Positions 1 through 46,526 of a stretch of DNA of 46,526 bases are shown here, in pieces. Source of the stretch: Flavobacteriales bacterium. Its GTDB lineage: Bacteria; Bacteroidota; Bacteroidia; UBA10329. The position numbers and the translations under genes are program-made. Every line of letters begins with the position of its first letter. Position 1 is the stretch's first letter. Below the pieces are notes generated by a model. It had not been told where the DNA came from, did not search any database, and saw only the letters and a list, made by a program, of their open reading frames with translations. The stretch spans positions 1 through 46,526 of the forward strand of contig JAIPBJ010000014.1 in NCBI GenBank assembly GCA_021739625.1. Direction: 5' to 3'.

Positions 1-2
1 CC

Positions 3-71
3 GCATTACGGGCCTATATGAATGAAATGGGCCACTATAAACTGAATATGAGCAGATTGCAATACGGATAG
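3..71 (+). CDS. C-terminal fragment of an unidentified gene (cut by window edge)
   Basis: Frame 3 is open from the window edge and ends in TAG after 22 codons (last residues SRLQYG). The other two plus frames stop within the first 24 bases. The fragment is too short to name a family. It could equally be a chance open frame, so it is listed only as a possible gene end. Confidence 0.25.
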   Translation, partial: ALRAYMNEMGHYKLNMSRLQYG

Positions 72-113
72 GCAGTTCTAAAATTCACATCCTATTTGCG
101 GAAACTTCCCGTT

Positions 114-746
114 TCAACGGGGAGTTGCGCCACAGTCACGGGTGTTGGCAATAGTATTTTCAATTAATTCACAGTACTGTCTAAGACCAACTTCAACTAA
201 ATGAGCGATACCCCAAATTTCTTGGTTTGTCGCAACCCACTCAACTGTCCTTTCGAACTCGTGGGAGTTATAATGCTTTTTGTAATTCAAGTTGTCGGTA
301 AACAGGTTTAGGTTGCAGTCGGCAATAATAAAATATGATGACGGATACGTTTCCTTTCCTACGACACCGTCTGATCCGATGAGTACAGTTTCTCCTTCTG
401 TCGTGCCATAGTTAAATGTCTTAATGTGAAAGTTAGTCACCCTTAACTCTTTGAAGAAATGTAGTAGGGGTAAGTCTGTCTTGTCGATAATGGCATTTGG
501 ATACTTAGCTCGCAGCATTTCACTCAGAGAAACAAGTTCATTCAGAGCCGCTCGTAGGTTTGCTTTTTCCAAAAATGTCGGATAGTCTTCGTCTGACTTT
601 CCGCTGGTAAACTTATTGCAACCATAAATTCTTTCTGAGATTTCACCAAGGTCAGCAAGCGATGGAAACTCGTCAAATGGATTGTACCTCAATAGGCTAA
701 CCCTGTTGGAGACCACGGGCAACTTTGTCAGGTCGAGGTGTGCCAT
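114..746 (-). CDS. Hypothetical protein, AT-richer accessory gene
   Basis: This is an open frame of 210 codons if translation starts at the ATG of MAHLDLTKLP. The frame stays open to a TTG at 860, which would add 38 residues; the ATG is preferred because the added stretch begins directly after an in-frame stop and has no ATG. The protein is soluble, with no signal peptide or membrane segment. The middle (FFKELRVTNFHIKTF) is helix-like and charged. I do not recognise the family, and no function is proposed. Its base composition is visibly AT-richer than the genes right of 1875, as is its neighbour's at 937, which suggests an acquired or accessory segment. A small inverted repeat (CCCGTT/AACGGG, 108-121) overlaps the stop codon but has no T tract. 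Confidence 0.6.
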   Translation of the reverse strand: MAHLDLTKLPVVSNRVSLLRYNPFDEFPSLADLGEISERIYGCNKFTSGKSDEDYPTFLEKANLRAALNELVSLSEMLRAKYPNAIIDKTDLPLLHFFKELRVTNFHIKTFNYGTTEGETVLIGSDGVVGKETYPSSYFIIADCNLNLFTDNLNYKKHYNSHEFERTVEWVATNQEIWGIAHLVEVGLRQYCELIENTIANTRDCGATPR

Positions 747-936
747 TTCAATATTATTGCCAACGTTTTCCGCTAAAGATAATGCGTTAGAAACTGCCGT
801 CCTGTCGCCATGCGCAGACAGCGCAGAACGAAACTGAGACTGACTGACGTACAGTCGCAAGCATTAGGTTTAGTGGTTGTTGGCGTGTCGTTGTTTAGTG
901 CCTTTTAGAAGAGATAATAAAATCAATTTTTCCTAC

Positions 937-1473
937 TTACTCAACATTTTCCATAGGCGTCCTCTCAGCTTCGGAATTATATCCGGGTACTTCATCGGAT
1001 GAAAAAAATGTCATTGCGCCAATTGCTACGATTACAATGATGCGAAGAATGGTTCGTGAATTGAACAGTTTCAAACCTCTATTATTTGATCTAGCGATTA
1101 AAACGAAAGGTAAAGCTGCGGCTAAAGTGCCACATCCAACCATTAATTGAATTGTCGCCCCAGGCCAGTTTTGAAGCGAGAATAGTATTCCTATAACTGC
1201 TACAGATGCTCCAAAGGATGAAAGTTTAGCAATGAACAAATCCATTGGACCTACACTATCGTCCTGATCAACTGCGTATGCCGTAAAGAAATAAATGACG
1301 GATAACGAACTGAGACAGACCGTTGTAATAGTGCCTACTGGCCAATCAGTTGCTGCGTGAAGAACTAGTACCAAAGTGGTTACTACCGCAAGAATTGCCT
1401 CTAATTTGTCAACGTGCTGGGCCAACCAATTTCCAAGTCTCACAGATTGGTTGTTTTGAGTTGTATTTGCCAT
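937..1473 (-). CDS. Small multi-pass membrane protein with a WPGA motif (GldL-like flavour)
   Basis: The product has 178 residues from the ATG of MANTTQNN. An upstream alternative start at 1521 adds 16 polar residues and is less likely. About five hydrophobic segments follow a short polar N-terminus: roughly LEAILAVVTTLVLVL, TTVCLSSLSVIYFFTAYAV, LSSFGASVAVIGILFSL, MVGCGTLAAALPFVLI and ILRIIVIVAIGAMTF. The segment SLQNWPGATIQLMVGCGTL resembles the K-HWPGA-motif helices found in GldL and in small membrane proteins common in Bacteroidota. That likeness is from memory of the family and does not establish a role in gliding or T9SS. The C-terminus is acidic and would lie outside the membrane core. 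The gene shares strand and AT-rich composition with the unknown gene at 114. Confidence 0.65.
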   Translation of the reverse strand: MANTTQNNQSVRLGNWLAQHVDKLEAILAVVTTLVLVLHAATDWPVGTITTVCLSSLSVIYFFTAYAVDQDDSVGPMDLFIAKLSSFGASVAVIGILFSLQNWPGATIQLMVGCGTLAAALPFVLIARSNNRGLKLFNSRTILRIIVIVAIGAMTFFSSDEVPGYNSEAERTPMENVE

Positions 1474-1845
1474 CTTTCCCGTATTTACAATTAACCCCAA
1501 CTTATCGCTAAGACAACTCAAGTTGCTTTAGCTGGATTTCCCTCCTTCTGTTAACCATCTGCATTCCAAATCCCTGCGGTCAAATATACTGGCAATAGGC
1601 TTTCTATCTGACCAGCTTGATATAGTCATCGCACCAGTGGTGCTTTCCACTTTTGAGCGTGATGAACGATGGCTTTGCCAGACCATCCAGAGGGACAATT
1701 AAGAAAAGCGGTCAGAACTTAAAAATGAGGGCCGCATCTTTAAGTTTTTGACGAAAATCTTAAAAATGGAGCGCTCATAATAAACCCCCACATCCGTCTC
1801 TTCCCCGCCCATCATGAGGCCCAAATGCGGGGCCGATGCCTTTCC
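1474..1845. other. Intergenic stretch with gene-remnant traces
   Basis: No convincing gene was found. On the minus strand a stop-to-stop frame at about 1606-1710 would encode roughly 35 residues ending HHWCDDYIKLVR, which looks like the tail of a lost coding region. On the plus strand the 10-mer CTTAAAAATG occurs twice (1718-1727 and 1759-1768), and CTTAAA/TTTAAG arms (1718-1744) could form a weak hairpin. The right end is the promoter of the next gene. Confidence 0.35.
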
Positions 1846-1853
1846 TACCTTCG
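1846..1853 (+). promoter_or_regulatory. Bacteroidota -7 box (TACCTTCG)
   Basis: This near-consensus TAnnTTTG box lies 21 bases before the ATG at 1875. It decides the start: the longer frame's ATG at 1836 lies upstream of the box and would not be transcribed. Confidence 0.5.
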
Positions 1854-1874
1854 CGGCCCAAAACGACCAAAGGC

Positions 1875-2849
1875 ATGACACGCGGACCCATCTCCCATTT
1901 CATTGAAGAACATTACAGGCATTTCAACGCAGCCGCGCTGGTAGATGCCGCCAAAGGCTATGAGACGCACCTCACCGAGGGCGGCAAGATGATGGTGACC
2001 CTTGCGGGCGCCATGAGCACTGCCGAACTGGGCCGCTCGCTGGCCGAGATGATCCGGCAGGGCAAGGTCGATATCATCTCCTGCACGGGCGCCAACCTGG
2101 AGGAGGACCTGATGAACCTGGTGGCCCACACGCACTACAAGCGCGTGCCCCACTACCGCGACCTGAGCCCGCAGGACGAATGGGACCTGCTGGAGAAGGG
2201 CTTCAACCGCGTCACCGACACCTGCATTCCCGAAGAGGAGGCCTTCCGCAGGCTGCAGAAGCACATCTTCAAACTGTGGAAGGATGCCGAGACGAAGGGC
2301 GAACGCTATTTCCCGCACGAGTACATGTACAGGATGCTGCTGTCGGGCGTGCTGGAGCAGTACTATGAGATAGACCCGAAGAACAGCTGGATGCTGGCCG
2401 CTGCCGAGCGCAACCTGCCGATAGTCTGCCCCGGATGGGAGGACAGCACCATGGGCAACATCTTCGCCAGCTATTGCATCAAGGGCGAACTGACCAGCAC
2501 CACCATGAAGAGCGGCATCGACTACATGGTGTGGCTCAGCGACTGGTATCGCAACAACAGCAGCGGCAAGGGCGTGGGCTTCTTCCAGATCGGGGGTGGC
2601 ATAGCGGGCGATTTCCCCATCTGCGTGGTGCCGATGATGTATCAGGACCTGGAGTGGCACGATGTGCCCTTCTGGAGCTACTTCTGCCAGATCAGCGACA
2701 GCACCACCAGCTACGGTTCCTACTCAGGCGCGGTGCCCAACGAAAAGATCACCTGGGGCAAACTCGACATCCACACCCCCAAGTTCATCATCGAGAGCGA
2801 TGCCACCATCGTGGCCCCGCTGGTGTTCGCATGGGTGCTGAAGTGGTGA
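1875..2849 (+). CDS. Deoxyhypusine synthase family protein
   Basis: The product has 324 residues starting MTRGPISHFIEEHYRHFNA, which matches the usual start of the bacterial deoxyhypusine synthase-like family. The NAD-binding part is visible in AGAMSTAELGRSLAEMI and SCTGANLEEDL. GGGIAGDFPICVVPM and DSTTSYGSYSGAVPNEKI follow. The lysine of ITWGKL corresponds to the lysine that forms the enzyme-imine intermediate in eukaryotic deoxyhypusine synthase. Eukaryotic enzymes transfer aminobutyl from spermidine to eIF5A. Bacteria lack eIF5A, so the substrate here is probably a small amine (homospermidine or a related polyamine); this is inference. No other polyamine gene lies nearby. The gene is monocistronic, with its own -7 box, and ends at a palindromic repeat cluster shared with the convergent gene. 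Confidence 0.9.
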   Translation: MTRGPISHFIEEHYRHFNAAALVDAAKGYETHLTEGGKMMVTLAGAMSTAELGRSLAEMIRQGKVDIISCTGANLEEDLMNLVAHTHYKRVPHYRDLSPQDEWDLLEKGFNRVTDTCIPEEEAFRRLQKHIFKLWKDAETKGERYFPHEYMYRMLLSGVLEQYYEIDPKNSWMLAAAERNLPIVCPGWEDSTMGNIFASYCIKGELTSTTMKSGIDYMVWLSDWYRNNSSGKGVGFFQIGGGIAGDFPICVVPMMYQDLEWHDVPFWSYFCQISDSTTSYGSYSGAVPNEKITWGKLDIHTPKFIIESDATIVAPLVFAWVLKW

Positions 2850-2871
2850 TGGGCCGTTCCTGAACACGAAG

Positions 2872-3045
2872 AATCTTCAAGGCACATCTTTGAAGATTTA
2901 ACCACAAAGGCGCACGAAGTATCACAAAGGAGAAAGTCCGCACAAGTCACCCCTTCGTGTGACCTCGTGAAAGCCCTTCGTGTCCCTTTGTGGTTAAAAA
3001 CAGCATCCGCAGGATGCTCCACAAGCGCCTTCGTGGTTCAAACCA
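2872..3045. repeat. Cluster of nested palindromes between convergent genes
   Basis: Four inverted repeats lie in about 170 bases. AATCTTCAA/TTGAAGATT is at 2872-2880 and 2890-2898. A 22-base pair of arms is at 2898-2919 and 2976-2997 (core TTAACCACAAAGG, 20 of 22 positions matching). AGCATCC/GGATGCT with a 3-base loop is at 3002-3018. GTGGT/ACCAC surrounds TTCA near 3033-3046. The words ACGAAG and CACAAAGG recur between the long arms. The position between two convergent stop codons suits a bidirectional terminator or a dispersed palindromic element of the ACCACAAAGG...ACGAAG type. Confidence 0.7.
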
Positions 3046-3054
3046 CAGTGCCCC

Positions 3055-5187
3055 TCAGCCCACGGTGAAGCCCAGCACGCAGATGTCGTCCGTCTGAGAC
3101 GTGGCGGCCATCCAATCATCGAGCGTCTTCTCCAGTTGCTGCTGTTGCTCATTGGTAGGCAGCACCGAGGTGGCGAGCAGCAGTTCGCGGAACGGCCGGT
3201 TTCCGAACTTCCTGTCCTGAGCGCCACCGAACTGATCCGCAAAACCGTCTGAATAAAGGAAAACGCGGTCGGAGGCGATCAGCTGGAGGGTGATGCCCTC
3301 GAACGGGGTGTCGCGGTCTGTTTTGCCCACCGGGCGCCTGCTTGCCGGAATGATGTGCAGGAAGCCGTCCGCTCCTTCAACGACCTGCGCTCTTTCATGG
3401 ACGAGCGCACGCGTTGAGAAGACCATCAGGGGCCGCAATGCACCGCAGAAGCTCAGTTGGCGCGTTGCCGGGTCCAACACGGTCAGACAGATGTCCATCC
3501 CATCGCTCACCTGGTTGTCCTCCTCGTTTCTCAGCGTCTCGCGGATACGTTGGTCGAGGTAGGTCAGGATCTGCATCGGTGACGGGTCGTTCAATTCGCG
3601 CAGCGCCTTGGAAAGTTCCGTGTGTCCCACAATGCTCACGAACGCGCCCGGAACGCCATGGCCGGTGCAGTCGGCCACTGCGGCATAGCAGCGCCCGCCC
3701 TGCTTCGCGACCCAGAAGAAATCTCCGCTCACAATATCCTTAGGCCTGAAAAGCAGCAATGATCCCGGCAACACCAGTTGCAGTGCCGCCTCGGAAGTGA
3801 TCACTGCGCGCTGGATGCGTTGGGCATATTGAATGCTCTGCACGATGGAAAGGTTCTTCTGCCCGATGATGGTGTTCTTCTCCTCGAGAATGAGGTTGTC
3901 CTGTTTTTTTCTGCGATAGGCATAGGCGGAGATCCCTATGAGCAGCAACGCCATGATCAGGAGGCCGAGCGTGGCCCTGCCAACGCGCTTTTCAAACACG
4001 ATGCGCTGCAGGTTCAGTTCGTTCTCCGCTTTCAGCACATCCAGTTCACTTTCAATGCGTGCGGTCTCCAATCTGGTCTCCAGCTCGGCCATCTGCCGCG
4101 ATGCCTCCTCGGTGCTCAGCTCCTCGTTGAGGCGATGATATGCTTTGAGATGAAAAAGGCCCTTGACGATGTTGCCCACCTGTTCGTGCGATTCTGACAG
4201 CCGCAGGTTGGCATCGCGCATCAGTTTGATGGATCCTATCTCTGTTGCAAGCTGCAAGGCCGTGTCAGCGTGGGCCGATGCCAATTGGTGCCCGCCCTTT
4301 TTCCCGTGCCATTCCGAAAGGCTGAGATGTTCAAGGGCCGCGCCCTCCGGATCGCCCACCTGTTTCTGTAGGCGCAAGGCACGGTTGTGATAGTCCCGGG
4401 CATCGTCCCAAAGCCCGGTCTGGGACGAAAGATTTCCGAGATTTCCCAGTACCATGGCCTCTCCATGCAGGTCGCCCTGCGCATGATAGCTGTCCAGACT
4501 CTGCAGGAACAGCTCCTTGGCCTTGGCCGTTTCTCCCATTTCCCGATGGCACACGGCTATATTGTTGAGGTTCACTGCCAAACGGGTGTCCTGTCCGAGT
4601 TTTCGCTTCATGTCCAGACTGGACGAATAATAGACCAATGCCTGCGCATGATTGCCGAGTTCGGTGTAGAGCACCCCGAGATTGTTGAAACTGTTGGCTA
4701 TGCCGGCAGAGTCCTGCAACTCCTCGCGAAGGGCGAGTGCTGAGGTGTGATGCTCCAGGGCCTTGCTCAGATTTCCAAGATTCAGATGGATGATGCCCAG
4801 ATTGCTGAGACATGCCGCCTCCCGTTGCCTGTTGCCCAATCTCCTGTTGAGGTCATTGGCAAGATGCAGTTCGCGAAGTGCCTGGCCATAGTTGCCGGCA
4901 ATGATGAAAGCATTGGCCAGGGTCTGGCGCCCCACGGCCTCTCCATTCGCATCCTGGATGGAAGCGGCCAGGGCACATCCCTGTTCTCCGTAGGCGATGG
5001 CCCTTTCAGTATCTGTGTTGCGCAATTGGCGGCACAGTTCAGCGTAGGCCTGAACCCTTGATGTGTCGTGTCCTTCAGATGTTGCCACCACCAGCGAATC
5101 AAGTGCGGTCTGAGCAAAGCCCACGTGAATGAAGGCGATCAACAGAACGCATTGTATCAGAAGCGGATAAACGGAGATACGTCTCAT
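3055..5187 (-). CDS. Membrane TPR protein with SpoIIE/PP2C-type phosphatase domain
   Basis: The product has 710 residues from ATG (MRRISVYPLL). A signal peptide ends near residue 26 (HVGFAQ). About six tetratricopeptide repeats follow (for example NLGIIHLNLGNLSKALEHH and NNLGVLYTELGNHAQALVYY). A charged coiled coil is at about 345-400, and one membrane helix is at about 404-424. A second coiled linker leads to a SpoIIE-type serine/threonine phosphatase. Its metal-binding motifs are complete: SGDFFW (Asp489), ADCTGHG (Asp506), YSDG (Asp647) and QTDD (Asp700). This architecture is typical of Bacteroidota sensors in which periplasmic TPRs control a cytoplasmic phosphatase. The target is usually an anti-sigma-antagonist type partner, but none is encoded nearby. 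The longer frame begins with TTG inside the promoter box CACCTTTG, so the ATG is preferred. The gene is divergent from the gene at 5269. Confidence 0.9.
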   Translation of the reverse strand: MRRISVYPLLIQCVLLIAFIHVGFAQTALDSLVVATSEGHDTSRVQAYAELCRQLRNTDTERAIAYGEQGCALAASIQDANGEAVGRQTLANAFIIAGNYGQALRELHLANDLNRRLGNRQREAACLSNLGIIHLNLGNLSKALEHHTSALALREELQDSAGIANSFNNLGVLYTELGNHAQALVYYSSSLDMKRKLGQDTRLAVNLNNIAVCHREMGETAKAKELFLQSLDSYHAQGDLHGEAMVLGNLGNLSSQTGLWDDARDYHNRALRLQKQVGDPEGAALEHLSLSEWHGKKGGHQLASAHADTALQLATEIGSIKLMRDANLRLSESHEQVGNIVKGLFHLKAYHRLNEELSTEEASRQMAELETRLETARIESELDVLKAENELNLQRIVFEKRVGRATLGLLIMALLLIGISAYAYRRKKQDNLILEEKNTIIGQKNLSIVQSIQYAQRIQRAVITSEAALQLVLPGSLLLFRPKDIVSGDFFWVAKQGGRCYAAVADCTGHGVPGAFVSIVGHTELSKALRELNDPSPMQILTYLDQRIRETLRNEEDNQVSDGMDICLTVLDPATRQLSFCGALRPLMVFSTRALVHERAQVVEGADGFLHIIPASRRPVGKTDRDTPFEGITLQLIASDRVFLYSDGFADQFGGAQDRKFGNRPFRELLLATSVLPTNEQQQQLEKTLDDWMAATSQTDDICVLGFTVG

Positions 5188-5268
5188 TATGTGCGACAAA
5201 GGTGGCAAACGTCACTGACTGTCAAGAAACAATCCGTGCAGATACCTTTACCTTCATTTTCAACGGAT

Positions 5269-6309
5269 ATGAAGCGCAGTCCTGTAATTGCTTTCGGAAT
5301 ACTCGGCATTGTGGCAGCGGTCTTCCTACCATTCGTCCTGGTCCTGCTGCATCCATCGTTGGCGGGGTTCATCCACCGACAGACCGCATACGGTTCTATA
5401 AGTGAAGAGGTGACCGAAGGATGCAGCACCGATCTGGAGCGGACGATGGCCGTGATGGCATACGTTCATCTTCACGAGGCCCACCTGAGCGATTGGACAC
5501 TTGCCCGGGACCGCGATGTTCTGCACGACCTTGTACGGAATGTGGGCTGGTGCGACCAACAGTCGAATGCCATGGCCCACCTGCTGCTTCCGCTGGGAAT
5601 TGATGCTCGGATGGTGATGTTCCCCTGCCACACCTTTGCCGAGGTCATCGTGCATGGACGGCCATTGTTGTTCGACCCCACCTACAACAGCTACTTCTTG
5701 GACCGCTACCAACCAGACAGCATCGCGGGACTTGACGACCTACTGACGGACCCGCAGGCCATCGTCACCCGCCACGGTCAGGACATGGCAGGATATGAAC
5801 AGCGGGACATCCTCACCTGTGGCAGGCACCGGAGCTGGACACTGCTCTCATCGTCCATGACGGGCGGCAGGGGCCTGCTATCGTACATCTTGGGGCTGTT
5901 CCATTCAATAGGAGGGAAACCATATTCCAATGCGTTGAACCGGTGGTACCTGTTTGTCCGTCACCATGGCGACAGCATGTTGAGGGCAAGGTGCCTCCAT
6001 CTCTTCGGTGAACGGGCGGAAGCACAGCGCATCTATGCTGCAGACGGTTCTCTTCCGGCACAGTTCTTCCTTTTCCAAGCATTGGTGGAAACGGGCCAGT
6101 ATGAGAGGGCGGCCGAAGTGTTGGAGCAGTTCACCCAGATCGCAGCAGCCCAGGTTGCCCATAATGTGGAGGATGCCTACTGTACAGAGGTGATGAAGGA
6201 TTACACGGTCAAACTGCGCTCACTGTCGGGGAGTGAGCTGAAACGTCTCTTCAAGCTGGATGATGATGGCCTTCAGAACCTGTTCCGCTTCTTGGACACG
6301 CTGGAATAG
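5269..6309 (+). CDS. Membrane-anchored transglutaminase-fold protein
   Basis: The product has 346 residues from MKRSPVIAFG. One N-terminal hydrophobic segment (about residues 6-34, FGILGIVAAVFLPFVLVLL) anchors or exports the protein. The next region carries a Cys-His-Asp triad spaced as in transglutaminase-like proteins: Cys95 (GWCDQQSNAM), His121 (FPCHTFAEV) and Asp136 (LLFDPTYNSYF). The C-terminal half (about 200-346) is helical, contains a TPR-like piece (QFFLFQALVETGQYERAAEVLEQF; shown in parts as QALVETGQYERAAEVL) and has no recognised domain. The family includes proteases and peptide-modifying enzymes; the substrate here is unknown. The 81-base gap to the divergent phosphatase gene holds both promoters (TACCTTTA near 5242 for this gene), so the two could be co-regulated. 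Confidence 0.75.
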   Translation: MKRSPVIAFGILGIVAAVFLPFVLVLLHPSLAGFIHRQTAYGSISEEVTEGCSTDLERTMAVMAYVHLHEAHLSDWTLARDRDVLHDLVRNVGWCDQQSNAMAHLLLPLGIDARMVMFPCHTFAEVIVHGRPLLFDPTYNSYFLDRYQPDSIAGLDDLLTDPQAIVTRHGQDMAGYEQRDILTCGRHRSWTLLSSSMTGGRGLLSYILGLFHSIGGKPYSNALNRWYLFVRHHGDSMLRARCLHLFGERAEAQRIYAADGSLPAQFFLFQALVETGQYERAAEVLEQFTQIAAAQVAHNVEDAYCTEVMKDYTVKLRSLSGSELKRLFKLDDDGLQNLFRFLDTLE

Positions 6310-6328
6310 TGCGTCAGTCCGACTGCCG

Positions 6329-6739
6329 TCACAGGTCAATCTTGGAGGCCACCTGTCTTACCGTGGTATTTCCCAACGGCTTCTTCATGGCATATTCCGT
6401 ATCAGCAAGAGTTTCCTCCAGGGCAGCAGGCAATGAAGCGGCCAAGGCATCCTCAGAATTTCCTACACGCAGTTTGAACGGATTGTCCTTGCGCATGGCC
6501 AGATAGATGTCCCACAGCGAGATGTTCCCAGCGGTTCGGCCAAGCACGTAGCCACCGCCCAGCCCTACTTTCACCTTGATGATCCCAAATTCCTTCAACC
6601 GCGACACAATGCGCCTCACAACCACGGGGTTGGTCCCGATACTCGCAGCCAGCTCGTTTGAGTTCACCAGCTTTTTGCCGGCCTTTTCAAGATATACACA
6701 GATGTGAATGGCAGTGGAGAATGAAGTGTCGAGCTGCAT
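6329..6739 (-). CDS. Rrf2 family transcriptional regulator
   Basis: The product has 136 residues from the ATG of MQLDTSFSTAIHICVYL. The N-terminal winged helix is typical of Rrf2 proteins: ELAASIGTNPVVVRRIVSRL forms the helix-turn-helix, and VGLGGGYVLGR forms the wing. There are no cysteines in the region where IscR and NsrR bind an iron-sulfur cluster, so this member probably senses something else or nothing. The longer frame starts at a TTG inside the perfect -7 box TACATTTG (6755-6762 on the minus strand), so the ATG is chosen. It is divergent from the thiolase gene, and the shared 107-base gap contains repeated ATTGCAAA sites that could be its operator. Autoregulation and control of the thiolase are inferred. 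Confidence 0.9.
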   Translation of the reverse strand: MQLDTSFSTAIHICVYLEKAGKKLVNSNELAASIGTNPVVVRRIVSRLKEFGIIKVKVGLGGGYVLGRTAGNISLWDIYLAMRKDNPFKLRVGNSEDALAASLPAALEETLADTEYAMKKPLGNTTVRQVASKIDL

Positions 6740-6754
6740 GGTCGGAATTTTGGA

Positions 6755-6762
6755 CAAATGTA
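6755..6762 (-). promoter_or_regulatory. Bacteroidota -7 box (TACATTTG) for the Rrf2 gene
   Basis: This is a perfect TAnnTTTG box, 15 bases before the Rrf2 ATG on the minus strand. Confidence 0.6.
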
Positions 6763-6773
6763 ACTCCTCGTGT

Positions 6774-6820
6774 ATTGCAAATGATTGTCAGAAAACACTT
6801 TTATCCATTGCAAAGCAATG
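6774..6820. promoter_or_regulatory. Candidate Rrf2 operator: repeated ATTGCAAA with a dyad
   Basis: ATTGCAAA occurs at 6774-6781 and 6807-6814, 33 bases (about three helical turns) apart. The second copy is part of the perfect dyad CATTGC-AAA-GCAATG (6806-6820). The sites sit between the divergent Rrf2 and thiolase genes, where an autoregulator would bind. Confidence 0.45.
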
Positions 6821-6846
6821 CCTAACATTGGCGAAAATCAACGACC

Positions 6847-8052
6847 ATGGAAGCATACATCTATGATGCGGTGCGCACACCGCGAGGAAAAGGAAAGCCC
6901 GATGGGGCAATGGCAAGTGTGAGACCCGTGGAACTGCTCGCGGCCACTTTCAACGCCATCAGGGACAGGAACAGTCTTGACACCTCTTTGGTAGAGGACG
7001 CCATCATCGGTTGCGTTACCCCGGTGAAGGAGCAGGGCGCCAACATTGCCAAAGCCGCAGCCATCGAGGCCGGATATGCCGAGACCGTGGCCGGGGTTCA
7101 GGTCAACAGGTTCTGCGCTTCGGGCCTGGAGGCCGTGAACATGGCAGCGGCCTACGTGGTGAGCGGACAGGCCGACCTGATAGTTGCCGGAGGACTGGAA
7201 AGCATGAGCCGCGTGTCCATCGCTTCCGATGGAGGTCCCATGTATGACGACCGCGAGTTCATCATGAAGCATGGCCTGGTGCCGCAGGGCATTTCGGCCG
7301 ATCTCATCGCATCCAAGTACGGATATGACCGAAGGCAGTTGGACACCTTTGCTGCCGATTCGCATCGGAAAGCAGCACAGGCGTGGGACGAAGGCCGTTT
7401 CAGCAGGTCGATCCTGCCCATCAGCCATGTTGATGGGACTGCTCTGCTCGACCGCGATCAGATGATTCGGCCCACTTCAACCGCAGACACATTGGGAGAA
7501 CTCAGACCAGCGTTTCAGAAACTGGGTGAGGAGATAGGCTTCAACATGCTTGCACTGAAGAAATATCCAGAAGTTGGCAAGATCAATCACGTCCACCACG
7601 CGGGCAACTCATCGGCCATTGTGGACGGGGCGGCACTGACCCTGATCGGAAATCGCGAAGTGGGTCAGCGGATAGGACTGAGACCAAGGGCCCGCATTCG
7701 CGCCATGGCGCTCACAGGCACCGAACCCACCATCATGCTGCTGGGCCCCGCCCCCGTGACGCGTAAGGCTTTGAAGAAGGCGGGAATGAACATCGCAGAC
7801 ATTGACCTGATGGAGGTGAACGAGGCCTTCGCTGCAGTGGTGCTTCGTTTCATGGACGACATGGGCGCAGACCCTTCAAGGGTGAATGTCAATGGCGGGG
7901 CCATCGCCATGGGCCATCCATTGGGCGCCACCGGAGCAATGCTCTTGGGAACCGTGCTGGATGAGTTGGAACGGCAGGACAAGCAGGTGGGCCTCGTCAC
8001 ACTCTGTGTTGGAGGAGGCATGGGCATCGCCACCATCATCGAGCGCGTCTGA
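6847..8052 (+). CDS. Acetyl-CoA acyltransferase (thiolase)
   Basis: The product has 401 residues, a normal thiolase length. It condenses or cleaves acyl-CoA, most likely in fatty-acid beta-oxidation or acetoacetyl-CoA metabolism in the cytoplasm. The nucleophile Cys90 lies in NRFCASGLEAVNMAA. HHAGNSSAIVDGAA follows, then NEAFAAV. His357 is in NGGAIAMGHPLGATGA, and the acid/base Cys387 is in LCVGGGMGIA. All catalytic positions are intact. No acyl-CoA dehydrogenase or hydratase is adjacent, so substrate chain length cannot be read from context. It is divergent from the Rrf2 regulator, with a weak -7 box (TAACATTG near 6822), and is followed after 9 bases by a DMT permease on the same strand. 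Confidence 0.95.
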   Translation: MEAYIYDAVRTPRGKGKPDGAMASVRPVELLAATFNAIRDRNSLDTSLVEDAIIGCVTPVKEQGANIAKAAAIEAGYAETVAGVQVNRFCASGLEAVNMAAAYVVSGQADLIVAGGLESMSRVSIASDGGPMYDDREFIMKHGLVPQGISADLIASKYGYDRRQLDTFAADSHRKAAQAWDEGRFSRSILPISHVDGTALLDRDQMIRPTSTADTLGELRPAFQKLGEEIGFNMLALKKYPEVGKINHVHHAGNSSAIVDGAALTLIGNREVGQRIGLRPRARIRAMALTGTEPTIMLLGPAPVTRKALKKAGMNIADIDLMEVNEAFAAVVLRFMDDMGADPSRVNVNGGAIAMGHPLGATGAMLLGTVLDELERQDKQVGLVTLCVGGGMGIATIIERV

Positions 8053-8061
8053 CCGGTGAGC

Positions 8062-8916
8062 ATGGCCGCCCGCAACTGGGTCACGCTTCTTGCAATAGGC
8101 CTGATATGGGGCAGTTCCTTCATTCTGATGAAGAGGGGCCTTACCGTATTCACAGATGTTCAGGTCGCGGCCTTGCGCATTGGTCTGGCATGGCTGGTCA
8201 CCATGCCGTTCCTCATTCCCTCGCTACGCGACATCACAAGGAAACAATGGGGCATCCTATTGGCCGTTGGGCTGTTCGGCAATGGAATCCCCGCCTTTCT
8301 GTTCACTGCGGCACAGACACATCTGGACAGCTCTGTCGTAGGCATGTTGAATTCACTGGTGCCGGTGCTCACGGTGATTTTCGGTGCTTTGATGTTCGGA
8401 CTCAGGGTGGGAGGCAGGCAGACCATCGGCATCCTTGTGGGGCTGGCCGGTGCACTGTTGCTGATCATGCCTCAGGGAATATCACGGTTTCAATGGCCCG
8501 CGCTGCTGGTTGTTGCCGCAAGTTCATGCTATGCGTTCAATCTGAACATCGTCAGAAGACATCTGCAGGAGGTGCCTACCATGATTATCACTGCGGGGGC
8601 GTTCCTTTGGGTGGGCCCGGCATGCATCATTTATGTGATGCTGTCCGATTTCACGGTCCGACTGCAACACCCGGGCGCTGCCTTGGCTTTCGGTTCGATT
8701 TTACTGCTGGCCACCGTGGGCACGGCATTGGCGGTGCTCATTTTCAATAGGTTGATACAAAGGGCGGGGCCGGTCTTCGCTTCCACGGTCACTTATGTGG
8801 TTCCCGTATTTGCTGTGATGTGGGGAATTCTGGACGGTGAGCAACTGCTGGCGGCTCATGTTATCGGGGTCGCCACAGTGCTGTTCGGAGTATATCTCAT
8901 CAACAAATCGCAATAG
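8062..8916 (+). CDS. DMT superfamily (EamA) permease
   Basis: The product has 284 residues from ATG (MAARNWVTLL); a GTG six bases upstream is an alternative. About ten hydrophobic helices are arranged as two EamA repeats. The first repeat begins LLAIGLIWGSSFILMKRG and includes ALRIGLAWLVTMPFLIP. The second begins WPALLVVAASSCYAFNLNIV. The C-terminal part holds NRLIQRAGPVFASTVTYVVP and WGILDGEQL, which are typical of the family. Such proteins move amino acids, nucleosides or other metabolites across the inner membrane; the substrate cannot be read from sequence. It lies 9 bases after the thiolase stop, so the two are probably co-transcribed. Confidence 0.9.
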   Translation: MAARNWVTLLAIGLIWGSSFILMKRGLTVFTDVQVAALRIGLAWLVTMPFLIPSLRDITRKQWGILLAVGLFGNGIPAFLFTAAQTHLDSSVVGMLNSLVPVLTVIFGALMFGLRVGGRQTIGILVGLAGALLLIMPQGISRFQWPALLVVAASSCYAFNLNIVRRHLQEVPTMIITAGAFLWVGPACIIYVMLSDFTVRLQHPGAALAFGSILLLATVGTALAVLIFNRLIQRAGPVFASTVTYVVPVFAVMWGILDGEQLLAAHVIGVATVLFGVYLINKSQ

Positions 8917-8944
8917 ACTGACATTTAGCCAAGTGCGCTCGCCC

Positions 8945-8952
8945 TACATTTG
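8945..8952 (+). promoter_or_regulatory. Bacteroidota -7 box (TACATTTG)
   Basis: This is a perfect TAnnTTTG box, 30 bases before the ATG at 8983. A longer frame for the next gene would start at a TTG inside this box, which argues against it. Confidence 0.6.
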
Positions 8953-8982
8953 GCGCGCTTAAAACCCTACCCCCGACACCCG

Positions 8983-10671
8983 ATGAGACTTTTCCTGACC
9001 CTTGTGGCTTTGGCCGCCTTTGCCGTGCATGTCAATGCCCAGAGTACCCTTTCATCCATCAACGACATTTTTCAGACCAACTGCGCCATAGGCTGCCATA
9101 CGGCTGCAAGTCCCAGCGGGAATCTGATCCTTGATACCGGAGGAGACCTCAATGCACTGTATGCCAACTTGGTGGGTGTCACCCCCTCAAACCCTGAGGC
9201 CGCTGCGAACGGCTATAAGCGTATAGACCCCGGATATCCGACCAACAGTTTTCTGCTGCGCAAATGTGCCTACGAGGCATGGGATGACACTTATGACCTT
9301 CCGCAGCAGCAGGGTTCGTCCATGCCGCAGGGCCAGCCGTCCCTCAGCAAAGAGAACGTGGAACTGATACGCCAATGGATACTCTATGGGGCGCCACAGA
9401 GCGGGCAGGTGGTCAACCCACAGACGCTCTACAACTATTATCATGTGAATGGGAAGCCACGTATTGCGCGGCCTGCACCCCCGGCCGAAGGCGAAGGACA
9501 TCAGCTCCACATGGGGCCGTTCTTCCTGAATCCCGGTGAGGAAGTGGAATTTTACAAGAAAGAAAAGCTGATGAATGCGGAGGAATTGAACGTGGTGACT
9601 TTCGAGTCCACGTTCAATGATGAGTCGCACCACTACCTGCTGTTCCAATTCGATCCCGGCACCGATGCCGCCATTGCTGAGGGCATGAGGCCCGTGACCG
9701 TTCAGAATGCGTTTCAAGATGCGCGGTACATGGTCGGATGGGTGGATTCTGATGTGACGGATCTGCCCGCAGGTACGGCCTACAAGATCCGTCAGAACGG
9801 GGTGCTCGACCTCAACTACCATCTGATCAACTATGCGGCCAATGGAGATTCCGTGCTTGCGGCCGAGGCCTATGTCAATTTCTATCTGGCAGATTCCCCG
9901 GACATGATCCAGATGTACAGCGAGCTGCTCATCAATCTCCAGCTTCTGATATTCCCGGGCGGGCAGGAACAGACCTTCACGAACAGTAAATTCTGTGGAT
10001 CAGGAGGCGGTGATCCGGGCTTTTGCGATGTGCCGGGAGACTCCATCTATATCTGGTTCCTTTCTTCCCACACGCACAAGTATGGCACAGACTACGACAT
10101 CTACAAGCGTCTTCCCGGAGGCGGCAAAGGAGAGCAGCTTTATGAAGGTTTTTACAACACGACCTACGACTTCAATCAGGGATTCTACGATTGGTCGCAC
10201 CCCGGCAACCGATATTTTGATGAGCTGGTCCCTGTTGCGAAAAATCTTGGTGTGCTGCAAGAGACAAAATTCCGGATCAATAATCCCAACCAGATATTGC
10301 CAGTCTCTTTCGGCCTGACCACCGATGATGAGATGATGCTGGCCTTCATACAATACACCATGGAGCCACTTCCCGGAAATGTATCGGTGAATTCGCTCGG
10401 AGTCGCCACCGGACCGCTGAGCGTTTACCCTAACCCGACCGAGGGGAACACTTCGGTCAGCTATGACATTGACCGTACAGCGAACGTGCGGCTCGAAGTT
10501 TTCAATGGTATGGGACAGCTTGTTTCCACGCTGGCAAACGGAACCCGGAGCGCAGGGAATCATCTGCATAGGTTTGATATCAGTGGGCATGACAGCGCGA
10601 ACGGGCTCTATCTCATCAGACTGGAGGTGGACGGTGAGGCGCATACCCAGCGGCTGTTGCTTAACCGTTAA
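8983..10671 (+). CDS. Secreted haem-copper protein: cytochrome c-like domain plus PHM/DBM-type copper monooxygenase, T9SS cargo
   Basis: The product has 562 residues. A signal peptide ends at NAQ (residue 20). Residues 25-140 form a cytochrome c-like domain with a CX3CH haem motif (Cys34, Cys38, His39) and a likely distal Met114 in SSMPQGQP, followed by ENVELIRQWILYGAP. Residues about 175-460 match copper type II ascorbate-dependent monooxygenases. His216-His217 (ESHHYLLFQ) and His280 (LDLNYHLIN) fit the CuH site. His363/His365 (SSHTHKYGTDY) and Met451 (TTDDEMMLAF) fit the CuM site of peptidylglycine monooxygenase. The C-terminus (about 475-562, VYPNPTEGNTSVSYD...GLYLIRL) is a T9SS type A sorting domain. 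The enzyme would act at the cell surface or outside, with the haem perhaps feeding electrons to copper. Substrate unknown. It is monocistronic. Confidence 0.8.
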   Translation: MRLFLTLVALAAFAVHVNAQSTLSSINDIFQTNCAIGCHTAASPSGNLILDTGGDLNALYANLVGVTPSNPEAAANGYKRIDPGYPTNSFLLRKCAYEAWDDTYDLPQQQGSSMPQGQPSLSKENVELIRQWILYGAPQSGQVVNPQTLYNYYHVNGKPRIARPAPPAEGEGHQLHMGPFFLNPGEEVEFYKKEKLMNAEELNVVTFESTFNDESHHYLLFQFDPGTDAAIAEGMRPVTVQNAFQDARYMVGWVDSDVTDLPAGTAYKIRQNGVLDLNYHLINYAANGDSVLAAEAYVNFYLADSPDMIQMYSELLINLQLLIFPGGQEQTFTNSKFCGSGGGDPGFCDVPGDSIYIWFLSSHTHKYGTDYDIYKRLPGGGKGEQLYEGFYNTTYDFNQGFYDWSHPGNRYFDELVPVAKNLGVLQETKFRINNPNQILPVSFGLTTDDEMMLAFIQYTMEPLPGNVSVNSLGVATGPLSVYPNPTEGNTSVSYDIDRTANVRLEVFNGMGQLVSTLANGTRSAGNHLHRFDISGHDSANGLYLIRLEVDGEAHTQRLLLNR

Positions 10672-10690
10672 AAAGGTTTTTCACCGATCG

Positions 10691-10721
10691 TTTGGCGCAT
10701 TTAATTCTTTTAGTAGATTTG
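10691..10721 (+). promoter_or_regulatory. Full Bacteroidota promoter for rplU-rpmA
   Basis: TTTG (10691-10694) is separated by 19 bases from the perfect -7 box TAGATTTG (10714-10721). This is the classic Bacteroidota two-part promoter. The predicted leader to rplU is about 40 bases. Confidence 0.75.
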
Positions 10722-10764
10722 CAGCCCTTTTTGAGGGAACATCAATCACATCATAACGCAGCAG

Positions 10765-11076
10765 ATGTACGCCATAGTTGACATTCAGGGACAGCAGTTC
10801 AAGGTTGAGAAGGACGCCAAGGTCTATGTTCACCGTTTGGAGGGTGAAGAAGGCGCCAAGGTCGATTTTGACAAGGTGCTTCTCCTTGACAATGAAGGAA
10901 AGGTGACAGTGGGCATTCCTACAGTTGAAGGCGCCAAGGTCACTGCAACAATCCTATCCCACATGAAGGACAAGAAAGTGCAGGTCTTCAAGAAGAAAAG
11001 AAGGAAAGGCTATCAGAAGCAGAACGGTCACCGTCAATACCTCACTCAGGTGCAGATTGACGGCATCACCGCCTAA
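10765..11076 (+). CDS. rplU: 50S ribosomal protein L21
   Basis: The product has 103 residues, the usual length. It starts MYAIVDIQGQQFKVEKDAKV, with the characteristic G-QFKV element, and ends with the RNA-binding tail KKKRRKGYQKQNGHRQYLTQ, which matches the conserved RR-GY-K--GHRQ-YT motif. It binds 23S rRNA in the large subunit. It is followed after 36 bases by rpmA, the common rplU-rpmA pair. No obg follows, because a terminator closes the unit. Confidence 0.98.
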   Translation: MYAIVDIQGQQFKVEKDAKVYVHRLEGEEGAKVDFDKVLLLDNEGKVTVGIPTVEGAKVTATILSHMKDKKVQVFKKKRRKGYQKQNGHRQYLTQVQIDGITA

Positions 11077-11112
11077 GGATCATTTCATCATCAGAATAAA
11101 TAGTTCGAAACC

Positions 11113-11373
11113 ATGGCACACAAGAAAGGAGCAGGTAGTTCCAAGAACGGAAGGGAGTCGCATAGCAAACGCCTCGGAGTGAAGATCTTCGGAGGACAGG
11201 TCGCTATCTCTGGAAACATCATCGTGCGTCAGCGCGGAACCAAGCATCATCCCGGTGAGAATGTTGGAATCGGGAAGGATCACACCCTTTTCGCCCTTGT
11301 CGATGGAACGGTTGAGTTCCGCAAGCGCAGAGATGACCGTTCATTCGTTTCTGTGGTTCCCGCAGAGAACTGA
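11113..11373 (+). CDS. rpmA: 50S ribosomal protein L27
   Basis: The product has 86 residues and starts [20 protein letters not shown], so the functional N-terminus is exposed directly and no propeptide is present. The body includes [19 protein letters not shown] and [14 protein letters not shown], all typical of L27. The protein sits near the peptidyl-transferase centre, where its N-terminus reaches the tRNAs. It is the last gene of the unit and is followed by a strong hairpin terminator. Confidence 0.98.
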
Positions 11374-11394
11374 GAACATCGCACGGACTTTGTC

Positions 11395-11428
11395 AAAAAC
11401 CCTCGGACCTCAGGTCCGGGGGTTTTTT
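11395..11428. terminator. Bidirectional intrinsic terminator between rpmA and pdxJ
   Basis: The stem CCCTCGGACC/GGTCCGGGGG (one T-G pair, loop TCA) spans 11400-11422. It is followed by TTTTTT on the plus strand and preceded by AAAAA, which gives a T run on the minus strand. It serves both rpmA and the convergent pdxJ. Confidence 0.9.
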
Positions 11429-11448
11429 ATTGGCATCAAGGGATGGTG

Positions 11449-12168
11449 CTACGTCAACCTGTGCAGATACATGCGCACGGCATTTGACAGGCCCACATAC
11501 AGCGCATCGGCAATGAGCGCATGGCCGATGCTCACCTCCAACAGGCCGGGGACGGATTGCTTGAAGAACGCGAGATTCTCAAGATTGAGGTCGTGGCCTG
11601 CATTGAGTCCAATTCGCAGTTCGTTGGCCTTTTTTGCTGCCGCGATGAATGGGGCGATGGCAAGGTCGCGGTCTTGGGCATACCCTTCGGCATAGGACTC
11701 AGTGTAAAGTTCGATGCGGTCGGTGCCTGTGGCCTTGGCACCTTCCACCATCTCTCCGACCGGATCAACGAAAATGGATGTCCGTATTCCCTTTTCCTTC
11801 AACCTTCCTATGATGCTGCTGAGAAAGGCGCTGTATGCAATCGTGTTCCAGCCGGCATTGGACGTGAGCACCCCGGGCGGATCGGGCACCAAGGTGACCT
11901 GCGTTGGGACAACATCCAGCACCAACCGCATGAAATCCTCTGACGGATAGCCTTCCACATTGAACTCGGTCGTGACGAGAGGCTTCAGTTCAAAAACGTC
12001 AGCATAGCGGATATGGCGCTCATCGGGCCGCGGATGGACCGTGATGCCCTGTGCCCCATACTGCTGTGCACGCATGGCCGCCTCGGTGACACTGGGCAAC
12101 AGGCCCCCACGGCTGTTGCGCAGGGTGGCTATCTTATTGATGTTGACGCTGAGTTTGGTAGGAGTCAT
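11449..12168 (-). CDS. pdxJ: Pyridoxine 5'-phosphate synthase
   Basis: The product has 239 residues from MTPTKLSVNINKIATLRNSR, which is the normal length. It condenses 1-deoxy-D-xylulose 5-phosphate with 3-amino-2-oxopropyl phosphate, the last ring-forming step of the DXP-dependent vitamin B6 pathway. Visible family motifs are GITVHPRPDERHI, NVEGYP, VTLVPDPPG, SIFVDP, IELYTESYA, GLNAGHDLNLEN and EVSIGHALI; these include the phosphate-binding glycine and catalytic histidine regions. The open frame continues 38 codons upstream, but a perfect -7 box (TACGTTTG, 12189-12196) lies inside that extension, which excludes it. No pdxA or other B6 gene is adjacent. Confidence 0.97.
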   Translation of the reverse strand: MTPTKLSVNINKIATLRNSRGGLLPSVTEAAMRAQQYGAQGITVHPRPDERHIRYADVFELKPLVTTEFNVEGYPSEDFMRLVLDVVPTQVTLVPDPPGVLTSNAGWNTIAYSAFLSSIIGRLKEKGIRTSIFVDPVGEMVEGAKATGTDRIELYTESYAEGYAQDRDLAIAPFIAAAKKANELRIGLNAGHDLNLENLAFFKQSVPGLLEVSIGHALIADALYVGLSNAVRMYLHRLT

Positions 12169-12188
12169 GGAGTTGGACTTATCGGTCT

Positions 12189-12196
12189 CAAACGTA
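12189..12196 (-). promoter_or_regulatory. Bacteroidota -7 box (TACGTTTG) for pdxJ
   Basis: This is a perfect TAnnTTTG box on the minus strand, 20 bases before the pdxJ ATG. Confidence 0.6.
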
Positions 12197-12480
12197 CGTG
12201 AAAGCAACGATTGTCGGCCTTTCCGTGGATTGAGGACCATCGCCAAAGATTCGTTCATATCAGACCTTCTCGAATGTAGCAACAGAAAATGAACCTACAG
12301 ATTCCGGATAGATGTGTTGTTGAATGTCCATGATGACGGAGTGGAATCTATGTGGTTGACTTTAAGCGAAATCATGTCATTTTCCTCAGGTTCTGATTAA
12401 GTTTGCTGAGGTCAATTGCGTCATTTGGCAGACCACAGAGGCAGCCAAGTCCGACCTGTACCGTCTTTGACCTGCATGAC
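12197..12480. other. Divergent intergenic region between pdxJ and the first PKD gene
   Basis: Apart from the promoter boxes at its two sides, no gene, strong repeat or hairpin was seen. Open frames on the minus strand here are an upstream run-on of pdxJ. Confidence 0.5.
12398..12405 (+). promoter_or_regulatory. Bacteroidota -7 box (TAAGTTTG) for the PKD gene pair
   Basis: This is a perfect TAnnTTTG box, about 75 bases before the ATG at 12481. A TTG inside it begins the longer open frame, which is therefore not used. Confidence 0.5.
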
Positions 12481-15400
12481 ATGTCCACACCAATGAGAGG
12501 CGTTGTCCAATTTGTTGTTCGGTCTTTGGCCGTGGCAATGTTCGTTGCTGAACTTGGATCGGGACAAGTGCGCGCGCAGACATGCATCAACGCAGATTTC
12601 GGAACAGGGGATTTCTCCAATTGGGTAGGTCGCACGGGAAGCTGCTGTGCCATCAATACCCCGGCAGCAGGCATTGTGAATGGCCGTCATACCATCATGG
12701 TGGGCAATGGCACCGATGCCAATGCGTGCAACGACATCACGGTGGTGGCCCCGGGATACACGCAATCGGCACGTTTGGGAAATCCGCAGACCGGGGCGGA
12801 GGGAGAGCGTCTTCTTTATACTTATCAGGTGGCTCCCGAAACATCGCTGTTCATATACAGATATGCAGTCGTGATGCAGGACCCGGGTCACACTCCGGCC
12901 CAACAGCCGCGATTCGAGATTCGTGTGCTCAATGCCGGAGGGCAGGTAATCAGCCAGCAGTGCGGTTTCTATCAGGTGACGGCAGCGGCCAACATCGCTG
13001 GTTTCAGGTCGTGCGGTGCGGTGCGCTACAGGGCCTGGACACCTGTGGGCATTGACCTGTCGGGACAGATAGGCCAGAACGTGACCATTGAATTCTCGAC
13101 AGGCGACTGCTCGCTCGGTGGACACTATGGCTATGCGTACATCGTGGGCGAATGCAGTCCATTGGAGATCCAAGTGGACTACTGCCCCAGCAACAGCGAT
13201 CAGGCCATTCTGACCGCCCCCAGTGGATTCGACTATCTGTGGAGCAATGGGCAGACCACGCAGCAGATCACCATCACCGACCCTCCCAACGGGGCCGTGT
13301 ATTCCTGCACACTGACCGCAGTGACCGGTTGTCAGGTCACGCTTAATGCCACCATCACTTCCACGGCCGTGACTGCAGGCTTCAATTTTCCTCCTCCATG
13401 TCCCGGTGTTCCTTTGCAGTTCACTGATGTGAGCACGAGCAACATCGGCACAATTGTTTCGTGGAACTGGAATTTCGGGGATGGTACCACCTCTACCGAT
13501 CAGCATCCGAGCCATACTTACGCCCTCAGTGGACTATACACTGTCACCCTCACGGCACAGACCGATGCGGGCTGCATGGACACCTATTCCACCACTGTCA
13601 ATGTGAATCCCTTTCCTCAGGCAGGATACACCGTGCCCACGGTCTGCGATGGAGCACCGTCACAGTTCATCAACACCACCCTGTTTCCGCCCACCATCGG
13701 TTCTTGGCAATGGGATTTCGGTGACGGCTCGGCCGGCAACACCACCGAGTGGAATCCGGCTCACACCTACAGCACCCCCGGAAGCTATGATACGCAATTC
13801 ATTGCCCGGTCGCAGAACGGGGCGTGCACGGACACGGTGCTCGTGACCGCAGTCGTGGCCTCGCTTCCAGTGGCCTCGTTCGATGTGGAGGATATCTGCT
13901 TCGGTGAACCCGTGGTGCTTACCAACACCTCGCAGGGAACCATTTCCAATTTCAGATGGGAGTTCGGAGACAACAGTCCTCCCAGCTTTTTTCAGAATAC
14001 GACCCACAGCTACATCACCCCCGGCACGTATGACGTTTCATTGGAGATTGTGAACCAGCAGGGTTGCGGTGGTTCCAGTACCCAGAGCGTCACGGTGAGC
14101 CCGTCACCCATTTCGGCCTTCTCGTTCACCAACGTGTGTCAGGGCCAGCCCATGCCGTTCGTCAACAATAGCAGCATCCCACCGGCCGGCAACACCATCG
14201 GAAGTTGGGTGTGGGACTTCGGTGACGGCTCGGCACCCAATACCTCGGCATGGGAACCGCAACACACCTATTCGGCATCAGGGGTATATGATGTGATGCT
14301 TATCACAAGGTCGCAGGACATGGTGTGTACCGACACGCTGATTGACTCGGTAAGGGTCTATTCCTTGCCCTTGGTAGGGTTCACCTTCGAGGATGTGTGC
14401 GATGGGCAGCCTGTGCTTTTCACCAACCTCTCTTCTGGGGAGATTGACAGTTGGAAATGGGAATTCGGGGACAACACCCCACCGAATTTCAATGCGAACA
14501 TCAGCCATACCTATCCTGGACCGGGAACCTATAATGTGCTGTTGACGGTGACCACCATCTACACGTGTTCCGATTTCATGGAGGATGCTGTGACCGTTCA
14601 TCCGTCCCCGTCCGTGTCTTTCAGTGCGACAACGGTCTGTCAAGGCGACACTACGGTGCTTTGGAGCACCTCATCCGTGCCCTCGCCCAGCACAATAGTC
14701 AATCTGGGATGGAATCTTGGAGATGGCAGCCCGCCCCGCTCGGGAGGAAGTGTGAGCCATCTCTACGGTTTTGCAGGGAATTTCAATGTGAAGCATCTGG
14801 TCATGACCAGTGAGGGCTGCATAGACTCGTTGTCGCAGCCGGTGACGGTTCATCCCAATCCGGTTGTTGACTTTGCAGGTGAGCCCACTGAGGGCTGTGC
14901 GCCCGTCTGTGTTGATTTCTACGAGCTTTCGGGCATCAGCAGCGGATTCAACCAGACTTTCCTATGGGATTTTGGCGATGGTAGCGGCCTGGCCCAACAG
15001 AACCCGGCACACTGCTATATAAATACCACCACTAACGTGGTCGACCGCTTTCCGGTGACCCTCACAGTGACCTCGAATGAGGGATGTGCCACCACCCTCA
15101 CCAAGAACAATTATATCACTACCTATCCGGTGCCCATGTCAAGATTCGATGTGACGCCAAGATGGACCAGTATCCTTTTTCCGAACATCACCTTCACCGA
15201 CCGGTCCATCGATGCCGTGCAGTGGCTGTGGCATTTTGGGGACGAGCAGGTGAACAACACATCCAACCATCAGAATCCACGCTACACCTATCTGGATTCC
15301 GGTGAGTATGTCATCACCCAGATCGTTTTCAACGAATTCGGATGCACCGACACCAGCGATTATCGCCTGATTGTCCGACCCGACTTCACCGTTTATATCC

Positions 15401-15663
15401 CCAATGCTTTCACGCCTGATGACAATGGGGTGAACGATTTTTTCATGGTGACGGGAACCGGGATCACCGATTTCCAAATGAGCATCTTCAACCGTTGGGG
15501 CCAGCAGATCTTCTTCAGCGAGGATATTGGGAAAGGCTGGGCCGGTGATGTGGACGACAATGGCGAGACCGTTCAGATTGGAGCATACGTTTACGCGGTG
15601 CGTGTGACCGATATTTTCGGAGAGGACCACTGGTACCATGGAAGAGTGAATGTCGTTAAGTAA
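12481..15663 (+). CDS. Giant PKD-repeat surface protein with T9SS type B sorting domain
   Basis: The product has 1060 residues from MSTPMRGVVQF. A signal peptide ends near QVRAQ (residue 33). The first about 220 residues are a cysteine-containing beta-rich domain (TCINADFGTGDFSNW) of the kind that starts many Bacteroidota adhesins. Eight PKD or PKD-like domains follow, each with a W-W-FGDG core (for example WNWNFGDGTTSTDQHPSHTY and WQWDFGDGSAGNTTEWNPAH) and a conserved Cys near its end. The last about 92 residues (YIPNAFTPDDNGVNDFF, then IFNRWGQQIFF) are the gliding-motility-type C-terminal domain used for T9SS type B export. The likely role is adhesion or matrix, inferred from architecture. 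The stop overlaps the next gene by 14 bases, so the pair is probably translationally coupled. Confidence 0.9.
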   Translation: MSTPMRGVVQFVVRSLAVAMFVAELGSGQVRAQTCINADFGTGDFSNWVGRTGSCCAINTPAAGIVNGRHTIMVGNGTDANACNDITVVAPGYTQSARLGNPQTGAEGERLLYTYQVAPETSLFIYRYAVVMQDPGHTPAQQPRFEIRVLNAGGQVISQQCGFYQVTAAANIAGFRSCGAVRYRAWTPVGIDLSGQIGQNVTIEFSTGDCSLGGHYGYAYIVGECSPLEIQVDYCPSNSDQAILTAPSGFDYLWSNGQTTQQITITDPPNGAVYSCTLTAVTGCQVTLNATITSTAVTAGFNFPPPCPGVPLQFTDVSTSNIGTIVSWNWNFGDGTTSTDQHPSHTYALSGLYTVTLTAQTDAGCMDTYSTTVNVNPFPQAGYTVPTVCDGAPSQFINTTLFPPTIGSWQWDFGDGSAGNTTEWNPAHTYSTPGSYDTQFIARSQNGACTDTVLVTAVVASLPVASFDVEDICFGEPVVLTNTSQGTISNFRWEFGDNSPPSFFQNTTHSYITPGTYDVSLEIVNQQGCGGSSTQSVTVSPSPISAFSFTNVCQGQPMPFVNNSSIPPAGNTIGSWVWDFGDGSAPNTSAWEPQHTYSASGVYDVMLITRSQDMVCTDTLIDSVRVYSLPLVGFTFEDVCDGQPVLFTNLSSGEIDSWKWEFGDNTPPNFNANISHTYPGPGTYNVLLTVTTIYTCSDFMEDAVTVHPSPSVSFSATTVCQGDTTVLWSTSSVPSPSTIVNLGWNLGDGSPPRSGGSVSHLYGFAGNFNVKHLVMTSEGCIDSLSQPVTVHPNPVVDFAGEPTEGCAPVCVDFYELSGISSGFNQTFLWDFGDGSGLAQQNPAHCYINTTTNVVDRFPVTLTVTSNEGCATTLTKNNYITTYPVPMSRFDVTPRWTSILFPNITFTDRSIDAVQWLWHFGDEQVNNTSNHQNPRYTYLDSGEYVITQIVFNEFGCTDTSDYRLIVRPDFTVYIPNAFTPDDNGVNDFFMVTGTGITDFQMSIFNRWGQQIFFSEDIGKGWAGDVDDNGETVQIGAYVYAVRVTDIFGEDHWYHGRVNVVK

Positions 15664-18600
15664 TGTTTTGCGGATACTTGTTTCCATATCCCTGATGCTG
15701 CTTACGGCAGCCGTCTCTGTCAACGCGCAGTTGGTGGTGGATGACACCTACACGCCCGAAGACCTGGTGGATCTGATAGTGGCCGATGGGGTTGTGGTGA
15801 CCAATGTGGTGCTGAACTGCCCGGCCGGTGGAAGTGGATATTTCGATGGAACAGGCAGCAACATCGGTCTCCCAAGCGGGGTACTGCTTTCGTCAGGTCT
15901 AGCAGCGGCCGCAGTTGGCCCGAACAATAGTACCGGTGTAGGAGGAACGTGCTTCGGTGCTCCGGGCGATCCCGATGTGCAGGCTGTGGCAGGCGGCAAC
16001 ACATTCGATGCCTGCATCCTTGACTTCGACATTGTGCCCACCTGCTCACAGGTCTCTTTCACTTTCGTGTTCGCCTCCGAGGAGTATCCGGAGAACATAG
16101 GAAACGAGTTCTCTGATGCGATGGTGATCACCATTTCCGGCCCGGGGTTCGTGGGCAATCAGAACATTGCGCTTGTGCCCGGAACGGCAACTCCGATCAG
16201 AGTGGGAACGGTCAATCAGAACCAGAACAACGCCTATTATGTGAACAATGGCGGAGGTGCTTCCATTCAGTTCGATGGGTTCACAGTGCCCATCACAGCA
16301 ACAGCCGATGTCACATCATGCGAGACCTATCACATCAAGATAGCGGTGGCCGATGCGGCCGACTGCATCTTCAACTCTGGACTGTTCGTAGAGGAGAACA
16401 GCTTTGACTGTGGCGTGGACATCGCCATCGTGACCGATTATACCGCCCCTGCCGACCAGCCCATTGAAGGCTGCCGCGACTACGAGGTGGAATTCTGCCG
16501 TCAGGGCAATACTGCTGCGCCCTACGACCTGAGCATCAGCACGGCAGGAACGGCCATCAACGGGGTCGATTTCGACCTTTTGCCCAATACGGTCTCGTTT
16601 GCGGCCGGTGAGCAGTGCCAGACCCTCACCATCACTCCCATTGCAGATGGAATTGTGGAAGGATCGGAAACACTGTTGCTGATCTATGAGGCCATTTCGG
16701 GCAGTTGCGTGGTGCTTGACACCATCACCATTGAACTTCAGGACGATCAGGGACTCATACCCGACTTCTATTTCAATGACGTGTGCCTCGGCAATACGGT
16801 GTTCCTCAACAATGCCACGACCATCACCCCGCCTGCGGCCGCCACAGAATTCCTATGGCGATTGGATGATGGCACCGACACGGCCACCTACAACATGGCG
16901 CACCTGTATGCAGCGGCAGGCACCTACGATGTCTGGCTCATTGCCGCCAGCACGGATGGCTGCACAGATTCCATCATGCAGCAGGTGACGGTCTATGACT
17001 ATCCCGTGGCATCATTCACTCTTTCGGGCGATGTGTGCCTGAGCGTGGAGGCCGAGTTCACGAACACCTCCATCGGTTCCACCAATGATGCGATCGGGGC
17101 CGTGAGCTGGAATTTCGGTGACGGCATCAGTGCCGATACATGGGATGCCACCCACACCTATTCGCTGCCCGACACCTTTCCTGTGGTGCTGAGCATTTCG
17201 ACAGATATACTGGGCTGCACTGACGAGTTCCGCGACACGATAATCGTCTATGCGGCCATGTTCACCGATTTCATATTCTCGAACGTGTGTCTCGGAAATA
17301 CGGTGGATTTCACCAACCAGTCGCAGGGAGTGGGGGTCTATGAATGGGATTTCGGGGACCTAAGCCCGTTCGATGGCAATTTCCATGTGTCGCACGACTA
17401 TGCTGTGGCTGACACGTTCGATGTGCGCCTTGTGGGAATCAGCCCCAACGGGTGCAACGACACCACATGGAAACAGGTGTTCGTGTTCGATGCGCCCATT
17501 CCTGATTTCACGGTCGACAACGTCTGTGCAAATGCGCTTGCCCAGTACGAGAATCTGTCGCAGCCGCCCACAATGGGAACCATGTCCTCGTGGTTCTGGA
17601 TATTCAGCGATGGCACCAGTGCCTCGGCCTTCAGTCCTGCGCATCAGTATCCGGCAGCGGGTACTTATGACGCGACCCTCATCGTCTATTCGAGCAATCT
17701 GAGCTGTTCTGACACCGTGACCCGGCCCATTACCATCTATCCGGTACCCGATGCGGATTTCACTGTCTCCAACACCTGTTTCGGGACCCCGGTGGCACCC
17801 GATAATCTCACTGCGGGGCAGGTGTCGCAGTGGCAGTGGGATTTCGGTGATGCATCGCCTGTCAATGCCCAGCAGCATCCTGCCTATGATTATCCGAACA
17901 GTGGGATCTATGAAATATGGCTGCATGTGACCAGTGCAGACCAGTGCAGGGACTCCATAAAGCAGACAGTGATCGTTTACAGTCTGCCGCAGGCGCTGTT
18001 CAGCAGCACCACGGTATGCGAGGGCAATCCGACCACGTTCTTCAATCAGAGCGGCATCGGATTTCCCGACAACATCATAGAATGGGCGTGGGATTTCGGT
18101 GATGCTTCGCCCACGGTGCTGGCCGTCAATCCAGATCACATTTATCCTGACGGAGGAATCTTTCAGGTGGAACTGCGGATCACTTCGGGCAACGGATGTC
18201 TCGACTCCATCACCGCTCCTGTGGAGGTGTATTATATGCCCGATGCAGAGATGATCGTTACAGTGACCGAAGGCTGCCCTCCGATGTGTACACAGTTCTT
18301 CGATGCATCGACCATCGGAAGCGGGGGAATTGTGGAGTGGCTTTGGAACTTCGGAGACCTGCAGACCAGTGCCGACCGCAACACGCAGCACTGCTACTAT
18401 AGCGAGGAGATATTCGAATCCACCCTGTATGATGTGAGTCTGCGCACCGTGAGCGACAATGGATGCGTGTCGCTTCTGGTGATGGACGACATGATGGAGG
18501 TCTATCCGACCCCGTACGCAGATTTCGAGTGGGATCCCGACTCGGTGAGCATGTTCGACCCGAGGGTGTTCTTTCAGGACGGGAGCTATGGGGCAGACTA

Positions 18601-19036
18601 TTGGACCTGGGAGTTCGGAGACCCGCTTAGCAGCACCACGTCAAATATGCAGAACCCCATCTATGAATATGGTCAGCATGGCTCTTATGATGTGATCCTG
18701 ACCGCAGCGAACAACTTCGGCTGTCAGGATTCCACGTTGAAGAAGCTGGAGGTCTTCTCCGACTTCAGGTTCTACATCCCCAATACGTTCACGCCCAATT
18801 CGGACGACCGCAACGAGCTTTTCTTCGGAAAGGGAGCGGGCATCATGACCTACAACATGCAGGTCTATGACCGCTGGGGCAAGTTGGTGTTCGAGTCGAA
18901 TGAGCCGGATTACAAGTGGGACGGCACCACTGGCGGCAAGTATTCTCCGCAGGGGATGTATGTCTATCGGTTCAACGTGCGCGATATGAACCTCAACTGG
19001 CATCAGTACACCGGAGAGGTCTATCTGATCAGATAA
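15650..19036 (+). CDS. Giant choice-of-anchor L / PKD surface protein with T9SS type B sorting domain
   Basis: The product has 1128 residues. The signal peptide MSLSNVLRILVSISLMLLTA...VNAQ ends at about 27. Residues about 30-255 are a choice-of-anchor L domain (GSGYFDGTGSNIGLPSGVLL, then FVFASEEYPENIGNEFSDAM, then HIKIAVADAADCIFNSGLFV). A Calx-beta-like segment follows (GTAINGVDFDLLPNTVSFAA, then EGSETLLLIYE). Eight PKD-like repeats occupy about 375-1035. The type B sorting domain (YIPNTFTPNSDDRNELFF, then VYDRWGKLVFES) closes the protein. Four of the repeats keep an exact FGD core. The start overlaps the previous gene by 14 bases in another frame, which points to a single operon and a tandem origin of the PKD/C-terminal parts. 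The different N-terminal domains suggest distinct ligands. Function inferred: adhesion or surface matrix. Confidence 0.92.
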   Translation: MSLSNVLRILVSISLMLLTAAVSVNAQLVVDDTYTPEDLVDLIVADGVVVTNVVLNCPAGGSGYFDGTGSNIGLPSGVLLSSGLAAAAVGPNNSTGVGGTCFGAPGDPDVQAVAGGNTFDACILDFDIVPTCSQVSFTFVFASEEYPENIGNEFSDAMVITISGPGFVGNQNIALVPGTATPIRVGTVNQNQNNAYYVNNGGGASIQFDGFTVPITATADVTSCETYHIKIAVADAADCIFNSGLFVEENSFDCGVDIAIVTDYTAPADQPIEGCRDYEVEFCRQGNTAAPYDLSISTAGTAINGVDFDLLPNTVSFAAGEQCQTLTITPIADGIVEGSETLLLIYEAISGSCVVLDTITIELQDDQGLIPDFYFNDVCLGNTVFLNNATTITPPAAATEFLWRLDDGTDTATYNMAHLYAAAGTYDVWLIAASTDGCTDSIMQQVTVYDYPVASFTLSGDVCLSVEAEFTNTSIGSTNDAIGAVSWNFGDGISADTWDATHTYSLPDTFPVVLSISTDILGCTDEFRDTIIVYAAMFTDFIFSNVCLGNTVDFTNQSQGVGVYEWDFGDLSPFDGNFHVSHDYAVADTFDVRLVGISPNGCNDTTWKQVFVFDAPIPDFTVDNVCANALAQYENLSQPPTMGTMSSWFWIFSDGTSASAFSPAHQYPAAGTYDATLIVYSSNLSCSDTVTRPITIYPVPDADFTVSNTCFGTPVAPDNLTAGQVSQWQWDFGDASPVNAQQHPAYDYPNSGIYEIWLHVTSADQCRDSIKQTVIVYSLPQALFSSTTVCEGNPTTFFNQSGIGFPDNIIEWAWDFGDASPTVLAVNPDHIYPDGGIFQVELRITSGNGCLDSITAPVEVYYMPDAEMIVTVTEGCPPMCTQFFDASTIGSGGIVEWLWNFGDLQTSADRNTQHCYYSEEIFESTLYDVSLRTVSDNGCVSLLVMDDMMEVYPTPYADFEWDPDSVSMFDPRVFFQDGSYGADYWTWEFGDPLSSTTSNMQNPIYEYGQHGSYDVILTAANNFGCQDSTLKKLEVFSDFRFYIPNTFTPNSDDRNELFFGKGAGIMTYNMQVYDRWGKLVFESNEPDYKWDGTTGGKYSPQGMYVYRFNVRDMNLNWHQYTGEVYLIR

Positions 19037-19094
19037 GGCCGTTGCGCAACCAAGGGCCTGGATTGCTATTTTAGGGCACCCAAAACCTCCTGTC

Positions 19095-19640
19095 ATGCTG
19101 ACCTACCTTTTCCCTTTTGTGCTGGGCGTTATGCTCTGGACTTTTCTCGAATATGTGATCCACCGTTTCCTTTTTCACCACAAGGGAGCGAACAATCCTG
19201 TCACCGATGAGCATCTGCGCCATCACCGCGAGGGCGACTATTTCGCTCCGTTCTGGAAGAAGCTGTTGGCCTCGTTGGCATTCCTTTCGCTCAGCACGCT
19301 CGTGGCGGGCGGCCTGTTCGGCATAGGCACGGGCCTGTCATTCGCCTTGGGCACGGCCAGCATGTATCTGTTGTATGAGATCACCCACAAGCGGCTGCAT
19401 GCGCGTGCCCCGCTGATCGGCTATGGGCTCATCATCCGCAAGCACCATTTCTATCATCATTTCGGCAATCCGAAGATGAACCACGGGGTGACGGTGCGCT
19501 TCTGGGACCGCGTGTTCGGCACCTTCGAGCCTACGCTGAGAGAGACCGTGAAGGTGCCCCGCAAGATGGTGCTGCCTTGGCTGTTGGATGGAGAGGGATC
19601 GCCCGTGGCACGCTACCGGAGCCATTTCCTGATCCGCTGA
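19095..19640 (+). CDS. Fatty acid hydroxylase superfamily membrane protein
   Basis: The product has 181 residues. It shows the eight-histidine di-iron signature of the sterol desaturase/fatty acid hydroxylase family: EYVIHRFLFHH, DEHLRHHREG, THKRLHAR and RKHHFYHHFGNPKMNHG. Four hydrophobic segments hold the histidine clusters at the cytoplasmic face. The size and spacing resemble small single-domain members such as beta-carotene or 2-hydroxylase-type enzymes. The likely reaction is O2-dependent hydroxylation of a lipid acyl chain; the exact substrate is unknown. It is followed with a 1-base gap by a hydrolase gene, so the two are probably one transcript. A box TATTTTAG near 19066 could be the promoter. 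Confidence 0.9.
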   Translation: MLTYLFPFVLGVMLWTFLEYVIHRFLFHHKGANNPVTDEHLRHHREGDYFAPFWKKLLASLAFLSLSTLVAGGLFGIGTGLSFALGTASMYLLYEITHKRLHARAPLIGYGLIIRKHHFYHHFGNPKMNHGVTVRFWDRVFGTFEPTLRETVKVPRKMVLPWLLDGEGSPVARYRSHFLIR

Positions 19641-19641
19641 T

Positions 19642-20658
19642 ATGCGCCACCTGTTCATTGCGCTCGCTTTGGTCATAGGCATGGCCGGTTGCCATCAGGA
19701 CCGGGCCATGCCCACCACGGATGAATCCTGTTCCTATCTCTACGCCACCACACCCGGTGACTATCAGATGGGCGGGGTGCAGATGATTGCGCTGCGCGAA
19801 GGCTACAAGGTGTGGACCAAGCGCCACGGCAACAGCCCGATGAAGGTGCTGATATTGCACGGTGGCCCGGCCGGGACGCACGAATACTTGGAGAGCTTCC
19901 AGAGCTTTTTCCCACAGGCGAACATCGAGTTCTATGAATATGACCAGTTGGGTTCCTACCGCTCTGACCAGCCCACGGACATGGGCCTCTATACCATCGA
20001 GCGGTTTGTGGAGGAGGTGGAGCAGGTGCGCGTGGCCCTTGGGCTGGACAGCACCAATTTCTTCCTCTTGGGCCACAGCTGGGGCGGCATTCTGGCTTTG
20101 GAGTATGCGCTGAAGTATCAGCACAACATGAAAGGCCTCATCGTGAGCAACATGACGGCCGATTTCCACAAGTATGCGGCCTACAACAACAAGCTGCGCG
20201 AGGAGCTTCGCCCTTCGCTGGTGGACACGCTGAAGGCCTTTGAGGACAAGGGCCTCTATACCGACCCGCTCTATCTGGGGCTGGTGGAGAAGGAATTCTA
20301 TGCCAAGCACATCTGCCGCATCTATCCCTTTCCAGAGCCTGTGGCGCGGAGTTTCAAGCATTTCAACATGGAGGTGTATGCCTACATGCAGGGGCCGAGC
20401 GAGTTTGTGCCGGGCGGCATTCTCAAGGATTGGACGGTTTGGGACAGGCTGAAGGAGCTCCGCGTGCCGACCCTCACCGTGGGCGCGAAATACGACAGCA
20501 TGAACCCCGAAGAGATGAAAGAGATGGCCGCCCTTGTGCAGAACGGCCAGTATCACTACTGCCCCAACGGCAGCCACATGGCGCTATGGGACGACCAGCA
20601 GGTGTATATGAACGGGGTGGTAGGGTTCATTCATGGGGTGGGGAAGGGAGACAGATAG
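19642..20658 (+). CDS. Alpha/beta hydrolase, proline iminopeptidase type, lipoprotein-like
   Basis: The product has 338 residues. The N-terminus MRHLFIALALVIGMAGC is a probable lipoprotein signal with Cys17, although Met at -3 is not the most usual lipobox residue. The hydrolase core has LHGGPAGTHEY (oxyanion HGGP), EYDQLGSYRSDQP, and the nucleophile elbow GHSWGG with Ser146. The acid is probably in VGAKYDSMNP, and the base His is in NGSHMALWDD. HGGP plus the DQ-G-S motif is typical of the S33 proline iminopeptidase family. It would act in the periplasm or at the outer membrane on small peptides. It is tightly coupled to the preceding hydroxylase gene (1-base gap), although no joint pathway is evident. 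Confidence 0.88.
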   Translation: MRHLFIALALVIGMAGCHQDRAMPTTDESCSYLYATTPGDYQMGGVQMIALREGYKVWTKRHGNSPMKVLILHGGPAGTHEYLESFQSFFPQANIEFYEYDQLGSYRSDQPTDMGLYTIERFVEEVEQVRVALGLDSTNFFLLGHSWGGILALEYALKYQHNMKGLIVSNMTADFHKYAAYNNKLREELRPSLVDTLKAFEDKGLYTDPLYLGLVEKEFYAKHICRIYPFPEPVARSFKHFNMEVYAYMQGPSEFVPGGILKDWTVWDRLKELRVPTLTVGAKYDSMNPEEMKEMAALVQNGQYHYCPNGSHMALWDDQQVYMNGVVGFIHGVGKGDR

Positions 20659-20681
20659 GAACTGTCAGATCTGTCATTGGA

Positions 20682-21824
20682 TCACCGCCTGCTCCTCGGC
20701 ATTCTGAAAGCGAAACCTATCGAAGGTAGTACGTGGGGCCGTTCCCCCTTTTGAATGAAGGGGTACGGGGCACCAGTGCTCCATAAGACCATGAGTCCTG
20801 CATTGCCAGAAAAGCCTTTTCCGATGTTGACCTTTCCTCGAAGTACAACGAAAGCCTCAAGGCTATTCTCTCCGAACGATAGTGCGCCTCCACCCCCGAC
20901 CATCACCCCTGAATTTTTCTTCAAAAAGGCCATCCCCGTTTCCATGCTCCACTGAAACAGAGGCATAGCGGTACCGAGACCACTTCGGAGGTAATAGTTG
21001 GCAAGGCCATTCTCTTTAAAAGGCACATAGAGCGTGTAATTCAATGTGAGCAAGGCGGGGCCGAAAAAGGTCAGGCCGAATTCGCTCTTGCCTGTGGCGA
21101 CAGTACTTGTTGAATCCAAAAGCTTGCCTTGCAGCTTCATTGATGCCCTTTCCTGCCTAGCTTCATTCCTTATCTGAACACGTTCGGTTTTGGAAAGTCT
21201 GGCGTATGCGACCATGGCACGGTGTTGTTTGGCCGAGGGTATCCGATAGCCCATGTAGGTGCTTGGCCACACAGAGAATTCGTTACCGTAAGGATCGTGG
21301 TTGAATTTGGGTGTGTAATCCGAGTTCACGGCCATCAGGTAAACATTGATTCCGAAAAAGAAGCCCTTTGGGGCCTGATATCGATAGCCCAAGGAACCGA
21401 ACCAGTTGAATTCAATGCGTGTATCTGTCGTGTCGCCACTGTAGGGTCGTATATATGGAGGGACTATCACATTCCAGAGCCCAGCGGATAGCACAAATCG
21501 ACTGCGCCTTCTGCCAAGATCGACCCCGACACCATACACCATATTGAACCCATCCTTGTCCTCGGCATTTATCACAATGGGTCTGCCAGTGCCGCACCTT
21601 ATATTCATTGTGACCGCATCGGTCATTATGGGAGATGCCTCTATATTGAACGAATGGCCGATGCCCAGTCCGAAAATCTCATTATAGACAGCTACCCGTC
21701 CAAGAAGTGGACGAAAGGAGGTCTTTCGTCCAAGGGTGTCGCGGGCATCAATATCTGGCAACTGGGCGAAGGCCGTGGTAAGCGGCAGGATAAGCATACA
21801 GATGAATAGGATGAAGCGAATCAT
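20682..21824 (-). CDS. Probable outer-membrane beta-barrel protein, function unknown
   Basis: The product has 380 residues from MIRFILFICMLILPLTTAFA, a signal peptide ending at FAQ. The rest is rich in alternating polar/hydrophobic strands with aromatic ends (for example FVLSAGLWNVIVPPYI, WFGSLGYRYQAPKGFFFGI, FGLTFFGPALLTLNYTLYV), and it closes with a penultimate-type barrel strand (PSIGFAFRMP). A charged stretch at about 205-230 (RLSKTERVQIRNEARQERAS) would be an outside loop or plug. I do not recognise a family. A longer frame of 17 codons precedes the ATG but contains the -7 box TACTTTTG. It is convergent with the hydrolase gene (23 bases between stops) and upstream of no obvious partner. 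Confidence 0.75.
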   Translation of the reverse strand: MIRFILFICMLILPLTTAFAQLPDIDARDTLGRKTSFRPLLGRVAVYNEIFGLGIGHSFNIEASPIMTDAVTMNIRCGTGRPIVINAEDKDGFNMVYGVGVDLGRRRSRFVLSAGLWNVIVPPYIRPYSGDTTDTRIEFNWFGSLGYRYQAPKGFFFGINVYLMAVNSDYTPKFNHDPYGNEFSVWPSTYMGYRIPSAKQHRAMVAYARLSKTERVQIRNEARQERASMKLQGKLLDSTSTVATGKSEFGLTFFGPALLTLNYTLYVPFKENGLANYYLRSGLGTAMPLFQWSMETGMAFLKKNSGVMVGGGGALSFGENSLEAFVVLRGKVNIGKGFSGNAGLMVLWSTGAPYPFIQKGERPHVLPSIGFAFRMPRSRR

Positions 21825-21856
21825 TCTGGTGCCCTGCTTTTGACCAATGATTGAAA

Positions 21857-21864
21857 CAAAAGTA
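21857..21864 (-). promoter_or_regulatory. Bacteroidota -7 box (TACTTTTG) for the barrel gene
   Basis: This is a perfect TAnnTTTG box on the minus strand, 32 bases before the ATG at 21824. Confidence 0.55.
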
Positions 21865-21887
21865 TGCCTTGGCAATAGCGGGAAGCC

Positions 21888-22538
21888 TCAGTCCAACCTG
21901 AACAGCCCCCTTTTGACCTCATCCTCGGCATAGATCACTTCGGCAGCGCGGTTCACACTCTGATCGAAGCTGTACATCCGCGCCATGACATCCTTGCGGA
22001 TCAGGGTGCGGTGCAACCGGGTGCGTTTGAACTTCTCCTGGGCCACCTCGGCCGTCTGTAGCAGATCGGCAGCGGTGGCGATGGCCGCTATCTGGGCAGG
22101 GGTCATGCCTTTATTGGTGAGTTCGGTGGCGAACTCCACGGCCAGCGCGTGCTGCACCTTCAGGTAGATGACGTAGTTGGCCGGCTGGCGCGTCATGCGG
22201 TCGTGCACCTTGAAGTTGAAGACCGTGTACATCCCCCGCGTGCCGAAGGCCTTCTGGGCAAAGAAGCGCAGATCGGCCATGGTGCTGCGGGCCTGTTTCA
22301 CGGCCGTGTTCAAATCGGCCGTGTAGCCGGACAGTTGGTCCATCGTGGTCTCGTCCGTGTATTGGGCTACTGCCAGATTGATCGCGTCCGTCCAGTTCTG
22401 CGCGAAAGGCGTGTCGAAGTCGGGGTCAAAGTCCATGAAGTCGGCCATATACTCTGTGAAGAGCTTCTGCCTCACGGTAGAGTTCTGCACTGATGCGGCA
22501 TCTGTGATGCGATAGGGGCGGTCGTTCAGTTCTTCCAT
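21888..22538 (-). CDS. Hypothetical helical cytoplasmic protein
   Basis: The product has 216 residues starting MEELNDRPYRITDAASVQNS, with host-like codon use, so it is a real gene. There is no signal peptide or membrane segment. It is predicted mostly helical by composition (for example QLSGYTADLNTAVKQARST and MTPAQIAAIATAADLLQTAE), with a basic C-terminal third (EKFKRTRLHRTLIRKDVMAR) that ends in a helix pattern YSFDQSVNRAAEVIYAEDEV. I do not recognise the family, and no function is proposed. It ends 24 bases before the barrel-gene promoter on the same strand and could be upstream in the same unit. Its own 5' side borders the AT-rich island with the 54-bp palindrome. Confidence 0.75.
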   Translation of the reverse strand: MEELNDRPYRITDAASVQNSTVRQKLFTEYMADFMDFDPDFDTPFAQNWTDAINLAVAQYTDETTMDQLSGYTADLNTAVKQARSTMADLRFFAQKAFGTRGMYTVFNFKVHDRMTRQPANYVIYLKVQHALAVEFATELTNKGMTPAQIAAIATAADLLQTAEVAQEKFKRTRLHRTLIRKDVMARMYSFDQSVNRAAEVIYAEDEVKRGLFRLD

Positions 22539-22881
22539 GATGTTGTCGGTTCAAATGGTGCTTCGGTAGGCGGGCTGCGCTATCTGCGGCCTTAGCTTTT
22601 TCAGATGTAGGGGTAGTATTGCGTTTAGGATGGATTACTTGGAGACATGATTACAAATATATTCAAAGGGATTGAAAGATATGTCTATATGATTGGAGAT
22701 GTTGAATAAATGAAAGATACTCTTGCATAGATGTTTATTAATGGGAGAGCTCTCCCATTAATAAACATCTATGCAATAATCATGCGCATTTGAACAAAAC
22801 ATATAATCGGATAATTTTAATTATGGGCGGAAGCACAAGTAGATTAAGCGGCTATCTATATGTTTTGCGCGATATACACCA
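22539..22881. other. AT-rich intergenic island
   Basis: From about 22630 to 22870 the base composition becomes clearly AT-richer than on either side. No convincing gene was found. A short open frame from TTG at 22790 (MNKTYNRIIL) switches to unlikely composition within 30 codons. The dominant feature is the perfect palindrome at 22723-22776. Confidence 0.6.
22723..22776. repeat. Perfect 54-bp palindrome
   Basis: Two 27-base arms meet with no spacer at 22749/22750. The left arm begins TTGCATAGATG and the centre is GGGAGAGCTCTCCC. Every position pairs, and symmetry breaks at the next base on each side (C left, T right). As DNA it could extrude a cruciform; as RNA it would form one very long hairpin. 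No T tract follows it on either strand. Confidence 0.97.
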
Positions 22882-23130
22882 ATGCCTTTTCATCGTTCCA
22901 AGTCATTATTTCTTTGGGAGGATGTCACCGTGCGGGAGTCTGCATGTGCTGTGCCTAGGCCGGTCGATGATGTTGTGTGCATCGAGATGTACTCCACCAT
23001 CAGCTTCATCACCGATGATCTGATACAGGTATATGCCGGCAACAATTGCGTGGCCTACACCGGTGACGATGTGTTCGTCTATCCTCCGAGATACTGGGAG
23101 CGGGTGGTGGCAAGGCTGGAAGTGAGGTAA
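22882..23130 (+). CDS. Small hypothetical protein or gene remnant
   Basis: The frame has 82 codons from ATG (MPFHRSKSLFLWEDV). The second half (EMYSTISFITDDLIQVYAGN, then DDVFVYPPRYWERVVARLEV) has the GC-rich third positions of the host genes and reads like a folded domain. The first half is more AT-rich. The frame remains open 13 codons further upstream without a start, so this may be the surviving 3' part of a longer gene. A box resembling TAnnTTTG (TATGTTTTG) precedes it at about 22858. Its stop TAA directly abuts the lysS stop on the other strand (TAATTA). No family was recognised. Confidence 0.4.
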   Translation: MPFHRSKSLFLWEDVTVRESACAVPRPVDDVVCIEMYSTISFITDDLIQVYAGNNCVAYTGDDVFVYPPRYWERVVARLEVR

Positions 23131-24846
23131 TTACCCCGCCACCTCCACCGTCAACCCTTCCTCTGTCTTCGTCACCTTCGTCAATCCCAGTTTCCCCAAC
23201 GCCTTCATGCTGATGTCCCACTGCTTGCCGCTGAGGCCGCTGCGGATTTTCAGGTCGTTGAGGTCCATGGGGCTGCTTTTGGAGAGGATGTCGAAGATGA
23301 GTTTCTCGTTGCCGCTCAGTTCCACCTTCTTGGTCTCCTTCTTTTCGGGCTTCATCTGCGGGAAAAAGAGGATGTCCTGAATGGTGTGCTTGTCGGTGAG
23401 CAGCATCGCTAAACGGTCCATACCGATGCCAAGGCCCGATGTGGGCGGCATGCCATATTCCAGGGCACGTAGGAAGTCCTGATCGATCATCATCGCCTCA
23501 TCGTCACCACGGTCGGCAAGGGCAAGCTGATGCTCAAAACGTTGGCGCTGGTCGATGGGGTCGTTCAGTTCGCTGTACGCATTGGCGATCTCCTTGCCCG
23601 TGGCGAAAAGCTCGAAACGCTCCACCAGACCGGGCTTGCTGCGGTGCTTCTTGCACAGGGGCGACATCTCCACCGGATAGTCGGTGATGAAGGTGGGCTG
23701 CACGTAGTTCTTCTCGCATTTCGCTCCAAAGATCTCATCGATCAGCTTGCCCTTTCCCATGGTGGGATCGATCTCGATTCCGAGATCCTTGCAGACTTGA
23801 CGCAGGCCGTCCTCTTCCATGGCGCTGATGTCGATGCCCGTGTGGGTCTGGATAGCCTCGAACATCGTCACGCGCGGATAGGGCGCTTTGAAGTCCAGCT
23901 CCACATCGCCATACATCACCTTGGTGCTGCCGTTGAGGTCGATGCAGGCCTTCTCCAGCAACTGCTCGGTGAAACGCATCATCCACTCATAGTCCTTGTA
24001 GGCCACATAGATCTCCATGGCCGTGAACTCCGGGTTGTGGGTGCGGTCCATGCCCTCGTTTCGGAAGTTCTTCGAGAATTCATACACTCCATCGAACCCG
24101 CCTACGATGAGCCTTTTCAGGTACAACTCGTTGGCGATGCGCATGTAGAGCGGGATGTCCAGCGCATTGTGGTGCGTGATGAACGGCCGTGCCGCTGCCC
24201 CGCCCGGAATGGGTTGCAGGATGGGCGTTTCTACCTCTAAATAGCCTTTCGAATTGAAAAATTCGCGGAAGGAATTGAAGAGCTTGGTGCGCTTCACGAA
24301 AACCTCCTTCACTCCGGGATTCACCACGAGGTCCACATAGCGTTGGCGGTAGCGCATTTCGGCATCGTGCACCGCATCGTGTACCACGCCATCGGCATCG
24401 GTCTTCACCACCGGCAATGGGCGCAATGATTTTCCAAGGAAGGTGAACTCCAGCACATGCACGCTGGTCTCGCCCACCTGTGTCTTGAACACGAAACCGC
24501 GCACCCCGATGAAATCACCACGGTCCAAATGCTTCTTGAACACCTCGTTGTAGAGAGTCTTATCCTCGCCCGGGCACACCTCATCGCGGTTGAAATAGAG
24601 CTGGATGCGGCCTGTGCTGTCCTGCAGCTCCGCGAACGATGCCTTACCCATGATGCGCTTGCTCATCACGCGGCCTGCCAGCGAAACGTCCTTCATTTCC
24701 GCGCCTTCGTCAAACGTGTCACGGATGCCTTCAGCCGTGTGGGTAACGGTGTATTCTGCAGCGGGAAACGGGTCGATGCCGAGGTTGATGATCTCCTGCA
24801 GGGCCTCGCGCCTCACCTGTTCCTGTTCGCTCAATTCTTGATGCAT
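23131..24846 (-). CDS. lysS: Lysyl-tRNA synthetase (class II)
   Basis: The product has 571 residues from [19 protein letters not shown]. The N-terminal OB-fold anticodon-binding domain includes [20 protein letters not shown]. The class II catalytic core carries motif 2 ([20 protein letters not shown]) and motif 3 ([20 protein letters not shown], then [11 protein letters not shown]). After motif 3 comes an extra C-terminal segment of about 70 residues ([20 protein letters not shown] onward) that looks like a small winged-helix extension; longer LysRS forms of this kind occur in Bacteroidota. The frame stays open far upstream, but that part is antisense to the neighbouring hydrolase. The perfect -7 box TATCTTTG at 24867-24874 fixes the start. 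Confidence 0.97.
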
Positions 24847-24866
24847 GTGCGTTGAAATAAGGGCGG

Positions 24867-24926
24867 CAAAGATAACCGCCCCATTGAGGTTGCATTTCTG
24901 TAGGCGCGGCTTCGGCCTTATCTTCG
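24867..24926. promoter_or_regulatory. Divergent promoters of lysS and the CocE-type hydrolase
   Basis: On the minus strand TATCTTTG (24867-24874) lies 20 bases before the lysS ATG. On the plus strand TATCTTCG (24919-24926) lies 7 bases before the ATG at 24934, so that mRNA would be nearly leaderless. Confidence 0.6.
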
Positions 24927-24933
24927 CGCAACT

Positions 24934-26835
24934 ATGAGAACACCCCTCCTTGCCATTATCCTTTCCGCGCTTTTCATACTTCCCGTGGCCGCAGGCAGTG
25001 GCAAGGGCGGCAACCAGACCCTCGGCACCGTCAAGTATTCCCCCGAACCCGCTTACAAAGGCTTCAGCTACTATTCTCAATACGTGCCGATGACGGACAG
25101 CGTGCGTCTGGCCGTGGACGTCTTTCTTCCGAAGAAACTGGAGGAAGGCAAGAAGGTGCCGACCATCGTCTATTTCGTGCGGTATGTGCGCACTTTCCAA
25201 CTGAAAGCGTTCTGGAGGGGAATAAAGGACCCCGCCTTTGGCAGCGTGGCCGAGGAGGAGGTCAAGTTCTTCACCTCGCATGGTTATGCAGTGGCCATAG
25301 TTGACCTGCGTGGCACAGGGGCATCGTTCGGCCACCGCGACATGGAGTTCAGTCCGCAGGAAGTGAAGGACATGGGCGAAATGCTTGATTGGATAGTGAA
25401 AGAGCCGTGGAGCGATGGCAAGACGGCCACCACGGGCATTTCCTACACGGGTACCACGGCCGAGCTGGCCCTCATCACCAGGCATCCCTCGCTCAAGGCA
25501 TGTGTGCCACGCAGCAACATCTTCGACCTCTACACCGACATCGTCTATCCGGGCGGCATCCGCCAGTCCCCGTTCGTCAAGGTGTGGAAACTCACCACAA
25601 ATTCCCTCGATTTCAACACACTCGCTCCTTTGGGCAAGAAGGTCGAGACCTTCGTGAAATGGCCCAGCCCTGTGGATGGCGACAAGAAGGGCATTCTGCT
25701 GCAGCAGGCCATGGCCGAGCATAAGGCCAACTACGACATCTTCGATGGGCTGTACCGCATCAATTCGCGCAATGAGCCGGACAAGGGCTACGGAGCTGAG
25801 CTGACTGCGGACGATTGTAGCATCCACGCGCGCAAAGAGGACATTGAGGCCAGTGGAGTGCCCATTTTCCGAATCGGGGGCTGGTTCGATGGCGCACTTC
25901 CCAATTCGGTCTTCAAAGGTCTATGGAACACCAAGAACACCAAACGGGTGATGGTAGGCCCTTGGGATCACGGCCCCGGACAGCAATTCTCCAATTTCAC
26001 CGGAAACAAAGAGAAGGACATCAACATCGAGTTGGAGATTCTCCGTTTCCTCGACCATCATGTGAAGGGCATTGACACCGGATTGGACAACGAACCTCCC
26101 GTGAACTTCTACACCATGGGGTCTGAAAAGTGGCAGGCCACGGATGTATGGCCGCCAGCCACCGTGCAACCTCAGGAGTGGTTCTTCGGCAATGGAACGC
26201 TGACTTCCACGTCTGCCAAACCTGATACCATCAACTATGCCTGCAACTACACCACCACCACAGGCTACGGGGAGAAGGGCGGTGGCACCAGATGGAACTC
26301 GCTCACCGTTCTGTACAAATATGAGGACACCTTCTACGGCCCGCGCAACAGGCAGGACTCGCTGATGGTGGTCTTCGACAGCCCTGCGCTGACCGAGGAC
26401 ACCGAGATCACCGGCCACCCCGAAGTGACACTGAACGTCAGCACCACCACAGGTCACGGCCACCTTTTCGTCTATCTGGAGGAGGTGCTTCCCGATGGCA
26501 CCAGCCGCTACATCACCGAGGGGCAGCTGGACATCACCCATTTGAAGGTCTGCGTGAAAGGCGATTATGAATGCCGTTTCCCACAGCAGTCGTTCAAGTT
26601 GGAGGACCGCCAGCCATTGCAGCCCGGAGAGTTCCGCCCTGCATTGGTCAACCTCATCCCCACCAGCTACCTTGTGAAAAAGGGCAACCGTGTGCGTATA
26701 GCAGTGGGCACGGCCGATGTGGACCATTTTGATATTCCAGAGAAAAGCATCCGCCCGAACGAGTTACGGATACTTGTGGGCGAGGGGTCAGGGAGTTTGG
26801 CCAAACTCCCGGTCAACGGATTGAAAAATTTATGA
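24934..26835 (+). CDS. CocE/NonD family exported hydrolase (X-Pro dipeptidyl-peptidase S15 type)
   Basis: The product has 633 residues. A signal peptide ([20 protein letters not shown]) places it in the periplasm or outside. The alpha/beta-hydrolase domain contains [11 protein letters not shown] and the nucleophile elbow GISYTG (Ser170). The acid is Asp319 (IGGWFDGAL) and the base is His346 ([10 protein letters not shown]). After about residue 400 comes the jelly-roll C-terminal domain of the S15/CocE family ([20 protein letters not shown], then [18 protein letters not shown]). Members cleave Xaa-Pro peptides, or esters and amides such as glutaryl-7-ACA and cocaine analogues; the substrate here is unknown. 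It is divergent from lysS. The PGI/PMI gene follows after 19 bases, so a common transcript with PGI/PMI and lipB is possible. Confidence 0.93.
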
Positions 26836-26854
26836 TTGAGATCAAGAGAAAGAA

Positions 26855-27841
26855 ATGAAAAAGCTGATTGAGGATTTTTCCAAACAACTGGCCGAGGCCA
26901 TCCGCATCGGGGGCGCATTCGACCCTTCAGAAACAGACCGTGGGTTCTCCAACGTGGTCATTTCGGGAATGGGAGGCTCAGGCATCGGGGGCACAATCGC
27001 TGCAGAAGTGATGGCCAAGGAGGCGGTCATCCCCATTGTGACCAACAACGGCTACACCACACCGGGTTTTGTGGATGAGGACACGCTGTTCATTGCCTGT
27101 TCCTATTCGGGGAACACTGAGGAAACGATATCGGCCACCGAACAGGCCGCCAAGTACGGAGCCAAGGTCGTGGTCATTGTGAGCGGGGGAAAACTGCTCG
27201 AAATGGCCAAAGAAAATGGCTGGGATTCCATTGTCATTCCCGGAGGACAGCCACCACGGGCCAGCTTCGGATTCTCGTTCCCACAGGTGCTGTTCGTACT
27301 CAATGCTTTTGGCATCATCTCCAATGATTTTGTGAAAGAACTGGAGGTCTCAATCTCACTTTTGGACGTGAATGAGCGTGCCATTCAGGAGGATGGGCGA
27401 GATGTGGCGGAGAAGCTCTTCGGGAAGATACCGGTGATCTATGCTGCAGATGGTTTCGGGGGAGTGGCCACCCGGTTCCGTCAGCAGGTGAACGAGAATG
27501 GCAAGATGCTCTGCTGGCACCATGTGATTCCAGAAATGAACCACAACGAACTGGTGGGATGGCGCACCGAGAATAACGACCTTGCAGTTGTCATCTTCAG
27601 AAACGACAAGGATCCTGACCGTATTCAGGCCCGGATGGAGATCAACAAGCAGACTTTCGCCCAGTACACCGACACCATTGTGGAGGTATGGTCGAAGGGC
27701 AACAGTGACCTCGAAAAAGCCATCTACCTCATCCACCTCGGAGACTGGATATCATTCTTCCTCGGTGAGAAGCGTGGGGTTGACATCATGGAGGTCAAGG
27801 TCATCGACCACCTGAAAGGCGAACTGGCCAAACTTGCATGA
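26855..27841 (+). CDS. Bifunctional phosphoglucose/phosphomannose isomerase
   Basis: The product has 328 residues, the typical length for the short bifunctional family. It has two SIS domains. The first begins VISGMGGSGIGGTIA (about 35-49) and contains the phosphate-binding SYSGNTEE (83-90) and a GGQPPRASFGFSF segment. The second holds the catalytic PEMNHNELVGW region, with the glutamate and histidine expected for ring opening and isomerisation. The enzyme interconverts fructose 6-phosphate with glucose 6-phosphate and mannose 6-phosphate in the cytoplasm. Its stop overlaps the lipB start by 4 bases (ATGA), which indicates translational coupling. Confidence 0.92.
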   Translation: MKKLIEDFSKQLAEAIRIGGAFDPSETDRGFSNVVISGMGGSGIGGTIAAEVMAKEAVIPIVTNNGYTTPGFVDEDTLFIACSYSGNTEETISATEQAAKYGAKVVVIVSGGKLLEMAKENGWDSIVIPGGQPPRASFGFSFPQVLFVLNAFGIISNDFVKELEVSISLLDVNERAIQEDGRDVAEKLFGKIPVIYAADGFGGVATRFRQQVNENGKMLCWHHVIPEMNHNELVGWRTENNDLAVVIFRNDKDPDRIQARMEINKQTFAQYTDTIVEVWSKGNSDLEKAIYLIHLGDWISFFLGEKRGVDIMEVKVIDHLKGELAKLA

Positions 27842-28545
27842 GCCACACCGTCCGTTTCGAGGACAAGGGTCTGATCGCCTACAAGGAGTGCTGGGATTAT
27901 CAGCTCTCCCTTTTTCAGGAAATGGTGGAGCGGAAGAAATGGAACGGCAACAATCCTGATTTTCCCAAGGCAACGGAGAGTACGCTCATCTTCTGCTCCC
28001 ACCCGCATGTCTATACCCTCGGCAAGAGCGGAAAGGAGGAGAATCTTCTTCTGAAAAAGTCCGAGCTCTCGCTGCACGGAGCGGAGTTCTATCATATCAA
28101 TCGAGGTGGTGACATTACCTATCACGGGCCGGGGCAGGTCGTGGGCTATCCCATCTTCGACCTCGACTTCTTCTTCCACGACATTCATCTTTTCATTGAG
28201 AAACTGGAGGATGCCATCATCGGCACCCTTGCGCATTACGGCATTGTGGCGGGGCGTGGGCCGAAGGGATTCACGGGCGTTTGGGTCGATTGGGAGAACC
28301 CCGTCAAGGCAAGGAAGATCTGCGCCTTCGGCATGCACACCAGTCGCTGGGTGACGATGCACGGCTTCGCGCTCAACGTGAACACAGACCTCAGCTATTA
28401 CCGCCACATCGTGCCCTGCGGCATTGACGACCGTGGGATCACCTCCATGCAGCAGGAGCTGGGCAGGGCAGTTGACGAGGAGGAGGTGAAGACTTTGCTG
28501 CGGTCGGAGATACTGTCGCAGCTTGCGATACAGGCGTTTTCTTAA
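27838..28545 (+). CDS. lipB: Octanoyl-[acyl-carrier protein]:protein N-octanoyltransferase
   Basis: The product has 235 residues. It transfers octanoate from ACP to the lipoyl domains of 2-oxoacid dehydrogenases and the glycine cleavage H protein, the first step of lipoate assembly. Family motifs are present: SHPHVYTLGKSG, the RGGDITYHGPGQ signature (89-100), and the catalytic pair Lys160 (VKARKICAFG) and Cys194 (HIVPCGIDDRGITS). The ATG overlaps the PGI/PMI stop codon. No lipA is in the window. The only unusual point is the operon partner, a sugar-phosphate isomerase. Confidence 0.97.
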   Translation: MSHTVRFEDKGLIAYKECWDYQLSLFQEMVERKKWNGNNPDFPKATESTLIFCSHPHVYTLGKSGKEENLLLKKSELSLHGAEFYHINRGGDITYHGPGQVVGYPIFDLDFFFHDIHLFIEKLEDAIIGTLAHYGIVAGRGPKGFTGVWVDWENPVKARKICAFGMHTSRWVTMHGFALNVNTDLSYYRHIVPCGIDDRGITSMQQELGRAVDEEEVKTLLRSEILSQLAIQAFS

Positions 28546-28690
28546 GTCTTGCGATGGTAACCGCAAAACTTCAATTGCAGCAACCTGCCCAACAGAGTTG
28601 ATATTTGCGGAACCGTTCAACTCTTCTGTGACTAAAGTAGCTGTGGCCCAATGGACGTAGGGAGACCTTTGCGGCCGAAAACCACCTCTC

Positions 28691-29488
28691 ATGGAAATCA
28701 TCGGCTACATCGCATCCATAGCCATCGGCATCGCTCTCGGTCTCATCGGTGGTGGTGGCAGCATCCTGACGGTTCCTGTTCTGGTCTATCTCTTCGGCCT
28801 CGATGCGGTGATGGCCACGGGCTACTCGCTCTTCATCGTGGGCCTTACGAGCGCGGTCGGGTCGGTGGGCTATTACCGCAAGGGACTGATCCATGTAAGG
28901 ACGGCCATCATCTTCGGCATACCGTCCATTGCAGCGGTCTATGCCACACGGGCGTTCATCGTGCCCGCCATTCCCGATGAGGTCTTCGCCATCGGTGGGT
29001 TGGTGATGACGAAGGGACTGCTGCTCATGCTGCTTTTCGCTGTGCTGATGATAGCGGCCTCCTACAGCATGATCCGCAAGGACGGGAAGAAGGTCGAGGA
29101 CAACGCTGGTGAACAGAAATTCAACTATCCGCTCATCCTTGCAGAAGGAGGTGTGGTAGGTGTGCTCACAGGACTTGTGGGTGCAGGCGGAGGTTTCCTC
29201 ATCATCCCTGCACTGGTGGTGCTGAGCAAACTGCCGATGAAGATGGCGGTGGGCACCTCACTGGCCATCATTGCGGCCAAGTCGTTGATCGGTTTCTCTG
29301 GCGAACTGGGCAGCGGCAACATCGACTGGAAGTTCCTGTTCACCGTCTCGGCCTTTGCCATTGTGGGCATCTTCGTGGGCACGGCCCTCTCCAAGAAGAT
29401 CGATGGGGCCAAGTTGAAGCCCGCCTTCGGGTGGTTCGTCCTCGTGATGGGGATTTACATCATCCTGAAGGAGACGGTGCTGAAGTAG
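28691..29488 (+). CDS. TauE/SafE family (sulfite exporter-like) membrane permease
   Basis: The product has 265 residues with about eight hydrophobic helices in two similar halves. The first half starts IGIALGLIGGGGSILTVPVL, and the second carries the matching VGVLTGLVGAGGGFLIIPAL. These paired G-G-GG-P motifs define the TauE/SafE family, whose members export sulfite, sulfoacetate or other organosulfur anions. A short charged loop (RKDGKKVEDNAGEQ) separates the halves. No sulfur-metabolism gene is nearby, so the substrate is open. A box GACCTTTG at 28664-28671 lies 19 bases before the ATG. The gene is convergent with rsmI. Confidence 0.93.
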   Translation: MEIIGYIASIAIGIALGLIGGGGSILTVPVLVYLFGLDAVMATGYSLFIVGLTSAVGSVGYYRKGLIHVRTAIIFGIPSIAAVYATRAFIVPAIPDEVFAIGGLVMTKGLLLMLLFAVLMIAASYSMIRKDGKKVEDNAGEQKFNYPLILAEGGVVGVLTGLVGAGGGFLIIPALVVLSKLPMKMAVGTSLAIIAAKSLIGFSGELGSGNIDWKFLFTVSAFAIVGIFVGTALSKKIDGAKLKPAFGWFVLVMGIYIILKETVLK

Positions 29489-29493
29489 CATCA

Positions 29494-30168
29494 TCAATGC
29501 AATGCCGTCCCCAGCACCACCACGAATTCCCCTCGCACCCCATTGTGATTGAAATGGGCGAGCACCTCTGAGATGCTTCCGCGCACCGTCTCCTCATACA
29601 TCTTGGAGATCTCGCGCGAGACGCTGATGGGCCTTTCGGGGCCACACACCTCTTGCAGTTGCTCCAACGTTTTGAGGAGTTTGTGTGGGGACTCATAGAG
29701 TATGACCGTGCAGGGCATGGCCGCGATGGCCGCAATGCGAGTGGCGCGGCCTTTCTTGGGAGGAAGGAATCCTTCGAAGAAGAACTTGTCGCTGGGCAGG
29801 CCCGAATTGACAAGCGCTGGGACAAAGGCAGTGGCCCCCGGCAGCGTGATGACTGTGACACCCGCCTTTGCTGCTTCGCGGACGAGCAGGAACCCCGGAT
29901 CGGAGATGCCCGGAGTGCCGGCATCGGTCACCATGGCCATATCCTCGCCCATCGCCATGCGTTCCACCAGCCGCTCTACCATGCGGTGCTCGTTGTTCTG
30001 ATGCAGCGCGAACATCCTGGTGGGGATGTCGAAATGCCGGAGCAGATTGCCTGTTACTCGGGTGTCCTCGGCCAGAATGGTCTGCACATTGCGCAGCACC
30101 TCGATGGCGCGGAAGGTCATGTCCTGAAGGTTTCCCACAGGCGTGGGAACCATGTAGAGCGTGGCCAT
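29494..30168 (-). CDS. rsmI: 16S rRNA (cytidine-1402-2'-O)-methyltransferase
   Basis: The product has 224 residues of the tetrapyrrole methylase fold. It carries YMVPTPVGNLQDMTFRAIEV, LAEDTRVTGNLLRHF, VTDAGTPGISDPGF and LPGATAFVPALV, then FEGFLPPKKGRATR, YESPHKLLKTL and REISKMYEE, all diagnostic of RsmI. It 2'-O-methylates C1402 of 16S rRNA with S-adenosylmethionine. The C-terminal helical extension found in E. coli RsmI is absent. Its ATG shares one base with the stop of the upstream peptidase gene (TGATG), so the two are translated from one message. Confidence 0.97.
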   Translation of the reverse strand: MATLYMVPTPVGNLQDMTFRAIEVLRNVQTILAEDTRVTGNLLRHFDIPTRMFALHQNNEHRMVERLVERMAMGEDMAMVTDAGTPGISDPGFLLVREAAKAGVTVITLPGATAFVPALVNSGLPSDKFFFEGFLPPKKGRATRIAAIAAMPCTVILYESPHKLLKTLEQLQEVCGPERPISVSREISKMYEETVRGSISEVLAHFNHNGVRGEFVVVLGTALH

Positions 30169-31442
30169 CAGAAGAACGAAGTGAATTCTACCAGAAGGCG
30201 GAACAGTCCTTGGAATCCGGCCAACGAAAGCCCCTCGGGCCGGTCGTTGGGATCGTGGTAGGAGGCCGATCCGCCAAGGGTGTAGATGTAAAAGGCAGGC
30301 ACGCCCATTTCGGTGAAGGGATGGTGATCGGAGTTGGCCGCCCTGCCGCGCGACTCCACCTTGGGCAGATATTTTCCCACACCGTTGAGATAGACCAACT
30401 TGTCGAATTGTTTCCTGTGAACAGCGCCATTCACCACTTTGACACCATCATCTCCAGTGCCTACAATGTCGAGATTGACGAGAAAAACGATGTCGGTCAA
30501 AGGGAAAACAGGATGTTCCACATAATGTGTACTGCCCAAGAGTCCGATCTCCTCGCCAGCGAATGCGATGAATGCGATGTTGTGCAACGGGGCGTTCTCG
30601 GGCATGGAGAAGTGCTTGGCAAGCGAAAGCAGCATGGTGACCCCGCTGGCATTGTCGTTGGCCCCCGGAAAAATTGTATTGCAGCCCATTTTGCCCAGAT
30701 GGTCGTAGTGGGCCGTGAAAACGATGGTGCTGTCGCACCCGCTGGTGCCGGGAGTGTAGGCCAGCACGTTCTGCGTGCGGTGTTTCTTGAGGAGTTTGGC
30801 CTCAGTATTCACACTGATGCGCTGTGGCCTTGTCGAGAGAAAGCTGTCACGCACGGTGAACTCCGGCAGGTCGCCCTGATTCGCACTGACATGCCATGTG
30901 AGTTTGGTGTCGGAGGAACGGATGAACAATTGGGCCCCCGCCCGCTTAAGGCCCTTGAGCAATTCTCCTCTGATGGGCCGGGGAAGCGAGCGTACAAGAC
31001 TGTCGGGCAGCACCACTGCCCCGGATAGCACGAGCGTGCTGTCCATCATCCTTCCCGATGGGGCGATGGCGGGCAGTTTCTCCAGATAGGTGACGGCCCA
31101 ATCGCCTTTCACCGAAGGGGCGTCAGGTGCAATGATGTAGTCGGTGCCCGGCACGAGTTCTGTGCCGTCCAACCTCAGCTCCATTTTCCCGGGGAAGGAA
31201 TTGACAGCGATGAAAAAGGTCTGGTAATGATTGTAGTCCCAAGCCTGCAGGTCAAGTTCCTTGAACTGCTCTTCTATGTAAAAGGCCGCCTCATTGTCAC
31301 CGTCATCCACATAGCCACGTCCGCCCAGTCGTTCGCTGCACAGCGTTGTCAGCACCTCATGCATATATGCAGTGTCTTGCGCCTGCACAGTGGCAGACAG
31401 CAGCACAGCGATCAAGGGCAACAAAAACCTGCGTTGGATCAT
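30168..31442 (-). CDS. Exported M28 family zinc aminopeptidase
   Basis: The product has 424 residues from MIQRRFLLPL. A signal peptide ends at TVQAQ (about 22). A PA-like insert domain occupies about 85-215. The zinc peptidase core has all expected ligands: His245 (FTAHYDHLG), Asp263 (GANDNASGV), the catalytic Glu297 and ligand Glu298 (FAGEEIG), Asp325 (NLDIVG) and a histidine in SDHHPF (373-374). It probably trims peptides in the periplasm or at the surface. There is no T9SS sorting domain. The -7 box TATTTTTG ends only five bases before the ATG, so its mRNA is predicted to be leaderless. rsmI follows with a TGATG overlap. Confidence 0.93.
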   Translation of the reverse strand: MIQRRFLLPLIAVLLSATVQAQDTAYMHEVLTTLCSERLGGRGYVDDGDNEAAFYIEEQFKELDLQAWDYNHYQTFFIAVNSFPGKMELRLDGTELVPGTDYIIAPDAPSVKGDWAVTYLEKLPAIAPSGRMMDSTLVLSGAVVLPDSLVRSLPRPIRGELLKGLKRAGAQLFIRSSDTKLTWHVSANQGDLPEFTVRDSFLSTRPQRISVNTEAKLLKKHRTQNVLAYTPGTSGCDSTIVFTAHYDHLGKMGCNTIFPGANDNASGVTMLLSLAKHFSMPENAPLHNIAFIAFAGEEIGLLGSTHYVEHPVFPLTDIVFLVNLDIVGTGDDGVKVVNGAVHRKQFDKLVYLNGVGKYLPKVESRGRAANSDHHPFTEMGVPAFYIYTLGGSASYHDPNDRPEGLSLAGFQGLFRLLVEFTSFF

Positions 31443-31447
31443 GATGG

Positions 31448-31455
31448 CAAAAATA
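31448..31455 (-). promoter_or_regulatory. Bacteroidota -7 box (TATTTTTG) directly at the M28 start codon
   Basis: This is a perfect TAnnTTTG box, five bases before the ATG. With the usual distance to the transcription start, the message would begin at or within a few bases of the ATG. Confidence 0.55.
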
Positions 31456-31514
31456 GGGGACAAGGCGAAAGGCAAGTAGGATAGGGTGGATCAAAACCCA
31501 GTCACGGCCAATTC

Positions 31515-31688
31515 TCACTTCAACCCCACCTTGTACCCCATCTGTTCCAGAATGCCAAAGATCAGTTCCTGGTCGGGTTTGATGGTGACGGAGCGTGAGC
31601 GCAGGATTACGGGGTCGATCTCTTCATCCCGGATGCGAGACACCATTTTGAGGTCGTTGTGTTGCCTCAGCACGCCATTCAGATGGAC
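31515..31688 (-). pseudogene. Orphan second copy of the dnaE 3' end
   Basis: The minus-strand frame is open from a TAA (31689-31691) to TGA at 31515-31517. Its last 31 residues match the end of DnaE at 28 positions: VILRSRSVT, KPDQELI, EQMGYKVGLK. The three changes are conservative (V/I, Y/F, Q/L), and several third positions differ too. Homology continues more weakly about 15 residues upstream (KMVSRIRDEEID against KVAFRITDQEGD) and then fades. The copy lies 461 bases downstream of the real dnaE stop, in the same orientation. It has no start or upstream polymerase part, so it is a remnant and not a gene. The divergence pattern suggests an old, once functional copy and not a recent duplication. 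Confidence 0.85.
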
Positions 31689-31824
31689 TTAGTGACCGTT
31701 CATCATGCTTATGAGGCCGTTCTACCTTTTTTTCACGACCTTCTGTCTGTTCAATTGGAGGTTCTCTGTGCTTTACTCGACCTTCTCTCTGTTTTTCTCG
31801 AACTCCTCAAGCCCATTGAGCGCC

Positions 31825-31868
31825 TTTCAGGAACCGTTCACAGGCCGTTCAGAGCGTGTTCAAACGCG
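31825..31868. repeat. Four TTCA words phased every 11 bases
   Basis: TTTCA at 31825 and GTTCA at 31836, 31847 and 31858 recur at exactly 11-base intervals with varied bases between. The surrounding 31692-31975 has no gene that I can support. Confidence 0.5.
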
Positions 31869-31975
31869 TTATTCCCCCAATAATCCCGTAAGGATGACAT
31901 GATTGTAGAAACGGACGGTGGTGTGGAATGCCGTCCCAACATCGTTGGGGGCTACATAGAACATGATTTCCAGAG

Positions 31976-34900
31976 TCACTTCAACCCCACCTTATACCCC
32001 ATCTGTTCCTGAATGCCGTAGATCAGTTCCTGATCGGGTTTCACGGTGACGGAGCGTGAGCGCAGGATGACACGGTCGCCCTCCTGGTCGGTGATGCGGA
32101 ACGCCACCTTGCACGGGCCGGGGTGCGCGCTGAACAGCGTCTCCAGCTCGGCCACCTGCTGCGGCAGCACCTCAGACAGCGGCAGGTCTATCGTGATGCC
32201 CTGCACTTTCTTGTCCATCAGCGAGGGAAGCAGTTCGATGCCCACCATCTTGAGTTCCTTCTCGGGCGGGCGGGCATCGTCCTTGCCGCGCCAGCGCTCC
32301 TTCCATACTGCGCGCACATAGAGGAAGAACCCATCGCTGAAGAACTCGCGCCATTTGGTGTAGTCCTCTCCGAAGAGGCGGATCTCCAGCGTGCCCTCGT
32401 GATCCTCCAGCTCGAAGATGCCAAAGGGGTTGCCGTTCTTGCTCATGCGGTGCTGCACGCCCGTCACTATGCCCGCGAACTTCCACTCGGTGGGAATGTT
32501 CTGCGCCTCGGGGGTCTGCACATGGGTGAGGTTGGAGTTGCACCAGGTGGCGATGGCCAGCTTGTGCTCGTCCAGCGGGTGGCCGCTGATGTAAACGCCC
32601 ACCACCTCACGCTCGGCCTTCAGGGCCTGAATGTTGCCCCACGGTTCGCAGACGGGGGCGGTGGGTTCGGCCAGCTGCACGGACGACTCGTCACCGAAGA
32701 GCGACACCTGTGCCGAGTTGATGCTCTCCTGATGGCTCTGGCCGTATTTGATGGCCTTTTCGAGGAAGGTCGTGGTACCATCGTTGTGGAAATACATGGC
32801 GCGGTGGCTGCCCGCGAAAGAGTCGAACGCGCCCGCCACCGCAAGGCTTTCCAGCGCCTTCTTGTTGGCCGCCCGCAGGTCGATGCGCTTGCTGAGGTCG
32901 AAGATGCTGATGTAGGGGCCGTTGGCCTCGCGCTCGTTGACGATGGCCTCCACCGCGCCCTCGCCCACGCCCTTCACCGCACCGAGGCCGAAGCGCACCT
33001 CGCCCTTGGCATTCACCGCGAACTTGTAGCGGCTTTCGTTGATGTCGGGCCCAAGCACGGGAACGCCCATCCTGCGGCATTCGTCCATGAAGAAGGTCAC
33101 CTTCTTCAGGTCGTTCATGTTGTGCGTGAGCACCGAGGCCATGTATTCCGCAGGGTAGTTCGACTTGAGGTAGCCCGTGTGGTAGGCCACCACACTGTAG
33201 CAGGTGCTGTGGCTCTTGTTGAAGGCATACTGCGCGAACGCCTCCCAATCCGTCCAGATCTTCTCCAGCTTGTCCTGAGGATGGCCCTTCTCCATCGCTC
33301 CCTTGAGAAATTTGGGCTTCAGCTCGTCCAGATCCTTGCGGATCTTCTTGCCCATCGCCTTGCGCAGCTTGTCGGCCATGCCCTTGGTGAAATCAGCCAG
33401 CTTCTGCGATAGCAGCATCACCTGTTCCTGATAGACCGTGATGCCATAGGTCTCGGCCAGATAGCCTTCCATCTCGGGCAGGTCGTACACCACGGGCTCG
33501 CGGCCCAGTTTCCGGGCTATGAAATCGGGGATGTATTCGATGGGTCCCGGACGGTACAGCGCGTTCATGGCGATGAGGTCACCGAACTTGTCGGGCATCA
33601 GGTTGCGCAGGTGCTTCTGCATCCCGGCCGACTCGAACTGGAACGTGCCGTTGGTATGCCCCTTCTGATAAAGCTCGTAGGTCTTGGCATCATCGAGCGG
33701 AATGGTGTCGGGGTCGATGTCGATGTTGTGCCGCTGCTTGACGAGGAGGATGGCATCCTTGATGATGCTGAGGGTCTTCAGCCCCAGAAAGTCCATCTTG
33801 AGCAGGCCCGCATTCTCCACCACGCTGTTGTCGAACTGCGTGAGCGACAGGTCTGAGTCCTTGGCGGTGGTCACAGGCACGTGGCCTGTGATGTCGCTTG
33901 GGGTGATGATGACCCCGCAGGCATGTACGCCCGTGTTGCGCAGCGAGCCTTCGAGCACCCGTGCCTGTTGGATCACCTGCGCCATCGTGTCGTTGCCCTC
34001 GGCCAATTTCTTCAGCTCAGCGATCATCTGGAGCTTTTCCCCATCACCATTCAGAACCTCTTTCAACTTCTTTTCATCGGAAGAGAAGATCTGGGCCAAG
34101 GTGATGAGGTCGGGGATGAGCTTGGCAATGCGGTCGGCATCGGACAAAGGCAGGTTCATCACGCGGGCGGTGTCGCGGATGGCCGATTTGGCCGCCATGC
34201 TGCCGTAGGTGATGATCTGCGCCACCTGATTCTTCCCATACTTCTTCACCACCCAGTCGATGACCTTGCCGCGCCCCTCATCGTCAAAGTCGATGTCGAT
34301 ATCGGGCAGCGACACACGGTCGGGGTTCAGAAATCTTTCGAACAGCAGGTCGTACTTGATGGGATCCACATTGGTGATGCCGATGCAGTAGGCCACCACA
34401 GAACCGGCTGCAGATCCACGGCCAGGCCCAACGCTCACGCCCATGTTCCGCGCTTCGGCACAGAAATCCTGCACAATGAGGAAGTAGCCCGGATAGCCTG
34501 TGAAATCGATGACGCCCAGTTCGAAGTCGATGCGTTCACGGATCTCGTCTGTGATTTCCGTGTAACGTTTTTTCGCCCCCTCGTATGCCAGGTGGGTAAG
34601 GTAGGCCATCTCGCCCTGCTTGCTCCCTCTTTCCGCGCCCGCAGCCTCCAAGAACTCTTCTGGGATGTCGAATTTGGGAAGCAGCACGTCCTGTTTCAGC
34701 TTGAAATTCTCCACCTTGCCCATTATCTCGGTGATGGTCGCGAACGCCTCGGGCACCTCCGCAAAGAGGGCCTTCATCTCCTTCTGATCCCTGAAATAGA
34801 ACTGGTCGTTGGGGAACTGACGGTCGATGTATTCCAGCCCCCGCGATGGCTCGTTGATGCGCACTCCCTCCTTCACGCACTGGAGGATCTTCTGGGCCTT

Positions 34901-36364
34901 GGCGTCATCTTGGTTCAGGTAATAGACGTTGTTGGCTGGGAAATACTTCACCCCGTGCCGCTTTGCGAAACCGATCAACACCTGATTGAGCTTGCGCTCC
35001 TCGGGCAGGCCGTGGTCGATGAGTTCCACGTAGAAATCGTCCCCGAACTGCTCCTTCCACCAGAGGAACGCCTCCTCGGCCTGTTTCTCGCCCACGTTGA
35101 GGATGAGGTTCGGCACCTCGCCTCCGAGGCCGCCCGTTGTGGCGATCAGCCCCTCCTTATATTGCAGCAGCACCTCGCGGTCGATGCGCGCCACATAGTA
35201 GAACCCTTCCGAGAATGAGACGGAACTCAGCTTCGCGAGGTTGTGATACGCGGCCTTGTCCTTGGCGAGCAGCACGGTCTGGTGGCCGTTGTGCTGGCGG
35301 GTGCGGTCATGGCGGTCGTCTGTCAGGTAGAACTCGCAGCCCACCACGCCCTTGAACTCTTCGCGCTCCACACCGATGGCCTCGCCCGCCTCGATCCTGG
35401 CGTTTTCAGAGCGGATGCGCCCATTGACAGCCTCGACCGCATCCACAAAATGGTAGATGCCGTACATGTTGGCGTGGTCGGTGACCGCCACGCCCGGCAT
35501 GCCCAGCTTGAACGCCTGTTCCACCAATGCCTTCACCTGAATGGTGCTCTGCAACACGCTGAACTGCGTGTGGCAGTGCAGATGCGCAAAAGCATGGGCG
35601 GTTTCAGGTTTAACGTTTAATGTTTCAGGTTGGGGCGTTCCCTTATCCTCCGTCCCCCGCCCCTCGTCCCTCCCTTTCTTACTGTCCGCCACCTGGGTCC
35701 CTACCTCCACATCCTCGGCCTTGAACGGCTCGGGATTGGCCAGCGCGAACTGCCTGAACGCCTCTTCTGTCATACCCGCCTTGGCCTGTGGGATCACCCC
35801 GATGCGGATCATCTCCAGAAAACAGCGTGATGTGGCCGCCACGTCTGCCGCAGCGTTGTGCGCCTCATCGAACGCCTCGTTGAACAGCTTGATGTGCAGC
35901 TCCGTGAGCTTCGGCCACTTGAACTTGCCGCCCTTGCCGCCCGGGATGGCGCAGAAGGCCGTGCCGTCCTCCTTGGTGTCGATGGCCCGCATGGCCGTCA
36001 CAGGCTCGGTGTCCTGCAACCGCAGATATTCCGCGCCCATGATGTTGATGTCGAATTCGATGTTGTGCCCCGCGATGAACGCGGCCTTCTGCATCACCAG
36101 GCTGAATCCGTCCAGCACATCCTGCAACGGGATGCCCTCGGCCAGTGCCTTGGCAGTGCTGATGCCGTGTATCTTCTCGCTGTTGAATGGGATGTCGAAC
36201 CCATCAGGCCGCACGATGACGTTGCCAGCCTCAAGCAGCCTGCCCTCCGTATCGTGGAGCTGCCACGCGAGCTGCACCAGCCTCGGCCAGTTGTCCGCGT
36301 CTGTCAGCGGGGCGTTGTAGTTCTTGGGGAGGCCCGTGGTCTCGGTATCGAAAATGAGGTACAT
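31976..36364 (-). CDS. dnaE: DNA polymerase III alpha subunit with fused N-terminal 3'-5' exonuclease
   Basis: The product has 1462 residues. Residues 1-190 are a DnaQ-type DEDDh exonuclease: Asp6 and Glu8 in FDTETTG, Asp105 in HNIEFD, and His169 with Asp174 in HNAAAD. A low-complexity linker (about 195-257) follows. Then come the PHP domain (HLHCHTQFSV at 261-270, VAVTDHANMYGIYHF), the C-family polymerase palm with the metal-binding PDIDIDF motif, the fingers, and a C-terminal OB fold (FAGIVTGVQHRMSKNGNPFG, then ELEDHEGTLEIRLFGEDY). Such exonuclease-fused DnaE forms are, to my knowledge, common in Flavobacteriia; here they would provide replication and proofreading in one chain. Linker residues about 229-256 are encoded by an intergenic-type repeat. 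The minus-strand box TATTTTCG at 36550-36557 could be the promoter, with a leader of about 180 bases. Confidence 0.96.
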   Translation of the reverse strand: MYLIFDTETTGLPKNYNAPLTDADNWPRLVQLAWQLHDTEGRLLEAGNVIVRPDGFDIPFNSEKIHGISTAKALAEGIPLQDVLDGFSLVMQKAAFIAGHNIEFDINIMGAEYLRLQDTEPVTAMRAIDTKEDGTAFCAIPGGKGGKFKWPKLTELHIKLFNEAFDEAHNAAADVAATSRCFLEMIRIGVIPQAKAGMTEEAFRQFALANPEPFKAEDVEVGTQVADSKKGRDEGRGTEDKGTPQPETLNVKPETAHAFAHLHCHTQFSVLQSTIQVKALVEQAFKLGMPGVAVTDHANMYGIYHFVDAVEAVNGRIRSENARIEAGEAIGVEREEFKGVVGCEFYLTDDRHDRTRQHNGHQTVLLAKDKAAYHNLAKLSSVSFSEGFYYVARIDREVLLQYKEGLIATTGGLGGEVPNLILNVGEKQAEEAFLWWKEQFGDDFYVELIDHGLPEERKLNQVLIGFAKRHGVKYFPANNVYYLNQDDAKAQKILQCVKEGVRINEPSRGLEYIDRQFPNDQFYFRDQKEMKALFAEVPEAFATITEIMGKVENFKLKQDVLLPKFDIPEEFLEAAGAERGSKQGEMAYLTHLAYEGAKKRYTEITDEIRERIDFELGVIDFTGYPGYFLIVQDFCAEARNMGVSVGPGRGSAAGSVVAYCIGITNVDPIKYDLLFERFLNPDRVSLPDIDIDFDDEGRGKVIDWVVKKYGKNQVAQIITYGSMAAKSAIRDTARVMNLPLSDADRIAKLIPDLITLAQIFSSDEKKLKEVLNGDGEKLQMIAELKKLAEGNDTMAQVIQQARVLEGSLRNTGVHACGVIITPSDITGHVPVTTAKDSDLSLTQFDNSVVENAGLLKMDFLGLKTLSIIKDAILLVKQRHNIDIDPDTIPLDDAKTYELYQKGHTNGTFQFESAGMQKHLRNLMPDKFGDLIAMNALYRPGPIEYIPDFIARKLGREPVVYDLPEMEGYLAETYGITVYQEQVMLLSQKLADFTKGMADKLRKAMGKKIRKDLDELKPKFLKGAMEKGHPQDKLEKIWTDWEAFAQYAFNKSHSTCYSVVAYHTGYLKSNYPAEYMASVLTHNMNDLKKVTFFMDECRRMGVPVLGPDINESRYKFAVNAKGEVRFGLGAVKGVGEGAVEAIVNEREANGPYISIFDLSKRIDLRAANKKALESLAVAGAFDSFAGSHRAMYFHNDGTTTFLEKAIKYGQSHQESINSAQVSLFGDESSVQLAEPTAPVCEPWGNIQALKAEREVVGVYISGHPLDEHKLAIATWCNSNLTHVQTPEAQNIPTEWKFAGIVTGVQHRMSKNGNPFGIFELEDHEGTLEIRLFGEDYTKWREFFSDGFFLYVRAVWKERWRGKDDARPPEKELKMVGIELLPSLMDKKVQGITIDLPLSEVLPQQVAELETLFSAHPGPCKVAFRITDQEGDRVILRSRSVTVKPDQELIYGIQEQMGYKVGLK
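35601..35677. repeat. Intergenic-type repeat translated in frame within the dnaE linker
   Basis: On the plus strand GTTTCAGG occurs at 35601-35608 and 35622-35629 around TTTAACGTTTAA. It is followed by the C-rich run 35651-35677, whose complement contains GGGACGAGGGGCGGGGGACG. In DnaE this reads as KKGRDEGRGTEDKG then TPQPETLNVKPET. Such words are typical of dispersed intergenic repeats and not of a polymerase. An inverted relative lies at 36381. Confidence 0.7.
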
Positions 36365-36380
36365 GGCTGGAATGTGATTT

Positions 36381-36438
36381 GGGACGAGGGACGGGTGACG
36401 AGGGGTTACGAATTACGAATGGGTACGAATATGCGAAT
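36381..36438. repeat. G-rich repeat plus TACGAAT repeats upstream of dnaE
   Basis: GGGACGAGGGACGGGTGACG (36381-36400) matches the complement of the dnaE linker repeat at 18 of 20 positions. It is followed by TACGAAT at 36407, 36414 and 36424 and the variant TGCGAAT at 36432. Confidence 0.75.
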
Positions 36439-36610
36439 GGTGGCTGCTTGTGGCGTGCGGCTAAAAGCTTGAGGCTATATGCAACAGGCTTATCCTGAGC
36501 GCAATTGCTCGTTGAGAATCGGCCATTGATAACTGAAAAGTGGGACTGACGAAAATAGGGGATGAGGGAGGTGGATGGGGCGGGTGTTGATAAGTTTGGA
36601 GTGAACCTGC

Positions 36611-36618
36611 TACTTTTG
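36611..36618 (+). promoter_or_regulatory. Bacteroidota -7 box (TACTTTTG)
   Basis: This is a perfect TAnnTTTG box with TTG 21 bases upstream (36587-36589). The leader to the ATG at 36679 is about 55 bases. Confidence 0.6.
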
Positions 36619-36678
36619 ACAGGACAGTCAGTTAAAGCTACAGCTGTTGGATTTCACAACCTTTAGAACGATGACAAG

Positions 36679-37359
36679 ATGAATGAACCCCAGCCTTTCA
36701 CCCCGGATTTCCTACAGTTCTATCGCGAACTGGCCGCGAACAACGACCGCGACTGGTTCCAAGCGAACAGGAAGCGCTATGAGGAGAGCGTGAGACTCCC
36801 GTTCGAGACGTTCGTGGGCGGACTGATCGTGCGCATGAATGCGGCCGATCCCGCCATCGACATTCAACCCAAGGATGCCATATTCCGCATCAACCGCGAT
36901 GTGCGTTTCAGCAAGGACAAGGCGCCTTACAAGCTATGCAGTTCGGCAGTCATTGGAAGAGGAGGAAAGAAGGACACCGTGTCGCCCGGCATCTACATTG
37001 AGCTGGGCCCAGAGAAACTGGCCGTGTATGGAGGGGTCTATATGCCCGACAAGCATCAATTGGCCGCTATCAGAAATCACATTGCGGGCAACCTGAAGAA
37101 ATTTGCGGACCTGTTGGACGAGAAAGGATTCAGATCGACCTACGGCACACTTCGCGGAGAGCAGAACAAGATCCTGCCCAACGAACTGAAACAGGCGGCC
37201 GAACAGCAGCCGTTGCTTTACAACAAGGCCTTCTATTTCTATGCTCACCTGCCAGCCGAGGAGGTGATCAGGCCCGGTCTATCGGATAAAGTGATGGCGG
37301 TGAGAGAGGCAGGCGTGCCGATGTCATCTTTTCTGTTCGAGCCATTGAGCGGACGATGA
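36679..37359 (+). CDS. DUF2461 domain-containing protein
   Basis: The product has 226 residues, the usual length for this family. Diagnostic stretches are FLQFYRELAANNDRDWFQAN near the N-terminus, the central FRINRDVRFSKDKAPYKL, and GIYIELGPEKLAVYGGVYMP, together with a C-terminal LLYNKAFYFYAHLPAEEV. The protein is cytoplasmic, with no signal peptide. The biochemical role of the family is not established to my knowledge. It has its own promoter box and is followed after 69 bases by the PhoD-like gene, which carries a separate box, so the two need not be co-transcribed. Confidence 0.9.
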   Translation: MNEPQPFTPDFLQFYRELAANNDRDWFQANRKRYEESVRLPFETFVGGLIVRMNAADPAIDIQPKDAIFRINRDVRFSKDKAPYKLCSSAVIGRGGKKDTVSPGIYIELGPEKLAVYGGVYMPDKHQLAAIRNHIAGNLKKFADLLDEKGFRSTYGTLRGEQNKILPNELKQAAEQQPLLYNKAFYFYAHLPAEEVIRPGLSDKVMAVREAGVPMSSFLFEPLSGR

Positions 37360-37428
37360 ACATTAACCATTCGGTAAACCGCCATCATCATACGAATGCC
37401 TTACTTTGAGCCACTTAAACCTTTGACC

Positions 37429-39225
37429 ATGAAAAAATCGTTACTCCTTTCATTTGCTTTTCTCCTGAATCTGGGAGCACACGCCCAGTTCGATCCCGGC
37501 ATGGCCCCGTTCCATCATGGTGTGGCATCGGGCGATGCGCTGGCCGACCGCGTCATCATTTGGACCCGCGTTACGCCCAGCGACCCCAACGACAGCTATG
37601 AGGTGGAATGGCAGGTGGCCTCGGACGAATCCTTTTCCAATGTGGTTGCCAATGGTTCTGAGCTCACGGACGGAAGCGTGGATTTCACAGTGAAGGTGGA
37701 CGCGACAGGCCTTGCAGCCAACACTGGATACTGGTATCGTTTCAGTATGGAGGGATCACAGTCCATTGTTGGAAGGACGCACACTGCGCCTGATGCACAG
37801 GTGGAAAGCCTGCGGTTCGCAGTGGCCTCGTGCCAGAAGTTCGATGCCGGGGCCTTTTACAACGCATACAGTCATCTGGCAGAACGTACCGACATTGACG
37901 CAGTTATCTTTCTCGGAGATTACATCTACGAAAGCGGTGGAACAACCACCGGCACCGGAACGGTCATCGAACCTGCCCATGAGATCCTCTCGTTGGAAGA
38001 TTACCGCCAGCGATACGCGTCCTACCGATTGGACAGCAACCTGCGCAAGGTGCATCAGCAATGGCCTTTCTACTCAGTTTGGGACGACCACGAGACGGCA
38101 AATGACGCATGGTCCGGTGGAGCGGGCAATCACGACCCTGCTACCGAAGGGCCTTGGGCCGACCGCAAGGCCAACGGGCAGCAGGCCTATTTCGAATGGT
38201 TGCCCATCCGCCCAACTGCTCCCGACAGCTATAGCATCTATCGCACAATTCCCATGGGTCCGCTCATGGACCTCATCATGATTGACACCCGCCTGGAGGG
38301 TCGCGATGAGCAAGTGGCCCTCACCAGCCCGGACATTGACGATGCCAGCCGTACCATCCTCGGCAGTGCTCAGAAACAGTGGTTCAAAGATCAGCTGTCC
38401 ACCTCCACAGCCCAATGGAAGATCATAGGAAATCAAGTGATGTTCGCGCCATTGGAGCTGCCGGCCATCCCCATCATCTTCCCCAATGGGGGCATTCTCA
38501 ATGCCGACCAATGGGACGGCTACCGAGCCGACCGCAGAGAAATCATTGAACACCTTTATGACAACAGTATTGACAACGCTGTTATTCTCACGGGTGACAT
38601 CCACACTTCATGGGGCAACGACATCCCTCACCCCGACATGAACTATGACCCGAACACCGGACAGGGTTCGGTAGCCGTGGAATTTGTCACCACGTCCATC
38701 ACTTCGGGCAATTCACCTGTAACGGTCGGCAGCAGTATCGTCAGTTCGGCCAACCCGCACATCAAGTATATAGATCTGGCCCAGAAGGGCTATGTGGTGC
38801 TCGATGTGAATCAGCAGCGCGTCAAGGGCAGCTGGTTCTATGTGTCGTCCATCACCGAATCCACATTCACCGTCAGCGAGACCGATGCCCTTGTCACCAT
38901 CAGCGGGCAGAATTTCCTGAGACCTGAGAGCACCCTCTCTGCCGATGACCTCACGCCTGTGCCGTCCTCATTGAGGCTCAAACTTCACCCCAATCCCACC
39001 GATGGCCTTATCAACATGGGCATCAGCACAGCCATGGACGACATGCTGTTCTATGAAGTGTATGACGTGATGGGCCGACAGCTGACCACCTCAGTGATCG
39101 GACAGTTGGGCGCAGGCGAGCATCAGGTCTCCGCAGATCTGACCGCCAATCCTGCCGGGCTTTACATGATCCGTGTGCTGAATGGGCATGGCGAGGCGGT
39201 GACGGGGCTTTTCCTGAAAGATTGA
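37429..39225 (+). CDS. PhoD-like alkaline phosphatase/phosphodiesterase, T9SS cargo
   Basis: The product has 598 residues from MKKSLLLSFAFLLNLGAHAQ, a clear signal peptide. The N-terminal PhoD domain includes FHHGVASGDALADRVIIWTR and a fibronectin-like beta region. The metallophosphoesterase core carries ASCQKFDAGAFYNAYSHL, FLGDYIYESGG, WDDHETANDAW and LTGDIHTSW, the metal-binding Asp/His set of the PhoD family. The last about 80 residues (LHPNPTDGLINMG, then NPAGLYMIRVLNGHG) are a T9SS type A sorting domain. The enzyme would release phosphate from esters at the cell surface. The frame is open 11 codons upstream (MPYFEPLKPLT), but that start lies within the promoter-like TTACTTTGAG (37401-37410). 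No Pho-box-like motif was recognised. Confidence 0.93.
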   Translation: MKKSLLLSFAFLLNLGAHAQFDPGMAPFHHGVASGDALADRVIIWTRVTPSDPNDSYEVEWQVASDESFSNVVANGSELTDGSVDFTVKVDATGLAANTGYWYRFSMEGSQSIVGRTHTAPDAQVESLRFAVASCQKFDAGAFYNAYSHLAERTDIDAVIFLGDYIYESGGTTTGTGTVIEPAHEILSLEDYRQRYASYRLDSNLRKVHQQWPFYSVWDDHETANDAWSGGAGNHDPATEGPWADRKANGQQAYFEWLPIRPTAPDSYSIYRTIPMGPLMDLIMIDTRLEGRDEQVALTSPDIDDASRTILGSAQKQWFKDQLSTSTAQWKIIGNQVMFAPLELPAIPIIFPNGGILNADQWDGYRADRREIIEHLYDNSIDNAVILTGDIHTSWGNDIPHPDMNYDPNTGQGSVAVEFVTTSITSGNSPVTVGSSIVSSANPHIKYIDLAQKGYVVLDVNQQRVKGSWFYVSSITESTFTVSETDALVTISGQNFLRPESTLSADDLTPVPSSLRLKLHPNPTDGLINMGISTAMDDMLFYEVYDVMGRQLTTSVIGQLGAGEHQVSADLTANPAGLYMIRVLNGHGEAVTGLFLKD

Positions 39226-39389
39226 ACGTGACCCTGTGCAGGTGACCCTCATTTGAGATAGGGCACAACCGCTGGCCTGGCGAAGGGAAAGTCCCCGAAG
39301 AATGCAACAGTCGCCCTGCTGATGGAAGGCGATATTTGCAGACCGGTGAGGAGGTGTCTTGCCGGAATACCTGTTTTCCTAAAAGCCAA

Positions 39390-42056
39390 ATGAAAAGGGT
39401 CAGCAATCTATTCAATTGGGCCGTCACAGGCTTCCTTGTCTTTTGTGTGCACAGTGCGGATGCGCAATGGTCATACCATGTGGCACCTTATGGGCGGCAG
39501 ATGAACGATGTGGTGACCTTCGACCCGCTGTTGGTGACCATGGTAGGAGGCAACGAGACCAATGATGCCCTACAGTCTGCCTTCAGCACTTCACCGACCT
39601 TCCCCTTCTGGGAGATGCATCTGGACATTTTCGGTGATTGGCTACATGCCATGAGCTACCCCAATCCGCAGTTGGGCTATGTGTCCGGATACAACGGCAC
39701 CATCAGAAAGACCACTGACGGTGGTGCCAACTGGACTTCGCTCACGGTTCCCGGCAGCGTTGCCGGCCGGCATTTGCTCGGCATCGATTTTCTGACCTCC
39801 GAGACAGGCTTCTCAGTCGGTGGAAATTTTGACCAAGAGCCTTGGCAGACCATTCTCAAAACCGCGAATGGTGGATCGGATTGGGAGGTGCAGATCGATC
39901 AGCCCGGACCAACGCTTCAGGACGTGTCGTTCGCAAACAGCGTGTTGGGTGTTGCTGTCGGTGCTGCTGGCACTGTACTTCGCACCGAGGACGGTGGAGC
40001 GGTTTGGAGCACGGTGAGCCTTCCGGCAGAGGTTGCCAGCAGGGATTTTTACGGTGTGGTGATGCTCAACGCCTCGGTCGGACTCATTGTGGGCGGCAGA
40101 CTGTCCAACGATTCCATTCAGACCATTCTTAAGACTATTGACGGAGGTCTCAATTGGGAGACTTTGAGAGATGTTCCCGGCCCTATGCTGCGCGATGTGT
40201 GCTTTGCATCTTCTTCTACCGCATATACTGTAGGGAACAGGGGAGTGATGATGCGGTCGACCGATGCCGGAGGCCAATGGCAGCCCGTGGTCATAGATGC
40301 GGAGGTCAATGACACCACCGATCTGAACGCTGTTCATTTCATGAATACCGATTTCGGCACCGCAGTTGGCAGAATGGGCAAGGTGCTCCGCTATGAGAGC
40401 CCAGTGACAACAGCACCAATGGCCCAGACAGGAATCGCATCTGAACTCACAGGCCATTCTGCCCGACTGAACGGTAGAATAGACCCTATCGGCTCGGTCA
40501 GTACGGTCACTTTCGAGTATGGACCCACATCAGCACTCGGAACCGCAGTGACTGCCACCCCGGGCAGTGTGTTCGGCAACGGCTGGCAGGAGGTCTGGGC
40601 CGACATAGAGGGATTGACCGGGGTCGGGCTCCATTATTTCAGGGTGACTGCCGAGAACAGTTCTGGAACCGTCACAGGGGCGGTCAGACCTTTCTATGTG
40701 GGTCTTCCCGAGATTCCCAATTGGGATTTTGAACTTTGGGACACCCTATACACAGAACGACCATCCATCTGGGCTGCTGGAGGCATCACCACCAAGGTGG
40801 TCTCCTATGACGGGTCTTGGGCCAATGAGCTGAGTACACAGGTCACAGGGGAGGCAAGGGACGAGGGTGGATTTGTGGTGCACGGGGTTGTGGAGAATCT
40901 TGGCCAGTTCCACCCCACAATCGCCTTCGCATACCGACCAGACACGCTGGTGGCACATCTGCGCTACCAGATTGAACCCAATGACACGGCCCTGGTGCTG
41001 GTTGCACTCAACCATCAGGCACAGAACATTGCCTTCAATGCCTTTCCGTTGACGGGGAGCAGTGGCGGAGAATTCGTGGAGCACAGGTTCGCATTGGAAT
41101 ACTCCAGCCCCGAGACCCCGGACTCGTTACTTATTGGTGTGGTCAACACCAATGCTTTGGCAGATACCGTTTTCGCAAACAGTGTCCTCGCGGTGGACAA
41201 CATGTACTTTCTTGGAACCGACCTCGTGATACCCAATGCTGATTTCGAGCAATGGGACATGAGAGAGCGGGAGAAGGCCATAGGCTGGGACACAAGCGAG
41301 GAGCACAGGCAGGATGTGACCATGCACGCGCACAAGACCACCGACAGCCAATCGGGCAGCCACGCATTGAGGATGGTCAACGAAATGCCAGGGAGTTGGC
41401 GGGGCACGGTGAGCGTCCAGACCACCACCTTACACCCGTTCCAATTGTTCCCGTCCTTCCCTGTCTCTGCCCACTACACTTCGTTCAACGGCTACATCCA
41501 TTACATGCCTGAGGGGCCTGACACGCTTCATGTCAACACCTACCTGTTTCAGGAAGGACAGTTGGTCGCGCATGCCACCGTATCCATAGTGGAGGGCACG
41601 GGAGACTATGTGCCCTTCTCCATCAACATTGTCTATCAGACTCAGGGAGCCATGCCTGACAGTGCCTCCATCATGTTTCATTTCACCGACACGGTAACAA
41701 GGGGAAGCGTGGCATTGATCGACAATCTTGGCTTTGACGGTTTCAGGAAGAGCGGGGAGGATATCGTTGTGGATGCCGAGCATGCGACCGGACCTTCTGC
41801 CACCGGTGTCCATGTATATCCCAATCCCGTGAGCGACTTCCTGCATATTGAGATTCCAGAAGCTACGAAGGGGCCTGTCAGACTGGAACTGATGGATATG
41901 CAGGGGAGGCTGATGTCCGCAAAAACCTATGATGCGGTGGAGGGCAACCATGCCACTTTGGACGTGAGCAGCGTCATCAATGGTTTTTATCTCCTTCGGA
42001 TGAATTCAAGTGCCATGGGATGGAATGCGACTGTGAAGGTGATGGTGGCGCGATAG
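39390..42056 (+). CDS. Ycf48-type beta-propeller surface protein, T9SS cargo
   Basis: The product has 888 residues. A signal peptide ends at SADAQ (about 26). Residues about 30-350 form a propeller of Ycf48/BNR-like repeats, each with a [KR]T-DGG--W core: RKTTDGGANW, LKTANGGSDW, LRTEDGGAVW, LKTIDGGLNW and RSTDAGGQW. A fibronectin-like domain (about 355-450) follows (SARLNGRIDP, then FRVTAENSSGT). Two tandem modules begin IPNWDFELWDT and IPNADFEQWDM; they look like duplicated carbohydrate-binding-type jelly rolls. The C-terminus (VHVYPNPVSDFLHIEIPE, then NGFYLLRM) is a T9SS type A sorting domain. In plants and cyanobacteria Ycf48 helps photosystem II assembly. Here only the fold is shared, and a surface binding role is inferred. 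Promoter-like GATATTTG lies near 39331. Confidence 0.88.
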   Translation: MKRVSNLFNWAVTGFLVFCVHSADAQWSYHVAPYGRQMNDVVTFDPLLVTMVGGNETNDALQSAFSTSPTFPFWEMHLDIFGDWLHAMSYPNPQLGYVSGYNGTIRKTTDGGANWTSLTVPGSVAGRHLLGIDFLTSETGFSVGGNFDQEPWQTILKTANGGSDWEVQIDQPGPTLQDVSFANSVLGVAVGAAGTVLRTEDGGAVWSTVSLPAEVASRDFYGVVMLNASVGLIVGGRLSNDSIQTILKTIDGGLNWETLRDVPGPMLRDVCFASSSTAYTVGNRGVMMRSTDAGGQWQPVVIDAEVNDTTDLNAVHFMNTDFGTAVGRMGKVLRYESPVTTAPMAQTGIASELTGHSARLNGRIDPIGSVSTVTFEYGPTSALGTAVTATPGSVFGNGWQEVWADIEGLTGVGLHYFRVTAENSSGTVTGAVRPFYVGLPEIPNWDFELWDTLYTERPSIWAAGGITTKVVSYDGSWANELSTQVTGEARDEGGFVVHGVVENLGQFHPTIAFAYRPDTLVAHLRYQIEPNDTALVLVALNHQAQNIAFNAFPLTGSSGGEFVEHRFALEYSSPETPDSLLIGVVNTNALADTVFANSVLAVDNMYFLGTDLVIPNADFEQWDMREREKAIGWDTSEEHRQDVTMHAHKTTDSQSGSHALRMVNEMPGSWRGTVSVQTTTLHPFQLFPSFPVSAHYTSFNGYIHYMPEGPDTLHVNTYLFQEGQLVAHATVSIVEGTGDYVPFSINIVYQTQGAMPDSASIMFHFTDTVTRGSVALIDNLGFDGFRKSGEDIVVDAEHATGPSATGVHVYPNPVSDFLHIEIPEATKGPVRLELMDMQGRLMSAKTYDAVEGNHATLDVSSVINGFYLLRMNSSAMGWNATVKVMVAR

Positions 42057-42363
42057 GTCTTCCGATTGTGATATGGATCGTTTTTCTTTTGATTGATTCT
42101 TTTGTTATCGTAGCAGCGATCATTAAATAATGACCTGCATCAGCTCTGCGGAATATCTTGTCGATGCGTGCGAAATGCTGGTGGAGCGGCCTATTTTATG
42201 ATGGTCTGCTGCTGCCTGATCAGGTATTCGCAACGAATATGGATACACATTCAGCGAATCTGAAAATTATATTTCCGTGAAAGTAGGTTGCATTTGGGCG
42301 ATGCAGTGTGTTCGGGAATCATTGTCCTGATGTACTTTCGCGGCCAATGTCCTGTTTCTCAGA
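42057..42363. other. Intergenic region before the giant surface protein
   Basis: A T-rich stretch (42087-42113) follows the upstream stop. Apart from the promoter box at the right end, no gene or strong repeat was seen. Confidence 0.5.
42333..42340 (+). promoter_or_regulatory. Bacteroidota -7 box (TACTTTCG)
   Basis: This near-consensus TAnnTTTG box is 23 bases before the ATG at 42364 and followed by GCGGCC, as in front of several other genes here. Confidence 0.5.
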
Positions 42364-45300
42364 ATGAAAACTATCCGGGTTCATTTGGATCGTTGTGGTC
42401 GATCCGTGGTGTTGGCGCGCTCTGAAAAGGTAAGGGAGTACAGGCCACCTTTCACCGACTGCTATGGAACCACATCGTTGAGCAGAAGTATAAGGATCGG
42501 GCATGCACACGTAGCCCATGCCATTCTGTTGACCCTGTTGGCACTGGGACTTTCCGTGTCTGGAGCTTTGGCGCAGACCGCGATTGCCGATCCCTCAGGG
42601 ACGGTTGTAACCGCAGCCTGTGCTGAGACCAGGGCCATCGGATTTCCGAATGGCAATACATTCACCTACACCAATGCCAACTGGCCATCGTGCACTGCAT
42701 GGGGCATTCCTACTACGGTTGCGGTGCTTAAGGCCAATGTGACCTCGGCAGCGGCCTGCACCTATGACAATGTGACCTATAACGCTGCCGCCCCAACCAA
42801 CTTGGCCGGTGGCGTTGCGTGCTTCACCGGCACAACCAACTACTATGCTTCCAATGGAACGGCCTATGCCAATAGGCCCACGAACATCCGGATGATTGTG
42901 ACCGTTACCAACAATGCAGGCACAGCCATGCAACTGCAGAACATCGGTGGGTTCATCTGTGCCTCCATACCCGACCCCAGCTTCACCTTCAAGGTGAAAG
43001 TGCAATTGCAGGCGTATGGCCCTGGAAGCGTGGTGTACTATACCTCTGGCACTGGAACTACTGGAACTATTTGCAGCACTGCACCTACTGTCAACACATA
43101 CACTTGCGGCAATTATCTGAATACTTGGGTCGGGGCCGTTCAGCTGTATAACTGCATGTCCACCAATAGTGGATATAAGATATGTTCGCAGTTTCCGGGC
43201 ACAACGAACAGTTATCGGTTTGTGAGTGGCGTGGTGCCCGCCAAACCCGGGACCCCAACGGGTGCCGTGACGGTGTGCCCAGGCACATCAGTAACGCTTA
43301 CACGGGCGGCCAACCCACCTGCAGACCACACCTATTACTGGCAGACCTCATCCTCAGGTACCAGTACAGCATTAGGATCTGGAGCAACCCTTACCGTGGC
43401 GCCAGTCGCCAACACCACATATTACGTAAGACCTCGGGCAGGTACATGTTGGGGAACTGCAAGCAACGGTGTTGCGGTGACCATGAAAACACTTTCAACG
43501 GCTCCAACTTCAATGACCTCGAGCATCGGAGCGGGCAATGCCTGTTCAGGCTCGCAGAGCATAACCCTCAGCTGGGCCGGGGGAAGTTTGGGAACCGGAG
43601 CCACCTATAAGGTCTATTCCGGAAGTTGCGGAGGCACATTGGTGGGCTCTTCCGCTACAACAAGTTTGGCCGTTACACCTGCTGGCAATACCACCTATTA
43701 TGTAAGAGCCGAAGGAGACTGCAACACCACTGGTTGCGTCTCGGTGGCCGTGACCACCTACCAGCCTGCATGTGACTTCATTTATGCTTCAACAACTGGA
43801 AATGATGCGAGTAACGGTACTGTAGAATGCCCGGTAAGGACTCTCTCTCGCGCACTTCAATTGGTATCAGGCTCACGGAATTATATCCGAATGTCTAATG
43901 GTGCCTTCACAGAGACTGGAATTGTGGATCTTGTCACTGGAGTCATTGTAGAAGGCGGTTATACGGTTTCCGGGACTTTGTGGGATAAAGCAAGTTCACC
44001 CGCTACCACCATCACATGTTCTGGTACCGGATCGAGCGGCAACGACATTGGTCATGTTATGGGTCTGCGGTCTTCGAGTAAAAACAATTGGAGATTGCAG
44101 GACCTAAGCATTGTGACCACCGCAGCAAGTGGCACCACTCCAAGCGGAAATGGAAAGTCCAATTATGCTGTATTCTCGAATGGTACTTCAGCAAATTTTA
44201 AAATTGTAAGATGCAGTGTGGTCAGTGGTGCGGCATCCAATGGCACTAACGGAGCTGCTGGAGCTGCTGGAAGCAATGGCACGGTTGGCTCAAATGGAGG
44301 TAATGGAGGTTGCAGCGCTGGTAATGATGGTGGTGGCGGAGGTGGCAATGGAGGAGCCAATGGCGTAGGTGGTTCAGGTGGGCCAGGAGGCAATGGAGGA
44401 CCAGGAGGCAGAGGGGGTTATGGTGGGGGAGGAGGAGCAGATAATGGAAGTGCCACAAGCAGTACGACTGTCACTCAAGGTGGTGGGAGAAGAAATGGTT
44501 ATCGGGGTCAAACCGGACTTCGTGGGTGTGGATCCGGTGTTGCCGCCAATACTTGTGGCAATGGGACCAATATTGGTGGCAACGGGGGCACTGGCAGCGG
44601 TGGTCAGAATGGTTTCACGGGAGGAAGTAACACTGCAGTTGGCGCAATCGGTTCTAACGGTACTGTTGTGACCTCAGCATACACCGGTGGCTTCTACGTT
44701 CCTTCCTATGGCACAAATGGTGGCGGAGGAACCGGTGGTGCCGGTGGAAGCGGTGGAGGTGGCGGTGCTTGGAGAGATAGAACAATTTGTTGCGATGCAG
44801 CTGGCGATGGAGGAAATGGTGGTAGCGGTGGCGGTGGCGGTGGTGAAGGTGGTGCAGGAGCAAGAGGTGGTGGTTCCTCGTATGGCATTTTCATCGTCTC
44901 TACTGGTGCAGCTGGCGAAATTTCCAATTGTTCGATAAATACTGGAACTGCTGGGGTGGTCAGAACGGGAGGAGCAGGGGGAGCAGGAGGCACATCACCA
45001 GCTGGAAACACTCAGCAGAATGGCTGCGATGGTGAGGGCTACAGTGGGGCTGGAGGTCGAGGGGGATCGGGCGGAGCAGGAGGAGTGGGCGGAGGCGCGA
45101 ATGCTGGTGTGCGGTATGCAATTGCTGTTCAGAATAGCGGTGTAACCCCAACCCTGACCGCAACAGCCGTTACCGTTAACTCATCCGTTTCCGGAGGTGC
45201 CATTCCCAACCCTGTTACGGTAACAGTTGAATACAGCAATGGCACGGTTGCAAACTCCAAGGCCTGTATCAACTCAGAGATAACTGTAAGTAAGTCAGGT

Positions 45301-46526
45301 AGTGGTTCTTGGTCGTTGACATCCACAGGGCTCAGTTGGGTCAATGATCAGAACAGCTCATCCAGTTCCTATGATGACAATCTGACCACTTCACCAAAAA
45401 AGGTTTATAGCACCACGGCCAATACGTGGCATAGCATATCATCCAATGGCAGCAGCTATGCTGGTTTTATCAGTGTTGCTACGGATAACAGGACGTTGCC
45501 CGTCATTGCCGCTGTGGCAAACATCTGTGCGGGAGGCACTGTCAACCTCGCAGCTCCCACTGCATCATGGGGAACTCCCGCAGAACGCTCATGGACCATT
45601 TATCAGGGAGCAACCACGGCAGGCACGGTGGTATTCACCAGTACTGTGGCCGACCCTGTTGCCACCGGGGCACTCAACACCGTGGGTGCATATCTGGTCA
45701 AGTATCAGGAAAGAGATGCCTGCTGTGGATGGTCTATCCCGGTTTACACCACGTTTAATGTTGTGCTGGACCCCTCAATAACCACGCAGCCGGTGTCACC
45801 GGCAAGCATCTGTGCGGGCGGCACCACATCGAACATATCGCTTGTTGCCGCCAATGGCACGCCATCCCTCACCTATCAGTGGCAGTACAATAATGCTGGC
45901 ACATGGGGCAACGTTGCAAACGGCACCCCGGCCGGATCGACCTATTCGGGCGGCACATCGGCCACGACCTTCAATGTCACCCATACCACGGCAGGAAGTT
46001 ATCAGTACCGCTGCATAGTCTCGGCCTCGGGCAGCGGATGCGGGGCTGCGACAAGCAGTACGGTGACGGTGACCGTGGTGGCCGACCCCTCAATAACCAC
46101 GCAGCCGGTGTCACCGGCAAGCATCTGTGCGGGTGGCACCACATCGAACATATCGCTTGTTGCCGCCAATGGCACGCCATCCCTCACCTACCAGTGGCAG
46201 TATAATAATGCTGGCACATGGGGGAACGTTGCAAACGGCACACCGGCCGGATCGACCTATTCGGGCGGCACATCGGCCACGACCTTCAATGCCACCCATA
46301 CCACGGCAGGAAGTTATCAGTACCGCTGCATAGTCTCGGCCTCGGGCAGTGGATGCGGGGCTGCGACAAGCAGTACGGTGACGGTGACTGTGGTGGCGGA
46401 CCCCTCAATAACCACGCAGCCGGTGTCACCGGCAAGCATCTGTGCGGGCGGCACCACATCGAACATATCGCTTGTTGCCGCCAATGGCACGCCATCCCTC
46501 ACCTATCAGTGGCAGTACAATAATGC
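42364..46526 (+). CDS. Giant Ig-repeat/beta-helix surface protein with Gly-rich insert (3' end beyond window)
   Basis: One frame is open from ATG at 42364 to the window end (1387 codons, no stop). The N-terminus is long and basic before a hydrophobic signal (LLTLLALGLSVSGALAQ, to about residue 71); a TTG at 42478 is an alternative start. Domains in order: an unrecognised cysteine-containing beta domain (to about 300); Ig-like domains (PTGAVTVCPGTSVTLTR, TYYVRPRAGTCW); a DUF1565-like beta-helix start (IYASTTGNDASNGTVECPVR, VEGGYTVSGTLWDK); a glycine-rich insert (44236-45116); more beta-helix or Ig sequence; and tandem 105-residue Ig-like repeats from 45769. A T9SS sorting domain is expected beyond the window but cannot be seen. 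The role is probably adhesion or surface layer, by architecture only. Confidence 0.88.
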   Translation, partial: MKTIRVHLDRCGRSVVLARSEKVREYRPPFTDCYGTTSLSRSIRIGHAHVAHAILLTLLALGLSVSGALAQTAIADPSGTVVTAACAETRAIGFPNGNTFTYTNANWPSCTAWGIPTTVAVLKANVTSAAACTYDNVTYNAAAPTNLAGGVACFTGTTNYYASNGTAYANRPTNIRMIVTVTNNAGTAMQLQNIGGFICASIPDPSFTFKVKVQLQAYGPGSVVYYTSGTGTTGTICSTAPTVNTYTCGNYLNTWVGAVQLYNCMSTNSGYKICSQFPGTTNSYRFVSGVVPAKPGTPTGAVTVCPGTSVTLTRAANPPADHTYYWQTSSSGTSTALGSGATLTVAPVANTTYYVRPRAGTCWGTASNGVAVTMKTLSTAPTSMTSSIGAGNACSGSQSITLSWAGGSLGTGATYKVYSGSCGGTLVGSSATTSLAVTPAGNTTYYVRAEGDCNTTGCVSVAVTTYQPACDFIYASTTGNDASNGTVECPVRTLSRALQLVSGSRNYIRMSNGAFTETGIVDLVTGVIVEGGYTVSGTLWDKASSPATTITCSGTGSSGNDIGHVMGLRSSSKNNWRLQDLSIVTTAASGTTPSGNGKSNYAVFSNGTSANFKIVRCSVVSGAASNGTNGAAGAAGSNGTVGSNGGNGGCSAGNDGGGGGGNGGANGVGGSGGPGGNGGPGGRGGYGGGGGADNGSATSSTTVTQGGGRRNGYRGQTGLRGCGSGVAANTCGNGTNIGGNGGTGSGGQNGFTGGSNTAVGAIGSNGTVVTSAYTGGFYVPSYGTNGGGGTGGAGGSGGGGGAWRDRTICCDAAGDGGNGGSGGGGGGEGGAGARGGGSSYGIFIVSTGAAGEISNCSINTGTAGVVRTGGAGGAGGTSPAGNTQQNGCDGEGYSGAGGRGGSGGAGGVGGGANAGVRYAIAVQNSGVTPTLTATAVTVNSSVSGGAIPNPVTVTVEYSNGTVANSKACINSEITVSKSGSGSWSLTSTGLSWVNDQNSSSSSYDDNLTTSPKKVYSTTANTWHSISSNGSSYAGFISVATDNRTLPVIAAVANICAGGTVNLAAPTASWGTPAERSWTIYQGATTAGTVVFTSTVADPVATGALNTVGAYLVKYQERDACCGWSIPVYTTFNVVLDPSITTQPVSPASICAGGTTSNISLVAANGTPSLTYQWQYNNAGTWGNVANGTPAGSTYSGGTSATTFNVTHTTAGSYQYRCIVSASGSGCGAATSSTVTVTVVADPSITTQPVSPASICAGGTTSNISLVAANGTPSLTYQWQYNNAGTWGNVANGTPAGSTYSGGTSATTFNATHTTAGSYQYRCIVSASGSGCGAATSSTVTVTVVADPSITTQPVSPASICAGGTTSNISLVAANGTPSLTYQWQYNN
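44236..45116 (+). repeat. Glycine-rich, collagen-like low-complexity segment
   Basis: About 290 codons are dominated by GGT, GGA and GGC glycine codons with Asn, Ala and Ser (NGGNGG, GGAGG, GGGGGG patterns). Short beta-strand pieces interrupt it (YGIFIVSTGAAGEISNCSI and GVRYAIAVQNSG), so it sits inside a beta-helix domain. The use of GGT/GGA differs from the GGC-leaning host genes. Confidence 0.85.
45769..46526 (+). repeat. 315-bp tandem repeats encoding 105-residue Ig-like domains
   Basis: Units begin with GACCCCTCAATAACC at 45769, 46084 and 46399, exactly 315 bases apart; the third is cut by the window end after 128 bases. Units 1 and 2 differ at about nine positions, all but one synonymous (a Val/Ala change). 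The visible part of unit 3 equals unit 1 at every position. Confidence 0.96.

Follow-up and report, generated by a model that had tools for sequence, protein, structure and literature searches.

The window, i.e., the whole stretch of DNA analyzed here, comprises 46,526 nucleotides and represents contig C178 in the draft genome of a Flavobacteriales bacterium (3.69 Mb in 179 contigs, 95.9% complete). Between lysS and the gene of a 216-aa protein, both located on the minus strand, it harbors a small island with a perfect palindrome (Table 1), which lies approximately 355 nt beyond the lysS stop codon. The features are arranged in the order hydrolase (+), 382-aa protein (-), 216-aa protein (-), island, ORF 22882 (+), and lysS (-). 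The AT-rich intergenic setting pointed out in the initial annotation is confirmed by a GC content of 28-38% over positions ~22600-22900 vs. 55% in the sampled genome.

Table 1. Features of the window around the palindrome (coordinates of the window).
Feature	Position	Strand	Basis
Alpha/beta hydrolase	19642..20658	+	Adjoins lysS in several congeners
382-aa protein	20682..21830	-	Similar gene between hydrolase and lysS in G008
216-aa all-helical protein of an unnamed family	21888..22538	-	Predicted structure; paralogues in the same genome
AT-rich orphan island (~300 bp) bearing the palindrome	22600..22900	.	Composition; congener comparison
TATATTTG, putative -7 promoter element (Bacteroidota) for the 216-aa gene	22654..22661	-	Pattern match only
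Perfect palindrome (27+27, no spacer)	22723..22776	.	Exact reverse-complement identity; single copy in own genome
ORF of 82 aa, remnant of the C-terminus of a ~305-aa lipoprotein	22882..23130	+	Homologous from about residue 29
lysS, lysine--tRNA ligase	23131..24846	-	

A variable interval next to lysS

The content of the interval between the hydrolase gene and lysS differs between congeners, and the site can thus be regarded as a variable slot. While the two genes are only ~20 bp apart in the congener G006, the same interval in the window accommodates the island along with two genes and the remnant of a further one; elsewhere, it contains a gene similar to that of the 382-aa protein (G008) or the gene of the ~305-aa lipoprotein (G003). 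Since hydrolase and lysS are adjacent in a congener, the island is considered to be recent or variable DNA. No DNA homologue of the island rising above noise was found across eight congeners, nor was any found in 395 genomes of the class, and no form with a single arm or a quasi-palindrome was seen in them. The genes on both sides are neighbors in relatives, which makes a chimera of unrelated pieces unlikely for this contig.

Regarding the genes flanking the island, residues 29-82 of ORF 22882 exhibit 72% identity to a 307-aa lipoprotein frame in G003, and as the match is limited to the C-terminal 54 residues of the lipoprotein, the ORF is a remnant. The palindrome occupies the spot at which the lipoprotein gene has had its front part lost or replaced. 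The same C-terminus is found in a 311-aa frame of G005 (C25), and a 416-aa frame on C108 of the genome itself holds a weaker match. The 216-aa product is confidently modeled as an all-helical bundle (mean pLDDT 92), for which a structure search with the predicted model gave no PDB match at E <= 0.001. It belongs to no Pfam or PHROG family, its only NCBIfam match is sub-threshold, and no relative was found in the genome contigs collection. Several paralogues are present in the own genome (C118, C58, and a fragment on C148), none of them with a comparable palindrome beside it. Its possible promoter element, TATATTTG, is read from the pattern TAnnTTTG, which we take to be the Bacteroidota -7 consensus. 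Both neighboring products had been proposed as partners of the palindrome, a role that neither a C-terminal lipoprotein fragment nor a predicted helical bundle, probably not a recombinase, can be expected to fill.

A perfect, spacer-less and single-copy palindrome

The 54-bp palindrome consists of two arms of 27 bases, TTGCATAGATGTTTATTAATGGGAGAG and CTCTCCCATTAATAAACATCTATGCAA, which are exactly self-complementary and meet without a spacer at the center GAGCTC, as initially described. The symmetry also stops abruptly on both sides as described, given that a gapped local alignment of the 100-bp flanks scores 9.0, compared with a mean of 9.25 for shuffled sequences. A repeat call with 64-nt arms of 72% identity is the 27-bp arms diluted by flanks that align no better than shuffles, and a larger decayed inverted repeat was rejected on the same ground. 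Within the window, the runner-up among the zero-spacer palindromes has arms of 10, and the longest arms do not exceed 10 either in 60 Markov simulations of the window or in 2000 simulated islands. Within 1,533,198 bases sampled from this genome, the arms of zero-spacer palindromes follow the distribution expected by chance up to ~11, with outliers of 12, 14, 20, and 27, and the expected number of palindromes with arms of at least 27 in these sampled bases is ~1e-10. With regard to the simulated arms and this expectation, chance is no explanation for the palindrome.

The search for the arm in the genome and in relatives, which had been proposed as a check, returned no other copy. With a 20-mer of the arm and up to 3 mismatches, no second copy was found beyond background in the own genome and 58 relatives, a reversed-pattern control also giving matches. 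Only short matches (E >= 0.0026) were obtained in 395 genomes of the class, the exact arm was not found in viral contigs or genome contigs, and no matches were found in phages and plasmids, so that a phage or plasmid element was rejected. Dispersed palindromic repeats of the REP or MITE type are likewise intergenic palindromes, but they are multi-copy, whereas this one occurs once in the genome, and no direct repeat that could represent a target-site duplication was found at its boundaries; a mobile repeat or IS end was rejected on these two grounds. Altogether, the palindrome is highly non-random, apparently orphan, and tied to no known element.

Three further orphan zero-spacer palindromes were encountered, namely one of 20+20 in the own genome (G000:C30:48-87, i.e., L102:48-87), one of 16+16 in a congener (G006:C3:2405-2436, i.e., L162:2405-2436), and one of 20+20 inside a predicted ORF of the more distant G029 (L087:691-730). 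The two flanks of the congener palindrome match different places in congeners, making it uninformative as a route to an ancestral form.

Origin of the palindrome and alternative readings

We regard it as somewhat more probable than otherwise that the palindrome has no function and was left behind by local template switching as the DNA was replicated, i.e., by a one-off copying error. A short self-complementary core, AGAGCTCT for example, would prime a growing strand, which would switch to the complementary or nascent strand, copy the freshly made sequence backward over ~27 nt, and then return to its normal template. A single event of this kind would yield two adjacent, perfectly inverted arms that end abruptly and have unrelated flanks, and it may have arisen, or been tolerated, in fast-changing intergenic DNA with a broken lipoprotein gene. 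Perfect hairpins are known to arise by template switching in one event (PMC8794818), and in yeast palindromes are created or elongated in this way (PMC5677150). The perfect inverted copy and abrupt edges that characterize this process are found at the locus. Likewise, the template-switch palindromes of E. coli and yeast, including conversions of quasipalindromes to palindromes and elongations, have perfect arms that originate in a single event and end abruptly, and they are unrelated to mobile repeats (PMC7202029; PMC5677150; PMC8794818). In contrast to these documented cases, for which an ancestral sequence is available for comparison, no pre-palindrome sequence was found in any relative; we infer both the switch and its priming core, as well as the lack of function. 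A copy of 27 nt is also long for a simple switch, which speaks against this origin.

The palindrome could also act as RNA, forming a bidirectional hairpin that serves as a transcription terminator or insulator in the interval from lysS to the 216-aa gene, or that protects the 3' end of a transcript. Either strand folds with about -39 to -42 kcal/mol (z -9.7), the strongest fold between the two genes, and the hairpin would lie just upstream of the possible TATATTTG promoter element. In E. coli, most inverted repeats near gene ends (arms of at least 8, spacer of up to 8) are part of intrinsic terminators (PMC6060812), and the palindrome shares with Rho-independent terminators a strong intergenic RNA hairpin between transcription units. 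Unlike these, which have a GC-rich stem, a short loop, and a U-tract, it has neither U-tract nor loop, its base is AT-rich, ATTAATAAAC follows the GC core, the lysS stop codon is distant, and a terminator scan is silent on it. Among the terminator-like hairpins in the sampled genomes, arms mostly measure 12-15 and loops 3-11, A/T tracts are frequent, and those of the own genome, with such arms and loops, do not resemble the palindrome. Moreover, selection on RNA does not explain symmetry that runs through the loop, since the center of a hairpin becomes an unpaired loop anyway and no zero spacer is needed, whereas a zero spacer would be expected if synthesis switched to the complementary strand, or if a short self-complementary core primed the switch. 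A role as RNA is therefore held to be unlikely, while keeping an appreciable chance. Regarding Rfam, only eukaryotic microRNA models matched, far under their gathering scores, and these were dismissed as generic hairpins.

Telomere-resolvase targets are spacer-less, near-perfect palindromes of about 40-60 bp. This likeness to the targets of telomere phages such as N15 and PY54 and of Borrelia bears on the possibility that the palindrome is a DNA site for a protein, be it an operator, a cruciform-bound site, or the target of a recombinase or telomere resolvase. Spacer-less perfect dyad symmetry is typical of symmetric protein sites, a zero spacer favors DNA over RNA, and the possible promoter element of the 216-aa gene lies ~60 bp downstream. 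However, no telomere resolvase or protelomerase (PF16684) was detected in the 95.9%-complete genome, so that a resolvase site was rejected; the surroundings are chromosomal housekeeping genes with no recognised phage genes nearby. More generally, a dimer site of 54 bp would be long, the edges carry neither target duplication nor repeat, and the adjacent 216-aa product is predicted to be all-helical and falls in no DNA-binding or recombinase family. The operator and the recombinase target suggested in the initial annotation thus find no support, the arm being single-copy, and a protein site is considered quite improbable.

Similarly improbable is an assembly or library artefact. In this case, the metagenome-assembled genome would owe the symmetry either to a fold-back that was falsely joined or to a longer inverted structure that collapsed. 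A k-mer of 55 is common in assembly, and a palindrome of 54 bp is roughly the longest that such a graph can cross. The length of the palindrome is therefore close to this k-mer, the assembly is a draft, and the second palindrome of the genome (C30:48-87) lies only 48 bp from a contig end. Against this, this assembly and two others contain further zero-spacer palindromes, which measure 32-40 bp, indicating that their length is not bound to the k-mer, and their presence in a congener and a more distant relative would not be expected if the artefact were specific to this contig. Neither flank is repeated elsewhere in the genome, and the genes that border the palindrome are neighbors in relatives, so that the join is not one of unrelated pieces. 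The earlier argument that a fold-back artefact would be expected to mirror more of the flank is a reasonable one, and this two-sided synteny reinforces it.

Survival, SbcCD and palindromes of the same kind

If the palindrome is a scar of template switching, its retention could be due to its size, 54 bp being far under the documented lethal sizes, and perhaps also to an apparent lack of SbcCD. For 54 bp, the initial statement that such palindromes are normally unstable in bacteria goes too far: in E. coli, the palindromes documented to be lethal are hundreds of bp long and are so only if SbcCD is present, one of 460 bp being tolerated in its absence (PMC4245961). Nevertheless, the lower limit of SbcCD cleavage in vitro corresponds to palindromes of 20-36 bp (PMC4245961), and a 54-bp palindrome could hence be a substrate.

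SbcD (TIGR00619) has no match in the own genome, while 13 of 14 control genomes are positive, and congeners give either nothing or weak matches under the cut-off. Nor was a convincing SbcC found in the genus, where matches span only the first ~50 model positions (all 14 controls being positive) and sit in open frames of mostly 370-420 aa; these partial matches suggest another ATPase, possibly RecF. The lineage is thus apparently devoid of SbcCD, which could let palindromes of such size persist; any causal role of this lack is inferred, and the census is small. SbcD exceeds the cut-off in 8 of the 59 sampled genomes of the relatives set, and since it is unrecognised in most sampled class members, its absence is a permissive background and not a specific explanation. 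Of the explanations initially put forward for survival, the two in best agreement with the missing arm homologue and the lack of a convincing SbcC or SbcD are recent formation and a special state of repair; the functional readings are mostly unsupported.

Taken alone, the palindrome is a curiosity. If the scar reading holds, palindromes of this type would make it possible to read past strand switching from the genomes of uncultured bacteria. A comparison of lineages with and without SbcCD would then test in nature whether this nuclease limits how long genomic palindromes can be. As a more speculative and rather unlikely extension, the orphan zero-spacer perfect palindromes (arms of 16-27) would form a recurrent class in an SbcCD-less lineage, generated by one repeated process and persisting without a hairpin nuclease. 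Pairs among the four palindromes share their outer letters, with TTGCA.. found twice and ATTCAA.. found twice, which could be due to chance or be the sign of an element class; under the recurrent-class reading, these letters might mark it.

Other repeats and hairpins were noted in the course of the sampling. G006 has a hairpin of 22+22 with a spacer of 1 and A/T tracts, which looks like a two-way terminator. Several tandem copies of a GTAGAGACGCRATGCATYGCGTCTCTAC-type palindromic repeat lie near a contig end (L205:121-260), and a CACAAAGGCACACGAAG-type inverted repeat is present at 2897-2998 and at L114:459-498. Finally, the 1.53 Mb sampled from the own genome contain 6 occurrences of AACCACAAAGG, as against none in 0.42 Mb of G006.
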